The notes beneath the pieces are model-generated. The model did not search any database. It had not been told where the DNA came from and saw only the letters and a list, made by a program, of their open reading frames with translations. The position numbers and the translations under genes are program-made. Below, one piece after another: positions 1 to 64,000 of a stretch of 64,000 nucleotides of DNA; position 1 is the stretch's first letter, and every line of letters starts with the position of its first letter. This stretch comes from Candidatus Binatia bacterium. Its GTDB lineage: Bacteria > Desulfobacterota > Binatia > HRBIN30. The stretch is taken from assembly GCA_937925685.1 (NCBI GenBank), contig CALAMI010000011.1:62001-126000 (forward strand), read 5' to 3'.

Positions 1-251
1 GCGCCCCAGTGCATTTGCCACTCGACCGACGGTACGCGAGAGCCCTCGACCACCGACCCATCGCGGCGGATACGTACGAGATCCTCGTCGCACAGTCCGC
101 CTTTGTAAAGTTGGCTCGGCGTAATCCAAATCGTTTCACCGTCGGCGGCGCGGGCACTAATGTTGCCACCGGTTGCAGTGAGCAAGCCATGGGCGAACAG
201 CTCGTTGGTGATTTGGATGATTTGTTCTTTTGCCTCTCGATCGGTCCACAT
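1..251 (-). CDS. Class II aldolase/adducin family protein, N-terminal part
   Basis: An open frame runs off the left edge of the window and leaves 83 residues of the N-terminus. It begins MWTDREAKEQ and contains the class II aldolase signature GLLTATGGNISAR followed by IWITPSQLYKG, the first part of the sugar-phosphate/zinc site of fuculose- and ribulose-phosphate aldolases and related decarboxylases. The ATG at 251 has a strong GGAGGAG ribosome site 7 bases upstream. It lies on the same strand as the gamma-glutamyltransferase gene, 61 bases downstream of it. The substrate cannot be told from the N-terminus, and the zinc-binding histidines would lie outside the window. Confidence 0.85.
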   Translation of the reverse strand, partial: MWTDREAKEQIIQITNELFAHGLLTATGGNISARAADGETIWITPSQLYKGGLCDEDLVRIRRDGSVVEGSRVPSVEWQMHWG

Positions 252-312
252 GGCAGACTCCTCCGTTGGCAACTTGACTGGAGGCGCTCGCAGAAATCAA
301 GCTACCGCAGGG

Positions 313-1944
313 TCAGTAGCCCATTGCAGCGCCGTCTTTGCGTCGGTCCGAGCCTCCTCCAAAAACTCCCGCGCTCCAGTCGATCATGATCCCCTGCCCA
401 CCGCCGAAGCCGCTGCGCATACGCACTTCGTTAGGGTCTGCGACGGCATGGCCGAACTCGCGCAACGCTTGCACCAACGCGGGATCGAATTCTTCCTCGA
501 ATGCAACACGGTTGTGCTCTAAGACGTGAAAACGCGACAGATCGAGCGCCTCTTGGATGTTGGCGCCAAAGTCGATCATGTGGGAAATCACCTGCACGTG
601 GGCTTGTGCTTGATGGTCGCCACCCATGACCCCGAAGGAAAGAACCGGCTGCTCGTCGTGGAACAACATCGCGGGGATGATGGTGTGCAGGGGACGCTTG
701 CGTGGTGCCACGCAGTTAGGATGATCCGGGTCGAGAACGAACCCAGCCCCGCGGTTTTGCAACACCACACCTGTGTTCGGCACGGCGACTCCCGAGCCGA
801 AGGGAAAGTAAAGGCTGCTGATCATCGACACAATGTTTCCTCGCTGATCGGCCACCGTGAGGTAGACCGTGTCGCCCAGCGGTGAAAGCTTACCAGCGGT
901 CGGCTGCCTCAAAGCTCGCCGCGGCTGCAGCAGCGCAGCGCGCCCCTGTGCATAATCTTTCGACAGCAGTTCCGACAAGGGCACGGGAACGAAGTCGGGG
1001 TCAGCTACGAACCGGTTGCGGTCGGCAAGCGCCAGCTTCACTGCCTCGATGCGATAGTGATGGACCTCGGGGGCCGAGGGACCGTAACGAGCCAAATCGA
1101 AGTTCTCGAGGATGTTGAGGGCTAAGAGGGCGGTGATGCCCTGAGTGTTCGGTGGCAGCTCGGCCAGCGTGTACCCGCGGTAAGTTGTCTCGATCGGTTC
1201 GACCCAGGAAGAGCTGTGCTCGGCGAAGTCGGTGACCGACAAAGCCCCTCCTTGTTCGCCGACCGCACGGGCCGCGGCGTCGGCGAACGGTCCTCGGTAA
1301 AACCACTCCGCACCACCTTGGGAAAGTTCTCCGAGGGTCCGCGCCAAAACTGGCAGACGCATGACCTCACCCAGGCGAGGTGCTCGGCCATCGATGGAAA
1401 ACCAAGCGCGGGCGTGCACGTCTTGCACGATCCCGACGTTGAAGATGGTTTGCCACTCCCAGGCAATGACCTCACTCACAGGGAACCCGTTTTCTGCGTA
1501 GTCGAGTGCGGCTGCGAAAAGCTCTTGCCAACGTAGCCGTCCGAAGCGGGCATGGGCGTCTGCCCACGCTTGGACGACGCCGGGTACCGTGACACTGAGC
1601 GGGCCGAGGAGCGGCATGGTGGAACAACCGCTGGCAGCGAGCCGATCGAGGGTTAGCGAAGCTGGAGCGCGGCCGCTGCCGTTGAGGGCATGGAGCTGTT
1701 GCTCGGCTGCATCCCAGTAGAGCAGCATGCAGTCCCCGCCGAGCCCGACGTGGTAAGGCTCGACGACGCACAGCGTGAGGTTGGCAGCGATAGCCGCGTC
1801 GATCGCGCTGCCACCTTGGCGCAGCACGTGCAGCCCCACGCTGGTCGCGAGGGCTTGGCTCGTGCACACCAACCCCCGGCGTGCAAGCACCATGGAGCGC
1901 TGTGCGCGGAAACCGTAGCCATACGGGCGATGACTGGTGAACAT
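313..1944 (-). CDS. ggt: Gamma-glutamyltransferase family protein
   Basis: A 543-residue Ntn-hydrolase of the gamma-glutamyltranspeptidase family. Members cleave themselves at a conserved threonine and transfer or hydrolyse gamma-glutamyl or related acyl-amide groups. Conserved blocks are ATSVGLHVLRQGGSAIDAA near residue 33, EPYHVGLGGD near 62, and the autoprocessing region GDTVYLTVADQRGN with the probable nucleophile Thr near 359, then FGSGVAVPNTG and LQNRGAGF. No clear Sec signal is seen, unlike periplasmic E. coli Ggt, so it may be cytoplasmic. The Thr context (DTVYLTV rather than TTHYSVV) resembles YwrD-like or acylase-like members, so glutathione is not assured as substrate. It starts 9 bases after proC ends and is probably co-transcribed with it. 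Confidence 0.9.
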   Translation of the reverse strand: MFTSHRPYGYGFRAQRSMVLARRGLVCTSQALATSVGLHVLRQGGSAIDAAIAANLTLCVVEPYHVGLGGDCMLLYWDAAEQQLHALNGSGRAPASLTLDRLAASGCSTMPLLGPLSVTVPGVVQAWADAHARFGRLRWQELFAAALDYAENGFPVSEVIAWEWQTIFNVGIVQDVHARAWFSIDGRAPRLGEVMRLPVLARTLGELSQGGAEWFYRGPFADAAARAVGEQGGALSVTDFAEHSSSWVEPIETTYRGYTLAELPPNTQGITALLALNILENFDLARYGPSAPEVHHYRIEAVKLALADRNRFVADPDFVPVPLSELLSKDYAQGRAALLQPRRALRQPTAGKLSPLGDTVYLTVADQRGNIVSMISSLYFPFGSGVAVPNTGVVLQNRGAGFVLDPDHPNCVAPRKRPLHTIIPAMLFHDEQPVLSFGVMGGDHQAQAHVQVISHMIDFGANIQEALDLSRFHVLEHNRVAFEEEFDPALVQALREFGHAVADPNEVRMRSGFGGGQGIMIDWSAGVFGGGSDRRKDGAAMGY

Positions 1945-1953
1945 GCGAGGAGG

Positions 1954-2823
1954 TTACTTCCGCCCAAGTTCCTGTGAACGCCGGGTTGCAGCAACAACCG
2001 CAGATACCAGCGCGTCTTTGAACCCGCGACGATGCAACTCGCTGAGCCCGGCCACAGTAGTTCCGCCAGGTGAGGCCACCTGTGCGCGTAAGGCTTCTGG
2101 CGGTTGTCCCGTTTCTTGAAGCATCGCTGCTGCCCCGGCAATCGTTTGGAAGGTGAGTCGTGCGGCCAAGGCGGCAGTTAAACCGGCGGCGACCCCACCG
2201 GCAATCAAGCCCTCGGCAAACAAATAGACATAAGCAGGGCCACTGCCACTGAGTCCGGTGACTGCATCGAGCATCCGCTCGTCTTGCACGTCGCAAGCGT
2301 CGCCCACTGCCGAGAAAATTTGCACGCCAAGCTTGACATCCGCTGGCGTGGCGAAACGGCCACGGGCGATCACGGTCATGCCCTTGCCAATCAGCGCGGG
2401 AGTATTCGGCATAGCGCGCAGGACGTGTACTTCCCCCCCAAGGAGATGCTCGATTTTGGCGGTGGGTACGCCAGCGGCAATACTGATGACCAGGTGTTTG
2501 GGTCCGACACTTCCGTGCAACTCTCGCAGGACGACGTCGAGGTCTTGTGGTTTCACGGCAAGGATGAGCACTGGAGCGGATTCCACCACTTCCTGATTGG
2601 AGGTCGCGACCTGGACCTTCAATTGCCGCTTGAGGGTAGCGAGCTTACTTTTGTCGACGTCGCTGGCGACGAGAGCCGATGGTTCCGCAAGGCCTGCGCC
2701 AAGAAGCCCGCGCATGAGAGCACTGGCCATGTTGCCGGCGCCAATGAAGCCGATGGTTGGCAGGGCTTTTTTGCGCGCCCCGGTCGGACTTTTCGTCTGA
2801 GCAGCCATGCGGGCTCGAGCCAT
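1954..2823 (-). CDS. proC: Pyrroline-5-carboxylate reductase
   Basis: Catalyses the last step of proline synthesis, reducing 1-pyrroline-5-carboxylate with NAD(P)H. The N-terminal Rossmann motif GFIGAGNMASALMRG, the middle LRAMPNTPALIGKG and the P5C reductase signature GLSGSGPAYVYLF are all present, followed by VASPGGTTVAGL. I place the start at the ATG at 2823 because AGGAGG lies 8 bases upstream; a GTG nine bases earlier overlaps that site. The product is 289 residues, slightly longer than the usual 270 because of a basic N-terminal tail before the Rossmann fold. It follows yggS, a common pairing, and precedes ggt. Confidence 0.96.
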   Translation of the reverse strand: MARARMAAQTKSPTGARKKALPTIGFIGAGNMASALMRGLLGAGLAEPSALVASDVDKSKLATLKRQLKVQVATSNQEVVESAPVLILAVKPQDLDVVLRELHGSVGPKHLVISIAAGVPTAKIEHLLGGEVHVLRAMPNTPALIGKGMTVIARGRFATPADVKLGVQIFSAVGDACDVQDERMLDAVTGLSGSGPAYVYLFAEGLIAGGVAAGLTAALAARLTFQTIAGAAAMLQETGQPPEALRAQVASPGGTTVAGLSELHRRGFKDALVSAVVAATRRSQELGRK

Positions 2824-2883
2824 GATGTCCACCTCCTTTCGTGGTCGTCCACTTCCTGCGAGTACTGGCCTCCGTGGTTTCCC

Positions 2884-3594
2884 TTAGCTTCGTGAGGCGA
2901 TGGGCCGCTCGCCGAAAATGGCCCGGCCGATTCGCACCAAGGTCGCTCCCTCTTCCACGGCAACTTCGAAGTCTTCGCTCATCCCCATGGACAATTCGTG
3001 TAGCGAGGCTTGCGGGCCGGCGCGACCTCGCCACTGATCGCGCAACTCCCGGAGCTTTTGAAAGTACGGGCGATTCTCCTCCGCTTCCCGAGGCGCCGGA
3101 GGGATGCACATGAGTCCGCACACCCACAAGCGAGGGCAGGTTCGAGCCACGGCGAACAATCCTTCGAGATCTTCAGGGGCAACGCCTGCTTTGCTAGCTT
3201 CTCCGGCCAAGTTGACTTCGAACAGAATGTCTACTCGGTCCCGGCCGAGTTGACGCGCCCGCGCCTCGAGGGTGTGGAGCAGGTCGATACTGTCGACACT
3301 GTGGATCAGGGTAAAAAGCGGCAAAGCTGCTTTGACCTTATTTCGTTGCAGGTGGCCGATCATGTGCCACCGCACCGGGCCGCGCACCAAGCCCGCTTTG
3401 GTCCGAGCTTCTTGAACGTAGTTTTCGCCGATATCTTCGATACCGGCATCGATGACTGCTTGCACGGCCTCGGGAGGCTGTTGTTTGGCGACGGCGACGA
3501 TGCGGACGTCCGGCGCGGAACGACCAGAGCGTGCTGCGGCCTGAGCAATGCGGTCGCGGACCGAAGCGATTCGCTCCGTGATGTTCCCGGTCAT
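2884..3594 (-). CDS. yggS: YggS/PROSC-family pyridoxal phosphate homeostasis protein
   Basis: A 236-residue fold-type III PLP-binding protein without known catalytic activity that buffers free pyridoxal phosphate and affects amino-acid pools. The PLP lysine lies in IVAVAKQQP near residue 36. Other family blocks are IGENYVQEA, WHMIGHLQRNKVK, HSVDSIDLL and ELSMGMSEDFEVAVEEGATLVRIG with the phosphate-binding Ser/Thr region. The ATG overlaps the stop of maf as ATGA, so translation is probably coupled. proC lies 60 bases downstream, the arrangement seen in many bacteria. Confidence 0.96.
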   Translation of the reverse strand: MTGNITERIASVRDRIAQAAARSGRSAPDVRIVAVAKQQPPEAVQAVIDAGIEDIGENYVQEARTKAGLVRGPVRWHMIGHLQRNKVKAALPLFTLIHSVDSIDLLHTLEARARQLGRDRVDILFEVNLAGEASKAGVAPEDLEGLFAVARTCPRLWVCGLMCIPPAPREAEENRPYFQKLRELRDQWRGRAGPQASLHELSMGMSEDFEVAVEEGATLVRIGRAIFGERPIASRS

Positions 3595-4190
3595 TCGCCA
3601 AGTACCGACGAGGAAGATGGGCGCAGCAAGCCGTGCCGCTGTAACAAAGCGGTGACCTCGTCGAGCGGAAGGCCAATGACGTTGCTCAGGGAACCTTCGA
3701 TTCTCTCGACGAGCCGTCGACCTTCCCCTTGAGCTCCGTAACCCCCCGCCTTGTCTAGCGGCTCGCCACTGGCGACGTAACGGCGGATCACATCTTGCGA
3801 CAGCGCCTTGAAAGTGACACGGCTTTGTACCGCAAAGGCGTCAAGAATCCGTGCGTTGCTGGCCAAGCACACTCCAGTGTAAACGCGGTGCTCTCTTGCC
3901 GATAGGCCTTGGAGCATGGAGAGGGCGTGAGCCGCGGTGAGCGGCTTGCCCAAAATCTGGCCATCGAGTTCCACTTCGGTGTCGAAGCCTAAAACCCAGG
4001 CGTCAGGGATTTTTTGCGCGACCACCAAGGCTTTCGTAGAGGCCAGACGCAGTACATAAGTGTCTGCCGCTTCCCTCGGCAGCGGGGATTCGACGATATT
4101 TGCCGGGACGACCTCGAACGGTATGCCGAGCGACGCCAACAATTCGCGCCGGCGCGGCGAGGCAGAAGCCAAAACGACACGGGGCGACAT
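3591..4190 (-). CDS. maf: Maf family nucleotide pyrophosphatase
   Basis: Maf proteins hydrolyse dTTP/UTP or modified nucleotides and limit their misincorporation. The N-terminal motif VVLASASPRRRELL and the later KAGGYGAQGEG and NVIGLP blocks identify the family. The usual GADT motif reads GFDTEV here. I chose the ATG at 4190 (199 residues), which begins directly at MSPRVVLASASP; an upstream TTG would add 13 unrelated residues. Divergent from the lytic transglycosylase, with a 67-base shared upstream region. Coupled to yggS by a 4-base overlap. The GYGAQG motif suggests the dTTP/UTP (YhdE) subgroup, but this is inference. Confidence 0.93.
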   Translation of the reverse strand: MSPRVVLASASPRRRELLASLGIPFEVVPANIVESPLPREAADTYVLRLASTKALVVAQKIPDAWVLGFDTEVELDGQILGKPLTAAHALSMLQGLSAREHRVYTGVCLASNARILDAFAVQSRVTFKALSQDVIRRYVASGEPLDKAGGYGAQGEGRRLVERIEGSLSNVIGLPLDEVTALLQRHGLLRPSSSSVLGE

Positions 4191-4257
4191 GGCAGTCGGT
4201 TTGTTCGCAAACTCGATGGATCGCTGCAAGCGGAGCGATTTGCTAACCAGGAGAGCG

Positions 4258-6330
4258 ATGCTGCGCTCGGGGTTGTTGGCCTTCGTGGTGCTGTGGAGCA
4301 GCGCGGGTTGTGGGTCGTCGGGGCCGCTCGGCCGTTACGACCCGCGGGTGGTGTGGCTGGGCTGGCAAAACACCAGGGTGAAGCAGCAGCAGTTCCAAGC
4401 TGCGTGGCGAGCGTGGAAGGAAAAGCGCGACGTCGAAGCCTATCGCTTGTTTCGAACGTTGGCGTACGCGTACCCCGAGCTGGCCGATCACAGTTGGTTT
4501 CATGCAGGGCTCGCTGCCGAGCGCCTCGGTTGGCGTCGCCAGGCGCTCGCAGCCTTATCTCGAGTTGCGAGCGACTTTCCCCCCAGCGTGTTTTCCCTCG
4601 AGGCGGCCACGCGGATCGCAGAGTGGCAAGAGCAAGCGGGTCAGGTGGATGAAGCCTGTCGTTGGGCATTGCGCGTGTTGGCCGGCGGAGCCCCTGCAGA
4701 GCTCAGGCAGCGAGCGACCTTGGTACAAGGTCGATGCGAGGAACGGGCGGGACGGGTGGCAGTGGCAGCAGGGGTGTACCGGGAGGTGTGGGAGCAGGCC
4801 CGGTCGCTGCCGGTGCGAGCGCGGGCGCGGGAGTTCTTGCGGGCACTGCTTGCAGCTTACCCGACGTTGCAAGCTACGGGTCTGCAGCGCGTGCAAGAAG
4901 CAGAGCGCGCAGTGCGCGATCGAGACTGGGCTTTTGCCCGAGAGCTTGCTGAGCCGCTGATGGAAGCGACCGACGCCGAAGCGCGTGCGCGTGCGCTGCT
5001 GGTCTTGGCCGAAATCGCTCACGGTTTGGGGCAGTGGGAGGACGCCCTGGCCGGTTGGTGGACCGTCGCGGATCGTTACCCGGATACGCGGGTGGCCCCG
5101 GCAGCATTGCATCGCATGGGATCGGTGCTGTGGAACCGCAATCGCGACGTGGCAGCCGATCGGGTTTTCGCCGAACTCATACGCCGCTACCCGGCCTCCG
5201 ACGGAGCCGCAAAGGCGCTGTTGGCGCGGGTGCGAATTGCGGCCGACGAGGGGGCATGGTCGCGGGCTCGAACGTTGTTGCGAGAAGCCGATCGGTTGGT
5301 CCTCACCCCCGACGTGCGCAGGGAACTCTATTGGTGGCAGGGCTGGGTAGCTTTCCGAACGCAGCAATTTGCGGAGGCGGTAGCCGCTTTTGAGCGACTC
5401 GGTGCGGACGATGAACGGGCACAGTACTGGCTGGCGCGTGCCCTCGAGGCCCAAGGCCAGCAACGGCAGGCGCGCGCCCTGTACACGCGCCTGGGCAGCG
5501 GCCAGCCCCGTTTTTACGCCCATTTGGCGGAAGAGCGCTTACGGGGGACAGGCATGCTGCCCTTTCGGCTGGCCGGCTTGGGCGTGGCGCCGCACGAAGT
5601 GGTCATGGCCGAGCCGCCCGCCAGTGCGGACTCCTTTCATCTTCAACGTTGGCAGCACCTTTGCGCAACTGGAGTGCTCCCGCTTGCGCGCAGGGAACTC
5701 GCGGTGTTGTCCGCCGCCGCACCGGCAGGTGACCCTGCCTGGCGTACGTTCCTGATGGCGGCCTGGTCGCGTACGGACGCCTATGCTGACGCCTTGCGAG
5801 CCGTGGCAACCTGGCGCGATTTCCCTGCGGCGGAACGGCAATGGCTCGAGTACCCACTTGCGTTTTATCCGTTCGTCGACCGGGCGGCGCGAACTTACGG
5901 CTTGGACCCGTTGTTGCTGTTGGCGATCATGCGTCAGGAAAGCCTGTTCGACCCGGAAGTGTGTTCGTCGGCTGGTGCCTGCGGGTTGATGCAACTCATG
6001 CCGAGTACAGCCCAGCGGTTGGCGCGGGAAGCAGGACTGGACCCCAATTCCGTCGATTTGTTCGACCCTGAGCAAAACATCGCATTGGGAGCACTTCATT
6101 TGCGGGAGTTATTGCAGCGCTTCTCCTTTGATCCGGTGCTTGCACTGGCGGCCTACAATGCCGGCGAAGAGGCGGTTCGGCGTTGGTTGGAACGCGGGGG
6201 CCCGCAGCCAGTTGACGAATTTGTCGAGAACATCGGGTATCGGGAAACGCGCGACTATGTGAAGCGCGTCTGGACCCATTACTTGCGCTACCAGTCCTTG
6301 TATCTCACCGGGAGGGCTGAGAAGAATTGA
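4258..6330 (+). CDS. Soluble lytic murein transglycosylase (Slt70-like), lipoprotein
   Basis: Cleaves peptidoglycan glycan strands with formation of 1,6-anhydromuramyl ends. The C-terminal goose-type lysozyme/SLT domain carries MRQESLFDPEV with catalytic Glu near residue 561, then GACGLMQLMPSTA and ALAAYNAGE. The preceding ~500 residues are helical, TPR-like superhelical repeats as in Slt70. The chosen ATG at 4258 gives a lipoprotein signal MLRSGLLAFVVLWSSAGC with lipobox Cys19, and AGGAGAG lies just upstream, so the protein is probably anchored to a membrane rather than soluble. 690 residues, in the family range. Divergent from maf. Confidence 0.95.
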   Translation: MLRSGLLAFVVLWSSAGCGSSGPLGRYDPRVVWLGWQNTRVKQQQFQAAWRAWKEKRDVEAYRLFRTLAYAYPELADHSWFHAGLAAERLGWRRQALAALSRVASDFPPSVFSLEAATRIAEWQEQAGQVDEACRWALRVLAGGAPAELRQRATLVQGRCEERAGRVAVAAGVYREVWEQARSLPVRARAREFLRALLAAYPTLQATGLQRVQEAERAVRDRDWAFARELAEPLMEATDAEARARALLVLAEIAHGLGQWEDALAGWWTVADRYPDTRVAPAALHRMGSVLWNRNRDVAADRVFAELIRRYPASDGAAKALLARVRIAADEGAWSRARTLLREADRLVLTPDVRRELYWWQGWVAFRTQQFAEAVAAFERLGADDERAQYWLARALEAQGQQRQARALYTRLGSGQPRFYAHLAEERLRGTGMLPFRLAGLGVAPHEVVMAEPPASADSFHLQRWQHLCATGVLPLARRELAVLSAAAPAGDPAWRTFLMAAWSRTDAYADALRAVATWRDFPAAERQWLEYPLAFYPFVDRAARTYGLDPLLLLAIMRQESLFDPEVCSSAGACGLMQLMPSTAQRLAREAGLDPNSVDLFDPEQNIALGALHLRELLQRFSFDPVLALAAYNAGEEAVRRWLERGGPQPVDEFVENIGYRETRDYVKRVWTHYLRYQSLYLTGRAEKN

Positions 6331-6453
6331 AGCGCGGATCATTCTGCCCGATTGGGTCCCCTGGGTGCGAGCTAGACCGTCACACTCAAAAGAACGCGGA
6401 GGTGGTGGCCTGGTGCAGTTGCGCTCCCGAGCCCACGACACGAACGGTTTGCT

Positions 6454-6870
6454 TCAAAGCCGTCGTGGGCCACGCGTGGACCGGCGCTCGATGTCTAGGA
6501 TGTCCATCCGCCGACGCATGAACTGCAGCTCCCGTCGGTGCTGCGTAGCCAACTGTTTGAGCTTGCGAATGCCTGCAGGAGTAACCACGACGAGGACCTC
6601 GCGCTTGTTTGCGGGATTTTCTTTCCGAAGCACGTAACCCTGAGCCTCTGCCCGATCGACTAACTCAACCACGGTGTGGTGCCGCAATTGAAGAAACTCG
6701 GCCAAACGCCAAATACTCACTCCTTCGGTGCCACCTAGGCCAGCAGCGCCAAGAAGCAGGGAATGCTGTTGAGGGGTGAGACCGACGTTACGCGCAGCCA
6801 GCTCTGTGGCACGAAAGAGCTTACGTAAGGCTTCTCGATAGCGCGCTAGGCTCTGCAGTTCGCTCGACAT
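6454..6870 (-). CDS. MarR family transcriptional regulator
   Basis: A winged-helix repressor of about 138 residues. The segment GVSIWRLAEFLQLRHHTVV matches the helix-turn-helix, followed by ELVDRAEAQGYVLRKENP and the wing EVLVVVTPAGI, which is the classic MarR order. These proteins bind DNA as dimers and usually respond to small phenolic ligands or oxidants. The C-terminal tail RRSTRGPRRL is basic. An in-frame GTG four codons upstream is a possible alternative start, and neither start has a strong ribosome site. No obvious target is adjacent, as the 5' neighbour region is empty and the 3' neighbour is the convergent lytic transglycosylase. Confidence 0.88.
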   Translation of the reverse strand: MSSELQSLARYREALRKLFRATELAARNVGLTPQQHSLLLGAAGLGGTEGVSIWRLAEFLQLRHHTVVELVDRAEAQGYVLRKENPANKREVLVVVTPAGIRKLKQLATQHRRELQFMRRRMDILDIERRSTRGPRRL

Positions 6871-7012
6871 GGGATCGGACACGAGCGCATGTGTTTACCG
6901 CGATTCGCTCTTAGACTCAACGTGGTCGGATCATTTTGCTGGCTGGGCTCCTGCTGCGGCCTCGACCTTGTGCCCACCAATAATCGCTTTTCGCGAGCGG
7001 TAAGCGGATCCA

Positions 7013-7195
7013 TTAGGCAAGTGCCCGTTCCCGTGCCGGTTCGACAACGGTCTCTGGCGCGGCCACAGGCTCGGCGCCGGCTCGAAGGCGAGCGTTGGTG
7101 CGGTGGCGCGTTTCGCCTCGGGAGTCAAGAGCGCGCGGCACCAAATTCTCTTCCAGGGCGTTCCCGGCCTTGTGCCGGAGCCCGGCCCTCTTCAC
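7013..7195 (-). CDS. Small hypothetical protein, translationally coupled (tentative)
   Basis: A 60-codon frame beginning at GTG that overlaps the stop of the preceding 62-residue gene as GTGA, with the purine-rich AAGGAAAGG just upstream. The product is basic and charged, VKRAGLRHKAGNALEE at the start and PETVVEPARERALA at the end. Third codon positions are mostly G or C, as in neighbouring genes. I do not recognise the family and see no domain, signal or membrane segment. It may still be a chance frame. Confidence 0.4.
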   Translation of the reverse strand: MKRAGLRHKAGNALEENLVPRALDSRGETRHRTNARLRAGAEPVAAPETVVEPARERALA

Positions 7196-7380
7196 GCTGC
7201 CTTTCCTTGGAACTGTTCCAGCCGCTGAATCAGCGCTTTGGTGCGCTCCTCTTCCTGCTCGAGCTGCCGGCGAAACTCGCGCGTGGCCGCTTTGTGGATC
7301 TCGTGAGAGAGCGTAACCGCATGTGCTTGCAAAACCGAAAGCAGCAACCGAACATCCGCTTCGTCCAAAGTCAGCTGCAT
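7192..7380 (-). CDS. Small conserved-looking helical protein of unknown function
   Basis: A 62-residue protein starting MQLTLDEADVRLLLSVL. The pattern is that of two amphipathic helices, an N-terminal half rich in Leu and a C-terminal half EFRRQLEQEEERTKALIQRL that should form a coiled coil. A TLDEADVRLLLSVL-like opening occurs in small uncharacterised proteins of soil proteobacteria. The start is supported by a GAGG-containing stretch upstream. It is followed immediately, with overlap, by a possible second small gene. No catalytic residues or signal peptide are visible. Confidence 0.65.
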   Translation of the reverse strand: MQLTLDEADVRLLLSVLQAHAVTLSHEIHKAATREFRRQLEQEEERTKALIQRLEQFQGKAA

Positions 7381-7469
7381 AGAGGATCCTCGCGCGCCTG
7401 CTCTTACTCGAGGCCATGTCTCTTGTAAAGTAAAGAGTGCCTCCGTCGTCGGCGCCACCATCGCCGATC

Positions 7470-8567
7470 TTAGTCCGAGGAGCCTGCACGAGCAGGGCGC
7501 GGTTCGGCGGTCGTGGCTGCGGGCACGATTTTCACCGCAGGCCGATACGAAGCCGTGCGCAGTAGGTAAAAAATTCCTCCGGAGAGTGTAGGCGCCTCGG
7601 CCACCCAGAAACCCAGGGCGGCCGACAAAATCGAACTTTCGAGTCCGATGCGATGCGCTAGCAAGAGCGCTTGAACGATCTCCCGTACACCCTCTCCGGC
7701 AATGGTGAACGGGCTCATCACCGTGGCGAAAATTTGAATGGTCGAAGCGAAGATCACTTCCCAAAATTCGGCGTGGTGGGCGCCGACGGCGATGGCGGTG
7801 AGGAAATAGGTGACAGCGGTGAAGAAATGCACGAAAAAACTCAGCCCGGCAGCTAGCGTGAGGCGCAGCTTCTGACCGCGATATGCTGCCGCTGCCGCAT
7901 GGAGGCGCTCGATAAACGTTCCGACGCGGCTTTTTCGCAAGCCAGGGAAGACCCCTAAGGACCATAGCAACCATCGTGGATGCAGAAGGGCGAGGAAAAA
8001 GGCTAGCGTGATGAACGTCGCTAGCGGAATGGCAAGCCAACCAATGAAGGTGGCGCGGCTTCCGAGGATGGTGCTCCCAAGCGGAAAGGTGAGCACAAAG
8101 CAAAGAAACATCCCGACGATTCCAAGGCCTTTCTCAATGGCGGTAGCCGCTGCCGCCTCGGCGGTGCGGCCAGTGAAACGTGCTGCGTCGTAGAGCTTGT
8201 AACCGTCGAGACCGAGGGTCGAGGGTAAAAACGTTCCGAGGAAACGGCCGATCAAAAACGTGGTCACCACATGCCAAAAAGGAAAGTAAAGCCCTTGGCC
8301 TTGCAGCAATAAGTTCCAGCGTAGCATGGAACACGCCATCCCCGAGGTGCGTACAACGAACGCGAGCAGGGCGAAGCGCCAAAACGTGGCCACGTCGATT
8401 CGGGGAAGATAACTTACAATCGCTTGCAACGCAGAAACCGTGGTGCCTTCGCTCGACTGCACGGGATGCTGCAACAACAAGTAAAACGCGGCAACCGTGA
8501 CGACGACTTTGGCCACAAAGGAAACAACCGCGCGCAGCTGCCGCTGTTCCACATTCGCAGTCGACAA
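7470..8567 (-). CDS. Flippase-like integral membrane protein (LPG synthase TM/UPF0104 family)
   Basis: A polytopic inner-membrane protein of up to 365 residues with about seven or eight hydrophobic segments. It contains the family blocks RWNLLLQGQGL, FLIGRFLGTFLPSTLGLDGYK and AAATAIEKGLGI, which match the transmembrane domain of lysylphosphatidylglycerol synthases and the 'flippase-like' proteins. The soluble aminoacyl-transferase domain of MprF is absent, so lipid or polyprenol-linked substrate movement is likelier than lysyl transfer. The start is uncertain: TTG at 8567 follows a GGGAG site at 10 bases, and GTG at 8552 is the alternative. Directly downstream of the exported coiled-coil gene with a short gap. 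Confidence 0.85.
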   Translation of the reverse strand: MSTANVEQRQLRAVVSFVAKVVVTVAAFYLLLQHPVQSSEGTTVSALQAIVSYLPRIDVATFWRFALLAFVVRTSGMACSMLRWNLLLQGQGLYFPFWHVVTTFLIGRFLGTFLPSTLGLDGYKLYDAARFTGRTAEAAAATAIEKGLGIVGMFLCFVLTFPLGSTILGSRATFIGWLAIPLATFITLAFFLALLHPRWLLWSLGVFPGLRKSRVGTFIERLHAAAAAYRGQKLRLTLAAGLSFFVHFFTAVTYFLTAIAVGAHHAEFWEVIFASTIQIFATVMSPFTIAGEGVREIVQALLLAHRIGLESSILSAALGFWVAEAPTLSGGIFYLLRTASYRPAVKIVPAATTAEPRPARAGSSD

Positions 8568-8570
8568 CGG

Positions 8571-9248
8571 TTATTGTCTCCCTTCGAGCTTTTGCTCCAG
8601 TTGTCGGAGTCGAAACTCGATCTTGCGCAACCGCTCGTTGCAGCTTTCCGCGTCCGCAGGAACGCCCGTTGATTCGCTGGCCGCAAAGGCCGTGCGCAGT
8701 TCGCGAATCGCTGCCTCCAAATGGTCAAGGCGCTCCTCGAGTTGCTGCCAACGCTCCTGGCTGAGCGCAAACAAAGGCGCGCCTGGCGAGGCCTGGACGG
8801 TCGACTGTAGGCGTGGGGCCGTAACCACACTTTCTGTTGCGGTCACAAGCGCCAAGTTCTGCGGATCGCGAACGATGATTTCCCATCGCCCACGAAATTC
8901 CCGAACCGCGCCGCTGGCGCGAATCCTCTGTCCGACAAAGCGTTGCTCTGGATTTTGGGGAAACCGACTTAACAGACCTTCCACCAGGATGACCTCGATG
9001 GGACGGGGAGCTTGCTCGAGTTGCAAACGCACAACGTTACCGTTGCGCCGCCCTCCACGAACTTGGGCTTCTACCGTGACCTCTTGGCCCACGTAAAGCG
9101 GAACGACGCTCAGATCTACCAACGGCGCCTCGCCGAAACCGCGGGAGCTGATACCAAGAACGAGACTCAGTGTGAGCCCCAGCGCAAAGAACCGCACGCG
9201 AGATCGGTGCTTGCTAGAGCTTGAAACCACGCTCCGCCTCGTCTTCAT
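8571..9248 (-). CDS. Exported protein with OB-fold-like domain and C-terminal coiled coil
   Basis: A 225-residue protein. A basic N-terminus and hydrophobic stretch FFALGLTLSLVLGISSRGFG act as signal peptide or anchor. The following region (PLYVGQEVTVEAQVRG to GRWEIIVRDPQNLALV) has the look of an OB-fold nucleic-acid-binding-like or YdeI-like beta domain. From about residue 150, WQQLEERLDHLEAAIREL and RLRKIEFRLRQLEQKL predict coiled coils. The start at 9248 was chosen so that the signal lies near the N-terminus; it overlaps the upstream small gene by 35 bases. Function unknown; probably periplasmic and oligomeric. Confidence 0.75.
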   Translation of the reverse strand: MKTRRSVVSSSSKHRSRVRFFALGLTLSLVLGISSRGFGEAPLVDLSVVPLYVGQEVTVEAQVRGGRRNGNVVRLQLEQAPRPIEVILVEGLLSRFPQNPEQRFVGQRIRASGAVREFRGRWEIIVRDPQNLALVTATESVVTAPRLQSTVQASPGAPLFALSQERWQQLEERLDHLEAAIRELRTAFAASESTGVPADAESCNERLRKIEFRLRQLEQKLEGRQ

Positions 9249-9381
9249 CGACCGAAGGTGAAAGTTCATCGAGTTTGCGAAAAACCAACTCGATGAGCTT
9301 ATCGAGCTTACGGTATTCGCCGGAACGTGCTGCCGCCCGAGCAACGCTGACAGCTAAGCGAAGTTTTTCGTCGCGTGTCAT
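9214..9381 (-). CDS. Small charged protein of unknown function
   Basis: A 55-residue reading frame beginning MTRDEKLRLAVSVARAAA and ending in the acidic SPSVDEDEAERGFKL. Predicted to be helical, with no signal or membrane segment. The reading frame extends further upstream through a low-complexity Leu/Ala stretch made by a 12-bp tandem repeat, which I do not consider part of the gene. It overlaps the following exported-protein gene, suggesting coupled translation. I do not recognise the family. Confidence 0.55.
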   Translation of the reverse strand: MTRDEKLRLAVSVARAAARSGEYRKLDKLIELVFRKLDELSPSVDEDEAERGFKL

Positions 9382-9815
9382 AGGGCCATCCCCAGATCGA
9401 ACTTGCGCCCGCTTATAGCGGTGTTCCTGGAGAATGTCTGCAAAGATCGCTGCGGGGAAGAAAGCTCGTGATGTCGGCTGGCTTGGTTTCGGCGGTTGGT
9501 GCCCCTGTGCTTCGTAACTGCCTGGGAGAAAAGCCGCAAGAAGCACAGCAAGAAGCACAGCAAGAAGCACAAAGGGTTGCCCTCGTTCGAGCTGGTTGTA
9601 CGTCGTTTGCTTGTCGGGGCATTTGGGGTCACCCATCGTGTTCGAAACTGGATTCGCAACGGTACGGCGGATTGGGCTATCCTTCGTTCCTGGTGCATGT
9701 TTGCCAGGGCGGAAAAATGGTGGTAGCTTTAATGCTGCTCGGAGTCTGCAGCTAGGCGGTAAGGCGCTTCAGGGCGGTTATCGCGAATCGCGGACACGGA
9801 AAGGAGCACCGCAGG
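9382..9815. other. Intergenic region with a short tandem repeat
   Basis: About 430 bases with no convincing gene. It holds a three-copy 12-bp tandem repeat near its middle. Several overlapping frames are open across it, but they differ in every frame only by repeat-derived low-complexity peptides and lack ribosome sites. Confidence 0.6.
9538..9573. repeat. 12-bp tandem repeat, three copies
   Basis: The unit AAGAAGCACAGC occurs three times head to tail at 9538, 9550 and 9562; the last copy ends in AA rather than GC. The length is a multiple of three, so read on the minus strand it encodes repeated Leu/Ala/Val and on the plus strand Lys/His/Ser. Probably a slippage-generated microsatellite. 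Confidence 0.9.
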
Positions 9816-9989
9816 ATGGCAGGCGGAAGGACGTTCAAACGAGACCAAAAACGTAGGAAAGAAATGGCGCGCAAGCTCAAACAAGAAGAAAAGATGCGCA
9901 AACGCCTGCAACGGCGGGAGGCGAAAAAGGCCGGCCTAACCCAAGAAGAAGAGGAGGTCGGGCTGCCCCCTGGGAGCAGTGCGGATTGA
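9816..9989 (+). CDS. Small highly charged protein of unknown function
   Basis: A 57-residue protein, MAGGRTFKRDQKRRKEMARK at the start, dominated by Lys, Arg, Glu and Gln and ending in an acidic segment and PPGSSAD. It should form one long charged helix. Similar short KRQKEMARK-type proteins are common next to housekeeping genes in deltaproteobacterial and related genomes, and are often annotated as hypothetical. An AAGGAG lies upstream of the ATG at a somewhat long distance (about 11 bases). No domain is recognised; nucleic-acid binding is possible from charge alone. Confidence 0.65.
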   Translation: MAGGRTFKRDQKRRKEMARKLKQEEKMRKRLQRREAKKAGLTQEEEEVGLPPGSSAD

Positions 9990-10258
9990 ACGACTTGTCT
10001 GCGCGTTGAGTTCGGTTCGCGATACCCTTTTCGGAATGAGGCAGTCTTAGGGTGGTGAGTTTCGCTCGAGCTTGATTCACGTGACGCAACGTCGCGGCTC
10101 GAGGTTCAGGCGTGGGGGGCACTGGCGTTCGCGCCTGCCGTGGGCGGTGCCCGGGCAGGCGTGGGGGCGTCGGTTGCGAACGGTGTGGGGAGCGGTTTGC
10201 AAAGCGGGCGTGTGCTCGGTAACCGCTTTTCAACCTCCTGTTTTGCTGGCCCTCCCCA

Positions 10259-11413
10259 TTACCGGATTGGATAATGGTATCCGAGGTCTACCCGACCCAC
10301 CCGGGCACAGTCGAGCTCGGTACCCGGGAAACACCCCGGTGGGCAGCATCCAACCCCAGTGCAATCCGGCTTATTGTCCACTTGAGTCGTTCGTCCCGCG
10401 AGGATCGCCACCAGTTCTGGGTCGGTGTCGGGGTCGCCAGCATCCAAAACGGCGCTTCCGCCGCGGCAATCATCGTCCGTGCCTGGAATGCGCAACCCAT
10501 CCGGACTGTTGGGGTTGAACCAGAACGGATCCTCGTTCAAATCGCTAGGTCCTTTAGGTACGTTGCCGTAACCATCTCGGTTTAAGTTGAAGTCGCCGTC
10601 GAAGCCTTCAGCGGCTGGGTCGACAAGAATGCCAAAGGGGGTATTGGCAACAAAGATATTGTTGCGTGCCGAGACGTCGTTGCTGGGGAAGCCGGGCGAA
10701 CCCACGACTAGGCCGCTGCCGCCGTTGCCGTAAAACGTGTTGTTTACCACTGCCACACCGGAGGAATTGAGAAGCGCCACACCTGCACCAGTGTTCCGCC
10801 ACAGCAGGTTGTTCCAAATGCGCGCCTGGCGGGTTTGGAGAAGGCGGATCCCATCGCGCGCATTCTCCCGCACAACCAAATTGACCAGGGTGACGTTCTC
10901 ACTGTCGCGCACTTCAATGGCAGCGCGCGCGGAGTTGCGCAGGGTAAAGCCTTCGAGGGTGAGCTCAGCCACACTTTCCAGGGTGACTGCCGTTGCCCCA
11001 CGGTTGGCGTTGACGACCACTTCTCCAGCAGGAAATCCAGTAAGTTGCCCGGTGATATCGGCGACAATGCGAACCGGCCCGTTGACATCCGTCGCGGTCA
11101 GGCGAAACGGTGCGTACACCCCAGCGGGCACGGCCACGATCGCTCCTGGCGGGGCCTGGCGGACCGCATCGACGATTCCCCGCGTCCCCGGCACGACTTC
11201 CACCGGTGTGGGAGTGGCCGTTGGCGCTGGAGGGGCTAACGTTGGCGTCGGGGTAAAGGTGGGTTCTCCTGGTCTCAGGGTGCGGGTGGGCGTGCGGGTC
11301 GGGGTACCTGGAGTGACGGCTGGGGAGCCGTTGTTCCCGCCTCCGCAAGCGGTAAGGAAGTTCAAGGAGCAAACCACCCCCAGGAAGAAAGCAATTGAGT
11401 CCCGTGCCGCCAT
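10259..11413 (-). CDS. Surface lipoprotein with right-handed beta-helix domain
   Basis: A 384-residue lipoprotein. The ATG at 11413 has AAAGGA upstream and gives a signal SIAFFLGVVCSLNFLTAC with lipobox Cys. A Thr/Pro-rich linker of about 50 residues (TPTRTPTRTLRPGEPT, PTATPTP) follows, typical of a cell-surface spacer. The rest consists of parallel beta-helix turns with the pattern NNTFYGNGGSGLVV, ARNNIFVANTPFGILVD and LTLEGFTLRNS, as in pectate lyase-like and NosD-like folds. It may bind or cleave polysaccharide, but no catalytic site can be assigned. The C-terminus ends VDLGYHYPI, a common ending of such proteins, followed by the stop. Confidence 0.85.
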   Translation of the reverse strand: MAARDSIAFFLGVVCSLNFLTACGGGNNGSPAVTPGTPTRTPTRTLRPGEPTFTPTPTLAPPAPTATPTPVEVVPGTRGIVDAVRQAPPGAIVAVPAGVYAPFRLTATDVNGPVRIVADITGQLTGFPAGEVVVNANRGATAVTLESVAELTLEGFTLRNSARAAIEVRDSENVTLVNLVVRENARDGIRLLQTRQARIWNNLLWRNTGAGVALLNSSGVAVVNNTFYGNGGSGLVVGSPGFPSNDVSARNNIFVANTPFGILVDPAAEGFDGDFNLNRDGYGNVPKGPSDLNEDPFWFNPNSPDGLRIPGTDDDCRGGSAVLDAGDPDTDPELVAILAGRTTQVDNKPDCTGVGCCPPGCFPGTELDCARVGRVDLGYHYPIR

Positions 11414-11568
11414 GTGACGTCCTTTCGGTCGAGTCTTCACTGCCGTCGTTTAGCCACAGCGCACAGGCGAAGTCCACTGGAGTACTTTTATAAGGGGGTG
11501 CGAGCTGGGGCCTCGCAGGCCAGGAGAAAAGCAGTTCGGAGCGCTTCCACGAGCAGCGCTTGTCGCGG

Positions 11569-12057
11569 CTACGTGCTGGGCCCAGAGGGACGGATCATGT
11601 ACGTCGTGGTGGCGCGAGCGGCTAACTGGCCGTTAGCCCACACGTCCACTTCAGCATAGGCGCTGCGTTTACTCGCGCGCAGGACAAAGGCTTCAGCAGT
11701 GACGAGCCCTGCGGGAATAGGTTCGAGGTAGTTGATTTTCATTTCGATCGTCAGCAGCAGAGTGCCGGCTTCGTAGAGCGTTGCAAGTGCGGCAGCTACC
11801 GCCGTGTCCGCAAGGCCAAAGCTTGCACCGCCATGCATGACCCCAGCGGGTTGCATGAGCTGGGTGCGGTTTTCCACCGCGAGGCGGGCGTACCCGGAGC
11901 GCAGCTCTACTACCTTTATACCTAGAAGGGCGGGGAAAAAGCGCGTGTCCTCGTTGAAGCGAGCCGCAATTTCGTGGGCGACCTCGGGATCGAGGGCAGG
12001 AAACTCGTGACCATGTCGCCCCGAATAGAGTTGCGCTGGAACCCGAATGTTAGCCAT
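11569..12057 (-). CDS. PaaI-type hotdog acyl-CoA thioesterase
   Basis: A 162-residue hotdog-fold protein. The motif LMQPAGVMHGGASFGLADTA is the PaaI/4-hydroxybenzoyl-CoA thioesterase signature, with the catalytic carboxylate in the ADT helix. The fold continues with LLLTIEMKINYLEPIPAG and SAYAEVDVWANGQLAARA. Members hydrolyse aryl- or medium-chain acyl-CoA. I use the ATG at 12057; a GTG further upstream would add 38 low-complexity residues. The C-terminus TTYMIRP is typical. It stands alone between the beta-helix lipoprotein and the divergent leucine leader. Confidence 0.87.
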   Translation of the reverse strand: MANIRVPAQLYSGRHGHEFPALDPEVAHEIAARFNEDTRFFPALLGIKVVELRSGYARLAVENRTQLMQPAGVMHGGASFGLADTAVAAALATLYEAGTLLLTIEMKINYLEPIPAGLVTAEAFVLRASKRSAYAEVDVWANGQLAARATTTYMIRPSGPST

Positions 12058-12567
12058 AGCGTGCGTTTCTAACGCGCCGCGTGCAAGCGGGCCAGCTCTG
12101 TCGTTTTGCTGCGGCGAGTCTGTTTGTTGCGAACTTTCGAACTCGGGTTGTGGCTCGTCGGCCCGGTACACGCACAGCAGGGTGAATGTAAAGGCGTGCA
12201 GGCACAGTGGCGGTGGGCGTTAAGAGGAAAAGCAGGTCGCCCACCTGCCCCGGCCGCACACCGCGATGGTGCCTCGGGGCGGAAGAGTTTCCTGGTTCGT
12301 CGAGATACCGTGCCCGATGATGTGCGAGAGCACCCTGAAAACGTGCAACCCTGGCACGCCCCTCGCTTGTTCGTACCGCGGAGAGAGGGCCCAAGCCGAG
12401 CCCGTTGCCGCCAAAGGGGAAGCTGGGCTCACGGCATCGGTCGCAGACAACAGTTTTGCTTCGCGGAAGTGGTTGAAGCGCAACCGTGCCGGAGTGAGTG
12501 CCTCTTTCATGCCGGGCTGTTCCTGGGGTTGGGAGTTGACCGCGGCATCCTTCAGGGCGCAAATCGC
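12058..12567. other. Intergenic region upstream of the leucine operon
   Basis: About 510 bases with no gene I can support. Long frames exist on both strands (for example about 12220-12510 minus and 12106-12612 plus) but show no recognisable domain or ribosome site. The right end leads into the leucine promoter. Confidence 0.5.
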
Positions 12568-12596
12568 TTGACAAGGTGGTCACAGTCGATTAGCTG
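12568..12596 (+). promoter_or_regulatory. Candidate sigma-70 promoter of the leucine operon
   Basis: A perfect -35 hexamer TTGACA at 12568 is followed after 17 bases by a weak -10, TAGCTG, at 12591. Transcription would begin about 12603, only some six bases before the leader-peptide ATG, so the leader would be read from an almost leaderless transcript. The position is right for attenuation control; the start point is a prediction. Confidence 0.5.
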
Positions 12597-12608
12597 CTTA
12601 GTTCGTCC

Positions 12609-12704
12609 ATGAGGATCAAGAACGTTTTCCGCAGCTTGCCGGTTTTGGGTCTTCTTGCGGAGCTGTTGCTTCGTTGCCCGCCCGGTGCGTCTGCGGGGAC
12701 GTGA
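12609..12704 (+). CDS. leuL: Leucine-rich leader peptide (leu operon attenuator)
   Basis: A 31-codon frame whose middle, SLPVLGLLAELLLRC, has seven leucines in twelve residues, including the runs L15-L16 and L19-L20-L21, using TTG, CTT and CTG codons. It lies 158 bases upstream of leuA and is followed by a terminator hairpin and U-tract. This is the classic arrangement of ribosome-mediated attenuation: slow translation at Leu codons when leucyl-tRNA is scarce prevents termination. There is no clear ribosome site before the ATG. Seen directly: peptide, hairpin and alternative pairing. Function inferred from known leu leaders. Confidence 0.8.
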   Translation: MRIKNVFRSLPVLGLLAELLLRCPPGASAGT

Positions 12705-12739
12705 CTGGTACCACGAAACCCGAAGACGCCACGGGCGGG
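12677..12739 (+). promoter_or_regulatory. Antiterminator hairpin of the leu attenuator
   Basis: Bases 12677-12692 can pair with 12724-12739 as an 8-bp and a 6-bp helix separated by a 2x2 mismatch, 14 base pairs in all. The second arm contains the whole 5' arm of the terminator (12727-12736), so the two structures exclude each other. The first arm lies inside the leader coding sequence just after the last Leu codons and before the stop; a ribosome that reaches the stop would cover part of it and favour termination. Confidence 0.75.
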
Positions 12740-12762
12740 AGACGCTGCCCGTGGCGTTTTTC
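12727..12762 (+). terminator. Intrinsic terminator of the leu attenuator
   Basis: A perfect 10-bp GC-rich stem, CGCCACGGGC at 12727-12736 with GCCCGTGGCG at 12747-12756, with a 10-base loop, followed by TTTTT. It lies about 100 bases before leuA and 23 bases after the leader stop codon. Confidence 0.88.
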
Positions 12763-12861
12763 TTTGTGCCGCGGGCAGCTCCCACCGGCGGCGCTTTCGG
12801 TGCGTGGGCTTTTCCAGTTTTTTTGAGGAACGCAGCAGGAACAAGAAGAAGGGAGTGAAGG

Positions 12862-14415
12862 ATGATGAAACACGATCCAGACGTCGTCAGGATTTTCGAT
12901 ACGACCCTGCGCGATGGCGAACAATCGCCCGGAGCCAGCATGAACGTAGAAGAAAAAGTGCTGGTGGCGCGGCAGCTGGAGCGGCTAGGAGTGGATGTCA
13001 TCGAGGCGGGGTTCGCCGCATCGTCGCCGGGTGACTTCGAAGCCGTTGCCCGAGTGGCAGCTACGGTCACTCGTCCAGTCGTCCTCAGCTTGGCACGCAC
13101 CCGGGAAAACGACATCGTGCAAGCCATCCGAGCGGTGGAAAAAGCGCAGCACCCAGGGATTCATGTGTTCATCGCCACCTCGGATTTGCACCTGGAGCGC
13201 AAGCTCATGATGAGCCGGCAAGAAGTGATTGACGCTGCTTGCTGGGCGGTGGAGTATTGCCGCAAGTACTTAGACTACGTGGAGTTTTCCGCGGAAGATG
13301 CCTCCCGTTCCGATCCTGACTACCTCGTCCAAGTTTTCGGTGAAGTCATCCGCTGCGGTGCGAGCGTGGTGAACGTGCCGGACACGACCGGCTACGCCGT
13401 GCCGGAGGAATTTGGGGCGCTGTTCCGGTACCTGATCGCAAACACTCCGGAAAGCGACCGCGTTGTGTGGAGTGCGCATTGCCACAACGACCTTGGCATG
13501 GCAGTGGCGAACTCGCTTGCCGCGGTACGAAACGGGGCACGGCAGGTAGAGTGTACCGTAAACGGCATTGGCGAGCGCGCTGGCAACACATCGCTCGAAG
13601 AAGTGGTCATGGCAATCCACACGCGGAGCGACTTTTTCAAACTGCGCACGAACATTGTCACCGAGCAAATCTACCCGGCAAGCCGTTTACTGTCGCAAGT
13701 TACGGGGCTGGTCGTTCCGGTCAACAAACCCATCGTTGGGGACAATGCGTTCGCTCACGAGGCAGGGATTCATCAGGATGGTGTGCTGAAAGACAAGCTC
13801 ACCTACGAGATCATGCGGCCAGAGTCGATTGGGCTGCCGAGTAACAAACTCGTGTTGGGCAAACATTCCGGGCGCCACGCGTTTGCCGAGAGACTCAAGG
13901 AGCTCGGCGTCGACTTGTACAACGTCGACATGAACAAGGCGTTTGCCAAGTTCAAGGAGTTGGCGGATCGTAAAAAGTTCGTGTACGATGAAGACCTTTT
14001 GGCGATCGTTACAGAAGAAGCAGTTCGCGGCCCGGACTATTTGGAGTTACTAGAACTGGAGGTGCGGGCCGCCACGCACGGCGTTCCTACGGCTCAAGTG
14101 CGCATGCGGGTCGATGGCACGGTAAAACAAGCTGCAGCCGAGGGCGACGGTATGGTGGATGCGTGCTTCAAGGCGATTGCGGAGCTGGTGGGCGTGCAAC
14201 CTCGCTTGGAACGTTATGCGGTAAAGGCCATTACCGGCGGCACCGACGCAATGGGAGAGGTTTCCTGCTTGATTAGTCTCGATGGTGTGACTGCAACCGG
14301 CCAGGGAGCCCATACCGACATTGTACACGCCAGTGCCCTTGCCTATGTGAACGCGCTTAACAAACTACAGAACCGTCGCACACGCTATCGCCAGATTTCT
14401 GGCGAGGAGCCGTGA
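12862..14415 (+). CDS. leuA: 2-isopropylmalate synthase
   Basis: Condenses acetyl-CoA with 2-oxoisovalerate, the first committed step of leucine synthesis. 517 residues, as for the long proteobacterial type. The N-terminal TIM barrel has IFDTTLRDGEQSPG with the metal and substrate Asp/Arg, EAGFAASSPGDF, the metal-binding HCHNDLGMAVANSL, and NGIGERAGN. The C-terminal LeuA dimerisation domain follows from about residue 370 and would carry leucine feedback inhibition, with GTDAMGEVSC as a conserved block. Two adjacent ATGs are preceded by AAGGGAG. Expression appears controlled by the upstream leader and attenuator. First gene of leuA-leuB-usg-truA. Confidence 0.97.
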   Translation: MMKHDPDVVRIFDTTLRDGEQSPGASMNVEEKVLVARQLERLGVDVIEAGFAASSPGDFEAVARVAATVTRPVVLSLARTRENDIVQAIRAVEKAQHPGIHVFIATSDLHLERKLMMSRQEVIDAACWAVEYCRKYLDYVEFSAEDASRSDPDYLVQVFGEVIRCGASVVNVPDTTGYAVPEEFGALFRYLIANTPESDRVVWSAHCHNDLGMAVANSLAAVRNGARQVECTVNGIGERAGNTSLEEVVMAIHTRSDFFKLRTNIVTEQIYPASRLLSQVTGLVVPVNKPIVGDNAFAHEAGIHQDGVLKDKLTYEIMRPESIGLPSNKLVLGKHSGRHAFAERLKELGVDLYNVDMNKAFAKFKELADRKKFVYDEDLLAIVTEEAVRGPDYLELLELEVRAATHGVPTAQVRMRVDGTVKQAAAEGDGMVDACFKAIAELVGVQPRLERYAVKAITGGTDAMGEVSCLISLDGVTATGQGAHTDIVHASALAYVNALNKLQNRRTRYRQISGEEP

Positions 14416-14443
14416 GGGCGCGGCGGTATTGTGGAGGCAATGA

Positions 14444-15547
14444 GTGCGTGTACTGGTGTTGCCCGGGGACGGGATCGGTCCGGAAGTCACCGCCCAAGCG
14501 CAACGGGTGCTCGAGCGCTGTGGGGAGTTGTTCGGGTTTGCACTGGAGTTCGAGACCGCCACGGTTGGCGGAGCAGCGATCGACGAGCAAGGGAATCCTT
14601 TGCCCGGTGCGGCTCTAAAGGCTGCAAAGCGAAGCGACGCCGTTCTTCTGGGCGCTGTCGGTGGCCCGAAATGGGACGACCCGCGGGCTTCTGTTCGGCC
14701 AGAGCAGGCCCTGCTGGGTTTGCGCAAGGAGCTGGGGCTGTTTGCCAACATTCGCCCGGTGCGGCCGTATCCCGAACTTCTCGACGCTGCCCCCTTGAAG
14801 CCAGAACTCCTGCAAGGAGTGGATTTGGTGGTTGTTCGCGAACTCACCGGCGGGATTTACTTTGGACAACCAAGTGAGCGGCGCCTGGGTAGAAATGGGC
14901 GAGAAGCGCTCGATACCATGATTTATAATGAGCACGAAATCGCCCGCTTGATGCGCACCGCTTTCCGCTTGGCACGGCAGCGCCGCCGCCGGCTAACCTC
15001 GGTCGACAAGGCCAACGTACTGTCGTCATCGCGGTTGTGGCGCGAGGTCGCCCACGAAATCCGCCAAGAATTTCCCGACGTCGCTTACGAGGACGTTCTG
15101 GTGGATGCGATGGCCATGCACCTCTTGCGGCGGCCACGCGATTTTGACGTCATTGCCACCGAGAACCTCTTTGGTGACATTCTCACTGACGAGGCCTCGG
15201 TGTTGGCGGGATCGATGGGACTCTTGCCCTCGGCTTCCTTGGGTGAGGAAAAGAATCGAATGGGGTTGCCGCGCGGCCTGTATGAACCCATTCATGGCAG
15301 CGCGCCGGATATCGCCGGGCAAGACAAAGCCAATCCCCTGGCGGCAATTCTGTCGGCGGCAATGTTGTTGCGTCACTCCTTGGGTCAAGAGAACGCCGCC
15401 CATGCCATCGAAAGCGCGGTGGCTGGCGTGCTCGCGCAAGGATTACGGACCAGCGACATCGCGCGCCCGGGCTGCGCGGTGGTGGGCTGCGAGGCCATGG
15501 GCAGTGCGGTGGTGCGCGCTTTGGAGGCCATGAGGCCTGAAGCATGA
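14444..15547 (+). CDS. leuB: 3-isopropylmalate dehydrogenase
   Basis: Oxidatively decarboxylates 3-isopropylmalate to 2-oxoisocaproate with NAD. 367 residues. The beta-decarboxylating dehydrogenase blocks are present: [63 protein letters not shown], the metal site DAMAMHLL and [12 protein letters not shown], then [13 protein letters not shown], which contains the NAD-specific GSAPDIA pattern. The start is GTG at 14444, with GGAGG six bases upstream. 28 bases separate it from leuA, and its end overlaps the next gene by 4 bases. leuCD, encoding the isomerase, is not in this window. Confidence 0.97.
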
Positions 15548-16581
15548 GAAAAACCGCTTACGACGTGGCCGTCATCGGCGCTACCGGCACTGTCGGCCGA
15601 GAGATCGTTGCCGTGATGGTAGAACGGGGGTTCCCGCTAGGTCGCCTGCGGCTCTTTGCCACCCGGGCCTCGTTGGGTCAGCAAATCGAGGGAACAGACG
15701 CTGGAATCGAGGAGCTTGACTCGGAGGCGGACCTCAGCGGGAACGACCTCGTGTTTCTCGCCTGTCCCCCGGAAGTTGCCCAACCCTGGGGAAAGCGGGC
15801 AGTGGCTGCAGGGGCATGGGTCATCGATACCAGTGTGGCTCCGGGCGAGGCCGAAACCGGGTCCTTGGTGGTGCCGGAAGTCAATGCCCCCGCCCTTGCG
15901 AAAGCGAAAGAGAGCCGCTGGGTGGCAAGCCCCCACCCCATCGCTGTGGGTTTGGCTGTGGTGTTGCATGCCCTGAGGCAACTGGCCCCGCTAACACGTG
16001 TGGTGGCCACCGCACTCGAGCCTGCATCGCTACTGGGCCGGGCTGGTGTCGAAGTTCTGGAGGAGGAAGTTCGTACGCTGTTAAGGGCAGCAGAACCGGA
16101 GCCCTCGGACCTGTTCCCCCAACGAGTGGCGTTCAACGTTTGTCCAATCGCAGGCGGGCTCACATGTTCCGCGCCGGGGTTGGCTGCCGAGAACCAGGCG
16201 GTACGCCATTTGCGCTCGGTTTTGGATGCCCCCGATTTGCCCATTCAGCTGAACCGAGTGCTTGTTCCGGTGTTTTTTGGTCTCGCGATCACCGTGGATG
16301 TCGTGTTGCAAGCCAGCGTAGATTCGGTCGCGTTGGCGGAGCATCTTCGTTCTGCCCCGGGTCTATTGTTGGTCGAGTCGTCTCAGCGAGCTACCGAGCC
16401 AGCCTTGCTCGTCCCCACACCGGCCACTGTGGTGGGGAGCGATGCCACTCACGTGGCATGTCTCAGCCTGGATCCCCGGGTGCCGGCTGTGGACCTGTGG
16501 GTGGCACTGGACAACACGCGCAAAGGTTCGGCTACGAACGCTGTGCAAATTGCCGAGCTTCTTGTGCGCGATCATCTGTAG
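15544..16581 (+). CDS. usg: USG-1-type aspartate-semialdehyde dehydrogenase homologue lacking catalytic Cys and His
   Basis: A 345-residue protein of the Asd fold: NADP-binding [15 protein letters not shown] at the N-terminus, [15 protein letters not shown], and the C-terminal dimerisation domain ending [21 protein letters not shown]. In true Asd the nucleophile lies in N-x-x-C-x-T; here the aligned stretch is ASPHPIAVG, with Pro132 at the Cys position. The GHS catalytic His is also gone: VPVFFGLA has Leu247. This matches the E. coli and Pseudomonas USG-1 proteins, which lie next to truA. It is therefore unlikely to make aspartate semialdehyde. It overlaps leuB by ATGA and precedes truA by 9 bases. 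Role unknown. Confidence 0.88.
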
Positions 16582-16590
16582 ACAACGCGC

Positions 16591-17358
16591 ATGCGATATC
16601 GGCTCGTCGTGCAGTACGAGGGCACCGATTACGCCGGCTGGCAAGTGCAGGCGCGGGGGCGAACGGTGCAGGGGGAGCTTGAACGTGCCCTGGCAGCTCT
16701 AACCGGACAGAGGGTACGGGTGTTGGCTGCAGGGCGAACCGATGCAGGGGTGCATGCCTGGGGCCAAGTGGCGAGTTTTGCACTGGAGCGCGCTTGGTCA
16801 CCGCAGACGCTTGCGCGGGCCCTCAATGCTACGACTCCTGCCGATATCGTTGTTGTCAACGCCGATATCGTGCCGGACGACTTCCACCCCCGTCGCTGGG
16901 CGTTAAGTCGCACTTACACGTACCGTATATGGAACGACCGTGTGCCCAACCCGTTTTGGCGCCGCTACGCGTGGCACGTGGCACGTCCTCTCGACGTCCG
17001 GGCAATGGAGGAGGCTGCGGCCAGGGTATGTGGGCAGCACGATTTTTCCGCATTTCGCGCTGCCGGATGCGAGGCAGCGCACCCGGTGCGGTACGTGATG
17101 GAAAGCAGCCTGCGCCAGCAGGACAAGATGTTGATTTACCGCATCGAGGCCAATGGTTTTTTGCGACACATGGTGCGCAATTTGATGGGCACTTTCCTAG
17201 AGGTCGGGCTTGGGAAACGCTCAGCAGACGATATCAGCCGCGTCTTGGCTGCAGGGAAGCGAAATTTCGCTGGACCCACGGCGCCTGCCCATGGTCTTTG
17301 CCTCACTGCGGTGAGGTACCCGGAGCCGCTTCGGCGGCCCGGTGCGCCTGATGGCTAG
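16591..17358 (+). CDS. truA: tRNA pseudouridine(38-40) synthase TruA
   Basis: Isomerises uridines 38-40 in the anticodon arm of many tRNAs. 255 residues. The N-terminus RLVVQYEGTDYAGWQVQ and catalytic motif AAGRTDAGVHAWGQVASF with the nucleophile Asp near residue 52 are diagnostic, followed by FHPRRWALSRTYTYRIW, QHDFSAFRAAGC, and GFLRHMVRNLMG. The leuB-usg-truA order parallels leuB-asd-usg-truA of pseudomonads. In leucine operons, TruA has a historical link to attenuation, since hisT mutants of enteric bacteria lacking this modification derepress his and leu attenuators; whether that applies here is inference. Confidence 0.96.
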   Translation: MRYRLVVQYEGTDYAGWQVQARGRTVQGELERALAALTGQRVRVLAAGRTDAGVHAWGQVASFALERAWSPQTLARALNATTPADIVVVNADIVPDDFHPRRWALSRTYTYRIWNDRVPNPFWRRYAWHVARPLDVRAMEEAAARVCGQHDFSAFRAAGCEAAHPVRYVMESSLRQQDKMLIYRIEANGFLRHMVRNLMGTFLEVGLGKRSADDISRVLAAGKRNFAGPTAPAHGLCLTAVRYPEPLRRPGAPDG

Positions 17359-17544
17359 CGATCGCTCCCCAGGGGACTTCGAATGGAATAGCAAAGCTCT
17401 AGAGAGCGTGTGACCGGGTCATTCCTCCCATGCCACGCTCGTGGCGCTGCGCAGGGAGGAGGAGACTGAGGCCTCTCCCACGGCTTTCTGCAAGCTTCCA
17501 TGGGCGGGCGGCAAGTGGCAGGACGCGCTTCGGGCGCACTCCGC

Positions 17545-18387
17545 TTACAAGAGGTAAGCAAGGCCAAGACCGATACCCCACTCGGGGGATGCCAGCCGGC
17601 CCACCATTCCTGTGGGGCGGACAAGAAGGCGGTCGGAAAAGTGCAGGTCGACACCGGGCCAAACCGTGAGATCCACGTTGCGGAACCCGCCTTGGTGAAA
17701 AACGCGAATGACTGTTTCGCCCCGCAGGGTGTAAAAGTCGTTTCCTTTGATGAACAGGGTCCAACTGTTGTTGAAGACGTCGGGCACGTCGCCGGTGAAC
17801 ATGGCATATCCTACCTGACCACCCAGCCCGATCCGCTTCCAAGTCAGCCGCCCACCGATGAAGGGGTTGAAGCCCATTTCGTCGGTGCCGAACTCTTTGG
17901 ACTTCGAGCCTGAGGGGACGGACAGTTGTAAGCCCGCGGTCCAGCGGACGAACTCGCCTAAAGGCTGAGTGAATTTTCCGTAGAGTTGCACATCGCCCAT
18001 GTCCTCTTTGGTCTCTTTTTCACCAGCTACCGTGCGACTTTCGATGTAGCCGGGCAGTAAAAACCCGATCTCGGCGTTGTTGGAGAGACCGTAAGAGCCC
18101 AGCAACTGCAGCACGCCGCCATTGGTGCCGATTTGCTCTCGCGAAATTTGCGGTGGTTTTGGAATGCGAAAGCCGATCAAGTTGATTCGTGCTCCCTCGA
18201 GGTCTTGAACCCTGATCCCTTGGACTTCGAAACGGAAACGTCCTTTGTCCACCGTTACGGGGTCTACGATGAAGCTGCGGAACGACCTCTCTTTGCCGCT
18301 GAGTTCCACGGCGCCGGCTTGAAGGCTGACGCCAGCGACCGCCACGATCACCCCGATCCCGACCCACCGCCGAACTGCATCACCCAT
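17545..18387 (-). CDS. Outer-membrane beta-barrel transporter-like protein
   Basis: A 280-residue exported protein. The ATG at 18387 is preceded by GGAGGGG and gives a Sec signal, VGIGVIVAVAGVSLQAGAVE. The mature part consists of alternating hydrophobic strands such as LQLLGSYGLSNNAEIGFLLPG, QLYGKFTQPLGEF, TAGLQLSVPSGS and GIGLGLAYLL. This resembles the 'putative MetA-pathway of phenol degradation'/transporter barrel family. Such proteins are proposed outer-membrane channels; substrate unknown. It ends with a hydrophobic final strand. Own promoter predicted upstream; convergent with truA. Confidence 0.75.
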   Translation of the reverse strand: MGDAVRRWVGIGVIVAVAGVSLQAGAVELSGKERSFRSFIVDPVTVDKGRFRFEVQGIRVQDLEGARINLIGFRIPKPPQISREQIGTNGGVLQLLGSYGLSNNAEIGFLLPGYIESRTVAGEKETKEDMGDVQLYGKFTQPLGEFVRWTAGLQLSVPSGSKSKEFGTDEMGFNPFIGGRLTWKRIGLGGQVGYAMFTGDVPDVFNNSWTLFIKGNDFYTLRGETVIRVFHQGGFRNVDLTVWPGVDLHFSDRLLVRPTGMVGRLASPEWGIGLGLAYLL

Positions 18388-18943
18388 CGCTACCCCTCCT
18401 TGAACGCCTGGCCAATGCCGGCCCGAAGAGCACAGCGCCTCTCGGGTCGTACGGCCGATAAATTTTGTGGCGGATGCTATTCTGTTGCGCGCGAAGTTGT
18501 CAAGCATTACGGCCGAAGAACAGCTGGGCTTCTTTGGCACGTCGACTGGCCTCGAGCACGGATGGGCGCCGGCTGCAAGCAGTCCTTGGGAAGTCTGCGA
18601 ATCCACGCTGTCGAAGAAGAGCCTGGGCGTGGGTGCAGGGGCGTTCCTCGCTTGTGCAAGAGACGGAGCGTCCGTTCGGCGCTTGCATGGCAGAATCTCT
18701 GGTTGGCTCCTCGGCAAGCGAGGGTGGGGGCTCTGCCCAGTGCGGTGGTCGCTTACGGTGCGGTATCGCCATGAGGTTCGAAGATGTTCCGGCACCGGCA
18801 GTCGTTGGGCGCTACGCAGCGGTTGGGGGCACCGAGCATTGCAGCGTACCGCTTGCAAGCGAAAACGATTCTAGCTTTCTCGAGATTCCGGTGAGTGGTT
18901 TCTGCGTTGCCAACGCCAGGACCGTGTACCTGGGAAAAAGCGG
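18388..18943. other. Intergenic region between recN and the barrel gene
   Basis: About 555 bases. The left part holds a promoter candidate for the barrel gene on the minus strand. The remainder has overlapping frames on the plus strand (one from about 18467) with no recognisable product and no ribosome site. I see no repeats or RNA gene. Confidence 0.5.
18474..18503 (-). promoter_or_regulatory. Candidate sigma-70 promoter of the barrel gene
   Basis: On the minus strand TTGACA (18503-18498) is followed after 18 bases by TAGCAT (18479-18474). It lies about 90 bases upstream of the ATG. The -35 is perfect and the -10 moderate. Confidence 0.5.
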
Positions 18944-20641
18944 TCAGGAGGGCTTCACGCTCGCGAGCATTTGGCGAACGTAGTTTTCTGACTCCGCAAG
19001 GGTACTGCCAAGCATGCGCGCAAGCTCGCGGATGCGCTCCTCCCCGGTGACGCTATGAGCGGTGGTAAAGGTTCTCCCCCCGCGCACGGACTTGTCGATC
19101 GCCACGTGGTGGTCGGCAAAGACAGCGATTTGGGGTAGGTGAGTGATGCACAAAACTTGTTGCTGCCGAGCCAAGTCGTGTAGTCGCTTGCCTACGGCTG
19201 TAGCCGTGGTTCCACCGATTCCGGCATCGACCTCGTCGAAAATCCACAGGGCAGCGTTGTGCGGTGTGCCGCCTAGCACTTTGAGGGCTAGCATGAGTCG
19301 CGAAAGCTCGCCTCCGGAAGCCACGCGCGCCAAGGGGCGCGTGGCCTCGCCTGGGTTCGCCGAAAAGTAAAACTCTACCTCATCAGCTCCCTGGGGGCCG
19401 ATCCCGGGTAAGCCCGAAGCCACACTCTCCGGGGTGGGACGTGCAGCGGCAGCAGCCTGCACGAGAAACCGCACCTGAAACGATGCCTTTTGCATTCCGA
19501 GTGCCTGCAACTCTCTGCCGATCTTCGTTTCCAAATGCCGGGCCGCTTTTTTTCGTGCTTGCGAGAGTTCCACAGCGAGTTGCCAGGCTTGCTCGGCCTT
19601 GCGCAGAGCCTCTTGGGTGCATCGTTCTACTTCGAGCTCACTTCGCTGCAAATGGGTGACCTCTGTCTCCAGTTGTTCCAGGGTGGCTGCCAAGTCATCG
19701 GCCTCGCAGTTGTACTTGCGTTTGAGACGGGAAAGGAGAGCCAGCCGGTCCTCGACTTGCGCGTAGCGTTCCGGGTCGAACTCCAGCCGGTGCAGATAGC
19801 GGCGTAACTGAAAGGCAATCTCGCGCAGGAGGGTATTTGCTTGCGATGCGAGGGTTGACCACTCCGCCGCTACCGGGTCGATGCGGCTTGCTTCCTCCAG
19901 AGCGTGGACGATCCGGCCAATGATCTCCAAAACTGGCTGCTCTCCGGAGTCCAGGGCAGCTTCAGTTTCGCCACACAGGCGCTGCAACCTTTCGATGTGG
20001 CGGAGTTTTTCCCGTTCGGCCCGTAGACGCGCTTCCTCTCCTACCGTAACTGCCGCTTGGCGAAGCTCGCTGACTTGGAATTCGAGGAGTTCGAGCCGCT
20101 CGCTGCGAGCCGCCAGCGCCGCTTGTGCGCGCGCTGCTTGTTGAGCGGCTTCCCGCCACGCTGCATAAGCACTCGCCATTTTCTCGCGCAGCGGCTGCAG
20201 CTCGCCGAAGGTGTCGAGAATCTCCAGATGGGTCTCGTTGCGCAACAACGATGTTTGCTCGTGTTGGCCGTAAATGCGTACCAGCTCTTGCCCGAATTCC
20301 TGCAGTTGCGCGGCAGATAGAGAAACCCCGTTCACCCACGTGCGACTGCGCCCACTGCGGTAAATTACCCGGCGCACAATCACTTCCCCAGAAGGTGGCA
20401 CGCCATGGGATTCCAAGAGCGAGCGAGGCAAATCCTCGAACAAGCCTTCGATCCAAGCCTCATCGGCGTCGGTGCGAATCAGCTCTGGTGTGGCTTTGGC
20501 TCCGCAAAGCGCGGCCAAAGCGCGGGTCACAATGCTTTTGCCAGCACCGGTTTCGCCCGTGAGCACGTTGAGGCCTGGAGCGAGCTCCAGGTCAAGTTCG
20601 TCCACGACCGCCAATTGCCGAATGCTGAAGGACCGCAGCAT
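18944..20641 (-). CDS. recN: DNA repair protein RecN
   Basis: An SMC-like ATPase acting in recombinational repair of double-strand breaks. 565 residues from the ATG at 20641, which gives the standard MLRSFSIRQLAVVDELDLEL opening. Walker A is LTGETGAGKSIV near residue 33, the long central part is coiled coil (residues about 150-350), and the C-terminal ABC signature RVASGGELSRLMLALK with Walker B ALWIFDEVDAGIGG and the ITHLPQIAVFADHH segment completes the head. Longer in-frame starts overlap the end of nadK and are rejected. The nadK-recN pairing is widespread in bacteria. Confidence 0.97.
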   Translation of the reverse strand: MLRSFSIRQLAVVDELDLELAPGLNVLTGETGAGKSIVTRALAALCGAKATPELIRTDADEAWIEGLFEDLPRSLLESHGVPPSGEVIVRRVIYRSGRSRTWVNGVSLSAAQLQEFGQELVRIYGQHEQTSLLRNETHLEILDTFGELQPLREKMASAYAAWREAAQQAARAQAALAARSERLELLEFQVSELRQAAVTVGEEARLRAEREKLRHIERLQRLCGETEAALDSGEQPVLEIIGRIVHALEEASRIDPVAAEWSTLASQANTLLREIAFQLRRYLHRLEFDPERYAQVEDRLALLSRLKRKYNCEADDLAATLEQLETEVTHLQRSELEVERCTQEALRKAEQAWQLAVELSQARKKAARHLETKIGRELQALGMQKASFQVRFLVQAAAAARPTPESVASGLPGIGPQGADEVEFYFSANPGEATRPLARVASGGELSRLMLALKVLGGTPHNAALWIFDEVDAGIGGTTATAVGKRLHDLARQQQVLCITHLPQIAVFADHHVAIDKSVRGGRTFTTAHSVTGEERIRELARMLGSTLAESENYVRQMLASVKPS

Positions 20642-20666
20642 GGAAGTCCGAAATCCGACACCGGGC

Positions 20667-21521
20667 TTAACGTTCACCCCAACGGAGTTTGCTCCGTAGG
20701 ACGTCAAAGTAGCTCCGCTGGGGAGATTGCACGAGAGGTGCGCGCACGGGGGCCTTACGAATTTCCACCTTATCCCCGGGCAGCAGGGGAAACGCTTCTT
20801 GCCCGTCGATGGTCAGCACCACGTCTTCCCCCGGGGTTTCCACGGCAACCGTCACCACCGCAGTGTCCGGTAACACAATGGGTCGATTGGTGAGGGTGTG
20901 GGGGCAAATGGGGCTGAGAACAAGCACCTCGACTGCCGGGTGCACGATAGGGCCTCCTGCTGAAAGAGAATAGGCAGTTGAACCAGTAGGCGTAGTGACA
21001 ATAAGGCCGTCTGCCTTGTACACGCACAACTCTTGATCGTCGACCAAGGTGCGTAAGTCGATCATCCGCGCTAGCACGCCTTTGTTGATCACGGCGTCAT
21101 TCAAGGCAAGCCGCTCGGCCTGAATGTGCTGTTTGCGAAACCAGCGCACGGCCAGCATCATGCGGCGGTCGACCACCATTTTTCCGCGGAGGATTGCTTC
21201 CATGAAGGAAAAGAGTTCGTCGACCGTGGTTGCCGTTAAAAAGCCCAGACCACCCAGGTTGACCCCGAGGATCGGAACTTCCCGTTCTTGGAGAAGCCGA
21301 GCAACGCTCAGGATCGAGCCGTCACCCCCGAGAACCACGATCAAGTCGACCTTCTGGGGCAAGATTTCACGTGCCACGCTGGCTACACCGCGGATCTCAC
21401 CAGCGAGCGCTGCCTCGACAATGACGGTTTGCTGGCGGTCTTGCAGCCAGTCGCTCAAGGTCTGCGCCACTTGTACAGCAAGGGGCTGGCCACGCTTGGC
21501 GACAATTCCGATGGCATTCAT
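20667..21521 (-). CDS. nadK: NAD kinase
   Basis: Phosphorylates NAD to NADP with ATP or polyphosphate. 284 residues. Diagnostic motifs are VVLGGDGSILSVAR with the GGDG nucleotide site, LGVNLGGLGFLT, ALNDAVINKG with the NE/D motif, and ADGLIVTTPTGSTAYSLSAGGPIV. The C-terminal beta-rich NAD site follows. The start at the ATG at 21521 gives MNAIGIVAKRG. recN begins 25 bases downstream; the gene is divergent from the glycoamylase-like gene, with about 140 bases between the two starts. Confidence 0.97.
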   Translation of the reverse strand: MNAIGIVAKRGQPLAVQVAQTLSDWLQDRQQTVIVEAALAGEIRGVASVAREILPQKVDLIVVLGGDGSILSVARLLQEREVPILGVNLGGLGFLTATTVDELFSFMEAILRGKMVVDRRMMLAVRWFRKQHIQAERLALNDAVINKGVLARMIDLRTLVDDQELCVYKADGLIVTTPTGSTAYSLSAGGPIVHPAVEVLVLSPICPHTLTNRPIVLPDTAVVTVAVETPGEDVVLTIDGQEAFPLLPGDKVEIRKAPVRAPLVQSPQRSYFDVLRSKLRWGER

Positions 21522-21661
21522 GATGGCAAGCTACCATAGCACGGCGGCGCGCGGCTACGTCGGTTGTCCAGAATGCTTGCGCACGGAGGCGGTGTTGCTA
21601 CCAAGGCGGAGACGATTGGTTGACCACGGCGAGGCGGCTGAGGGTGGTGGCTCGAAAGCGG

Positions 21662-23281
21662 ATGGGGCAAGCACAACGGTACGTGCGGAGAAGTCTCCTA
21701 CTTGCCGCCGCAGTGGTGCTCGCCTTGGCGGCATTTCGTGCCGGGTTCGCACCCCTTGCCCCGGGAAGCCCGTCCCACCAGAGCGCTCGCTCCTCGCTCG
21801 ATGAGTGTCCCTTGGGAGAGTTGCACACCGATTTCATGGGTTCTGGGGTGCGTGAGTCGGTGCGCGCCCCGCGAAAGGAGGCGTGGGAGAAGCAATTTCC
21901 AAATCCCGAGGCGTTACGGGAAGCTTTGCGGGCCCGCCTAGAGGGCTGGCCCGAGCGCCCGCCGGCTGCCATGCCAGACCTGCCCGAAGATCCTCAGGCG
22001 TTTTTGCGACAGGTTGCCCGCGATACCTGGAAGGGGTTGCGCTCGCTGCGAGATCGGGAGCACGGCTTGCCGATCGACCACGTTCGCTGGCTCGGCGCGA
22101 CGTTCTCGCCCGCACAGGCCAAAATTGGCGATTACACGAGCAGCTCGAACTTGGGACTGTTTCTCCTTGCCGTCGTTGCTGCTCGTGACCTCGGCTTGGA
22201 AACGCACGACAGCGCTTTAGCTCTGGTCCGTGCAGTTTTGCACACCTTGGGGCGACTCGAGCAGTACCGTGGCTTCTTTTTTAACTACTACGATACCACC
22301 TCGCTGGAACGCACCAGTCATCTAATCTCCTTCGTGGACTCGTCCTGGCTCACCGCTGGGCTGGTCGTGGTGCGCAACGCATTGCCGGAGACGGCTCCGG
22401 TGGTGGCGCACTTCTTGGAGAGAGAACACTATGGCTTGTTTTATGACCCGGCCCGTGGCCAAATGCGCCACGGTTACTACGTCGAACCCGGGGTGTTCTC
22501 GCCCTTCCACTACGGCATGTTATTCACCGAAGCGCGGGTGGGCAGTTTGCTTGCAATCGGAAAGGGGGACGTGCCGCGAGCGCACTGGTACGGCATGGTG
22601 CGCACGTATCCACCGGGCTGCCGTTGGCAGCGCCAACAACCACAGTCCGCTTCGGTGCAGGAGCAAAACGGTTTTACCGTCTACCGCGGTTACTACCACT
22701 GGCGCGGAGTGTATTACGTTCCCTCGTGGGGCGGCAGTATGTTCGAGGCGCTCATGCCACTCCTGGTGTTGGACGAGTTGCGTCATGCCCCGCACGGCTG
22801 GGGTGCGAATGCCGTTGCCCACGCTGTTGTGCAGCGACGGTACGCGCGCGAAGTTTTGGCGCAGGACGTTTGGGGCCAGTCTCCTAGTATGAACCCACAC
22901 GAAATCGAATATCGTGAGTTCGGTGTGCCTCCCTTGGGAGCCCGGGGGTACCCGAGCGGAGCGGTGAGCCCACATGCAGCCGCGCTTGCACTGTTGGTGA
23001 CGCCGACGGAGGCGGTTGCCAATTTGCAGGAACTGGCCCGCCGGTATCCGGTTTACGCGGACTTCGGTTTCTTCGATGCAGTCGATCCGCAAACTGGCGT
23101 CGTCGCGCGAGGCTACTTGAACTTGGACCAAAGCATGATCCTCGTCGCCATCGCCAATCACCTGCTGCCAGGTGGGGTGCGCAAGTACTTTGAAAGCGAC
23201 CCTTGGATGCAGCCCGCAATAGCGTTGGTTGCCGAGGAAAATCTTTTTGCGTCTCTTGACCTGAAGACGCCTGGCCAGTAA
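21662..23281 (+). CDS. Exported glycoamylase-like protein (GH144/PF10091-like)
   Basis: A protein of 539 residues with a signal anchor RSLLLAAAVVLALAAFRAG. From about residue 130 it matches the glycoamylase-like domain found in cyclic beta-1,2-glucan synthases (NdvB) and GH144 endo-beta-1,2-glucanases: SSNLGLFLLAVVAARDLGL, GFFFNYYDTTSLE, the helical pair FVDSSWLTAGLVVVRNAL, SWGGSMFEALMPLLVLDE and YREFGVPPLGARGYP then VSPHAAALALLV. The fold is an (alpha/alpha)6 barrel. Start is uncertain; TTG at 21620 is possible. The likely role is periplasmic glucan hydrolysis or trimming. Its stop codon lies inside the operator palindrome of the next gene. Confidence 0.75.
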   Translation: MGQAQRYVRRSLLLAAAVVLALAAFRAGFAPLAPGSPSHQSARSSLDECPLGELHTDFMGSGVRESVRAPRKEAWEKQFPNPEALREALRARLEGWPERPPAAMPDLPEDPQAFLRQVARDTWKGLRSLRDREHGLPIDHVRWLGATFSPAQAKIGDYTSSSNLGLFLLAVVAARDLGLETHDSALALVRAVLHTLGRLEQYRGFFFNYYDTTSLERTSHLISFVDSSWLTAGLVVVRNALPETAPVVAHFLEREHYGLFYDPARGQMRHGYYVEPGVFSPFHYGMLFTEARVGSLLAIGKGDVPRAHWYGMVRTYPPGCRWQRQQPQSASVQEQNGFTVYRGYYHWRGVYYVPSWGGSMFEALMPLLVLDELRHAPHGWGANAVAHAVVQRRYAREVLAQDVWGQSPSMNPHEIEYREFGVPPLGARGYPSGAVSPHAAALALLVTPTEAVANLQELARRYPVYADFGFFDAVDPQTGVVARGYLNLDQSMILVAIANHLLPGGVRKYFESDPWMQPAIALVAEENLFASLDLKTPGQ

Positions 23282-23300
23282 GTGAACGTTCGTTCACTTA
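23279..23300. promoter_or_regulatory. TetR-type operator palindrome
   Basis: Arms TAAGTGAACG and CGTTCACTTA are perfect inverted repeats separated by TT. The GAACG-CGTTC core is typical of sites bound by TetR/AcrR-family repressors. It lies between the end of the glycoamylase-like gene and the ribosome site of the nitronate monooxygenase gene. No TetR gene is in the window. Confidence 0.65.
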
Positions 23301-23316
23301 GGAAGGAGTGCGGGCT

Positions 23317-24453
23317 ATGCATACGCCGATCTGCGACCAGCTTGGGATCGAACTGCCGATCTTTGCGTTCAGCCACTGCCGAGACGTGGTTGTCGAGGTA
23401 AGCAAGGCTGGGGGCTTTGGCGTACTCGGCGCTGTCGGGTTTACCCCGGAGCAGCTCGAGGTAGAATTGCAGTGGATCGACCAGCACGTAGGCGATCACC
23501 CTTACGGAGTCGACATCGTGATCCCGGGTAAGTACGAGGGCATGGGAGAGCTCGATCCGGTCAAACTGGAAGAGCAACTTCGTGCCATGATTCCTCGGGA
23601 GCACATTGCTTTTGCCGAGAAGATTTTGGAAGAACATGGGGTTCCGAAGCTCCCCCCGGGTGAGCGCCCAGTGGGGCAGTTGTTAGGCTGGACGGCGGCG
23701 ACGGCTACACCGCAAGTCGAGGTGGCGCTGCAACACAAAAAAGTTCGTTTGATTGCGAATGCCCTGGGCACTCCGCCAAAGGACGTCATCGAGGAAATTC
23801 ACTCGGCGGGGCGCTACGTGGCGGCTCTGTGTGGTTCGGCCCGGCATGCGCTATCGCACAAAGAGGCGGGCGTAGACATTATTGTCGCTCAAGGAACTGA
23901 AGGTGGCGGCCACACGGGAGAAATCGGTAGCATCGTCTTGTGGCCCGAGGTGATCGATGCCGTGGCTCCATTGCCGGTCTTGGCGGCCGGGGGCATTGGC
24001 ACTGGTCGGCAGATCGCTGCTGCGCTTGCCATGGGGGCACAGGGAGTATGGACCGGTTCTTTGTGGCTGGTCGTGCGCGAGGCCGATGTTCCGCCAGCGC
24101 AAATGGAAAGTTACTTGCAAGCGACAAGCCGCGACACAGTACGCTCGCGATCCTTTACCGGCAAGCCCTGCCGGATGTTACGGAATGCTTGGACCGATGC
24201 TTGGGAACGCCCGGATGCGCCTAAGCCTCTAGGGATGCCCTTGCAGTTCATGGTGACTGCCGATGCAGTGGCCCGTGGGCATCGTTATGCGGAAAAGGCG
24301 AAGGACGTGATGTTCAATCCAGTAGGTCAGATCGTGGGGCGGCTGAATTCGGTACGTAGCGTCAAAGAGGTCATGTACGACCTCGTTCAGGAGTACCTCG
24401 AAGCCGTGGAGCGGCTGCAGAAACTTACACCGGCAGAAAGTCAAGCAGCCTGA
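23317..24453 (+). CDS. Nitronate monooxygenase family protein (2-nitropropane dioxygenase-like)
   Basis: An FMN-dependent TIM-barrel oxidoreductase of 378 residues. MHTPICDQLGIELPIFAFS opens the barrel; SKAGGFGVLGA, GVDIIVAQGTEGGGHTGE, LPVLAAGGIGTGRQIAAALAMGAQGVWTGS and the phosphate-binding glycine loops match the nitronate monooxygenase/enoyl reductase FabK family. The ATG has AGGAG upstream; a GTG three codons earlier is possible. Real substrate is open; related genes are often near fatty-acid or aromatic catabolism. Regulation by a TetR-type repressor is suggested by the palindrome immediately upstream. An insertion of about 60 residues after GKYEGMGEL is seen in related deltaproteobacterial forms. 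Confidence 0.88.
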   Translation: MHTPICDQLGIELPIFAFSHCRDVVVEVSKAGGFGVLGAVGFTPEQLEVELQWIDQHVGDHPYGVDIVIPGKYEGMGELDPVKLEEQLRAMIPREHIAFAEKILEEHGVPKLPPGERPVGQLLGWTAATATPQVEVALQHKKVRLIANALGTPPKDVIEEIHSAGRYVAALCGSARHALSHKEAGVDIIVAQGTEGGGHTGEIGSIVLWPEVIDAVAPLPVLAAGGIGTGRQIAAALAMGAQGVWTGSLWLVVREADVPPAQMESYLQATSRDTVRSRSFTGKPCRMLRNAWTDAWERPDAPKPLGMPLQFMVTADAVARGHRYAEKAKDVMFNPVGQIVGRLNSVRSVKEVMYDLVQEYLEAVERLQKLTPAESQAA

Positions 24454-24601
24454 ACCGCTGGCACTCACGGACAAAGTCCGGCCGCCCGCGGTGCAAGGCG
24501 CTGTTGCCCATGGGCTCGGGGTCGCTCTGACGGAGCTGAAGAGGTGCCCCCTACTTGCTGCGCGCACGGTGCCCGCGTAGAGGTGCGGCTGGGTTGGAGG
24601 C

Positions 24602-25750
24602 ATGGCCAGTGTTACGTTGAAGCGCGTCTCCAAGGTGTTTCCTGGGACTGGGGTTGCCCTGGCCGACATTGACCTCGAAGTCGGCGACGGGGAACTGCTT
24701 GTCGTTGTAGGTCCGTCTGGTTGTGGGAAGTCCACGCTGTTGCGTGTGGTGGCTGGTTTGGAAGAAACCACCAGTGGCGAAGTGTGGATTGGCTCTACGC
24801 GGGTCAACGACTTGCCGCCCCAACGGCGCAATGTGGCCATGGTGTTCCAGGACTATGCTCTGTATCCGTTTTTGACCGTCGAGGAAAACTTGGCTTTCCC
24901 GTTGCGCATGCGGCGCCTGTCGCGCGCTGAGCAACGCGCCCGCATCGAGAGCGTGGCCAAGATGCTCGAGATCGATTCGCTTCTGCGTCGTTACCCAGGG
25001 GAGCTTTCCGGTGGTCAACGACAGCGCGTGGCCATGGGCCGAGCTTTGGTGCGCGAGCCGACGGTGTCGTTGCTCGACGAGCCCCTCTCGAACCTCGATG
25101 CCAAACTGCGCGTCAGTGTCCGTGCGGAAATTGCGGCCATTCAAGAGCGCACGCGGACAACGATGATTTACGTCACCCATGATCAAACCGAGGCGATGAC
25201 CCTGGGGCACCGCGTGGCCGTTCTCGACCGCGGCCGTTTGCAACAAGTGGCTCCGCCGCGCGTCTTGTACGACGAACCTGCCAATGCCTTTGTCGCTGGC
25301 TTCATCGGCAATCCACCGATGAATTTATTCCCCGCTACTCTTTCCTCGCAAAATGGCCAGCTTTTTGTCACAACAGGAGAAGTACGCTTTGCTATCGCCC
25401 TCGCCCGTGTGCCCCGCCCGGTGCTGACGACGGGCCAAGAAGGGATACTGGCCGGTGTACGGCCCGAGGCGATTGAGTGCGACGCCCAAGGCGGGGAAGG
25501 CTGGCAGCCGGCGGAGTTGGATCACGTCGAGCAGCTGGGTCACGAAACCTTGTTGTATGTCCACCTTTGTCATGCAGAATCCACCCGCTGGGTGGCTCGC
25601 TTGGCGGGGATGTGGCGGTTCAAGAAGGGAGATCGCATTTTCGTGCGTGTTGCCCCCGAGCGATGGTACGTGTTTCAAGAGGGGTCGGCGCCAAGCAAAC
25701 CGGCTCAGCCAGAGCGCGAGCGTTCCCAAAGCTCCAGTACGGTGAAGTAG
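24602..25750 (+). CDS. ABC transporter ATP-binding protein, MalK/UgpC type
   Basis: A 382-residue ABC ATPase with a C-terminal TOBE regulatory domain. Walker A VGPSGCGKSTLLR near residue 39, Q-loop VFQDYALYPFLTV, signature LSGGQRQRVAMGRAL, Walker B TVSLLDEPLSNLD and H-loop YVTHDQTEAMTLGH are intact. GFIGNPPMNLFPA and GVRPEAIE mark the TOBE part of the sugar-importer (CUT1) class. No permease or solute-binding gene is adjacent, so its partners must be encoded elsewhere, or it energises several importers as MsmK does. Its 3' end overlaps the convergent phosphatase gene by 46 bases. Confidence 0.95.
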   Translation: MASVTLKRVSKVFPGTGVALADIDLEVGDGELLVVVGPSGCGKSTLLRVVAGLEETTSGEVWIGSTRVNDLPPQRRNVAMVFQDYALYPFLTVEENLAFPLRMRRLSRAEQRARIESVAKMLEIDSLLRRYPGELSGGQRQRVAMGRALVREPTVSLLDEPLSNLDAKLRVSVRAEIAAIQERTRTTMIYVTHDQTEAMTLGHRVAVLDRGRLQQVAPPRVLYDEPANAFVAGFIGNPPMNLFPATLSSQNGQLFVTTGEVRFAIALARVPRPVLTTGQEGILAGVRPEAIECDAQGGEGWQPAELDHVEQLGHETLLYVHLCHAESTRWVARLAGMWRFKKGDRIFVRVAPERWYVFQEGSAPSKPAQPERERSQSSSTVK

Positions 25751-26217
25751 GGCACGCAGGTGCGCCGTTGCTGCACCCACTGGCGCGCCGCCTCGAGGGG
25801 GATTTGGCGACTGACGTGTAGGTACGCAATAGCCACAGTGGGAGAGCGGTTTATCCCAGCGTTGCAGTGCAGGTATATGCGACGGCCAAGTGCAGCCTGT
25901 TCGTGGATCCAGGAGACAGCCGGGTTGAGAGCCTCGAGCAACTGCTCCTGAGAGCCATCGACGACCGGGATCCGTTGAAAGGAAATCCCATGGGCCTCGA
26001 ATGCTCGCTGCAGGCTCCGGGCGCAAAGGTCCTTGGCCGCAAGGTCGCTGTCGTCCTGCAAGCTAAGCACGGCGCGAACACGCAGTTCCTCGGCCAGCCA
26101 AGGCACGTCTCCCGGGAGCAAGTACTCGCCGACGAGCAGTTCGGGTACAATTTCAGCGTAGGAGGGCCGTTGCGTCGCGCGTCCGGGAGGGCCCCAAGCC
26201 CGAAGCCAGTAACTCAT
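25705..26217 (-). CDS. Dual-specificity protein phosphatase
   Basis: About 170 residues with the Cys-based phosphatase loop HCNAGINRSPTVAIAYL, HCX5R with the following Ser/Thr, and an upstream VVDGSQEQLLEALNPAVSWI region where the general-acid Asp lies. This is the DSP/tyrosine phosphatase (CDC14/DUSP-like) fold, acting on phosphoproteins or phosphoinositide-like substrates. I use the ATG at 26217, since the longer TTG start adds unrelated residues. No signal peptide. The start has no clear ribosome site. The gene tail overlaps the convergent ABC ATPase gene by 46 bases. Confidence 0.85.
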   Translation of the reverse strand: MSYWLRAWGPPGRATQRPSYAEIVPELLVGEYLLPGDVPWLAEELRVRAVLSLQDDSDLAAKDLCARSLQRAFEAHGISFQRIPVVDGSQEQLLEALNPAVSWIHEQAALGRRIYLHCNAGINRSPTVAIAYLHVSRQIPLEAARQWVQQRRTCVPYFTVLELWERSRSG

Positions 26218-26250
26218 GGTGGGGAAGCTACTAGGAAAAGGGCTCTTTGG

Positions 26251-26268
26251 CCACAAGCAAGCTTGTGG
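26251..26268. repeat. Inverted repeat
   Basis: Arms CCACAAGC (26251-26258) and GCTTGTGG (26261-26268) are separated by AA. It lies just upstream of the phosphatase gene and belongs to the cluster of short palindromes at 26250-26480. Confidence 0.7.
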
Positions 26269-26365
26269 GGGGCACTAGTTTGCCTGCCTCGCGTTGGTAA
26301 GCGAGGGAGTAAGACCCTACCTTTGGAAAGAAGAGGTTTGGGAAGGAGGCATCGAGCACTGGGGG

Positions 26366-26474
26366 TTTCCCATGGCTCTTTTCCGGAAGCAGGTGCTTTG
26401 GCTGTTGAAGAGCACAGGCAAGCTGCCTGTGCCACCAGTTTCCCATGGCTGTTGTCCGGAAGCAGGTGCTTTGG
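26366..26474. repeat. 36-bp direct repeat pair flanking a palindrome
   Basis: Two 36-base copies beginning TTTCCCATGGCT and ending GCAGGTGCTTTGG lie at 26366-26401 and 26439-26474, differing at two bases, with a 73-base period. Between them is an inverted repeat, GCACAGGCA (26412-26420) with TGCCTGTGC (26424-26432) and a 3-base loop. The unit looks like part of an interspersed palindromic family rather than a gene; the minus strand of the cluster reads as repeat-derived peptide. Confidence 0.75.
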
Positions 26475-26544
26475 AGTTCCAGTCGCTTTTGACTTTTCTT
26501 CCGCTAGCTACGTAAATACTCTCGACGTTCGGTAAGGAGGTTCA

Positions 26545-26967
26545 ATGGGACGCGTAGGTCAACTGCTGGTGAGGTCCGGGATGGTCGTGGTAACGATGGG
26601 TATCCTGGCAGCCGCTACTCAGGCGCAGAAAGGCCGGGTAACGAACCCCCAAGAAATTGCCGCGATTGTGTCCGTGCGCGACGTGCGCGTGGAGGGCGAC
26701 ACGGTGCGGGCCACCTTGGTCAACCACGCACCACGCCGGCTAGCGGACGTTCGGTTGCTGATCCGACACTCCTGGCTTTGGAAAAACGAACGGAACCCTG
26801 GGTTGGACAATCCCGGGCGGACCGATACGTACACGTTGCCGGAAGAAATTCCGGCAGGTGGGAGCTATTCCTTGGTGTACAAAATCGTCCCGCCCTTGCC
26901 GCAGCGTAGCGACGGGCGCTTTGTAACCACGGTGGAAGTCATTGGTTTTACCGAGGTCGGTTTTTGA
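26545..26967 (+). CDS. Exported protein of unknown function
   Basis: A 140-residue protein with an excellent AAGGAGG before the ATG and a Sec signal MVVVTMGILAAATQAQ. The mature part (IVSVRDVRVEGDTVRATLVN to FVTTVEVIGFTEVGF) is a single beta-sandwich-like domain resembling FxLYD or similar immunoglobulin-like folds that occur in periplasmic proteins. It contains a central HSWLWKNERNPG. No catalytic residues are evident. The following gene overlaps its end by 26 bases. Confidence 0.75.
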   Translation: MGRVGQLLVRSGMVVVTMGILAAATQAQKGRVTNPQEIAAIVSVRDVRVEGDTVRATLVNHAPRRLADVRLLIRHSWLWKNERNPGLDNPGRTDTYTLPEEIPAGGSYSLVYKIVPPLPQRSDGRFVTTVEVIGFTEVGF

Positions 26968-27958
26968 TCCGGAAGCGGCGCAACAGCTTAACAAGCCCGC
27001 CTGGCTCACTGCTGAGCGGCCGCGGATTGGTATCTCTGCGTGCTTACTTGGCCGCCCGGTTCGCTACGACGGCGGACACAAGCGGGATCTGTTTTTAACG
27101 GAAACCTTCGGGCAGTGGGTGACGTGGGTGCCTGTCTGCCCGGAAGTCGAGCTGGGCTTGGGCGTGCCCCGGCCAACGCTTCGTTTAGAAACACATGACT
27201 CCGAGGTCCGATTGCGCGTTCCCGCCACAGGCGCAGATCTCACCGTGGCGATGCAGCGGTGGGCACAGAAGCGGGTGAAGGCGTTGGAGAGCGAAAATCT
27301 CAGTGGCTTCGTGGTCAAGAAAGACTCGCCGAGCTGTGGCATGGAAAGAGTGCGCATTTACCACGACAAAGGCGCTCCTCGGCGCACGGGAGTTGGCTTG
27401 TTCACTGCTGCCTTGCGAGCAGCCCACCCGCAGTTGCCGGTGGAGGAGGAAGGTCGGCTGCACGACCCGAAGCTGCGCGACAATTTTGTCGAACGCGTGT
27501 TTGCGTACCAGCGGTTGATGCAACTGTTCGCCGGGCGGTGGACCATTAAGGATCTCGTCGCTTTCCACACGGCCCACAAACTCCAGTTGCTTGCCCACTC
27601 CCCAGCTCGCTATCGCGAGCTCGGTCAACTGGTGGCGAACGCCAAACGACACTCCCGCGATGAACTGCGGCGCCATTACGCAGATGGTTTCATGCAAGCG
27701 TTACAAGCGCTAGCGACCCCGCAGCGAAATGCCAACGTGTTGCTTCACATGGCTGGTTATCTGCGGCAATGCGCTGATGCCGAGTCGCGCGCCGAACTCC
27801 GGCGTGTGATCGAAGACTACCGCCGAGGTTGGATCCCGCTCGTGGTCCCCATAACTTTGCTAGGGTACTTTGCCCGCAAGTATCGGGTGTCGTACTTGCT
27901 GGGCCAGACTTACCTCGAGCCGCACCCCAAGGAATTGATGTTGCGCAATCACGTATGA
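26942..27958 (+). CDS. DUF523-DUF1722 fusion (TudS-like desulfidase plus YbgA domain)
   Basis: A protein of up to 338 residues. The N-terminal half has ISACLLGRPVRYDGGHK, PVCPEVELGLGVPR and KKDSPSCGMERV; its three cysteines match DUF523 (TudS), which binds a 4Fe-4S cluster and desulfurises thiouracil. The C-terminal half (QRLMQLFAGRWTIKDLVAFH to ARKYRVSYLLGQTYLEPHPKEL) is DUF1722, the YbgA domain. The fused form is common in proteobacteria. The only usable start I find is TTG at 26942, inside the preceding gene, with GGTGGAAG upstream; there is no ATG or GTG before the first motif. Translation is probably coupled. Convergent with the cytochrome c gene, 6 bases away. Confidence 0.87.
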   Translation: MVLPRSVFDPEAAQQLNKPAWLTAERPRIGISACLLGRPVRYDGGHKRDLFLTETFGQWVTWVPVCPEVELGLGVPRPTLRLETHDSEVRLRVPATGADLTVAMQRWAQKRVKALESENLSGFVVKKDSPSCGMERVRIYHDKGAPRRTGVGLFTAALRAAHPQLPVEEEGRLHDPKLRDNFVERVFAYQRLMQLFAGRWTIKDLVAFHTAHKLQLLAHSPARYRELGQLVANAKRHSRDELRRHYADGFMQALQALATPQRNANVLLHMAGYLRQCADAESRAELRRVIEDYRRGWIPLVVPITLLGYFARKYRVSYLLGQTYLEPHPKELMLRNHV

Positions 27959-27964
27959 CGGTTG

Positions 27965-28783
27965 TCAGCGTTGCGCCCGGTCGAGTTCTTGTTTCCATGG
28001 GCCGCGATTGACCCAGCGAACGTACGCCACCAGTGCATCGATCTGCTCTTCGGTGAGAAAGTCCTTGTACGCTGGCATGTAAACGCGTTGGCGATCGATG
28101 AACCAGCGAGCGACCGGGTGGTTGCGCAAGCGATCGATATTGCCCTCTCGAATCCACTGCCGAAGTTCGTCATCGCTGCGCACCAGGTCGCGGAAGTCGT
28201 GTCCCCACCAGCCCGGGATGTAGCCTTTGAAAGACCCAGGGTTCGGCGGCCCACCACTACCCATAGGGCCGTGACAGTGAAAACATCCGAGTTGTACGGC
28301 AAGTTCATGTCCTTGGGCGGCCTGCGGATCGGAGGGCACGATCAAATCCGAGCGGGCGCGGATGTAAGCGACCAGATCGTCAACTTCGCGGTCGCTGAGA
28401 AAATCGCGGTAGGCTGGCATCACCAGCAGCCATTGGCGGATTTTCTGCTGATATTCGGGATCTTGTCGTTTGCGGGCTGGAGCGCCGTCGAGAATGTACT
28501 CCCGCAATTCGGCGTCGTCTTTGGCCCACATCATCGGCACGCCCCCAGCGAACCCCGGGACCTCTTCGTCTTCGCTCCCGGGGTTTTTCACCCCGCCAAT
28601 GCCGTCCGGCCCGTGGCAAGTGAAGCACCCGGAACGCAAGGCCACTTCGTAGCCTCGGCGAGCTGGGGTCACCTCCACATTGAGCACAAACGCTCGGCCG
28701 TAAGGATACAGGAGCACGAAGAGCGCAACCAGGAATGCTAGGGTCCAAGCACGTTCTGTCAAAAAGTCGGCGAGCTGGCGCAC
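27965..28783 (-). CDS. Membrane-anchored dihaem cytochrome c
   Basis: 272 residues with an N-terminal membrane anchor (TLAFLVALFVLLYPYGRAFVL) and two c-type haem sites, CFTCH (53-57) and CFHCH (167-171), in two homologous cytochrome c domains. Each domain is followed by VMPAYRDFLSDREVDDLVAYI or YMPAYKDFLTEEQIDALVAYV, whose methionines are the expected distal haem ligands. The protein faces the periplasm and probably carries electrons between respiratory complexes. GTG start with GGGGA upstream. The gene is 16 bases after the archease gene, apparently in the same transcript. Confidence 0.92.
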   Translation of the reverse strand: MRQLADFLTERAWTLAFLVALFVLLYPYGRAFVLNVEVTPARRGYEVALRSGCFTCHGPDGIGGVKNPGSEDEEVPGFAGGVPMMWAKDDAELREYILDGAPARKRQDPEYQQKIRQWLLVMPAYRDFLSDREVDDLVAYIRARSDLIVPSDPQAAQGHELAVQLGCFHCHGPMGSGGPPNPGSFKGYIPGWWGHDFRDLVRSDDELRQWIREGNIDRLRNHPVARWFIDRQRVYMPAYKDFLTEEQIDALVAYVRWVNRGPWKQELDRAQR

Positions 28784-28799
28784 TGCTGTCCCCGGAGGA

Positions 28800-29231
28800 T
28801 TAAATGTCGACCACGACCGTGGCTCGCCACTGCTCCTCTTCCTTGCGGACGGACAAACGGTGTAACGTCACAGCCTTGACGTCCGCACTGAGCCAATGGC
28901 GGTGGCGATCGATTTTTTCCCCGCAAAGCTGCGCCGTGGCCCTTAGTGGGTGCACGTCAAGGGAAAGAGAACATTGCTTGACCCGCAGGAGGAGCTGCTC
29001 CGCGTCTTTGTAGTACAGAATTTCTTCCAGGAAACGAACGAGCAAGAGTTCAAGCTCCGAATGTTCTACGGTGAACGAGCGCTCCTCCCGAGGTTGGACG
29101 GCCTCGGGGTTGGCCACCATCAGGGCGAGCAGCGCATCCCCCGCACTCCGGAAGCATTCTTCGAGGGTAGGACCCCACGCCTCGAAACCGGCGTCGGAGA
29201 GAGGCGCATCCTCGAGCCAGCGAAACGGCAC
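28800..29231 (-). CDS. Archease
   Basis: 143 residues of the archease family, which stimulates RtcB by promoting metal-dependent guanylylation and turnover. The acidic metal region appears in the open APLSDAGFEAWGPTLEECF and DALLALMVANPEAV segments, and the conserved ELELLLVRFLEEILYYKDAE and C-terminal VKAVTLHRLSVRKEE, WRATVVVDI match. The start is GTG at 29231 with AGAGG upstream. It follows rtcB by 9 bases, which supports the assignment and a shared RNA-repair function. Confidence 0.9.
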   Translation of the reverse strand: MPFRWLEDAPLSDAGFEAWGPTLEECFRSAGDALLALMVANPEAVQPREERSFTVEHSELELLLVRFLEEILYYKDAEQLLLRVKQCSLSLDVHPLRATAQLCGEKIDRHRHWLSADVKAVTLHRLSVRKEEEQWRATVVVDI

Positions 29232-29240
29232 GTCCGCCTC

Positions 29241-30728
29241 TTAGCCCTTGACGTTACCCACAGGGGTGAAGCGCACGACCGGCAAGCTTAAGCCAGCCTC
29301 GGTAGTGGCAGCCACGACAGCGTCGATGTTTTTGTATGCGGCTCCTGCTTCCTCGGCCAGGCCACCGTAGGAAACACTCCGCACATAAATTCCCCGTGCG
29401 GCAAGCTGTTGCTCCAGTTCTTTGCCGCGAAACTGTTTCTTCGCCGCATGCCGACTCATCGTACGGCCACTGCCGTGCGCGGTGGTGAAAAACGACTCCT
29501 TCCCCGTTGGCACCCCACGCAGCAAGTAAGATCCAGTTTCCATGCTGCCACCAATGATCACAGGTTGCCCAATCTCGCGGTAGGCCGCGGGAACGTCGGG
29601 CATGCCTGGGGCAAAGGCTCGGGTTGCCCCTTTGCGGTGCACGAGCAGTTTGCGCCGCTGCCCCGCAATTTCGTGCTCCTCCAGTTTCGCGGTGTTGTGG
29701 CAAACGTCGTAAACCATTTCGAGCCCGAGCTCACGCGCGTCGCGATGGAAGACTTCGGAAAAGACTTCCCGCACGCGATGGAGAATCACTTGGCGGTTCG
29801 CGAACGACATGTTGATGCCGCATTTCATCGCCGCAAAATACGCCTGCCCTTCGGGTGAGCGGAACGGGGCACAAGCAAGGTCACGGTCGGGCAAGACGAT
29901 CCCCCACTTTTTCTCCATCAGCGGGGCAAACTGCTGCACGTAATCGCTGGCAATCTGATGGCCAAACCCGCGGCTACCGCAGTGAAACATAATGACGACT
30001 TGGTACGGTCGGTTGATACCCATGACCTCCGCTGCGGCTGGGTCGAACACGTGCTCCGGTTTGACGATTTGAATTTCGAGATAATGATTGCCCGAGCCGA
30101 GGGTGCCGACCTGGGTGCGGCCACGTTCCAAGGCGCGGCGACTCACCTTGGAGGGATCGGCCCCTGGGATCGCACCGCCTTCTTCTGTGCGCTCCAGGTC
30201 CTCCGGCCAGCCGTAACCGTGGGCCACGCACCAGCGCGCTCCTTGCACGGCGACTTCGGCAAATTCTTCGTCCGTGAGCTTCAACAAGCCGTGGGCACCG
30301 ACACCGGCAGGGACTTTCCGGTAAAGCGCATCCACCAAGGTGCGGATGTGTTCGCGAATCTCATCGTATACGAGATTCGTGCGCACCAAGCGCATGCCAC
30401 AGTTGATATCGAAACCAATTCCTCCGGGGGAGATCACGCCGTGGTCAGGGTCCATGGCTGCCATGCCGCCAATGGGAAAGCCATATCCCCAATGCCCGTC
30501 AGGCATGCAAAACGCGCGCTCTACGATGCCTGGAAGCATAGCCACATTCGTGACTTGCTCGAACACACCGTCGTCCATTTGGGCCAACAACTCGGGGGTG
30601 GCATAGATGCGTGCCGGAACCCGCATGCCGGGCTTGGCATCTGGTGGGATCTCCCAAGTTGCTGGGCCCACCTGCACACATTTTTTGCGCAACTCGGAAC
30701 CTTTGACCGCGGGCACAGCCATAGCCAT
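29241..30728 (-). CDS. rtcB: RNA-splicing ligase RtcB
   Basis: A 495-residue GTP-dependent RNA ligase joining 2',3'-cyclic phosphate (or 3'-phosphate) to 5'-OH ends. Motifs are GGIGFDINCGMRLVRTNL with the metal Cys, the metal-binding MFHCGSRGFGHQ, GGSMETGSYLL and the guanylylated histidine in TTAHGSGRTMSRHAA near residue 418. It ends SLPVVRFTPVGNVKG. The ATG at 30728 or two codons later is the start. No RtcA cyclase or sigma-54 RtcR regulator is next to it, unlike in E. coli; the partner here is archease. Substrates in bacteria include cleaved tRNAs and damaged RNAs. Confidence 0.96.
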   Translation of the reverse strand: MAMAVPAVKGSELRKKCVQVGPATWEIPPDAKPGMRVPARIYATPELLAQMDDGVFEQVTNVAMLPGIVERAFCMPDGHWGYGFPIGGMAAMDPDHGVISPGGIGFDINCGMRLVRTNLVYDEIREHIRTLVDALYRKVPAGVGAHGLLKLTDEEFAEVAVQGARWCVAHGYGWPEDLERTEEGGAIPGADPSKVSRRALERGRTQVGTLGSGNHYLEIQIVKPEHVFDPAAAEVMGINRPYQVVIMFHCGSRGFGHQIASDYVQQFAPLMEKKWGIVLPDRDLACAPFRSPEGQAYFAAMKCGINMSFANRQVILHRVREVFSEVFHRDARELGLEMVYDVCHNTAKLEEHEIAGQRRKLLVHRKGATRAFAPGMPDVPAAYREIGQPVIIGGSMETGSYLLRGVPTGKESFFTTAHGSGRTMSRHAAKKQFRGKELEQQLAARGIYVRSVSYGGLAEEAGAAYKNIDAVVAATTEAGLSLPVVRFTPVGNVKG

Positions 30729-30805
30729 TAAACTACTCGCACTTGGCTGTCCTGGCAACGGTGCTTAGGCAGAAGCCACGATTGCAAACGAGTCTCGCGC
30801 GGGCC

Positions 30806-31651
30806 ATGACAACCTCGGCGATGCGTTACGTGTTCGAGCAACGAGTGTCTCATGCCAGGGTCGATTTTCTTGGGGAGCAAAAGCTTGCGGATTTGCTCGG
30901 GTTATTCGAGCAAGCGGCGGTAGAAGCATCGCAAGCGTGCGGTTTTGGGCCACGAGAGTATGCCGCCGCCCGCCGCATGTGGATTATCCGTCGAACGCGG
31001 CTGTGGCGCGCTGCTGCGATTGGCGGGCTGGACTGCTTGCGTGTGGAGACCCGCGTGGTCGACGTGCGGCGCGCCCGCTCTTTGCGGGAGTACAGCGTGT
31101 GGCGTAACCACACGAAGGTCGCCGAAGGAGCGTCAGACTGGGTGTACTTCGACTTGGAGCGCCGCCGGCCGGCGCAGGTTCCGCCGCAACTTGCGGTGGC
31201 GCTCTACGGCCGGGAGCCAGTGCCAAGCTTGGACCGCAGCCCTGCCTTGTTCGCGCCACCGCAGAGCGCCGTGCATCGAAGCTACGTCGATGTGCGGGTT
31301 GTGCACCTCGACCATTTGGAGCACGTGAACAATGCCGTTTATGCCGACTTCCTCGAGGAGGCCGCTTTCGAGTGGTGCCACAGGCATAATTGGCCCCTGG
31401 AGAGGATGTTAGCCTTCGGTGGGGCCTTGCGTCCGGTGGCGATGGATATCGAGTACCTCGAAGATGCTCAGCTCGGCGAACAGCTCGAGGTGGAGACCTG
31501 GGGCAGATTGTCTGCGGACGAAGGGGGTGCGCCGATCAGCGCGGACTTCACCCACGTCGTGCGCCGCCCGCACGGGTCGATTGCAGTCCGCGCGGTCAGC
31601 ACCTACGCCTGGCGCAGACGTCCTTCAGTGCTGGGACTAGCCCCCATCTGA
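30806..31651 (+). CDS. Double hotdog thioesterase-like protein
   Basis: About 281 residues with two hotdog-like halves as in plant and bacterial acyl-ACP thioesterases (FatA/FatB, FatM-like). First half: SHARVDFLGEQKLADLLGLF to TKVAEGASDWVYFD. Second half: YVDVRVVHLDHLEHVNNAVYADFLEEA, the HxHxxxNNAxYxxFxE signature expected to carry the catalytic Asn/His. It could release fatty acids or act on acyl-CoA. The N-terminus has several candidate starts between 30743 and 30821; I use the ATG at 30806. Divergent from rtcB. Confidence 0.85.
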   Translation: MTTSAMRYVFEQRVSHARVDFLGEQKLADLLGLFEQAAVEASQACGFGPREYAAARRMWIIRRTRLWRAAAIGGLDCLRVETRVVDVRRARSLREYSVWRNHTKVAEGASDWVYFDLERRRPAQVPPQLAVALYGREPVPSLDRSPALFAPPQSAVHRSYVDVRVVHLDHLEHVNNAVYADFLEEAAFEWCHRHNWPLERMLAFGGALRPVAMDIEYLEDAQLGEQLEVETWGRLSADEGGAPISADFTHVVRRPHGSIAVRAVSTYAWRRRPSVLGLAPI

Positions 31652-31794
31652 GTTTAGTTCGACAGGAGTCCTGTCAGGGGACCGCGAAGGCACAACGCGT
31701 CGCCAGTGTCGCAGCCACGAGCTGACAGCTTAGCGACCGGTGGCGAGCCCCGAGCCACTTAGCCGCGCTCCCGGCGCGGCAAACAGAGCTTTGC

Positions 31795-31817
31795 CCACGG
31801 GAAAGGAACTCCCGTGG
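31795..31817. repeat. Inverted repeat
   Basis: Arms CCACGGGA (31795-31802) and TCCCGTGG (31810-31817) with a 7-base loop. It lies in the 240-base intergenic region between the thioesterase and the convergent cytochrome c peroxidase, but no T-run follows, so it is not a standard intrinsic terminator. Confidence 0.6.
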
Positions 31818-31890
31818 CGGTGGTGATCTCCCTCTCTAGGCAACCGCCTGCAGCAGCAGGGCCAACGTTGGTAGCACCCCCGTGGCAGAA

Positions 31891-32883
31891 CTACCGTGGC
31901 AACTCGGGCTTCGCGATGTAATTCTGGTCAATCCGGCCGGTGAGCGCCTCGAGGAAAGCGACGATTTCCTCGATGTCTTGGGCTGACAAAGTGCGGCCCA
32001 GTTGGTACTCGCCCATGATCTTTACCATCTCCGGTAACGTGGCGACGCTACCATCATGGAGGTAAGGTGCGGTTTTGGCCACGTTGCGAAGCGAAGGCAC
32101 TTTGAAGAACCCGCGATCGACCTCGTTACCCGTAACCTGAGCACGGCCGGGGTCCTTTGTGGGGTAGGGTTTCACCAGCCCAAGCTTTTGGAACATGGTG
32201 CCCCCGAGGAGGGGACCGTTGTGGCAGGTAACGCAGCCCAAATCGATGAATTTGCCTAGGCCAGCGCGCTCTTTTGCGCTGAGCGCCTCGTCATTTCCCG
32301 CCAAGAAGTCGTCGAATCGGGACGGGGTGACAAGCTTGCGCTCGAAGGCACCAATGGCGCGGGCAAGGTTGTCATAAGTGATAGGTTTGTCTTGCTCGGG
32401 GAACGCTGCGCGAAACAAAGGCAAGTAGCCCGGAATGTTCTCCAGTTTGGCCACCACGGCTTCCTCGGATGGCATCCCCATCTCGATGGGATTGAGAATC
32501 GGCCCTTTGGCTTGTTCTTCGACATCGCGGGCTCGACCGTCCCAAAACTGGGCAACATGAAATGCGGCGTTGTATGTCGTCGGAGAATTGCGCTCGCCAC
32601 GACGGCCGTCGTGCCCCGGAGAGGTTTTCTCGTTGTCTACGCCAAAGCGCTCGAGTTGGTGACAATTATTGCAGGAGATGGTGTTGTTCACGGACAAACG
32701 ACTGTCGTAATAAAGCATCCGCCCCAGGCGTATTTTGTTTTCCGTGAGCGGGTTTTCTTTGCTCTCTGCAGCCTGGGGCAATGGTCCAAAAAGGGACGAA
32801 GCTCGTTGTCGGAGTTGTGCTGGAGATTCGCCGTGTGCCGCTGTTGCCACGAGTAGGACCAGGGAAGTCAACCGCAGTAACAT
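31891..32883 (-). CDS. Dihaem cytochrome c peroxidase
   Basis: A periplasmic enzyme reducing hydrogen peroxide with electrons from cytochrome c. 330 residues with a Sec signal (LTSLVLLVATAAHGE). Two c haem sites are seen, CNNCH (71-75) and CVTCH (217-221), plus HDGRRGERNSPTTYNAAF, YLPLFRAAF, and the C-terminal KVPSLRNVAKTAPYLHDGSV of the CcpA/MauG superfamily. It may have CCP or MauG-like activity; lack of a second motif makes CCP more likely. I use the ATG at 32883 though TTG at 32892 is nearer the AGGAGG. Alone on this strand; the 5' side is the long gene-poor region. Confidence 0.93.
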   Translation of the reverse strand: MLLRLTSLVLLVATAAHGESPAQLRQRASSLFGPLPQAAESKENPLTENKIRLGRMLYYDSRLSVNNTISCNNCHQLERFGVDNEKTSPGHDGRRGERNSPTTYNAAFHVAQFWDGRARDVEEQAKGPILNPIEMGMPSEEAVVAKLENIPGYLPLFRAAFPEQDKPITYDNLARAIGAFERKLVTPSRFDDFLAGNDEALSAKERAGLGKFIDLGCVTCHNGPLLGGTMFQKLGLVKPYPTKDPGRAQVTGNEVDRGFFKVPSLRNVAKTAPYLHDGSVATLPEMVKIMGEYQLGRTLSAQDIEEIVAFLEALTGRIDQNYIAKPELPR

Positions 32884-34685
32884 ACTCGCCAATAACCTCC
32901 TTTGCTTCTTATGGCTTGCGGCCTCGCAGTGGCCGCTTACGAGGACTTCTCATAACGCAGCGAGAGCATGAATCCAGCTGCGATTGCCGCGAGTGACCGT
33001 TGCCCTACGCCGAGGCCAGCTTCGGTGCGATTTCGTAGAGTGGGTTGTGCTTGAAGTGACAGACTCGAGCTGGACTTTGGCACGCAGCATGGCTTTGCCC
33101 TCGCGCGTGTTGTGGCTCCATCGATCCTGGGGCCTCGAAGTCGGTCGGCGGTGGGGAAGTCTCCCGCGAGGTGCAAGGCCGGCAGCGCAAATTCCTGGCC
33201 GTCATCGCCGGCGACAGAAGATGACGTCTGCGTGCTCGCGCGGCAAGGGCTTGCGGAGGTTGGTTCGCTTTGGCCTTCTGGTGGTAGTTCTTGCAGTTCG
33301 GTGATGACCAACGTTTGCTCCAACTAGATGGGTGAGGGCCGATTCTTGCGGGCTTGCCCCGAGCAAGTGTGGAGGCGCGATGCGCCGGGATAAATAGAGG
33401 GCAGAAGAATGAGCTGCAAGCGTCGGAAATAACCGAGGAGGGTTTGCCGCCCGCGGGAGAACTGGCTAGTGGCGGCCGGCGCATGGGCACAACTGGCCGC
33501 TAGTGTTGGCGGCTGCACCATTTGATGCTCGTTGCGTCTGCAGCGCGTGTGTTGCGGTGAACGGTTGATACGAGCAAACGCCAGCCAAGTGTGGCCACTC
33601 ATTGGTTGCGTAAACGAAAGGAGCGGCGCTCGATGAGGTCAACCGTGGCGTTTGACCGCCGCCACTCGCAGCGCCCCTTCGTTCTTCCGGCCACAGGACC
33701 AGAGGGTTCCCTCACCATGCGTCGCGAGCATCGTTGCGAGGCCGTGATGCCGGGGCAGTCACAGCCGCGATATCGTTGGTTTGCAGTTCTCGAAGAAGCG
33801 GCGCGTCCGGCCCGCGCTGCGGCATTCTTACCATGGGCCGAAAGGCTTCCTTGAGAAAAGGGAGCCCGTTCTCGACTGTTTGTTGGCCTTTGCACTTCAC
33901 CTTGGCATGGTTTCGACAAGCTACCTTCGGGACATTGGACCACAGGTGCACCCGCGGCACGGACTGAGCAGATTCGGCACTTGCTGTACCAGTCGCACCG
34001 CGATAGCCTTCAGCTCACCCGAAGCCCGTGCACCATGGTATCGGCAGGAAATTCCTCGGACAGGCAGGGCTTCTTCCGCCGCTGCCGCTTGCGCCTCTAA
34101 CTGGGCTGTCCCCCTCTTTCCAGGAGCAATGGCCGGGCTGCGGTGGCTGCACGACCGCCTGACGATCGATGCTCACGTGCTGGATATCCAGATGCCCGGG
34201 GGCGAGGGACTTTGCGCTCCCCACCGACTTCGTCACCAGTCCCATCGGGAAGCGAGCTGCGTCTCCCCCTGTGCCCCCAATGTGAGGAGAGATGAAAGAG
34301 TCTGCCTCCGGTGCCCCAGGCGCGAGGAGATCGGCATGGAATCGATGGTCGCCGGTTTCGCGGGTGGGTGGCAATACTTGCCCCTGTGTTGCGGCGCTCA
34401 CGTGGGTTGTCGCGGTGGTGGTAGTGCTTGTGTGCGTCGGCTCAAGTGTTCTCGAGCCTGTCTCGGCCTGGCGTTTTGTCCTCCGGGGAGTCAACGGTGG
34501 GAGGTGCAACTGCGACGTATGGGCGACCGTGGTCGAGAAGCAGCAGGGAAGGCGTACTGGCCACGAAGGCCCAGTCAGAAGAAGACGCGGCAACTTTTCG
34601 GGTAGGGATAGTCGTGCGCAGAGGAAAACCTTCGAGAGTCAATTGCGGCTCCGGTAGGCTACGGGCGGGGGGAACGGACGGAAAG
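32884..34685. other. 1.8-kb region without a convincing gene
   Basis: No reading frame here shows a domain I recognise. The longest (about 33781-34605, plus) has a composition unlike its neighbours, rich in Cys, Arg, Ser and Trp, and no ribosome site; a short stretch LTIDAHVLDIQMPGGEGL is vaguely receiver-like but isolated. A shorter frame starting near 33633 with AAGGAG upstream could encode about 70 residues, but it has no known relatives. I see no tRNA, repeats of transposon type or terminator. It may be decayed sequence, a regulatory RNA region, or a diverged small gene. Confidence 0.5.
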
Positions 34686-37600
34686 TCAGGCTTTGACGAG
34701 TCTTACCGTCGAGTCGTAGAAGCTAACGCTTCCTCCGGTCACGTCTTGCAGGCACGTGTTTCGCAAGACAGGATCCACCCGCATGGCGGCGTTGGCGTGG
34801 ATCCCCTTGGCGCGCCGCCTGTCCTTTGGAACGACCTGACCATCGATGACGACATCGCTGGCCCCGTAAGCCCAGTGGCCATACCCTAAGCTGAACGCGA
34901 TTACCCCCGGTCGTAAGCCCTGCACGACTTTGATCCTGCCCAACAAGGGGATGCGATGGCCGTTACCAAGGTCCCAGAAACCCTCGGGATTGCTCGCGCT
35001 CAGAACCCGGACCGTGTCGCCATCGCGCAGCCCCAGACGATCTGCATCGCGCTTATTGATCAGAATGCCATTCTCCGGCTCGATCCCTAGCAGCCAATAG
35101 TTGGAGATCGTCCGCGATTTGGTCTGGTGGATCACTCGATACGTGACCAGATGGAGATCGAACTCGCTGTCTTCGAGAGGCCGACCCAGGACGTCCGTGG
35201 GCGCCGGCAAGTACACTGGGTACCCCGCGAAGTGGGCGCCGGTCATGCTGTTTTTCGTTTTGTAGGTTTTCTCTTGGTAGAGGTTGACGAGGGTGCCGTA
35301 GCGATTAGCCACGGTGCCATCGGCTCTGTAACATTCCTTATGGTCTTGGAAGCGCCCGCCGCGGTTGAGCACATAAACGACGCGGCGCCAGAACTTTGCA
35401 GTGGCGGCCCGTTGCCATGTGTCGGCATCGAAGACGCTGGCGGGCAGATGTCGTCTCGACTTCAAAAAGAGCTCCATTTCGCGGTCATCGGCTTCAGGCA
35501 CGGCATCGGAACCGTCGGCACGGTCGCCGTAGGCGACGTTCGCGACCATCTTGAGATAAAAGTCTTCAGGGCGCGTAAAATCTCCCGCATCGCCCAACCC
35601 TGCGGGGCCAAAGCCGGGAAGTCCGAGTTTCTCGGCAATCCCTAGCAGCAATGCTTCGAGCGAGAGTGGAACTTCCTTGCCAAAGACCCTGACGGTCTCG
35701 GGTACCGGCGCGATCACGGGCTGGCGCACCGGCTGAACTTTAGGTGCGATGTTGGGGTGGCTGCCGTGAAACTCCCAGCGCTCCAGGTACGTTAAATCGG
35801 GGAAAATATAGTCGGCGTACATGGAGGTCTCGCCAACGATGATGTCGCTGGCGACAATCAGCGGAATCTTCTTGGGATCCGCCAGGACTTCTATGTTCGT
35901 CTGGCCGGCGGGAAGGCTGTAGACGGGCGTTCCCATGTAAAGGAACAGTGCTTTGATGGGGTACGGGTAAGCATCTCCCGCCGATGGGATAACTTCTTGA
36001 TAAACGTCGCTCGACAGCGGGAACCACGGACGCTTCGCGGGGTAGTCCCCAAAGAGGGTCGTTTGTTCGTAGTGAACCCCGTGACGGATGATCGAAATCC
36101 CGAAGGCGGTGGTCTTCTTGGGATGCAGCTTCTTCAGCGGGAAGGGCTTGCCATCCCCGTCCCCAATCGCATCGTACTCCGTCTTCTTGATCAGCCCTCC
36201 GGCCCAGTCGAAATTGCCGATCAGGAGATTGAGCGCGTACCAGGCCAACACGTTGTAGAAGCCGTTGGTGTGTTGGCTGACGCCGCGATGGATGTCGGCA
36301 GCGGCCCGTTTCCCATGCGACGTAAATTGATGGGCAAGATCGATGATATCCCTCGTTTTGACGCCGCAGATTTGGGCCCACTCTTCGAGGGTGTGACTGC
36401 GAGCGGAATCGTACAGGACTTGGATGGCTGTCTTGACCGGTATGCCATTGACACTGTCGACAGTAGGAAAGAGTTCCCCCTCGACGGGGGCTTCCAGATC
36501 GTAAGGGTCGAAGTCTCTAGGTGCACCACCGTCGATGACGACGAAGCGGTCCTGCTCGCTCAAGCCAGCCTCGGAAGCCCGTAAGAACGTCGTCGGCTGG
36601 CCGTTCTCCAGCTTCACCAACCAGGTGGCGTTGCACCAAGTCGGCTCCCCATCGGCTGTGGCTGCGGCTCGGTTGGCGTTGCGGAGATATTTCGTGTCGT
36701 AGCGTCGGTTCTCGATGATCCAGCGGATCATGGCTAAGGCCAACGCAGCCTCGCTGCCGGGTTTGGCGGGCAACCATTTCCACGCTTTAGCTGCTGTCTT
36801 GCTCAGGCGGGGGTCGACGACCGCGATCTTAAGCCCGTTCTCGACGATGTTCTCTGTGATGTGCGGGGTGCGTACTGGTGGGCCATAATTGGCTTCAAAC
36901 GGCGACGCCCCAACGAAGATCAAGAACCTCGAATGTTCCGTATCGGCTTGCCAGTAGAACTTCTTCCCCCCGCTCCATTGCCCATCTTTGTACTGCTCGC
37001 TCATGGCCTTGCCGGTAAAGTAAAGCGATCCTTGGCACACAGTCGTGTGCCCATGGGTGTTCACCGAGCCAAAAGAATCTTCAACGAATCGGCGGATTAG
37101 ATGCTCGCGCCCTCCTTTCGCCCGCCCCCAGAGAAACACCACCTGGTTGTTTTTCGGCCCGAGATCGGGGTGATCGGGGTCGATGAGTGCATCGAGGTAC
37201 GTTTGGTATTTCTCTTGGAACCTGGTGACGGCAGCGCGCTTCTCTTCATTGGTCTTCTGTGTCCAAATCGCCTTGACGTCTTCGGCCATTGCTTGAGCAA
37301 TCGACGGGTCGCGCAACGCCCAAAGCTCTTTGAGCCCCGCTACGTGGCCCTCGCCAAAGAGATTTCCGCCTTCGACGATTTCCATAACCGCTTGCTCGAA
37401 GGGGACAGTAACCCACTGATTCTCGCCACGCTTGGTGCCGGGCTTGCGCTTTAAAACTTTGCGAAGGCGGTAGGGGTCGTACACAGTTTGCAGCCCGGAT
37501 TGGCCCTTGGGGCAGAGTGCACCTTCTACATTGGCAATGGAAAACATCGAGGTTTGGTACGGTAGGTGCGGGTGCATGGTCCACGGGCTCAAGGGATTGC

Positions 37601-37847
37601 CGTCGATCTTGACGGCAATGCCATCGAGGATCTTGACCTTGATGCCACAGCCGGTATTGCACTGCAGGCAGACAGAGTAAAGCTGGTTCTCTGGCTGGGC
37701 GAGAGCGTAAATCTCTTGCGGTGTGAGTTGTCCTTGCTCGGCACGCGCCAGCGTTTCGAAAACCTTAGGCAAGTGCGAAGCAAGCGCACCGCCGCAGCCA
37801 ACGAGTGCCGATGTCTTTAAAAAGTCGCGACGCGAAAGTGCCTTCAT
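34686..37847 (-). CDS. Molybdopterin oxidoreductase catalytic subunit, Psr/Phs/Ttr/Soe-like
   Basis: A 1053-residue DMSO-reductase-family enzyme. The twin-arginine signal SRRDFLKTSALVGCGG near the N-terminus sends the folded enzyme out. The Fe-S site is CLQCNTGCG (60, 63, 67) and Cys112 in ALCPKGQ; the spacing before the fourth Cys is longer than usual. Around GSVNTHGHTTVCQGS, Cys271 is the probable Mo ligand, as in polysulfide, thiosulfate, tetrathionate reductases and SoeA. Later motifs are FLIFVGASPFEANYGPP, PGSEAALALAMIRWI and SRTISNYWLLGIEPENG at the MGD site. Substrate is not decided. The start ATG overlaps the NrfD stop by 4 bases; AGGAGGG lies upstream. Confidence 0.9.
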   Translation of the reverse strand: MKALSRRDFLKTSALVGCGGALASHLPKVFETLARAEQGQLTPQEIYALAQPENQLYSVCLQCNTGCGIKVKILDGIAVKIDGNPLSPWTMHPHLPYQTSMFSIANVEGALCPKGQSGLQTVYDPYRLRKVLKRKPGTKRGENQWVTVPFEQAVMEIVEGGNLFGEGHVAGLKELWALRDPSIAQAMAEDVKAIWTQKTNEEKRAAVTRFQEKYQTYLDALIDPDHPDLGPKNNQVVFLWGRAKGGREHLIRRFVEDSFGSVNTHGHTTVCQGSLYFTGKAMSEQYKDGQWSGGKKFYWQADTEHSRFLIFVGASPFEANYGPPVRTPHITENIVENGLKIAVVDPRLSKTAAKAWKWLPAKPGSEAALALAMIRWIIENRRYDTKYLRNANRAAATADGEPTWCNATWLVKLENGQPTTFLRASEAGLSEQDRFVVIDGGAPRDFDPYDLEAPVEGELFPTVDSVNGIPVKTAIQVLYDSARSHTLEEWAQICGVKTRDIIDLAHQFTSHGKRAAADIHRGVSQHTNGFYNVLAWYALNLLIGNFDWAGGLIKKTEYDAIGDGDGKPFPLKKLHPKKTTAFGISIIRHGVHYEQTTLFGDYPAKRPWFPLSSDVYQEVIPSAGDAYPYPIKALFLYMGTPVYSLPAGQTNIEVLADPKKIPLIVASDIIVGETSMYADYIFPDLTYLERWEFHGSHPNIAPKVQPVRQPVIAPVPETVRVFGKEVPLSLEALLLGIAEKLGLPGFGPAGLGDAGDFTRPEDFYLKMVANVAYGDRADGSDAVPEADDREMELFLKSRRHLPASVFDADTWQRAATAKFWRRVVYVLNRGGRFQDHKECYRADGTVANRYGTLVNLYQEKTYKTKNSMTGAHFAGYPVYLPAPTDVLGRPLEDSEFDLHLVTYRVIHQTKSRTISNYWLLGIEPENGILINKRDADRLGLRDGDTVRVLSASNPEGFWDLGNGHRIPLLGRIKVVQGLRPGVIAFSLGYGHWAYGASDVVIDGQVVPKDRRRAKGIHANAAMRVDPVLRNTCLQDVTGGSVSFYDSTVRLVKA

Positions 37848-39112
37848 CGCCTTCCCTCCTCGGCTCCGCCCACGCTCATCACCGGCAGAAGCGTTTTGCC
37901 GAGATAGAACAGTGCAAACCCCAACGCGCATATGAAGAGCACTGCTTGCCATTCGAACAAACTCGGCACGTACTCGAAGACCAGTTTCTCATGATGATAC
38001 GCTTTTTCCAGCCCGCGCAATTGCGGTTCGATCAATCCCGGCACGACGATATTCAGCCGAACGGCCATGAACGTTACCGCAATCAAGCCGCCAGCGACCC
38101 CGAGCCAGAGGGGTTTGTTGCGCTGCGTCAGGAAGATCGCGATGGGAACGAGCGTGCCCAGCAGCACATGTAGAATCCAGAAGACCCACCAAAATGGACC
38201 GAAAAGGACTTTCTGCAAGAGTTCGAACTCCGGCCCAACTCCGTACCACATGGGGATAGAGAACTCCGCCCACTCCAGGATCAGATCGAAGAGCAGAATC
38301 AAGAAGACGATCATACTTAGGCGTTGTACGATAGCAGTGTATTTCGGATCGTTTTTGGGCCAGAAGAACGCGACGGCCGCGGTCATGAGCGCGCCGCCGG
38401 AAACGAGCGCCCCCGTCAAGAACAGGATCGGATAGAGGGGAGTATGCCAGTACGGGCGCGCTAAGACCGTTCCAAAGAGCGCGCCCACGCCGCCGGGAAA
38501 CGCAATCGCCAGCGGCACTCCCAGACTGCCTAACACCCGCAACGCGGTACGATCGAACTGCACAGCGCTTTGCGACAACGAGCGGCGCCCAAAGAGCAAG
38601 AGACGAGCAACGACGCGGCGCCAGCCATCGCGCGCACTCCAGCGGGCCAAGTCCGCCCGCAGCGCAAAGTACAGCTCCGCGAGAAGCAGCACAAAGTACG
38701 CCGTGTAGAGCCACACCATCCAGGCCATCAGCGATCTGAAGTTGGGGCGGGTGAAGACGTAGTAGAACCGTTCCATGTGCCCCAGATCGAGCCAGATTAA
38801 CAGTAGCGCCATGATCAGCGTGATCACGGCCACCAGTAGCGCCAGTTTGCCGATTTGCTCCAGTTCTTTGGAGCCAAAGACGTAGATGAGTGCAGAAAGC
38901 AAGAACGCCCCGGCCGACAGCCCGCTGAAATAATTGTAAGCTGCCACCCACAGTCCCCACACGACGTAGCTTCCGTAGTTGGCTAACTCATGACCGTGCA
39001 ACAACCGGAGTGCCACCCCCCATGCTCCCACGACGAACGCGATCAGCCAGAGAGCTCCAAGAAGTGTCGTGCGCATCGTACCAAGAGAGTTTCTGGGACT
39101 TGGCCTAGCCAT
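37844..39112 (-). CDS. NrfD/PsrC-type membrane subunit
   Basis: A 422-residue polytopic membrane protein with about ten hydrophobic segments, such as LLGALWLIAFVVGAWGVAL, LLVAVITLIMALLLIWLDLG, VFLILLFDLILEWAEF and AVLFICALGFALFYL. This is the NrfD family, the quinone-binding anchor of complex iron-sulfur molybdoenzymes. It passes electrons between menaquinol/ubiquinol and the Fe-S subunit. Second of three genes; it begins 11 bases after the Fe-S gene ends and its stop overlaps the catalytic gene. Confidence 0.92.
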   Translation of the reverse strand: MARPSPRNSLGTMRTTLLGALWLIAFVVGAWGVALRLLHGHELANYGSYVVWGLWVAAYNYFSGLSAGAFLLSALIYVFGSKELEQIGKLALLVAVITLIMALLLIWLDLGHMERFYYVFTRPNFRSLMAWMVWLYTAYFVLLLAELYFALRADLARWSARDGWRRVVARLLLFGRRSLSQSAVQFDRTALRVLGSLGVPLAIAFPGGVGALFGTVLARPYWHTPLYPILFLTGALVSGGALMTAAVAFFWPKNDPKYTAIVQRLSMIVFLILLFDLILEWAEFSIPMWYGVGPEFELLQKVLFGPFWWVFWILHVLLGTLVPIAIFLTQRNKPLWLGVAGGLIAVTFMAVRLNIVVPGLIEPQLRGLEKAYHHEKLVFEYVPSLFEWQAVLFICALGFALFYLGKTLLPVMSVGGAEEGRR

Positions 39113-39123
39113 GGGCGGAACCC

Positions 39124-40005
39124 TTAAACGAGGTAGTACACCTTAGGTTTCGTGCCGAGTTCCTCTTTCAGTCGCATGACGTTTGGCTTACTGATGAGCT
39201 CGGCTACAAGGCTTTCAGGGTCATTGGCATCGCCAAAGAACGTTGCTCGCCCGATGCAACTGGTGGTGCATGCGGGAAGCTCGCCTACCTCGAGTCGGTG
39301 TACGCAGAAGTGGCACTTGCGGGCGTTGCCGATTGGAGAGTTTCCACCCTCGCGCTTCCAGCGCCGGCCGTACTCGAAGCTGGGAGCTTCGTCGTAGGCA
39401 GCACGTTGAGGGGTGTGATCACTATGGTACAGCCCAAAGTCCGCCGTACGGGCGTTGTACGGGCACGCGGTGATGCAATAACGACACCCGATGCAGGCAT
39501 TGTAGTCCATCTCGATGACACCATCGGGACGCACCCAGGTTGCTTTCACCGGGCAGACGGGCACGCATGGGGGGTCGTCGCACTGCATACACGGCCTGGG
39601 GATGAAGCGCATGGAAACGTTGGGGAACTCGCCGAGTTCTTCTGTAATGACCGGGCGATAAACCACACCGGGCGGCAGCTTGTTCTCCGCGATGCAGGCA
39701 ATGGTGCAGGCATGGCAGCCCACGCACTTGCGCAGATCGATAACCATCACCCAGCGGCGCTGCTCTACCGGCTTCTGGAGCGCTCGCTGCAGCTCCCGCA
39801 TCATGCGGAGCAGCACGTCCTCGTTCGGCTGCGGCGGGGGCAATTCGGGTAAATCCAGCTTTTCCAACTCGGGGTCTTGGGCCTGGCCGCGCTGAGCCGA
39901 CAACAGCACCAGCGCGAGCCCCGAGAAGAACGCTCGCGCCAACCGCCAAAGTTCCTCGCGCATTCCTCCCACGGCACCAGAATTCTCTAGATTCCCGTTG
40001 CTCAC
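39124..40005 (-). CDS. 4Fe-4S electron-transfer subunit of the molybdoenzyme complex
   Basis: A 293-residue protein with four cysteine groups for four 4Fe-4S clusters: [35 protein letters not shown] and [20 protein letters not shown]. This is the PsrB/TtrB/NrfC-type wire between the membrane and catalytic subunits. Unusually it has an N-terminal hydrophobic segment, [20 protein letters not shown], followed by a Pro/acidic linker, which looks like a Sec signal of its own. GTG start at 40005 with GAGGAGG at a good distance. First gene of the operon, so transcription runs FeS-NrfD-catalytic. Confidence 0.92.
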
Positions 40006-40442
40006 CGCTATCCTCCTCGAGACGAACCCGATACCTTGACCATGCTCATGTCGTGCCCACGTTGGACTGACCTGTATGCGATACTAAGCAAGTTAGTTGC
40101 CGATGCCAGTCACTGAAAAGTACCGAATTACGGTGGCTTTGGTTTCTTGGGTTTCGGAATCTCGAGCGGCTCCGATGCAACGACCTCTTCAACGGCTTCT
40201 ACCCACTTGAGCTGCGGCCTCGGCTGGCTCGCTCGGTGTGCACCGCGTTCAAGCTTGGTGTCGGGGCGACTACGGCGGCTCGCGAAAGCGGCGCGGTAAA
40301 TGCCATCGCGAAGCGCGAAAGACTGTTTAGGAACCCTAACGGACGAATAAAACGCAAACGGTACGCCCCTTGCAAAGCGCCCGTGTACGTGTGCTTGCAA
40401 CTATCCGAGTTCCTTGACCGCCATTTGTTTACCGACAAACGG
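40006..40442. other. Divergent intergenic region
   Basis: About 440 bases between the molybdoenzyme operon and the kinase gene. It must hold the promoter of the Fe-S subunit gene and probably that of the kinase. Open frames exist on both strands, including an upstream extension of the kinase, but without convincing content. I could not identify a clear promoter or operator. Confidence 0.4.
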
Positions 40443-42995
40443 ATGGAGGTACGGCAACGCTTGGGTGACCTCGTTGCCGAGCGCGTCCGCCTTGCAGCAC
40501 CGGTTGCAGCCGCTCTTTTCTTTTTGATCGGTGCGATCGGAGCGATTCAGCGACCGTGGTTGGAAGGCTGGTTTGCTCTCGCAGTCGGTGCAGCTCAGGC
40601 CACGGCGTTGCTCGTGGAGGCGATGCTCATGCGGCTTGCCGCGGTGCGTCGACATGCGTGTGCGGTGGCGTGCCTAATGGGGATCATTATTGTGGGGATG
40701 ATAGGCCTCGCTACCTGGTACTACCGAGACCCGGCTACCGGCGCGATACAGTTGGTCGGCCTTTTGTTCGTGGTCCCGGTGGTATTGCCGTGGGGTTTGC
40801 GCCTCCACTCGATATGGGCGCTGCTCACGGTGGGGGTGTTTTTGTTGTCGCTACAGAGTTCGGTCGGGGTTGTTTTGGGGATCCTAAGTCCCTGGGGTTA
40901 TGCCGCTTTCGGGGCGTTCCTCCTCTCTTTGTGGATTGCCCGTGAAGTTGAGCGCGTGCATCGGGAGGCCATCGTCCAGTCGCTCCAGCAGCAGCAGCTC
41001 AGTGCGCTTTACCGCGAGGTGGTGGAACATGCAGCCGAAGCCATTTGTCGGATCGACCTGAACGGGCGCATTCTGTTTGCCAATGCGGCTGCTGAAGCGC
41101 TGTTTGGAGTAACGGCAGGAGAGCTCTTGAGCCGGCCGTTTTTCGACTTCGTTGCCTTACATGCCAGAGACGAAGTTCGTCGATTTTACCAGGAACAATA
41201 CCGCCTGGGTTTGCCGACGACCTTCCGAGAAATTCCCATCGTTGACGGGAACGGGCGACAAAAGTGGATCAGCCAAACGGCGCGGCTTCAACCTAGCGGA
41301 GATCAGGTCGAGGGCTTTCAAATCGTTGCGCGGGATATCACCGACAGAGTGAGCATCGTGGAGCAGTTGCAACAGAGCGAAGCGCGGTTTCGCAGCACGT
41401 TCGAGCGCGCACCGATCGGTATCGCCCTGGTGTCCCCCAGTGGTCAATTTCTGCGGGTGAACGCCGCACTGTGCGCGATGCTGGGATACTCCAAGGAGGA
41501 GTTGCTTCGGCGAGATTTCCAATCGATTACGTACCCGGAGGATCTCGGGCAGGATCTCGCATTGTTTGCGGAGTGCCTAGAGGGAAAGCGCGACAGCTAC
41601 ATCCTAGAAAAACGCTACCTGTGCCGCGATGGCCAACTCGTGACTGCCAGACTTTTGGTGGGTTTGGTGCGAGATTCGTTTGGACTTCCGGTCCATTTCG
41701 TGTCGTTGATTGAAGACATTACCGAACGAAAGCGACTTGAGAAGGAGCTGCGAGTCGCAAAGAGTGTGGCGGAGAAGGCCACGGAAGCCAAGACGATGTT
41801 CCTTGCCCGCATGAGCCACGAGATTCGCACTCCTCTGAACGGAGTGCTCGGGACGTTGGAGCTATTACAGTGGACGGAGCTCACCCAAGAGCAGCGCTGT
41901 TACGTGGAAACCGCGGCGGCGTGCGGGCAAACCTTGCTCGCTTTATTGAACGATTTGCTCGACCTCTCACGCATCGAAACCGGTGCTGTGGAACTCCGTC
42001 CCGAACGGGTCAGTTCCCAAGCCCTGGTCGAGGAAGTCTGTCGGAGCTTTCATCCGCAAGTGCACGAAAAACAGCTCCGCTTCGAGCTGCACGTTGCCCC
42101 CGAGGTGCCACGGACGATCGAAGTCGACCCCACGGCTCTGCGCCAAATCTTGGTGAATTTTCTGTCTAATGCCATCAAGTTCACCGACAGAGGCTGTGTC
42201 CGTGTGGAACTGTTGTGGAAAGAAAAAGTGGGATGCGAGGAGCCGCAGTTACACCTTGCCGTTTACGACACCGGCCGTGGAATGGCTCCATCGGAACTGG
42301 AGTTGATTTTTTCAGAGTTTTCGCAAACCCAAGAAGGCCGTCGATCGGGAGGTGCAGGTCTCGGACTAGCCATCGCGCGCCACCTCGCAGAGGCCATGGG
42401 TGGGCGCGTTTGGGCGGAAAGCGAGCTGGGGCGCGGCAGTGTCTTTCACGCCCTGTTGCCTGCGCGGGTCGCGGATCGCGAAAGAGAAGCAATCCTGGAG
42501 AGTCCATCTGCGACCGCGCACGAGAATGCACGTGGCACCGAGGCGGGGTGGCGCGTTCTCGTTGTCGAGGATCACCCGGTGAACCAGTTACTCATTCGCC
42601 GCACGTTGGAAAAGGGAGGGCACGAGGTCGAGGTGGCGAACGATGGCGAGGAGGCGCTGGGATTGTTGGAAACGGCGGTCGAACGCTTCGATGTGCTGCT
42701 GGTCGACCTCGAAATGCCAAAGTTAGGAGGTGTGGAACTGACTCAACGGCTGCGGTCGGCGGAGGCAACCGGCAGGACCTATGTTAGGCAAGGAAAACGG
42801 CTGCCGATCGTGGTGTTGACGGCGCACGCGTGGACCGATGAACGCCGGCGTTGCCTCGAGGCTGGTGCGGACGCCTACTTGGCCAAACCCGTTCAGGCGG
42901 AAACCTTGTACCGAACCCTCGGAAGGGTCATCGCTTTGCACCGAGAGGTGCGCGCAGGAATGGAACCCCGCGAACGGGCTGCGATGCTCTGCTGA
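40443..42995 (+). CDS. Hybrid sensor histidine kinase with two PAS domains and receiver
   Basis: About 850 residues. The N-terminal part has some five transmembrane helices (LAAPVAAALFFLIGAIGAI to WGYAAFGAFLLSLWI). Two PAS domains follow: LYREVVEHAAEAICRIDLNG and RFRSTFERAPIGIALVSPSG. The HisKA motif MSHEIRTPLNGVLGTLELL has the phospho-acceptor His near residue 459; the ATPase core has LVNFLSNAIKF, DTGRGM and GGAGLGLAIARHLAEAMGG. The C-terminal receiver has VLVVEDHPVNQLLI with the phospho-Asp at about 755 in LLVDLEMPKLGG and KPVQA. Signal is unknown, and there is no adjacent output regulator. The start is uncertain; ATG at 40443 has no strong ribosome site, and an upstream frame continues to 40236. 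Confidence 0.92.
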   Translation: MEVRQRLGDLVAERVRLAAPVAAALFFLIGAIGAIQRPWLEGWFALAVGAAQATALLVEAMLMRLAAVRRHACAVACLMGIIIVGMIGLATWYYRDPATGAIQLVGLLFVVPVVLPWGLRLHSIWALLTVGVFLLSLQSSVGVVLGILSPWGYAAFGAFLLSLWIAREVERVHREAIVQSLQQQQLSALYREVVEHAAEAICRIDLNGRILFANAAAEALFGVTAGELLSRPFFDFVALHARDEVRRFYQEQYRLGLPTTFREIPIVDGNGRQKWISQTARLQPSGDQVEGFQIVARDITDRVSIVEQLQQSEARFRSTFERAPIGIALVSPSGQFLRVNAALCAMLGYSKEELLRRDFQSITYPEDLGQDLALFAECLEGKRDSYILEKRYLCRDGQLVTARLLVGLVRDSFGLPVHFVSLIEDITERKRLEKELRVAKSVAEKATEAKTMFLARMSHEIRTPLNGVLGTLELLQWTELTQEQRCYVETAAACGQTLLALLNDLLDLSRIETGAVELRPERVSSQALVEEVCRSFHPQVHEKQLRFELHVAPEVPRTIEVDPTALRQILVNFLSNAIKFTDRGCVRVELLWKEKVGCEEPQLHLAVYDTGRGMAPSELELIFSEFSQTQEGRRSGGAGLGLAIARHLAEAMGGRVWAESELGRGSVFHALLPARVADREREAILESPSATAHENARGTEAGWRVLVVEDHPVNQLLIRRTLEKGGHEVEVANDGEEALGLLETAVERFDVLLVDLEMPKLGGVELTQRLRSAEATGRTYVRQGKRLPIVVLTAHAWTDERRRCLEAGADAYLAKPVQAETLYRTLGRVIALHREVRAGMEPRERAAMLC

Positions 42996-43084
42996 GTTCT
43001 GACCGCACCGGTCCCAGCTCGCTCTGCGAAAAGCGAGGAAGTTTCCTTGCAAGACGACTGGGCTTGTGGCAGCCTCGCCTCGAG

Positions 43085-44779
43085 ATGGCGAGCGCAGAGA
43101 GCGCCTTGGTCGACCTGAGTGCGCGCACCCCCGGGCGGCCGCTGCGGATCGTATTGCTCGCGTTCTACAACTACGAATCGCATGCGCTGCGGATTTTTCA
43201 CCCGCTGTTGAAACAGCGGGGGCACGACGTGCACTCGATCTTTTTCAAGCATTACTTCACCTACGTGCCGCCCACTGCCGCAGAGGAGGACATGGTGGTC
43301 GACTTGATCACCCGCTTGCGGCCCGACCTGCTCGCTGTGAGCGTATGGTCCACGTACTACCGGTTAGCAGCGCGGATCACCCGACGGGTCAAAGCCGCCG
43401 TGAATCCGGTGGTGATTTGGGGTGGAATTCACGCGCAGGCTTGCAGTGAAGAGTGCTTGCAGCATGCCGACATCGTGTGTCGTGGCGAGGGCGAGTACGT
43501 TCTTGCGGAACTCACTGATCGATTGGGGCTGGGGCAGGACTTTACGAACTTAGCTGGCTGCTGGGTGCGCTGTGGGGAAAAGATTTGGCGAAATCCACCA
43601 CGGAAGCTCATGGCTGACCTCGATGTTCTTCCGCTCCCCGATCTGTCCCCAAACAACAAATACTACCTCGGGCACGGACGGTGGCGGGACGTGGCTCGCT
43701 GGGACCAAGCGGCGGTGAGCTACGACGTCATGACCGTGCGCGGCTGCCCGTTTCAATGCACGTTTTGTATTCACAACTTTACGCGGCCGGCCACGGAGGG
43801 GCTTGGCACGTACATCCGTCGCCGCAGTGTGGAGCACGTAATGGCCGAGCTGCGCATGGTCAAAGCCTTACGCCCACGACTGCGCGCCATCGCATCCAGC
43901 GACGATATCTTCGCTCCCCCGCGCCCCTGGCTCGAGGAGTTTTGTGCTCGGTACCGAAGAGAAATCGGGCTTCCCTTCGTGATCTTTTCCTTCCCCGGGA
44001 TGGTCGACGACCGCAAGGTTCGTCTCATGCGGGAAGCTGGGTTGTGGTGCACGACCATCGGGGTCCAGTCAGGGTCGGAGCGGATCCGGCGGGATTGCTA
44101 CGAGCGAGCAACTTCGGACGAAACCATCCTCAATGCATGTCGGATCTTCGCCCGCCACGGCGTCGTACGCAACCTCGATTTTATCCTGGATAACCCGTAC
44201 GAAACCGACGAGGATCGGCGCTCCACCATCGACTTGCTGTTGCGCCTGCCCAAGCCCTTTTACGCGAACTTTTTCTCGCTGACCTACTTTCCGGGAGTCG
44301 ATCTGACCGAGCGTGCCTTGCGCGACGGTTACATCACCCGCGACGATGTGGAGGATCGGGCGGAAAAGGGTTACCGCCTCTGGGGTGGAGCGCTCTTGCC
44401 CATACGCGCGCCCGACGACCTGTATTGGGACGTGCTCTACACCATGGCGGCGTATGGTTTTCCTCGCTGGCTAGTCTTGCTGCTTGAGAGAGGAACCTTG
44501 CTGCGCCGCCATGCGCGGCGCTTCGCTCGCGGGATGCGATGGGTGAGCGCGCTCGCGGGATGGAAGCGGCGGCAGGTGGATCGGTGGGTAGGGAGACCGA
44601 ACTTGCTCGAGCAGTATTTTCTTAACAGCAACCGAGAGGATGTTCCCGCAGAGCCCGTGGTGCATCCGAACTTCGGCTTGGCCCCGCTCGCTTTCTCCTC
44701 TCGGGCGGTGGCAGGAACATCGGCCGTCGGTGCGCGGAAGAGCACGACCGACCATCCTGCCGGCTCGGTTGTTCCGTAG
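43085..44779 (+). CDS. B12-binding domain radical SAM protein
   Basis: A 564-residue radical S-adenosylmethionine enzyme. The N-terminal ~150 residues form a cobalamin-binding Rossmann domain (PLRIVLLAFYNYESHALRIF, LKQRGHDVHSIFFK, LLAVSVWSTYYRLAARI), followed by GGIHAQACSEECL and GEGEYVLAELTDRLGL. The radical SAM motif is RGCPFQCTFCIHNF, with cysteines near 221, 225 and 228. YIRRRSVEHVMAELRMVK is a known block of the B12-radical SAM methyltransferase/BchE class. The reaction is unknown; class B radical SAM methylases of lipids or natural products are possible. The long N-terminal extension of the frame is ignored because it overlaps the kinase gene. Confidence 0.92.
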   Translation: MASAESALVDLSARTPGRPLRIVLLAFYNYESHALRIFHPLLKQRGHDVHSIFFKHYFTYVPPTAAEEDMVVDLITRLRPDLLAVSVWSTYYRLAARITRRVKAAVNPVVIWGGIHAQACSEECLQHADIVCRGEGEYVLAELTDRLGLGQDFTNLAGCWVRCGEKIWRNPPRKLMADLDVLPLPDLSPNNKYYLGHGRWRDVARWDQAAVSYDVMTVRGCPFQCTFCIHNFTRPATEGLGTYIRRRSVEHVMAELRMVKALRPRLRAIASSDDIFAPPRPWLEEFCARYRREIGLPFVIFSFPGMVDDRKVRLMREAGLWCTTIGVQSGSERIRRDCYERATSDETILNACRIFARHGVVRNLDFILDNPYETDEDRRSTIDLLLRLPKPFYANFFSLTYFPGVDLTERALRDGYITRDDVEDRAEKGYRLWGGALLPIRAPDDLYWDVLYTMAAYGFPRWLVLLLERGTLLRRHARRFARGMRWVSALAGWKRRQVDRWVGRPNLLEQYFLNSNREDVPAEPVVHPNFGLAPLAFSSRAVAGTSAVGARKSTTDHPAGSVVP

Positions 44780-45081
44780 CGCAGCGCCTGAGCGGATGGG
44801 GTCGTGCTTTTGCAGCCGGCTGGTCTCCCCAGAGATCGAAGGTCTCAACCGATGCTGCAGCACCCAAAAGGCCGCAAAACATCTTTTTCCTGTTTTCTTC
44901 TTCTCCAGGGAAACCCACGCCTGCCTCGCGCAAAGGTGCCCAACGTTGGCAATCGACAGACTTCGAAACTTCCCCCGTGATGCACCGCAGATGGAGCAAA
45001 CCCAGACGATCCCCCACTGGAGCGTTCTGCCTAGTCACCTCTAGGCGAGCCGCCCCTAGGGCACGCAAGCGGCCTGGCGAA
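44780..45081. other. Intergenic region before tRNA-Ser
   Basis: About 300 bases between the radical SAM gene and the tRNA. No gene, repeat or clear terminator seen. Confidence 0.4.
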
Positions 45082-45170
45082 CGGAGAGGGAGGGATTCGA
45101 ACCCTCGGTAGAGTTTTAGCCCTACACACGCTTAGCAGGCGTGCGCCTTCGACCTCTCGGCCACCTCTCC
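45082..45170 (-). tRNA. tRNA-Ser(GCU)
   Basis: An 89-base class II tRNA on the minus strand. The acceptor stem GGAGAGG pairs with CCTCTCC, followed by the discriminator G typical of serine tRNAs. The anticodon loop CTGCTAA has anticodon GCU, reading AGU/AGC. The variable arm is long, as expected for Ser, and the T-loop GGTTCGAATCC is normal. The CCA end is not encoded. A tRNA-Ser gene is a frequent integration site, but no integrase lies nearby. Confidence 0.97.
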
Positions 45171-45191
45171 AAGCGCCGGACGCGGCTTTGC

Positions 45192-45962
45192 TTACCCTTT
45201 GCCAGCATCCTGTGCAACTCTGGGCCTTTGTACCAGTTGCCGGAGATACAGGGCATCGTTCACGGCCGCGGCATCGACGTCGTTGTTGAAGTAAACAAAG
45301 CAAGGCTTGCCAGCACGGGCTTGGCTGCGCAACCACCGGGCCCAGCGGCGAAGGCGGGGCCGGCTGTAGCGGCCCGCATAACCGAGCTCGGGACCGTGAA
45401 AACGCACGTACACCGCCGGACCAATGCTCACACGAGGTACACGGAGGCCAGGGAAATCGTGAACGACAAACACGGCTCCGGCTTCGGCAAGGAGCTGCCG
45501 CACTTTGGGAACGAACCAACTCGGATGGCGAAACTCGAACGCGTGCATATGGCTCTTCGGAAGCTCGGACAAGAACGCGGAAAGTCGCTCCGTGTCGCAT
45601 TTCCAGCGCGGCGGCAACTGGTACAAAATCGGCCCAAGGTGTTCGCCTAGGCACCTTAGGGTATGGAAAAACTGCTCCAGCGTGCGACTGACATCGCGGA
45701 GTTTTCGCCGATGGGTGAAAAAGCGGTTGGCCTTGACGGCAAAGAGAAAACCAGGTGGGGCCATCTCCCGCCAGTGCTGAGCAACTTCCGGGGTTGGCAT
45801 GCGGTAGAAAGTGTTGTTGATTTCCACCGTGTCAAAGGTCTGCGCATAGAAGGCGAACCACTGTGCGGTGGGGAGACGGTCGGGATAAAAAAGGCCGCGC
45901 CAACCACTGTACTGCCAACCAGAACAACCGACACGAACGGGAGCTAGTGAGTCGGCTGCCAT
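45192..45962 (-). CDS. DUF72 family protein
   Basis: A 256-residue TIM-barrel protein of the DUF72/YecE family of unknown function. VGCSGWQYSGWRGLFYP, FDTVEINNTFYRMPTPE, FLFAVKANRFFTHRRKL, LGPILYQLPPRWKCD, HAFEFRHPSWF, and PAVYVRFHGPELGYAGRYS all match family consensus. Members bind an unknown small ligand and often sit near isoprenoid, sugar or DNA-repair genes. It overlaps the upstream AmmeMemoRadiSam enzyme gene by 19 bases, so the two are probably translated together. Confidence 0.92.
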   Translation of the reverse strand: MAADSLAPVRVGCSGWQYSGWRGLFYPDRLPTAQWFAFYAQTFDTVEINNTFYRMPTPEVAQHWREMAPPGFLFAVKANRFFTHRRKLRDVSRTLEQFFHTLRCLGEHLGPILYQLPPRWKCDTERLSAFLSELPKSHMHAFEFRHPSWFVPKVRQLLAEAGAVFVVHDFPGLRVPRVSIGPAVYVRFHGPELGYAGRYSRPRLRRWARWLRSQARAGKPCFVYFNNDVDAAAVNDALYLRQLVQRPRVAQDAGKG

Positions 45963-47050
45963 ACGCCTGGAATCGCCGTTCCACAGTCAGGGCACCGTCC
46001 CTCCGCTATGCGGTTGGCCAGCAAGGTAAAGCCATATCGCCCGATCAGGAGGGCGCGGCATTGGTGGCAGTATGTATTTTCTCCCCCTTCCCCGGGGACG
46101 TTGCCTTCGTAGACGTAGCGCAAGCCAACATCGAAGCCGATCTCGCGGGCCCGACGCAGCGTGGCTACCGGAGTGCGCGGGCGGTCGAGCAAGCGATATG
46201 TCGGATAGAACTGAGTTACGTGCCACGGGATGTTCGGATCGACGTCGACTAAAAAGCTCGCAATGTCCCGCAATTCCTCATCGCTGTCGTTGTGCCCAGG
46301 AATGACCAAGGTGGTCACTTCCACCCACACACCGAGTGCTTTGTAACGACGAATGTTATCGAGCACGGGCGAAAGGCGAGCCCCCACCATTTGCTTGTGG
46401 GCGCTTTCGCGAAAACTCTTCAGGTCGATGTTCGCTGCATCGAGATAGGGGGCAATGGTTTCCAGTGCTTCCCGGCCAATATAGCCGTTGGTCACGAACA
46501 CATTGCGGAGACCGCGACGATGTGCCAGGCGGGCGGCATCCAAGGCAAATTCGTAGAAAATGGTGGGTTCCGTGTATGTGTACGCGATGCTGGTGCATCC
46601 GCTTCGTAGTGCCGCGCTGACCACTTCCTCGGGGCTTACATCTTCACCCGGAATACGCGCTCCAGCCTCGCGCAAGCTTAAGCACAGAACTTCAGGATCA
46701 TCCGCGGGGCCGCTTTCCGTGTCGGGGAGGACGATTCCCTTTTCCTTCGGTTGCTGCGAGATTTCGAAATTTTGGCAATGCAAACAGCGGAAGTTACAGC
46801 CCACGGTAGCAATCGAGTACGACAGCGATCCGGGCAAAAAGTGAAAGAGCGGCTTTTTCTCGATGGGGTCGATGTGACGAGCAACCAGACGGCCATACAC
46901 CAGGGTAAAGAGCTTGCCCTCGACGTTGACGCGCACGCCACAAGCCCCGCGGCGGCCGCGCGAAATCTTACAGTCCAAAGCACAGAGGGTACACTCCACT
47001 CGCCCTTCCGGAAGGGGATGCCAAAACATGGCTTCGCGCACGGAGCTCAT
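45944..47050 (-). CDS. amrS: AmmeMemoRadiSam system radical SAM enzyme (AmrS/PflA-like)
   Basis: 368 residues with a radical SAM cluster CNFRCLHCQN at 85-92 and, unlike pyruvate formate-lyase activases, an N-terminal cysteine region (VECTLCALDCKISRGRRGACGVR) and a C-terminal cysteine pair region (NTYCHQCRALLIGRYGF and GRCPDCGTAIPGVW). These are diagnostic of the AmrS type. The family is normally encoded with AmrA and AmrB (Memo) proteins; neither is visible in this window. Substrate unknown. It is followed by the DUF72 gene (overlapping) and preceded by nrdJ, both on the same strand. Confidence 0.93.
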   Translation of the reverse strand: MSSVREAMFWHPLPEGRVECTLCALDCKISRGRRGACGVRVNVEGKLFTLVYGRLVARHIDPIEKKPLFHFLPGSLSYSIATVGCNFRCLHCQNFEISQQPKEKGIVLPDTESGPADDPEVLCLSLREAGARIPGEDVSPEEVVSAALRSGCTSIAYTYTEPTIFYEFALDAARLAHRRGLRNVFVTNGYIGREALETIAPYLDAANIDLKSFRESAHKQMVGARLSPVLDNIRRYKALGVWVEVTTLVIPGHNDSDEELRDIASFLVDVDPNIPWHVTQFYPTYRLLDRPRTPVATLRRAREIGFDVGLRYVYEGNVPGEGGENTYCHQCRALLIGRYGFTLLANRIAEGRCPDCGTAIPGVWQPTH

Positions 47051-47065
47051 CTCAAACCGTTCTCA

Positions 47066-48802
47066 TTATACGGCGCATTCGCGGCACTCCGCTAGAGCAG
47101 CGTCGTCGACGAGAGACAGCACTTGCCCGGGGCGACTTCCGTAGCGGTATACGGTGATCCCTTTGAGGCGGTGCTCTCGTGCCAGGAGAAAAATGTTGCG
47201 GACTTGTTCGGCAGTGGCGTCTGCAGGCAAGTTGATCGTCTTCGACACGGCGGCATCGATGTACGCTTGGAATTGCGACTGCATGCGCACATGCCACTCC
47301 GGCGCAATGTCCAGGGCTGTGGGAAAGCGCTGTCGGATTTCTTCTGGTACGAGGGCGCAGTTGCGCAGAGTTCCGTGTTGCAACACGTGCTCGCGCACCG
47401 CCGCTGCCTGGTCGCCGAGCGCCTGAACTACACGTTCGACGGCTGGATGGATCTCCATAAAATGCCGGCCGTCGAGGAACCGGCGGCAGACGGCTAGGGC
47501 GAACAGCGGCTCGATCCCGCTGGAGACGCCGGCAATCAAGCTAATCGTACCGGTGGGGGCAACGCACGTCAGCGTCGCGTTCCGAAGCGTTCGGTAGCCC
47601 ACGCCGGGCCAGACGCTTTCGGGAAAGGAGGGAAACGACCCCCGTCGCTTGCCAAGTTCGAGCGAGGCGATCCGGGCTTCGATGCTAAGGAAGGTGACAA
47701 TGTCGCCGGCCAGGGATACGGCGGCAATCGAGTCGTAAGGGATTCCCAGCTCCAGGAGCAAATCCGCGAAGCCCATCACCCCTAAGCCAATTTTGCGAGT
47801 CCGCCGAGTGGCGGCTTGGATTTCTGGCGACGGATAGGCGGTAGCTTCGATCACATTATCGAGGAACACCACCGCATCTTGGATTGCCTCTCGCAAGGCG
47901 GGCCAGTCGACCTCGCTTCCCCGTAAGAAACGGGGCAGGCTAAGGGATCCGAGGACGCACGATTCGTTCGGTAAAAGCGGCTGCTCCCCACATGGATTCG
48001 TGGCTTCGATCGTACCTAAGGCGGGAACGGTATGGTGTTTGTTGACTTCGTCAAGGAATATGAGGCCGGGGTCCCCACACCGACAAGCCGCATCAGCGAT
48101 CCGGTGGAGCAGCTCGTGGGGATCCACATCACGCACACGCTGTCCGGTCCGCGGGTTGATCAGGGGGAAGGGGTCACCGCGGTCGTATGCATCGAAGAAC
48201 CCTTGGGTCATGCCGACGCTGATGTTGAAGTTCTCCAAACGCCCAGGGCTCAGCTTGGCGGTGATGAATTCCTCGATGTCCGGATGGGAAACGCGCAACA
48301 CGCCCATGTTCGCCCCCCGTCGCCGCCCGCCCTCGCGGATGACGGCGGTCGTGTGGTCGAACAACTCCATGAAGGAAACCGGGCCGGAGGTGATCCCACC
48401 GGTGGAGCGAACGCGATCGCCACGCGGGCGCAAGGCGCTGAACGAAAAACCCGTGCCTCCGCCGGTTTGATGAATCCGCGCCATGCGCCAAAGAGTGGTA
48501 AAGATCGAGTCGAGGTTGTCCTCTACGGGCAACACAAAGCAAGCGGCTAGTTGCCCTCCGGGTAAGCCCGCGTTCATGAGGGTCGGAGAATTGGGCAAAA
48601 ATTGCAGTTCGATGAGGCGGTGGTAAAAGCGTTCCTCCCATTCGTCGGCCGACTCGCCGAAATCCTTTGCTGGCGCGGCAATGGCGCGGGCCACACGTCG
48701 CAACATGCCCGGAGGATCTTCGATCAGTTCCCCTCGCTCGTCCCGGAGGAGGTAGCGCTCCTCTAATACGGCTAGCGCCGCTGGAGAGAATTGCAGTGCC
48801 AT
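47066..48802 (-). CDS. nrdJ: Adenosylcobalamin-dependent ribonucleoside-diphosphate reductase (class II)
   Basis: Reduces ribonucleotides without oxygen using a thiyl radical formed from B12. About 578 residues from the ATG at 48802, compact for the class. The glycyl-radical-like barrel has FLPNSPTLMNAG, a substrate Cys in LAACFVLPVEDNL, the active-site NPCGEQPLL, SCVLGSLSLPRFL, KIGLGVMGFADLLLELGI, and VAPTGTISLIAGVSSGIEPLFAL. The C-terminal redox pair is ECRECAV. No NrdR or thioredoxin gene is nearby. The gene is 15 bases upstream of amrS, consistent with a shared transcript. Confidence 0.95.
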   Translation of the reverse strand: MALQFSPAALAVLEERYLLRDERGELIEDPPGMLRRVARAIAAPAKDFGESADEWEERFYHRLIELQFLPNSPTLMNAGLPGGQLAACFVLPVEDNLDSIFTTLWRMARIHQTGGGTGFSFSALRPRGDRVRSTGGITSGPVSFMELFDHTTAVIREGGRRRGANMGVLRVSHPDIEEFITAKLSPGRLENFNISVGMTQGFFDAYDRGDPFPLINPRTGQRVRDVDPHELLHRIADAACRCGDPGLIFLDEVNKHHTVPALGTIEATNPCGEQPLLPNESCVLGSLSLPRFLRGSEVDWPALREAIQDAVVFLDNVIEATAYPSPEIQAATRRTRKIGLGVMGFADLLLELGIPYDSIAAVSLAGDIVTFLSIEARIASLELGKRRGSFPSFPESVWPGVGYRTLRNATLTCVAPTGTISLIAGVSSGIEPLFALAVCRRFLDGRHFMEIHPAVERVVQALGDQAAAVREHVLQHGTLRNCALVPEEIRQRFPTALDIAPEWHVRMQSQFQAYIDAAVSKTINLPADATAEQVRNIFLLAREHRLKGITVYRYGSRPGQVLSLVDDAALAECRECAV

Positions 48803-49381
48803 AATGTGTGCCTCGATCGACGGCTTCACCGTGTGAGCTACGGGATTTAGCTGTGCCCTGCAAGACGCTTCGATCTGCCGCGCCGCGTACGAGTGACACG
48901 GTCACGATTCCGCCCAACCATGCTAGATCCGACCCGGAACCAGGTCTTTGCCGGTTTGCGCGCACGGCAGTTGCCGCGGCGACTACTTTCCGCAGCGCCT
49001 GAGCGCTTCTCGACCTCCGATTGGGTTCGTGCGGCGGAATGAACCACGGTCAACCTGGGTTGGAAACGAAGGCACGCCCTGGGGAAGGAGCGACAGGGTT
49101 TGCGCGAAAGCCGTTCGGGAAACGAGCACGTTAGGGTTAGAGTGGGTCAGCGCTGGGAAAGCACCTCCACTCGAAGTGGTGCCACCCAGGGGAAAATGCG
49201 TGCTGCCGTTTGCTCGCGAGTTTCCGCAGTGGGATCGCTGGTCCTTTGAGCGCCCTGGGCGATTCGACTTTCGCTAGTTGGCGGAGTTGGCCGTGAAGGC
49301 CCGGGCGAAGAACACTTGCTCTGACCGCGCAGTGGTGCGCCCCGCTTGCTTCGAAGGAAGAAGCGCAAAGAATTGCGAGGC
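48803..49381. other. Divergent intergenic region upstream of nrdJ
   Basis: About 580 bases. I searched for a cobalamin riboswitch because nrdJ uses B12, but found no B12 box. A hairpin-forming stretch, CACCTCCACT with AGTGGTG, occurs near 49166, and the frames on either strand lack recognisable products. Confidence 0.4.
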
Positions 49382-50155
49382 ATGGCGTGGGGGTCTAGTT
49401 TGCGAACTGCCATGCCCGGCGGTTCGCCTCGCTTCAAATCGGCCGTAGCCATTCGGCACGTGCCTTTCGAAGACCTTGGCATTCTCGAGCCACTGCTTGC
49501 CGAGCGCGGGTACTCCGTTCGTTATCGCGATGCCGGGGTCGATCCTCTCCAAGATAAGGCCGTCACCGATGCCGACGTACTGGTGGTGCTCGGCGGGCCG
49601 ATCGGGGCGTACGAGGAAGATCGCTACCCCTTTTTGTCGGAGGAATTACGCCTGTTAGAGGCACGCTGTGCGGCTCGACGGCCGACTCTAGGAATTTGCT
49701 TGGGCGCGCAATTGCTTGCGCGTTGCTTGGGCGGACAGGTGTTCCCGCTGGGAACGAAGGAAATCGGCTTTGGCCCGGTGGTGCTCACGCAGGAGGGCGA
49801 AGGGTCCGTATTGCGCAACCTCGGAGAAACGCCGGTGTTGCACTGGCATGGCGATACGTACAGTCTTCCGCCGAAGGCGCGCCGACTGGCATCCACTGGA
49901 GCTTGTCCGGAGCAAGCGTTCGATTTCGGCGAGACCGTGCTCGCTCTCCAGTTCCATCTCGAATGGAACGTTGCTCGCTTCGAGCAGTGGCTCGTCGGTC
50001 ACGCGGTGGAGTTGGCGGCCGCTGGTATCGATCCGCGTTCACTTCGTGAGCGAGCCCGACAGTTGGATGTCGACACGCTGGCTGTGCGGCGGCGTTGCTT
50101 GGAGAATTGGTTGGACTCGATCGCGATCCTCGACACCTGCAACCCCCACGGTTGA
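49382..50155 (+). CDS. Class I glutamine amidotransferase domain protein (GuaA-like GATase)
   Basis: A 257-residue glutaminase domain. Motifs are VLVVLGGPIGAYEED, the nucleophile in GICLGAQLLARCLGG, HWHGDTYSLP and ALQFHLEWN, the catalytic His and Glu region. No ligase domain is attached, so it resembles the stand-alone GMP-synthase-like glutaminases (YxiO, NMB-like) that act on gamma-glutamyl compounds. The start is uncertain (49346, 49382 or 49412). It is followed by a DUF488 gene 9 bases later and probably forms an operon with it. Confidence 0.88.
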   Translation: MAWGSSLRTAMPGGSPRFKSAVAIRHVPFEDLGILEPLLAERGYSVRYRDAGVDPLQDKAVTDADVLVVLGGPIGAYEEDRYPFLSEELRLLEARCAARRPTLGICLGAQLLARCLGGQVFPLGTKEIGFGPVVLTQEGEGSVLRNLGETPVLHWHGDTYSLPPKARRLASTGACPEQAFDFGETVLALQFHLEWNVARFEQWLVGHAVELAAAGIDPRSLRERARQLDVDTLAVRRRCLENWLDSIAILDTCNPHG

Positions 50156-50164
50156 AAGGAACCT

Positions 50165-50575
50165 ATGGAGATCCGTATCCGGCGAGTTTACGAATCGCCC
50201 GAAGAAACCGATGGCTTTCGGATCCTGGTTGACCGCCTCTGGCCGCGGGGGCTGAAGAAGGACGAGGCGCGGATCGATTTGTGGCTTAAAGAAATCGCTC
50301 CGAGCGAAGGGCTGCGAAAGTGGTTTGGCCATGATCCGGCCCGTTTCCCGTTGTTCAAAGAGCGTTACCTGCAGGAGCTGAAGGCTAACGCGGCGGTGGT
50401 AAGTCGACTGCTGGAAATAGCGCACAGTCACCGAGTCCTCACTTTGCTTTATGGAGCACGCGACCCAGAGCACAACCAGGCCGTCATCCTCTGCGAATTT
50501 TTGCAACGGGCGCTGCAAGCGAAGCGTAAGGCGAAGAAATCACCGCCGAGAAGGGTCACGAAGGAGTCGACCTGA
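50165..50575 (+). CDS. DUF488 family protein
   Basis: 136 residues with the DUF488 blocks IRRVYESPEETDGFRILVDRLWPRG, WLKEIAPSEGLRKWFGH and VLTLLYGARDPEHNQAVIL. The family is widespread and of unknown function; some are next to heme or DNA repair genes. The C-terminus is basic (KRKAKKSPPRRVTK). The start is preceded by AAAGGAACC. Adjacent to the amidotransferase. Confidence 0.93.
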   Translation: MEIRIRRVYESPEETDGFRILVDRLWPRGLKKDEARIDLWLKEIAPSEGLRKWFGHDPARFPLFKERYLQELKANAAVVSRLLEIAHSHRVLTLLYGARDPEHNQAVILCEFLQRALQAKRKAKKSPPRRVTKEST

Positions 50576-50997
50576 GCGACCAGCTGCAGGAGGCTTTGGC
50601 GGCATGTGGGCCACTCGAGACGCCTTGGGCATCTTTTCAACGGGCCACGTTGCTTCTTGCGTACCCTCGCCTTGTTCGCTGCGAGGACCAATGCTTTCCG
50701 GCCGTTTGGCCGCCGCCAGGAGCGGAAATGGCAATGCTGGTCAGGCGCGCCGGCGTGGGTCGATGCTCCTTCAGGCCACGTTGCCGCCTGGGTGCGTCGA
50801 GGGCATTTGGGGCTGGGGAGAAAGCAGTGCGTGCCGTTTCGCGCAAAAAATCCGACAGTTCAAGCTGCGAGCCGGCAGTCAGCGACGAATTTCTTGCGGC
50901 CCCCTCACTTCCGTGTTTGAAAAGGAAGCGTCATGCAATTATGACAGTTTGTCGCAGGACTGCGTGAGCGAAGCGATTTGAATCGACGGGAGAATCT
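50576..50997. other. Intergenic region, possible diverged reading frame
   Basis: About 420 bases. A frame at about 50596-50967 (plus, TTG start) has a plausible protein-like beginning (ETPWASFQRATLLLAYPRL), but the latter half loses this character and there is no good ribosome site. I list no gene. No promoter hexamers of good quality were found before 50998. Confidence 0.35.
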
Positions 50998-52998
50998 ATG
51001 CGGAGGGAAGCGATGGCTCGAGTTGGCACTGCTCTGGCGGTGGGGTCGGCGATGCTTGGCATGGCTGGGGCAGTGCAAGTGCGCGCTGAGGAGTGCACGA
51101 ATGCGGCTTCTAGCACCTACGAGCTCATTCAGCGGGCGGTGTTTGAGAACAAGGGTTGTACCAACCAGGTGTGCCATGGAGAAGCCCGCGCAGGTGGATT
51201 GGATCTCCGGGCAGACGCCTCCTACGACGCCTTGATTGACGTGGCCGCCTCTACGGTGCCTGGGTGGAAGCGGGTGGTACCTGGCCGACGTGACCTGAGC
51301 CTTTTGTTCGTGAATTTGGCAGCTAAAACCATGCCCTCCCAATATCAGGCGCCACTGCGACCGATGCCGCTCGATCCACTGCCGGCGTTAAGTCGTGAGG
51401 AAATCGAGGCCATTCGCCGGTGGATCGAAGTGGGTGCGCCGCGCACCGGAGTGGTGGCAGGAACGGGCGACTTGCTGAATGCTTGCTTGCCGCCACCGGA
51501 ACCCATTGCCATCAAGCCGCTGGATCCGCCCCCTCCGGGTACGGGAGTGCAGATTCGTATGCCTCCTTATACGTTGGCACCCCACTCGGAACGCGAAACT
51601 TGTTTTGTCAGTTATTATGATGTCAGCAATCAGGTGCCTCCCGAGTTCCGCGGGCCCGGCGGGAACACGTTCCGTTACAAGCGCAACGAGATTCGCCAGG
51701 ACCCTTTAAGTCACCACCTGATTGTCAGCTTGTATACCGGACGAACTCCCCCGAACGATCCGGTGTGGGGAAGTTTCGCTTGTAGAGGTGGCGACAAGGA
51801 AGGAACGCCTTGCGACCCTATGGACTTGGATTTTTGTGGCGAGGGACTGTGCTCCACGACGCCGATCAATAGTATCGCGTGCATTGGCTTCGGTCCTGAC
51901 GACTTGAACCTGGGCTTAGCCTCGTCCGGCTTCACCGGCACACAGGAGACTGCTTCGGAGTTCAATTTCCCTCCGGGCGTGTACCGCGAGGTCCCCATTC
52001 GCGGGGTCATTATTTGGAACTCTCACGCCTTCAACTTGACCGACAAGCCGGGCCTCTTGCGCGCCTGGTTGAATTTCGAGTTCGCCCCGCCGGAGCAACA
52101 AATCACCCCATCGCTGCAGATCTTCGACACCCGTACGATCTTCAAGATGACTCCTGTTCCGGCATTCCAAACGAAGGAGGTTTGCAGCCACTACACCATT
52201 CCCCGCTTCGCTCGGTTGTTTGAGTTGAGCTCCCACGCCCACAGGTATATGAAGCGCTGGCGTACGTTCGAAGGGGAGTTCTCTTGTCAGGGAGGGCCAG
52301 CCAGTGGTCAGGCTTGTAGCCCGATGGGCTACGACTTTTCGAGCCCGGATGTCTGCCAAGGGTATCCTTGCAAGGCCTTCAAACGTCAGCGCGGAGGTGA
52401 CTGCAACGAGGACGGCCAAGTTGTGGTCGCCGAGCTGGTCAAGGCGGTGCGCATTGCTCTCGGAGAAGACGGCGTACGTGAGTGTGTCGATGCCGACGTC
52501 AACGACGACGCGCAAATTACTGTGGAGGAAATTTTGCGCGGCGTGAACTCAGCGCTGGTCGGGGTACCGGCCCCACTTGAGCGAGATCCGAGCGAGAGCC
52601 TGTTGTACGTAAGCTTGATTTACAACGACCCAGTCGTCCTACCTTTCGATCCGCCACGCAAGTACGACGCTGTTTCGGATAGCGAGCGCACACTGACTTA
52701 CTGCGCACTTTACGACAACGGCTTCACAGACCCGCGGGAGGTCAAGCGGAAGTCCACTTCGCCCTCACCACCGATTTCGATTCCCGGTGTGGGAGGCCCA
52801 TGCCAAACCCCGACTCATTGTGTCGCAGGTAAGGTTGGGGCTCCATGCTCCGGTAATAACCAGCGCCAGCGAAACGCCTCCTGCGATAGCAGCGAGGGTG
52901 CTGGGGATGGTTTGTGCGATGCGTGTCCGCTGACCGGCGGCGTGACGACCGAAGACGAGATGTTCATCCTCATGGGGCAGTACTACATTGCCCCGTGA
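50998..52998 (+). CDS. Secreted copper-monooxygenase-like protein with inserted EF-hand pair
   Basis: A 666-residue exported protein with signal RVGTALAVGSAMLGMAGAVQ and many cysteines. An N-terminal segment (NKGCTNQVCHGEARAGGLDL to EEIEAIRRWIEVGAP) is like the cytochrome-type DUF1592 or PSCyt domain. Copper-type histidines are at 239-240 (SHHLIV), 343 (NSHAFN) and 413/415 (SSHAHRYMK), as in ascorbate-dependent monooxygenases (PHM/DBH). Two EF-hand loops lie inside, DCNEDGQVVVAE from 468 and DVNDDAQITVEE from 500, resembling dockerin repeats. The fold resumes at LTYCALYDNGFT. Starts at 50998 or 51013 both have GGGAG-type sites. Confidence 0.75.
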   Translation: MRREAMARVGTALAVGSAMLGMAGAVQVRAEECTNAASSTYELIQRAVFENKGCTNQVCHGEARAGGLDLRADASYDALIDVAASTVPGWKRVVPGRRDLSLLFVNLAAKTMPSQYQAPLRPMPLDPLPALSREEIEAIRRWIEVGAPRTGVVAGTGDLLNACLPPPEPIAIKPLDPPPPGTGVQIRMPPYTLAPHSERETCFVSYYDVSNQVPPEFRGPGGNTFRYKRNEIRQDPLSHHLIVSLYTGRTPPNDPVWGSFACRGGDKEGTPCDPMDLDFCGEGLCSTTPINSIACIGFGPDDLNLGLASSGFTGTQETASEFNFPPGVYREVPIRGVIIWNSHAFNLTDKPGLLRAWLNFEFAPPEQQITPSLQIFDTRTIFKMTPVPAFQTKEVCSHYTIPRFARLFELSSHAHRYMKRWRTFEGEFSCQGGPASGQACSPMGYDFSSPDVCQGYPCKAFKRQRGGDCNEDGQVVVAELVKAVRIALGEDGVRECVDADVNDDAQITVEEILRGVNSALVGVPAPLERDPSESLLYVSLIYNDPVVLPFDPPRKYDAVSDSERTLTYCALYDNGFTDPREVKRKSTSPSPPISIPGVGGPCQTPTHCVAGKVGAPCSGNNQRQRNASCDSSEGAGDGLCDACPLTGGVTTEDEMFILMGQYYIAP

Positions 52999-53179
52999 GC
53001 CTTGGAACTTAGCCGAACTCTGTGGCAGAATAGTGGGTAATCCGGGCCGTCTGTGGCTCGGGTTGCCCGCGCCGTGCGAAGCCTACCTGGGTGTGTGGCA
53101 ATCCTTGGCGGCAATATTGCTTAGCGGCGCCAGGCCGCCGCTTGCCCCTTGCGTTCTCAATTCCTGCGGGGGTAGGCTC

Positions 53180-53410
53180 ATGCCCATGAACAAGGCACAG
53201 CAAAAACGATTTCGGAGCAAGCGCCGAAAAGATCTCAAGGTTTGCCGCTTGTGTCGTCAGCGAACGGCAAAGTATCGTTACCGAGGCCGGGTTCGGTGGG
53301 ATCGGCACCACGACCTATGCTGGGCTTGTTGGCGCGCTTGGCAAGATCGTTGTCGGCCGTTACCTCGTCGCTCGATCGTCGAGCCCACGGACGCAGCCGT
53401 TGCGGCCTGA
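53180..53410 (+). CDS. Small zinc-ribbon-like protein
   Basis: A 76-residue basic protein beginning MPMNKAQQKRFRSKRRKD. It contains CRLCRQRTAKYRYRG and CWACWRAW, two CxxC pairs that could bind one zinc ion. The remaining residues are mostly basic with Trp and Arg clusters. The frame extends upstream into the end of the monooxygenase-like gene; I use the ATG at 53180 because the peptide before it is unlike protein sequence. A terminator hairpin follows 75 bases after its end. Confidence 0.65.
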   Translation: MPMNKAQQKRFRSKRRKDLKVCRLCRQRTAKYRYRGRVRWDRHHDLCWACWRAWQDRCRPLPRRSIVEPTDAAVAA

Positions 53411-53483
53411 GGAGAGTCGACAAAGGCAGCTTGGAGCGCCCTACTAAGCCAAACGAGGCAGGTTAGCTGAGTCAGGGGTTGCG

Positions 53484-53523
53484 GTGCCGGGCGGTGCGAA
53501 TCGTCCGGCACTGCGCGTTTTTT
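53484..53523 (+). terminator. Intrinsic terminator
   Basis: A 10-bp stem with one G-U pair, GTGCCGGGCG and CGTCCGGCAC, an 8-base loop, then six T after a short GC-rich spacer. It closes the plus-strand genes and sits just beyond the end of the convergent icd. Confidence 0.75.
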
Positions 53524-53578
53524 CGTAGTTGCACCAAGGGTAAGCCAACGGACGTTCCTTACTCCCTCAGGAGCCTGC

Positions 53579-54967
53579 TCACATGTGATCGATGACGGCC
53601 TGCCCGAACTCAGAGCATTTGACGAGTTTGGCTCCTTCCATCAGACGATGAAAGTCGTACGTCACTGTTTTTGCTACAATGGCTCCTTCCATACCGCGGA
53701 TGATCAAGTCTGCAGCCTCGTTCCAACCTAAATGGCGTAACATCATCTCCCCAGAAAGAATCACCGAACCGGGGTTGACCTTGTCGAGGTTGGCATACTT
53801 TGGCGCGGTGCCATGAGTGGCCTCGAAAATGGCATGGCCGCTTACGTAATTGATGTTGCCCCCAGGCGCGATGCCAATGCCACCCACTTGTGCTGCTAAG
53901 GCATCGGACAAATAGTCCCCGTTTAAATTGAGGGTGGCGATCACGTCGAAGTCGCGTGGCCGGGTGAGCACCTGTTGCAGGGTGATGTCAGCGATCGTGT
54001 CGCGGATAAGGAGTTTGCGTTTCCATTGGCCGTTACCGTGGGTCTCCCACAAGGCCAGTCCCGCTTCGACCTCGGCGCGCACCCTGGCCTGTTGCTCGGC
54101 TGTCATCATGTCGTACCCTGGTTCGATCAGGCGAGCATTTTCCTCGACGGCGAGACCGGGGTTTTGCTCCTTGTTGGAGAGGATCCAACTCTCGCGCTCC
54201 GTAACAACCTGTTGTCGAAACTCCCGCTTTGCCAACGCGTAACCCCAGTCGCGGAACGCACCCTCGGTGAACTTCATGATGTTCCCCTTGTGTACCAAGG
54301 TGACGCTTCGGCGCTTGTACCTCAACGCATATTCGATCGCGGCCCGCACGAGTCGTTCCGTGCCCTGGGTCGAGACCGGTTTGATACCGATGGCACTCGT
54401 CTCCGGAAAGCGGATTTTTTTCACCCCCATCTGCATTTGCAGGAAATCGATCACTTTACGGACTTCCGGGGATCCTGCAGGCCACTCGATTCCGGCGTAA
54501 ATGTCTTCCGTGTTTTCCCGGAAGATCACCATGTCGACCAGTTCAGGGTGCTTCACCGGACTCGGAACCCCGGGGAAATAACGCACCGGGCGTAAGCACA
54601 CATAGAGGTCGAGCAACTGGCGCAGCGCGACGTTTAGAGATCGAATCCCGCCGCCAACCGGTGTGGTCAGTGGACCCTTGATCCCGACAACGTAATCTTG
54701 AAAAGCTTGAACCGTTTCCTCGGGCAGCCAGGTTCCGAGCTTATTGAAAGACTTCTCCCCAGCCAGCACTTCCATCCACGCGATCTTTCGCTTTCCCCGA
54801 TAGGCTTTTTCCACGGCGGCGTCGAACACCCGCTGTGCAGCCCGCCAAATATCTGGACCGGTGCCGTCGCCCTCGATAAAGGGAATGATGGGTCGATCGG
54901 GAACTTCGAGTTTGCCGTTCGTGCAGCGAATTTTTTCCCCTGGTGGTACCATCAACCAATTTGCCAT
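53579..54967 (-). CDS. icd: NADP-dependent isocitrate dehydrogenase
   Basis: Oxidative decarboxylation of isocitrate to 2-oxoglutarate in the TCA cycle. 462 residues, somewhat longer than E. coli Icd (416) because of an insert near residue 150-200 and additional C-terminal residues. Motifs include the phosphorylatable/substrate Ser loop [63 protein letters not shown] and the cofactor region [21 protein letters not shown], whose Lys/Tyr pattern favours NADP. Last gene of the minus-strand hem group, 52 bases after hemY ends. Confidence 0.95.
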
Positions 54968-55019
54968 TTGTGACTACCCCTCCGGAGAGTTTGCGCGCTC
55001 TCGCGCGTTGGGCCGTATA

Positions 55020-56513
55020 TCAACCCCGCTGGATACTGTCGACCGGCAGGTCGGTTGCCGTGGCTTGGTCATCGGTTCTTACCTGCAATGGTGCGCTCCT
55101 TGGCCGGCTTGACAGCGCCTGCCAAAGTCTCTCGGCCGCTTGCTGGCCCGCGTGGATGCAATCGGGAATACCAATGCCGTGATAGGAATTGCCAGCCAGG
55201 GCCAGCGTTGGTTCGGCTTTCAGCAGCTCTTCGATGCGGTGCACCCGCTCGGCGTGGCCCACCTCGTACAAGGGCATGGTGTGGGGGTAGCGGTGAACGC
55301 GCACCAGGGTCGGAGTCCCATCAATGTGCAACAGCGGTTCGATCTCTCGGCGTACGGTGCCCACTAGTCGCTCTTCGTCCCAATGCAGAATCTCGGCTTC
55401 GTCTTCCCCACCGAGGAAGGCACGAATTAGGAGCATGCCTGCAGGCGCTCGGCCGGGGTACTTGAGATGGCTCAATGTGCAGGCCCAGGTGAGCAGACCT
55501 TCAGTGCGAGGAACCACCACGCCAAAGCCTGCCAGTCGGCGCCGCATTGCGTGCGCGGGATAGGCTAGGTTCACCGTTACCGACGGAATCGGCTGAATTT
55601 GCGCTAGCTCCCGTGCGAGCTGCGGCCAGGATCGCTGCAGCAACTCTGCACCGCGAAAAGCGGGAAGGGCAAGAAGTAGCGCATCGGCCGGTTGCACTTC
55701 TTGGGCTCGGGTAACGACGCGCCACTGGGCGCCATGTTTTTCGACCCGAACCACTTCTGTCGAGCGCCAGATGTGTGTGCCTTCCAAGTGCGCGGATAGG
55801 GCGTCGACGAGTACCTGCAAACCTCGTTCGAAGGAGGCGAACAAACTCCACCGCGCGCCAGAGCCGGTTGACCGGGCGGCCCGAGCTTGCGCTCGCATCG
55901 CCAGGATGATGCTGCGATGTTGCTCTTCCATGACCAGGAACCGGGGCATCGTCGAGCGCAAACTCAGCTTCCGAGCATCGGCCAGATAGATGCCACCGAC
56001 GAGAGGTTGGGCCACCCGGGCGAGCGCTTCGCGACCAAAGCGACGCACGACAAAGGCAGCCAAGCTCTCGTCGTTGCGCGACGCTTGCCGCGGCAAAAAA
56101 ATTTCAGCCGCCATCCGTAACTTCCCCCGCCAACTAAAGAGGGGCGACAGAGCGAACGGCCAAAGCTTGGTCGGCGCAAGCAACAGGAACCCATCGGGGA
56201 GAGGATAAAGATTGTTGTCACGGACGATGTAGGTGCGCCGGTACGCTTCGTTGGTGCCGATCAACTGCCGGTCCAAGCCGAGAGTCCGGCTGAGTTCGAG
56301 GGCCCACGGCTTTTCGGTGAGGAAAGAGTCTGGTCCACCTTCCAGGATAAAACCCTCCACTGCTTCCGTGACGATCGCACCCCCAAGCCGTGCAGCAGCC
56401 TCGAACACGGTGACTTCCACGGGGAAGCCACTTTCCCGGGCGCGCACCACAAGCCGGTGAGCAGCCGCAAGTCCAGAAATTCCTCCGCCAACGATGACAA
56501 TTCTCGGAATCAT
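55020..56513 (-). CDS. hemY: Protoporphyrinogen/coproporphyrinogen oxidase (HemY/CgoX family)
   Basis: A 497-residue FAD-dependent oxidase. The FAD Rossmann motif IVIVGGGISGLAAAHRL starts the protein, with VTVFEAAARLGGAI; LEGGPDSFLTEKPWAL is the substrate loop, and AQPLVGGIYLADARKLSLRS and AGNSYHGIGIPDCIHAG are family blocks. It removes six electrons from the porphyrinogen with O2. Whether the substrate is proto- or coproporphyrinogen is unclear (see findings). Its ATG overlaps the hemH stop by 4 bases (ATGA). The C-terminal 25 residues are low-complexity. Confidence 0.92.
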   Translation of the reverse strand: MIPRIVIVGGGISGLAAAHRLVVRARESGFPVEVTVFEAAARLGGAIVTEAVEGFILEGGPDSFLTEKPWALELSRTLGLDRQLIGTNEAYRRTYIVRDNNLYPLPDGFLLLAPTKLWPFALSPLFSWRGKLRMAAEIFLPRQASRNDESLAAFVVRRFGREALARVAQPLVGGIYLADARKLSLRSTMPRFLVMEEQHRSIILAMRAQARAARSTGSGARWSLFASFERGLQVLVDALSAHLEGTHIWRSTEVVRVEKHGAQWRVVTRAQEVQPADALLLALPAFRGAELLQRSWPQLARELAQIQPIPSVTVNLAYPAHAMRRRLAGFGVVVPRTEGLLTWACTLSHLKYPGRAPAGMLLIRAFLGGEDEAEILHWDEERLVGTVRREIEPLLHIDGTPTLVRVHRYPHTMPLYEVGHAERVHRIEELLKAEPTLALAGNSYHGIGIPDCIHAGQQAAERLWQALSSRPRSAPLQVRTDDQATATDLPVDSIQRG

Positions 56514-57439
56514 ACGTGTGGCTTGCTAAGCTTTTCGCTCACGAGGTCGGCCAGCATACGGACGAATGCTGGGTGCTCGCCAACCGTGTGCGCACGCACG
56601 AACCGCAAGCCATTTTCCTTTGCTGTGAGGCGGGCTACGACGTCAAGGTCGTAAAGCACCTCCACGTGATCGCACACAAAACCAATGGGGGCCACGACCA
56701 CCCCCGCGACCTTTTCGGCTGCCAGACGCCGAAGGCAGTCGGAGATGTCAGGTTCGAGCCAGGGCTCCTGTGGCGGCCCGCTGCGGCTTTGAAAGGCCAG
56801 TTCCCATCGTTCGTGGCGCAAGCGGGAACAAATCGCAGTAGCCGTCGCCTCCAATTGCTCGACATATGGGGATTGTGCGGCCATGTGGAGCGGCAGACTG
56901 TGCGCCGTGAACACCACCGGTACACGAACTCGATCCGATTCCGAAAAATTCGTCAGCGCTTGGGCAACGCGGCAAGCCATGGCCTCGCGAAACCCGGCTC
57001 GATTGCCCCACCAGGGTACGAAGTCAATCGCAGGAGCTTGTTCTCCCACGGCAGCGCGTGCCTCGACCACGTCGCGGACGTAGCGATTCCACCCGGCCTC
57101 GGATTGTTGGGGTGAGAGGATGATGCCGATCGCCCGCTGCACCCCACGCCCACGCATGACCTCGAGCGTCTCGGCCAGAAAAGGATGCCAATTGCGCATG
57201 CCCATATACACGGGCAGGGGTTGTCCCCGAAACCACAATTCTGCCTCGAGCCGCTTTGCTTGGCGCCAGGTGATGTCGTACAGCGGCGATCGGCCGCCAA
57301 TGGCCAGGTAGTTTCGGCGCGCCAGTTCTAGACGTTCGGGGGGAACGTTGCGGCCTTGTACGACCCGCGCCAAAAAGGAGTCGAGTTCTTCGGGGGCACG
57401 CGGTCCGCCAAAAGCAATGAGCAAAACTGCGTCGTACAT
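56510..57439 (-). CDS. hemH: Ferrochelatase
   Basis: Inserts ferrous iron into the porphyrin ring. 309 residues. AVLLIAFGGPRAPEELDSFL opens the fold, IGGRSPLYDITWRQA follows, the active-site His is in VVFTAHSLPLHM, the acidic metal route is in FQSRSGPPQEPWLEPD, and PIGFVCDHVEVLYDLD is conserved. The length and absence of a C-terminal Fe-S extension are as in the ~310-residue Bacillus-type enzymes. Overlaps hemY and is preceded by hemE 33 bases upstream. ATG with AAAGGGAAC upstream. Confidence 0.95.
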   Translation of the reverse strand: MYDAVLLIAFGGPRAPEELDSFLARVVQGRNVPPERLELARRNYLAIGGRSPLYDITWRQAKRLEAELWFRGQPLPVYMGMRNWHPFLAETLEVMRGRGVQRAIGIILSPQQSEAGWNRYVRDVVEARAAVGEQAPAIDFVPWWGNRAGFREAMACRVAQALTNFSESDRVRVPVVFTAHSLPLHMAAQSPYVEQLEATATAICSRLRHERWELAFQSRSGPPQEPWLEPDISDCLRRLAAEKVAGVVVAPIGFVCDHVEVLYDLDVVARLTAKENGLRFVRAHTVGEHPAFVRMLADLVSEKLSKPHV

Positions 57440-57472
57440 GTCCCTGTTCCCTTTGTCCCGTTGCCCTGGAGT

Positions 57473-58510
57473 CTAGCCTCTCGCCCGCGAGCTTTGGCTG
57501 TACTCGTGAACGAAGTCGACCAAGGCGCGAACCTGGTCTACCGGAGTCTGTGGCAAGATACCGTGTCCTAAATTGAAAATGTGGCCGGGATGCCCTGCAG
57601 CCTTTTCTAACACGGCCCGCGCTTGTTCCAACAGCAGGTCACGCGGTCCCAGCAAAGCGGCGGGATCGAGGTTGCCCTGGATGGCACGATCGAATCCGAC
57701 CCGCTGCCAACCTTGGATCAGATCTACGCGCCAATCGAGCCCGATGACCGTTCCTCCACCTTCTCGCAGCATTTCTAAAAGACCAGCGGTCCCCGTACCG
57801 AAGTGAATGGTGGGAACTTGCCCCGGTAGGTTCTCAAACAGCCGCTTCATGTGGGGCAAGACGAACTGGCGGTAATCGTAAGGCGACAGGCAGCCGACCC
57901 AACTGTCGAAAACTTGCACCGCTTGGGCTCCGGCTTCGATTTGCCGGCGCAAGTACGAGATCACATTATCGACGAGGAAAGACATCAGCTCGTGCCACGC
58001 TCGAGGGGCCCGGTACATTAAGGTTTTCGTGTGCAAGTAGTGGCGCGAGCCCCCGCCTTCGACGAGATAGGATGCCAAGGTAAATGGAGCTCCGGAAAAG
58101 CCAATCAACGGCACTCGTAAGTTTGCTTGGGAGAGGCGCACCGCCTCGTATACGTACGGAAGCTCCGCAGCGGCGTCGATGCGCGGGAGGCGGCCAACAT
58201 CCTGCGGAGTCCGCACAGGCCGGTGAATGACCGGGCCCTCGTTGCGAGAGTACTCGAGCCCTACGCCTAGCGGCTCCAACAGTAACAAGATGTCTGCGAA
58301 CAAAATCGCTGCATCGACTCCCAAGCGGTCCACGGCGGTGACCGTAACCTCGGCTGCGGCTGCCGGTGTCCTACAGAGTTCCAGAAAGCTGTAGCGCCTG
58401 CGTACCCGGCGGTATTCAGGCATGTATCTACCCGCTTGGCGCATGAACCACACCGGTGTGCGGGAAACGGTTGAACGGTGGCAAGCGGCAAGAAAGGTGG
58501 GGTCGATCAC
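57473..58510 (-). CDS. hemE: Uroporphyrinogen decarboxylase
   Basis: Removes four carboxyl groups to give coproporphyrinogen III. 345 residues; PVWFMRQAGRYMPEYR near residue 20 is the UroD signature with active-site Arg, DAAILFADILLLLEPLG carries the catalytic Asp, IGFSGAPFTLASYLVEGG and GFFxxxGHI-like region LGHGILPQTPVDQV complete the family. Start GTG at 58510 fits the family alignment. 90 bases separate it from hemD. Confidence 0.96.
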   Translation of the reverse strand: MIDPTFLAACHRSTVSRTPVWFMRQAGRYMPEYRRVRRRYSFLELCRTPAAAAEVTVTAVDRLGVDAAILFADILLLLEPLGVGLEYSRNEGPVIHRPVRTPQDVGRLPRIDAAAELPYVYEAVRLSQANLRVPLIGFSGAPFTLASYLVEGGGSRHYLHTKTLMYRAPRAWHELMSFLVDNVISYLRRQIEAGAQAVQVFDSWVGCLSPYDYRQFVLPHMKRLFENLPGQVPTIHFGTGTAGLLEMLREGGGTVIGLDWRVDLIQGWQRVGFDRAIQGNLDPAALLGPRDLLLEQARAVLEKAAGHPGHIFNLGHGILPQTPVDQVRALVDFVHEYSQSSRARG

Positions 58511-58600
58511 AGTGGGGCTATGTACAGAGAAAACGAAAAGACGTAAAGCGAGTGCCCGCAGCGGCCCGTTGCCGAGTGGGGGGCGTGTCCCTCTTGAAAC

Positions 58601-59476
58601 TTACTGACCGCGTTTTTTCTGCAGACAGCTTCGGGCGTGCAAGGCAACGAGGTGCATAAGCGCGCCCATTTTGGGCGGCGAGGCCTCGAGGTCGGGCTCG
58701 ACGCCGTGTTGCCTCAGGGCTTGTGAACAAATCGGACCAACCGACGCCACTATCGTCTGCTCGATTCGCGTTTGCCAGAGGTCGAGCTCCGATTCGAACT
58801 CTTGCTCGACGAACGCCCAAACGTTGTGGACCTGGCTGGCACTGGTGAATACGGCTACGGCCGCCTTTCCATCGAGGATGGTACGGATGCCGGTGCGCAG
58901 CGGCAACACATTCTCAGGGTAGTCCCACTGATATATCGAAACGCGGTGTACCTGTGCACCGCGCTCCGTGAGCGCCCGGATGAGTTCCTCGTTGGTTACC
59001 CCGTATTCGTGAACGGCAAGCAGCTTTCCTTGAAGCGGCACGTGAAGGTCGAGGACCGCGAGCAGTTCCCTCCACGTGTGCGGCTCGGGCACCAACCATT
59101 GCGGAGACAAACCAAGTTCGCGGAGTGCAGCTACAGGTTTGGGGCCCCGTGCCACCAGTGTGGCCGAGCGCAGCGCCAAGGCGATCTCGTGTGGCGGGAA
59201 TTTGTCCGCCACTTGTTGGACGAGTTTTTTCAACCCGACTCCCGTAAGCAAAACGACCACATCGAAACGCCCTGCTCGCAGTTGCTCCACGTACTGGTAA
59301 AGGTCTATCGGGTTTTGCCGGGGCACCTCTCGCATAGCCGGTGCGGAGACAGGGATGCCACCGTGGCGCCGGATCATTTCGGCGAGCTCGGCCGCCCGTC
59401 GTGCTTCGAACGCCACGACGACGAGATCGTGCAAACGGCTCGGCGGGTGGCCAGCTTCAGTGGTGTTGTCTGGCAT
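58601..59476 (-). CDS. hemD: Uroporphyrinogen-III synthase
   Basis: Cyclises and inverts ring D of hydroxymethylbilane. 291 residues in two Rossmann-like halves. Conserved features are LLTGVGLKKLVQQVADK, LVARGPKPVAALRELGL, GKLLAVHEYGVTNEELIRAL, and AVAVFTSASQVHNVWAFV with VASVGPICSQALRQHGVEPDLEAS. HemD is a poorly conserved family, so the context (hemE next) adds weight. Starts 12 bases after the TPR gene ends. Confidence 0.92.
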   Translation of the reverse strand: MPDNTTEAGHPPSRLHDLVVVAFEARRAAELAEMIRRHGGIPVSAPAMREVPRQNPIDLYQYVEQLRAGRFDVVVLLTGVGLKKLVQQVADKFPPHEIALALRSATLVARGPKPVAALRELGLSPQWLVPEPHTWRELLAVLDLHVPLQGKLLAVHEYGVTNEELIRALTERGAQVHRVSIYQWDYPENVLPLRTGIRTILDGKAAVAVFTSASQVHNVWAFVEQEFESELDLWQTRIEQTIVASVGPICSQALRQHGVEPDLEASPPKMGALMHLVALHARSCLQKKRGQ

Positions 59477-59488
59477 GGTGAGGGGCCG

Positions 59489-60646
59489 TCACTCGGCAAT
59501 CGTTTCCATGACTCTGCCGGTCGCCTGGTCGACCAGGTCGAAGCGGACCGCTTGGGCGATGCGGAATCGCTCCTTTTGTTCCCGAAGCCGCGCCAGCATA
59601 CGCTCGCGGAACAGGCTGCGCATCTCGGGGCCCATTTGATCCATGGGGAAGTCACGCACGTAAACCTGGGCGCGGTCTTCGCCCGACCACTCGATGCGAT
59701 CGACGCGCGGGCCCATGACTGGGTTTTGGCGAAAGAGACTTTCTGCCGCGGTGCGAAAGGACAGGTTCTCCCCTGCAGGGGAGGATGGCTCTTGCGCTAG
59801 GCTGCTGGCCGGACGCTTAGTTTCGCCACCGTGCATGCGGGCCAGGAGTTGATCTACTTGCTCGCGAATTTGATCGTTGGGAGCGGTCTCCCGGGCGCGA
59901 GCGAATGCTGCCAAGGCCTCCTCGGTCTTTCCCATGCCGTGGTAGGCAACGCCTAGGTTGAAATGGGCTTGGAAGAAATTCGGATCGTCCCGCAGCACTC
60001 CTTGGTAAGCGGCTAAGGCTTCGTCCGTTTCCCCGAGTGCGAGCAGCATGGTACCAAGATCCGTTCGGACCTCCAAGTCATCGGGTTTTTTCGTGAGGTA
60101 CTGCCGGTAGTAGGTAACGGCCGCAGTGGGCTGACGTTGTTCATAAGCGATGTTGCCTAGGGCTCGCAGAGCCTCCAAATCGTCCGGCACCCGTTCGAGG
60201 ATGTGCCGATAGGCCGTGCGGGCGTCGTTCAAGTATGCGGGGTCGAAAAGCCCGGCACGATACTGGGCTTGAGCGGCTTGCCGCCACAAGGTCAGATCGT
60301 CCGGTGCCGCTTGCGCCCTTGCAACTAAGTCGCGGATGGCGTCCTTGACCTGCTGGGGAAGTTCCACCGGCGGGTGATCCGTGGGTAAGTTTCCTTGGCT
60401 CGCCGTTTCGACTCGTTTCACGCCTCCTTTCTTTGCGGGGAACAAAAGGCCATGGACAATTGCTCCGGAACAGAGAAGCACCACCGTGCCGGCGACGAAC
60501 AACGGGGCCCAACGCGGAGGAAGGTGCAGGCGAAGGCGGGATGCGAACGGTCGACCGCACGAGATGCAAAAGCGTGCCGCGGGTTCCCGCGCGGTGCCGC
60601 AAAAGGCGCAGAAGCGTTGTTCCATGGGAAAAACGCTAACGACCAT
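59489..60646 (-). CDS. Zinc-ribbon and TPR membrane protein
   Basis: A 385-residue protein. The N-terminus has a double zinc-ribbon FCAFCGTAREPAARFCISCGR, then a transmembrane helix APLFVAGTVVLLCSGAIVHGLL. The rest has TPR units, such as EALRALGNIAYEQRQPTAAVTYY, EVRTDLGTMLLALGETDEALAAY and FQAHFNLGVAYHGMGKTEEALAAF, placed outside the cytoplasm if the ribbon is inside. The C-terminus, RTAAESLFRQNPVMGPRVDRIEW, is reminiscent of other membrane-bound TPR proteins of unknown function. Start at ATG 60646 with GAGG upstream; 60625 is possible. First gene of the hem group. Confidence 0.8.
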   Translation of the reverse strand: MVVSVFPMEQRFCAFCGTAREPAARFCISCGRPFASRLRLHLPPRWAPLFVAGTVVLLCSGAIVHGLLFPAKKGGVKRVETASQGNLPTDHPPVELPQQVKDAIRDLVARAQAAPDDLTLWRQAAQAQYRAGLFDPAYLNDARTAYRHILERVPDDLEALRALGNIAYEQRQPTAAVTYYRQYLTKKPDDLEVRTDLGTMLLALGETDEALAAYQGVLRDDPNFFQAHFNLGVAYHGMGKTEEALAAFARARETAPNDQIREQVDQLLARMHGGETKRPASSLAQEPSSPAGENLSFRTAAESLFRQNPVMGPRVDRIEWSGEDRAQVYVRDFPMDQMGPEMRSLFRERMLARLREQKERFRIAQAVRFDLVDQATGRVMETIAE

Positions 60647-60743
60647 GGTGGAACCTCGCAACGTGGCATGGGAGCGCAGGGCGCCGGTTACTTCGCTGCC
60701 GCCCCTTGCTATAGTGCGCCCGGACGGAAGGGAGGAGAGCGGG

Positions 60744-61298
60744 ATGAGAAGCATGCACAACTGGGTGACACTGGCTTTGGCACTGACGATGTCCATGTCG
60801 TCGTGTACCTGCGAACGTGCTTTGCCTCCGGCTCCGCAGCCCCCGCCAGCAGCTTTCTCCGAAAGGGGTGCGAGTATTTCCACCCCGAGCCCCTCGCCAC
60901 AGCTCGCGAAGTCCACACCGACCCCGAAGGCCGAGCCGGTAGCCGAGGCACCGACACCGGCGGCGGTGAGTTTACCGGAGGACTTCCCTGCGGACGTACC
61001 CATTTATGCCGGAGCGCAGTTGGAACAGGTACACGACCTGCCGAACAACGCTCACAACGTGATCTTCCGGGCACAGGGCAGTGTAGAAGACATCAACCGC
61101 TTTTATCACGAAAAGCTGACCGCTGCAGGGTGGAATGTCACCCAGCAATTTGCACGGCCCAACCATGCGTTCATGACGTACAAGAAGGGTAACCTGATCG
61201 CCAACGTAACGATTGCCGAGGACTCGCGCGACCCGAACCAACGTGTCATCGCCATTATGTACGAAGAAGAACAGCCCTTGCCGTTCGAGGAGTTCTAA
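60744..61298 (+). CDS. Lipoprotein of unknown function
   Basis: A 184-residue protein with GGAGGAG before the ATG and a lipoprotein signal NWVTLALALTMSMSSC with lipobox Cys. A Pro/Ala/Thr-rich linker of about 70 residues is followed by a compact beta domain from PVPIYAGAQLEQVHDLPNNA onward, with GSVEDINRFYHEKLTAAGW, TYKKGNLIANVTI, and a C-terminal acidic tail. It resembles small putative periplasmic beta-sandwich lipoproteins with no assigned function. Divergent from the TPR gene (98-base shared upstream region). Confidence 0.75.
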   Translation: MRSMHNWVTLALALTMSMSSCTCERALPPAPQPPPAAFSERGASISTPSPSPQLAKSTPTPKAEPVAEAPTPAAVSLPEDFPADVPIYAGAQLEQVHDLPNNAHNVIFRAQGSVEDINRFYHEKLTAAGWNVTQQFARPNHAFMTYKKGNLIANVTIAEDSRDPNQRVIAIMYEEEQPLPFEEF

Positions 61299-61352
61299 AG
61301 CGGGCCGTGCCGACCGTGCAGCCGGTGCGCGGGCGGTTGCGCTGCCGGGCAG

Positions 61353-62249
61353 CTAGGGGTTGGTGGTGTACCCTGAGTGGGGCACGCCGCCGTGACCGAG
61401 GACATGGTCGAGGAACTCGAGTACCGCGGCGGAAAACAAGTCGTTGCGATCGCCAGCGATCATGTGGCCGGCCTCGGCAACGTCAACGAAGCGAGCGTGC
61501 GGTACCGCTTCCAAAAACTCGTGCACACTTTCGGAGCTAATCACGTCGCTCATGCGACCGCGCACGAGCAGCGTGGGAATGACTAGCCTTCGTGCTGCAG
61601 CGAGTAAGCGTTCGGGCTGGCGCGACGCGTCGGGTGTCTTTGCGCCGAGAACGAACTCGGGATCCCAGTGCCAGCGGTAGCGGCCGGAAACGTCGCGACG
61701 GAGATTTTTTTTCAGACCGGCGAAGTCCTTGGGGCGGCGCCGATGGGGAAGATAAGACGCAACCGCAGCGGCTGCTTCCTCGAGCGAAGAAAAGCCATCG
61801 AGATGGCGGCGCATAAACTCGACAATTCGTTGCACTCCCTTCGGCTCCATGCGGGGGGCAATGTCGACGAGCACGAGCGCACGAAACGCACGCGGCCGCT
61901 GTTCCCCTGCTAAAAGCAGCCCCGTGATACCCCCGAGCGATGCACCAACGAGGACAGGTGCTGTGCCTAACGCCTCGACGACCGCGCCTAGGTCGCGCAC
62001 GAAACTCTCGATGCTGTAATCGGCATCCCTCGCCCAGTCGCTCTCGCCGTGACCGCGGAGGTCGAGGGTGATGGCCCGCCAACCGCGAGATGCCACTTGC
62101 ACAGCGGTGTTGCCCCACGCGTGGCGGGTTTGCCCACCCCCAGCCAGAAATAATACCGCGGGTGCCGAGGGGTGGCCCCACGAGTCACCCCGAAGGCGAA
62201 CGCCGCCGTAGCCCTCGAACTCGATGCGTTGCGCGGAAACCTGTGTCAT
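61353..62249 (-). CDS. Alpha/beta hydrolase
   Basis: About 298 residues. VLFLAGGGQTRHAWGNTAV and ITLDLRGHGESDWA are the oxyanion and GxxGxS strands, nucleophile Ser lies in PVLVGASLGGITGLL, the acid residue in TLLVRGRMSDVI, and the catalytic His in DVAEAGHMIAGDRND. It belongs to the large esterase/haloalkane dehalogenase-like group, and the reaction is unknown. Start taken at the ATG at 62249; TTG at 62264 is possible. Confidence 0.9.
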   Translation of the reverse strand: MTQVSAQRIEFEGYGGVRLRGDSWGHPSAPAVLFLAGGGQTRHAWGNTAVQVASRGWRAITLDLRGHGESDWARDADYSIESFVRDLGAVVEALGTAPVLVGASLGGITGLLLAGEQRPRAFRALVLVDIAPRMEPKGVQRIVEFMRRHLDGFSSLEEAAAAVASYLPHRRRPKDFAGLKKNLRRDVSGRYRWHWDPEFVLGAKTPDASRQPERLLAAARRLVIPTLLVRGRMSDVISSESVHEFLEAVPHARFVDVAEAGHMIAGDRNDLFSAAVLEFLDHVLGHGGVPHSGYTTNP

Positions 62250-62619
62250 CGCTGTTGGGTCCAAGCAGTAGCTTTTGAAAGGAGTGCATCGTTACGTCAA
62301 CGGTACAGCAAGGGAACTCGACATACCAAGGTGACCCGTTAAGCCCCACTCCGTCCTCGTCCTTGGCTCCCTTGCCTGCCGACATTTTCCTCGGGATTCG
62401 GACACTTGGCGGGGGTGCCCACCCTCCCCCCGATCTTTGGCCGTCTTCTGCCGATAGGCAGACTCACGTCTGCTGCTCCTCCGCGGCTGTTCGCTCCTGG
62501 GTCCCTGTACGGTATTCCCGGGCGGATCCTTACCCTACGTTCTTACGTTGCCCGAAAGCAGTTTGGCCCGTATAATCGAGGCAATCGGTTTGCGGTGGTA
62601 GCGACCGAAAGGCGCAGGG
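62250..62619. other. Intergenic region before the AAA+ gene
   Basis: About 370 bases. Contains a strong sigma-70-like promoter directed into the AAA+ gene. No other gene, repeat or RNA is seen. Confidence 0.5.
62548..62576 (+). promoter_or_regulatory. Sigma-70-like promoter
   Basis: A perfect -10 TATAAT at 62571-62576 and -35 TTGCCC at 62548-62553, spacing 17 bases. Transcription would start about 62583, some 37 bases before the AAA+ ATG. Confidence 0.75.
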
Positions 62620-64000
62620 ATGGAAAACGTTCGTACTTTAGGGGAACTCAAAGCGAGTGGCTACGAAGTGGTGCCCGTTCGCGAGGAAATGCGACGTAAC
62701 CTGGTTGCTATCCTCGAGCGAGGCGAACCCTTGCTTCCGGGAATCATTGGTTTCGACGACACCGTTATTCCCGAAATCGAAAATGCGATTCTTGCGGGGC
62801 ATCACATGGTGTTTCTCGGCGAGCGCGGTCAGGCGAAATCGCGCATCATTCGCGCGCTTGTGCGTTTGCTCGACCCGGTGGTTCCTGCCATTGCGGATTG
62901 CCCCATTCACGACAACCCCTATGCACCCATTTGCAAGCGCTGCCGCGAACAGCAGGCTCGCTTAGGCGACGCCCTGCCGGTCGTGTGGGTGGCGCGGGAG
63001 CAACGTTACGGGGAGAAGCTAGCAACGCCCGATGTATCGATTGCCGACTTGATTGGCGAGATCGATCCCGTCAAGGTTGCCGAGGGGCGGTACCTGGCCG
63101 ACGAGGACACGATCCACTTTGGCATCATCCCGCGCACGAACCGAGGAATCTTCGCCATCAACGAGTTACCGGACCTGACCGAGAAGGTGCAAGTTGGCCT
63201 CTTCAATTTAATGGAGGAGAAAGATGTCCAGATCAAAGGCTACAAAATTCGTCTGCCGCTGGACATCGTCATCGTCGCCAGCGCTAATCCCGAGGACTAC
63301 ACCAACCGCGGCCGCATCATTACGCCATTAAAGGACCGCTTTGACGTGCAAATCCGCACGCATTACCCACGTCGGTTGGAAGACGAGATGGCTATTATGG
63401 AGCAAGAGGCCACTTTGCCTCGCTCTGCCAGCCGGCCCTTGCTCGTGCCGCAGTTCATGAAGGAGATCGTCGTCCAGTTGACCTTCGAAGCGCGGGCGAG
63501 CAACGAGATCAACCAAACTTCAGGTGTAAGTGTGCGCACCACCATCAACAATTATGAAAGTCTTCTCAGCAACGCGGAGAAACGCGCCATCCGTAACCAC
63601 GAGCCGGAAATCGTGCCACGCATCAGCGACCTGCACGCCATGCTCGCATCGACGGCGGGGAAACTCGAGATCGAATACCTGGGTGACGACAAAAGCCCAG
63701 TCGATCTCTTCGACCGCTTGCTGGATCGGGCCGTGCTCAAAGTCTTCGACCGCTGGTGCAAGCTCGAGGATTTGCGACCCATCTTGAGCTATTTCGAAGG
63801 CGGGGGTGGCGTCGAGGTGTCGGATACGATGCCTTCGGAAGAGTACCTGGAAGGAGTCCACGCCATTCCCGGTTTGGAACACGCTGTGCGGCAATTCGGT
63901 AGTATCGAGAGCCCGGCGTTCATTGCCTCGGTCACTGAGTTTTTGTTCGAGGGGCTGCACCAACACCAAAAACTGAATAAAGAGCGGCACGGCGGCCGTT
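62620..64000 (+). CDS. ChlI/MoxR-type AAA+ ATPase, N-terminal part
   Basis: The 460 visible codons encode the first part of an AAA+ ATPase; the frame is open at the right edge. Walker A is GERGQAKSR, Walker B-like TNRGIFAINELPDLTEKVQ, and sensor region VIVASANPEDYTNRGRIITP. A cysteine group, ADCPIHDNPYAPICKRC, is inserted between them. This is the COG1239-type Mg-chelatase ChlI subunit family, normally encoded with a von Willebrand factor A domain partner, which may lie beyond the window. Such MoxR-like proteins act in metal insertion or protein activation. ATG at 62620 after a GCAGGG. Confidence 0.87.
   Translation, partial: MENVRTLGELKASGYEVVPVREEMRRNLVAILERGEPLLPGIIGFDDTVIPEIENAILAGHHMVFLGERGQAKSRIIRALVRLLDPVVPAIADCPIHDNPYAPICKRCREQQARLGDALPVVWVAREQRYGEKLATPDVSIADLIGEIDPVKVAEGRYLADEDTIHFGIIPRTNRGIFAINELPDLTEKVQVGLFNLMEEKDVQIKGYKIRLPLDIVIVASANPEDYTNRGRIITPLKDRFDVQIRTHYPRRLEDEMAIMEQEATLPRSASRPLLVPQFMKEIVVQLTFEARASNEINQTSGVSVRTTINNYESLLSNAEKRAIRNHEPEIVPRISDLHAMLASTAGKLEIEYLGDDKSPVDLFDRLLDRAVLKVFDRWCKLEDLRPILSYFEGGGGVEVSDTMPSEEYLEGVHAIPGLEHAVRQFGSIESPAFIASVTEFLFEGLHQHQKLNKERHGGR

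Follow-up and report, generated by a model that had tools for sequence, protein, structure and literature searches.

In the window, the 64,000-nucleotide stretch of DNA analyzed here, the reading frame that we take to be leuA, judging from its sequence and from the adjoining leuB-like and asd-like reading frames, is preceded by a short Leu-rich leader ORF and by a series of RNA segments, numbered 1 to 6, that can pair with one another in alternative ways (Table 1). The source genome, of 3.7 Mb, belongs to the Binatota; the closest named relative is HRbin30, a member of the same genus with a 97% identical LeuA. The records of the relatives are labelled Candidatus Binatota or Binatia, and many of the older ones Deltaproteobacteria. 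A homology search detected LeuA relatives in 97 of 98 genomes.

Table 1. Promoter, leader, alternative RNA pairings and regulated gene at the leuA locus (positions in the window)
Feature	Positions	Strand	Basis
Promoter: TTGACA (12568-12573), 17-nt spacer, TAGCTG (12591-12596)	12568-12596	+	-35 box and spacing recur in most relatives
Leader ORF of 31 codons, seven of them Leu (15-16 and 19-21 as control codons)	12609-12704	+	Conserved Leu run at a conserved distance from the stop
1:2 hairpin (about 12621-12635 with 12687-12702), predicted for untranslated RNA	12620-12702	+	Predicted by minimum-energy folding of the full leader
Antiterminator 2:3 (core 12677-12692 with 12724-12739)	12673-12743	+	Folds; pair counts over 24 species
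Terminator 3:4 (12722-12738 with 12745-12761), T-tract 12757-12765	12722-12765	+	Stem, U-tract, covariation, folds
Post-terminator helix 4:5 (12744-12757 with 12766-12779), 14 bp	12744-12779	+	Pairing, folds, pair counts
Distal hairpin 5:6, remnant of 7 bp, no clear U-tract	12766-12794	+	Strong terminator-like hairpin in many relatives
leuA, 2-isopropylmalate synthase, 517 aa, regulated gene	12862-14415	+	ORF and homologs

A sequence-only reading of this DNA had described a 31-codon leader with seven Leu codons ahead of leuA, and re-reading the sequence gave the same frame, which translates as MRIKNVFRSLPVLGLLAELLLRCPPGASAGT and ends at the stop codon 12702-12704, with Leu at codons 10, 13, 15, 16, 19, 20 and 21. 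By the geometry of the promoter, which a consensus scan missed because its -10 box is weak, the RNA would start at about 12603, and only a few bases would separate the RNA 5' end from the leader ORF. Inspection of the sequence before the leader ATG revealed no Shine-Dalgarno motif. The lack of a ribosome site and a predicted start about six bases before the ATG, flagged as unusual in the sequence-only reading, recur in most leaders across the phylum. Of 61 leaders, 50 have a TTGAC that starts 36-41 nt upstream of the ATG, and in 52 the best promoter has a -10 box starting 11-18 nt upstream of it, so that ordinary promoter geometry would place the RNA start 0-6 nt ahead of the ATG. Pairing with the anti-Shine-Dalgarno sequence before the leaders is no better than in shuffled sequences (median -2.6 versus -3.0 kcal/mol); before leuA itself, it is strong (-8.7 kcal/mol). 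Promoter spacing and the absent anti-Shine-Dalgarno pairing thus predict a nearly leaderless leader ORF in most Binatota, an exception being a congener (L004) with a longer 5' UTR. No long ORF with the same promoter-to-ATG arrangement was found in the window and the retrieved loci, a small sample around one operon.

A script identified Leu-run leaders before leuA in 61 of 93 distinct Binatota loci, compared with 0.4-3 expected by shuffling, depending on the threshold, and L010 has an evident shorter Leu leader that was recognized by eye. Runs of at least five Leu in seven codons are present in 52 of the 93 regions, versus 0.4 in shuffled sequences and 1 on the opposite strand; in the same test, every other amino acid gave 0-8 regions, so that Leu alone has such runs. 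Some of the 93 regions come from close relatives, and these near-copies inflate the counts, which are not independent. The run is specific for Leu, as in a classical attenuator, and its translation is predicted; the Leu codons of the leader are not rare in neighboring genes, which counts against an attenuator. The run lies 10-12 codons ahead of the stop, and nearly every leader has 33, 36 or 39 nt between the final Leu codon of the run and the end of the stop, although the intervening peptides differ between species. Most regions without a leader contain another open frame on the same strand that ends shortly before leuA, which indicates that the leader goes with leuA heading the transcript. 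When the LeuA tree is rooted at its midpoint, leaders are found on either side of the root. Both congeners and most Binatota loci in which leuA heads the transcript have a Leu-run leader followed by hairpins, and the absence of Leu codons or of a hairpin in close relatives, named beforehand as an observation that would speak against an attenuator, was not encountered. The same comparison of leuA upstream regions, proposed as a check for a conserved Leu leader and covariation, yielded both. Leu-rich ends in L025, L056, L061, L066, L092-L094 and L098 were rejected as leaders; they represent the hydrophobic end of an upstream gene that, judged from the translation only, is presumably pssA-like.

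The structural part of the earlier description largely holds. The alternative helix of 14 pairs (8 and 6 bp, separated by a 2x2 internal loop) was recovered exactly as claimed. The terminator and its U-tract were borne out as well, but the stem, given as a perfect 10 bp, was understated and comprises 17 pairs including G-U and A-U, covarying and located ahead of leuA as expected of an intrinsic terminator. The folds, the pair counts and the Leu-to-stop spacing all agree with a first antiterminator arm placed between the control codons and a point just past the stop. Folding, suggested as a check for two exclusive structures, gives either the antiterminator or the 1:2 hairpin plus terminator, depending on the portion of the RNA that is folded. 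Thus, for the window RNA 3' of the last Leu codon, the minimum-energy structure is the antiterminator (-45.5 kcal/mol, z -6.4), and the whole leader folds as the 1:2 hairpin and the terminator (z -3.6). In all 25 species, the terminator is the predicted fold of RNA that starts past the stop, and the fold preferences match both the on and the off states in 23 of the 25. The pair counts likewise indicate mutually exclusive pairings. For the terminator together with the distal hairpin, 92% of the cells are paired, with 45 both-sided changes versus 17.7 in shuffled alignments (24 sequences); for 2:3 and 4:5, 82% are paired, with 44 both-sided changes versus 23 (24 species), the inner part of 2:3 pairing unevenly in this alignment. 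In Binataceae, 94% of the terminator cells are paired. Across the two alignments, support for the terminator comes from both lineages, and clear support for the antiterminator from one; the covariation of 2:3 is weak in Binataceae because 2:3 hardly varies there.

Just past the U-tract, the segment 12766-12779 pairs with the 3' arm of the terminator, a helix (4:5) that is absent from the sequence-only reading. In sister families, segment 5 is in addition part of a second hairpin, which often ends in a strong U-tract, and eight pairs of this hairpin show both-sided changes among 24 sequences. Eight consecutive core pairs of 4:5 hold in all 24 sequences, the changed bases of segment 5 still pairing by wobble. 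When folded up to the end of segment 5, the RNA of 23 out of 25 species forms 2:3 together with 4:5; with segment 6 included, equilibrium folding prefers 5:6 over 4:5 in 20 of 22 species. Accordingly, the chain, if it works, would act by the order of synthesis rather than by final stability. In L010 and L096, the U-tract is on the distal hairpin only; Binataceae have one terminator; and the distal hairpin was lost in the genus of the window and in L019 and L023, with the proviso that the assignment of hairpins across loci misassigns a few (L012, L019 and L103). The two-hairpin form is found on both sides of the root of the LeuA tree and hence may be ancestral, the root being only a midpoint and the deep forks uncertain. 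The conserved pairings would allow a six-segment chain in many relatives, in which 2:3 and 4:5 would form in the on state and 3:4 and 5:6 in the off state.

A covariance model of the leader finds one strong site in most genomes of the order and in several other families; the sites are located just upstream of leuA or, in G008, adjoin a leuA paralog. In this genome, the leader (L114; G008:C8:150901-151922) precedes the paralog, a fragment-length match with 58% identity, which lies just upstream of leuA. Among the matches away from leuA, part of which were inspected, L113 lies between unrelated genes and L112 (E 3e-7; G018:C198, minus strand, about 1620-1860) looks real. The latter combines a TTGACT promoter, a nearly leaderless short ORF in which no control amino acid stands out, and two chained hairpins, all ahead of an ORF for a putative GNAT-type acetyltransferase. 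In 16 relatives, trpE and leuC, like most ilvB loci, have no convincing leader. Short ORFs with Val/Leu runs, MSPVERAADLLLSVVVVVVRVLEAVAP in L118 (G008) and MYSADRTHNRNPLGVLALVVVVVGVGEAVAP in L121 (G010), each closed by a stop codon, are found about 130-230 nt upstream of ilvB and possibly belong to a valine/leucine attenuator of the acetolactate synthase gene in that family. One contig whose record names Candidatus Uhrbacteria (L104, MGEK01000024.1) carries a leuA 65% identical to that of the window, a Leu leader and a terminator-like hairpin, and would be either misbinned or the result of a transfer. Another one, titled as a Klebsiella pneumoniae MAG (L036, CAMBFS010000144.1), carries a Binatota leuA, and its title looks wrong.

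These features very probably make up a classical leucine-responsive transcription attenuator of leuA that is read by the position of the ribosome; from them we infer the start site, the ribosome footprints, the termination and the leucine response. With ample leucine, the leader switch probably halts transcription: the ribosome at the stop codon would cover the inner part of segment 2, allowing 3:4 to form, and transcription would terminate at about 12763. When charged tRNA-Leu is scarce, the ribosome would stall at the Leu codons 15-21, leaving segment 2 free as segment 3 emerges, so that 2:3 could form; segment 5 would then capture segment 4, and RNA polymerase would read on into leuA. Without translation, 1:2 and 3:4 are expected to form and transcription to stop.

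In the leu operon attenuator of enterobacteria (leuL), a leader peptide with a Leu run and competing antiterminator and terminator hairpins precede leuA. The Binatota systems share the Leu-run leader, the competing hairpins and the target gene but differ in the predicted leaderless start of the leader and in the extra helix past the terminator. Rfam, with the enteric leucine leader among its families, was searched at the gathering threshold and permissively (E up to 10), which returned chance matches only and none that was relevant. A Leu leader ORF at leuA outside the enterics has a precedent in Campylobacter, where LeuL precedes leuABCD and attenuation has been proposed (PMC3847290, PMC11955535). 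The search for that leader demanded rare Leu codons at the C-terminal end and a site for ribosome binding (PMC3847290, PMC11955535), whereas most Binatota leaders lack a ribosome site, and the Leu run is well before the stop, with codons that are not rare. Leaderless Leu-run leader ORFs, one of them before leuA, are also known in Streptomyces, where LeuL1 lacks a typical terminator and LeuL2, with a terminator, precedes leuS (PMC8079986). In the leaderless leader ORF of Corynebacterium glutamicum ilvBNC, a terminator and an antiterminator likewise serve the branched-chain amino acid pathway (PMC11857589); the gene and the codons are different, and ilvBNC has an anti-antiterminator where Binatota would have a downstream chain. 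A counterpart of the proposed six-segment chain with alternate on and off pairings is the his operon attenuator, with stems AB, CD and EF versus BC and DE and one terminator, EF, at the end (PMC10989985); in contrast to this single terminator, each of the two off-state hairpins can be followed by a U-tract in many Binatota species. Two tandem terminators, the upstream one with an antiterminator, are also found in the rimP leader, which is not described as an amino acid leader-peptide switch (PMC2965389). No report of leader attenuators in Binatota came up in a literature search that covered mainly titles and abstracts and few subscription papers. The principle thus appears ordinary; what seems notable is its reach through the phylum, the predicted leaderless start and the apparently chained second terminator.

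A Leu-rich frame is easily produced by chance, and the promoter matches the consensus poorly, so that a fortuitous frame of this kind before the ordinary terminator of an upstream transcript might be envisaged; such a coincidence is extremely improbable, being already contradicted by the phylum-wide conservation and by the constant distances from Leu run to stop and from promoter to ATG, which go far beyond what shuffled sequences yield. The leaderless Leu-run ORF could also work otherwise, with RNA structure controlling leuA translation or binding a protein and the hairpins being secondary, as proposed for the actinobacterial LEU element, a pseudoknot that touches the leuA Shine-Dalgarno sequence and may not act by classical attenuation (PMC1262725). 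Although leuA of Streptomyces offers a model for this with its leaderless Leu leader and no typical terminator (PMC8079986), we consider such a mode of action very unlikely: in the LEU element, which has no terminator, Leu codons are paired with the Shine-Dalgarno sequence of leuA, whereas here the Leu codons lie outside 2:3, conserved U-tract terminators compete with the antiterminator, and the hairpins are well upstream of the Shine-Dalgarno sequence.

The choice is much less clear with regard to the second hairpin. The chance is nearly even that no chained switch exists, the second hairpin being an independent back-up terminator that arose by duplication of the first, and 4:5 a by-product of their likeness. 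Indeed, segments 3 and 5 are alike, with GCCACGGGC in both, the equilibrium preference for 5:6 over 4:5 agrees with an independent hairpin, and the stem cores changed by transitions, a type of change that stems favor anyway. Against this, the eight consecutive 4:5 pairs were kept throughout although segment 5 changed together with segment 6, 4:5 forms in nearly all species when the RNA extends to segment 5, a terminator that always acts ahead of leuA would come at a cost, and in the two loci with a U-tract on the distal hairpin only, the signal must pass through the chain. We tentatively propose, as a plausible scenario that we hold to be somewhat less than probable, that Binatota have a phylum-wide leaderless leucine attenuator whose early form was a kinetic six-segment chain: stalling at Leu codons would set 2:3 and free segment 4 to trap segment 5 before segment 6 is made, disarming two successive terminators in one event, and the lineages would since have kept the first, the last or both.

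Altogether, the attenuator reading would extend peptide-leader attenuation to an uncultured phylum and suggests that the device is old and nearly universal in Binatota wherever leuA heads the transcript. Given the predicted leaderless start, one may ask how translation can be initiated and coupled to transcription fast enough, and the leaders with one, two or shifted terminators may provide a natural series for probing RNA strand-exchange signalling along several hairpins during transcription.
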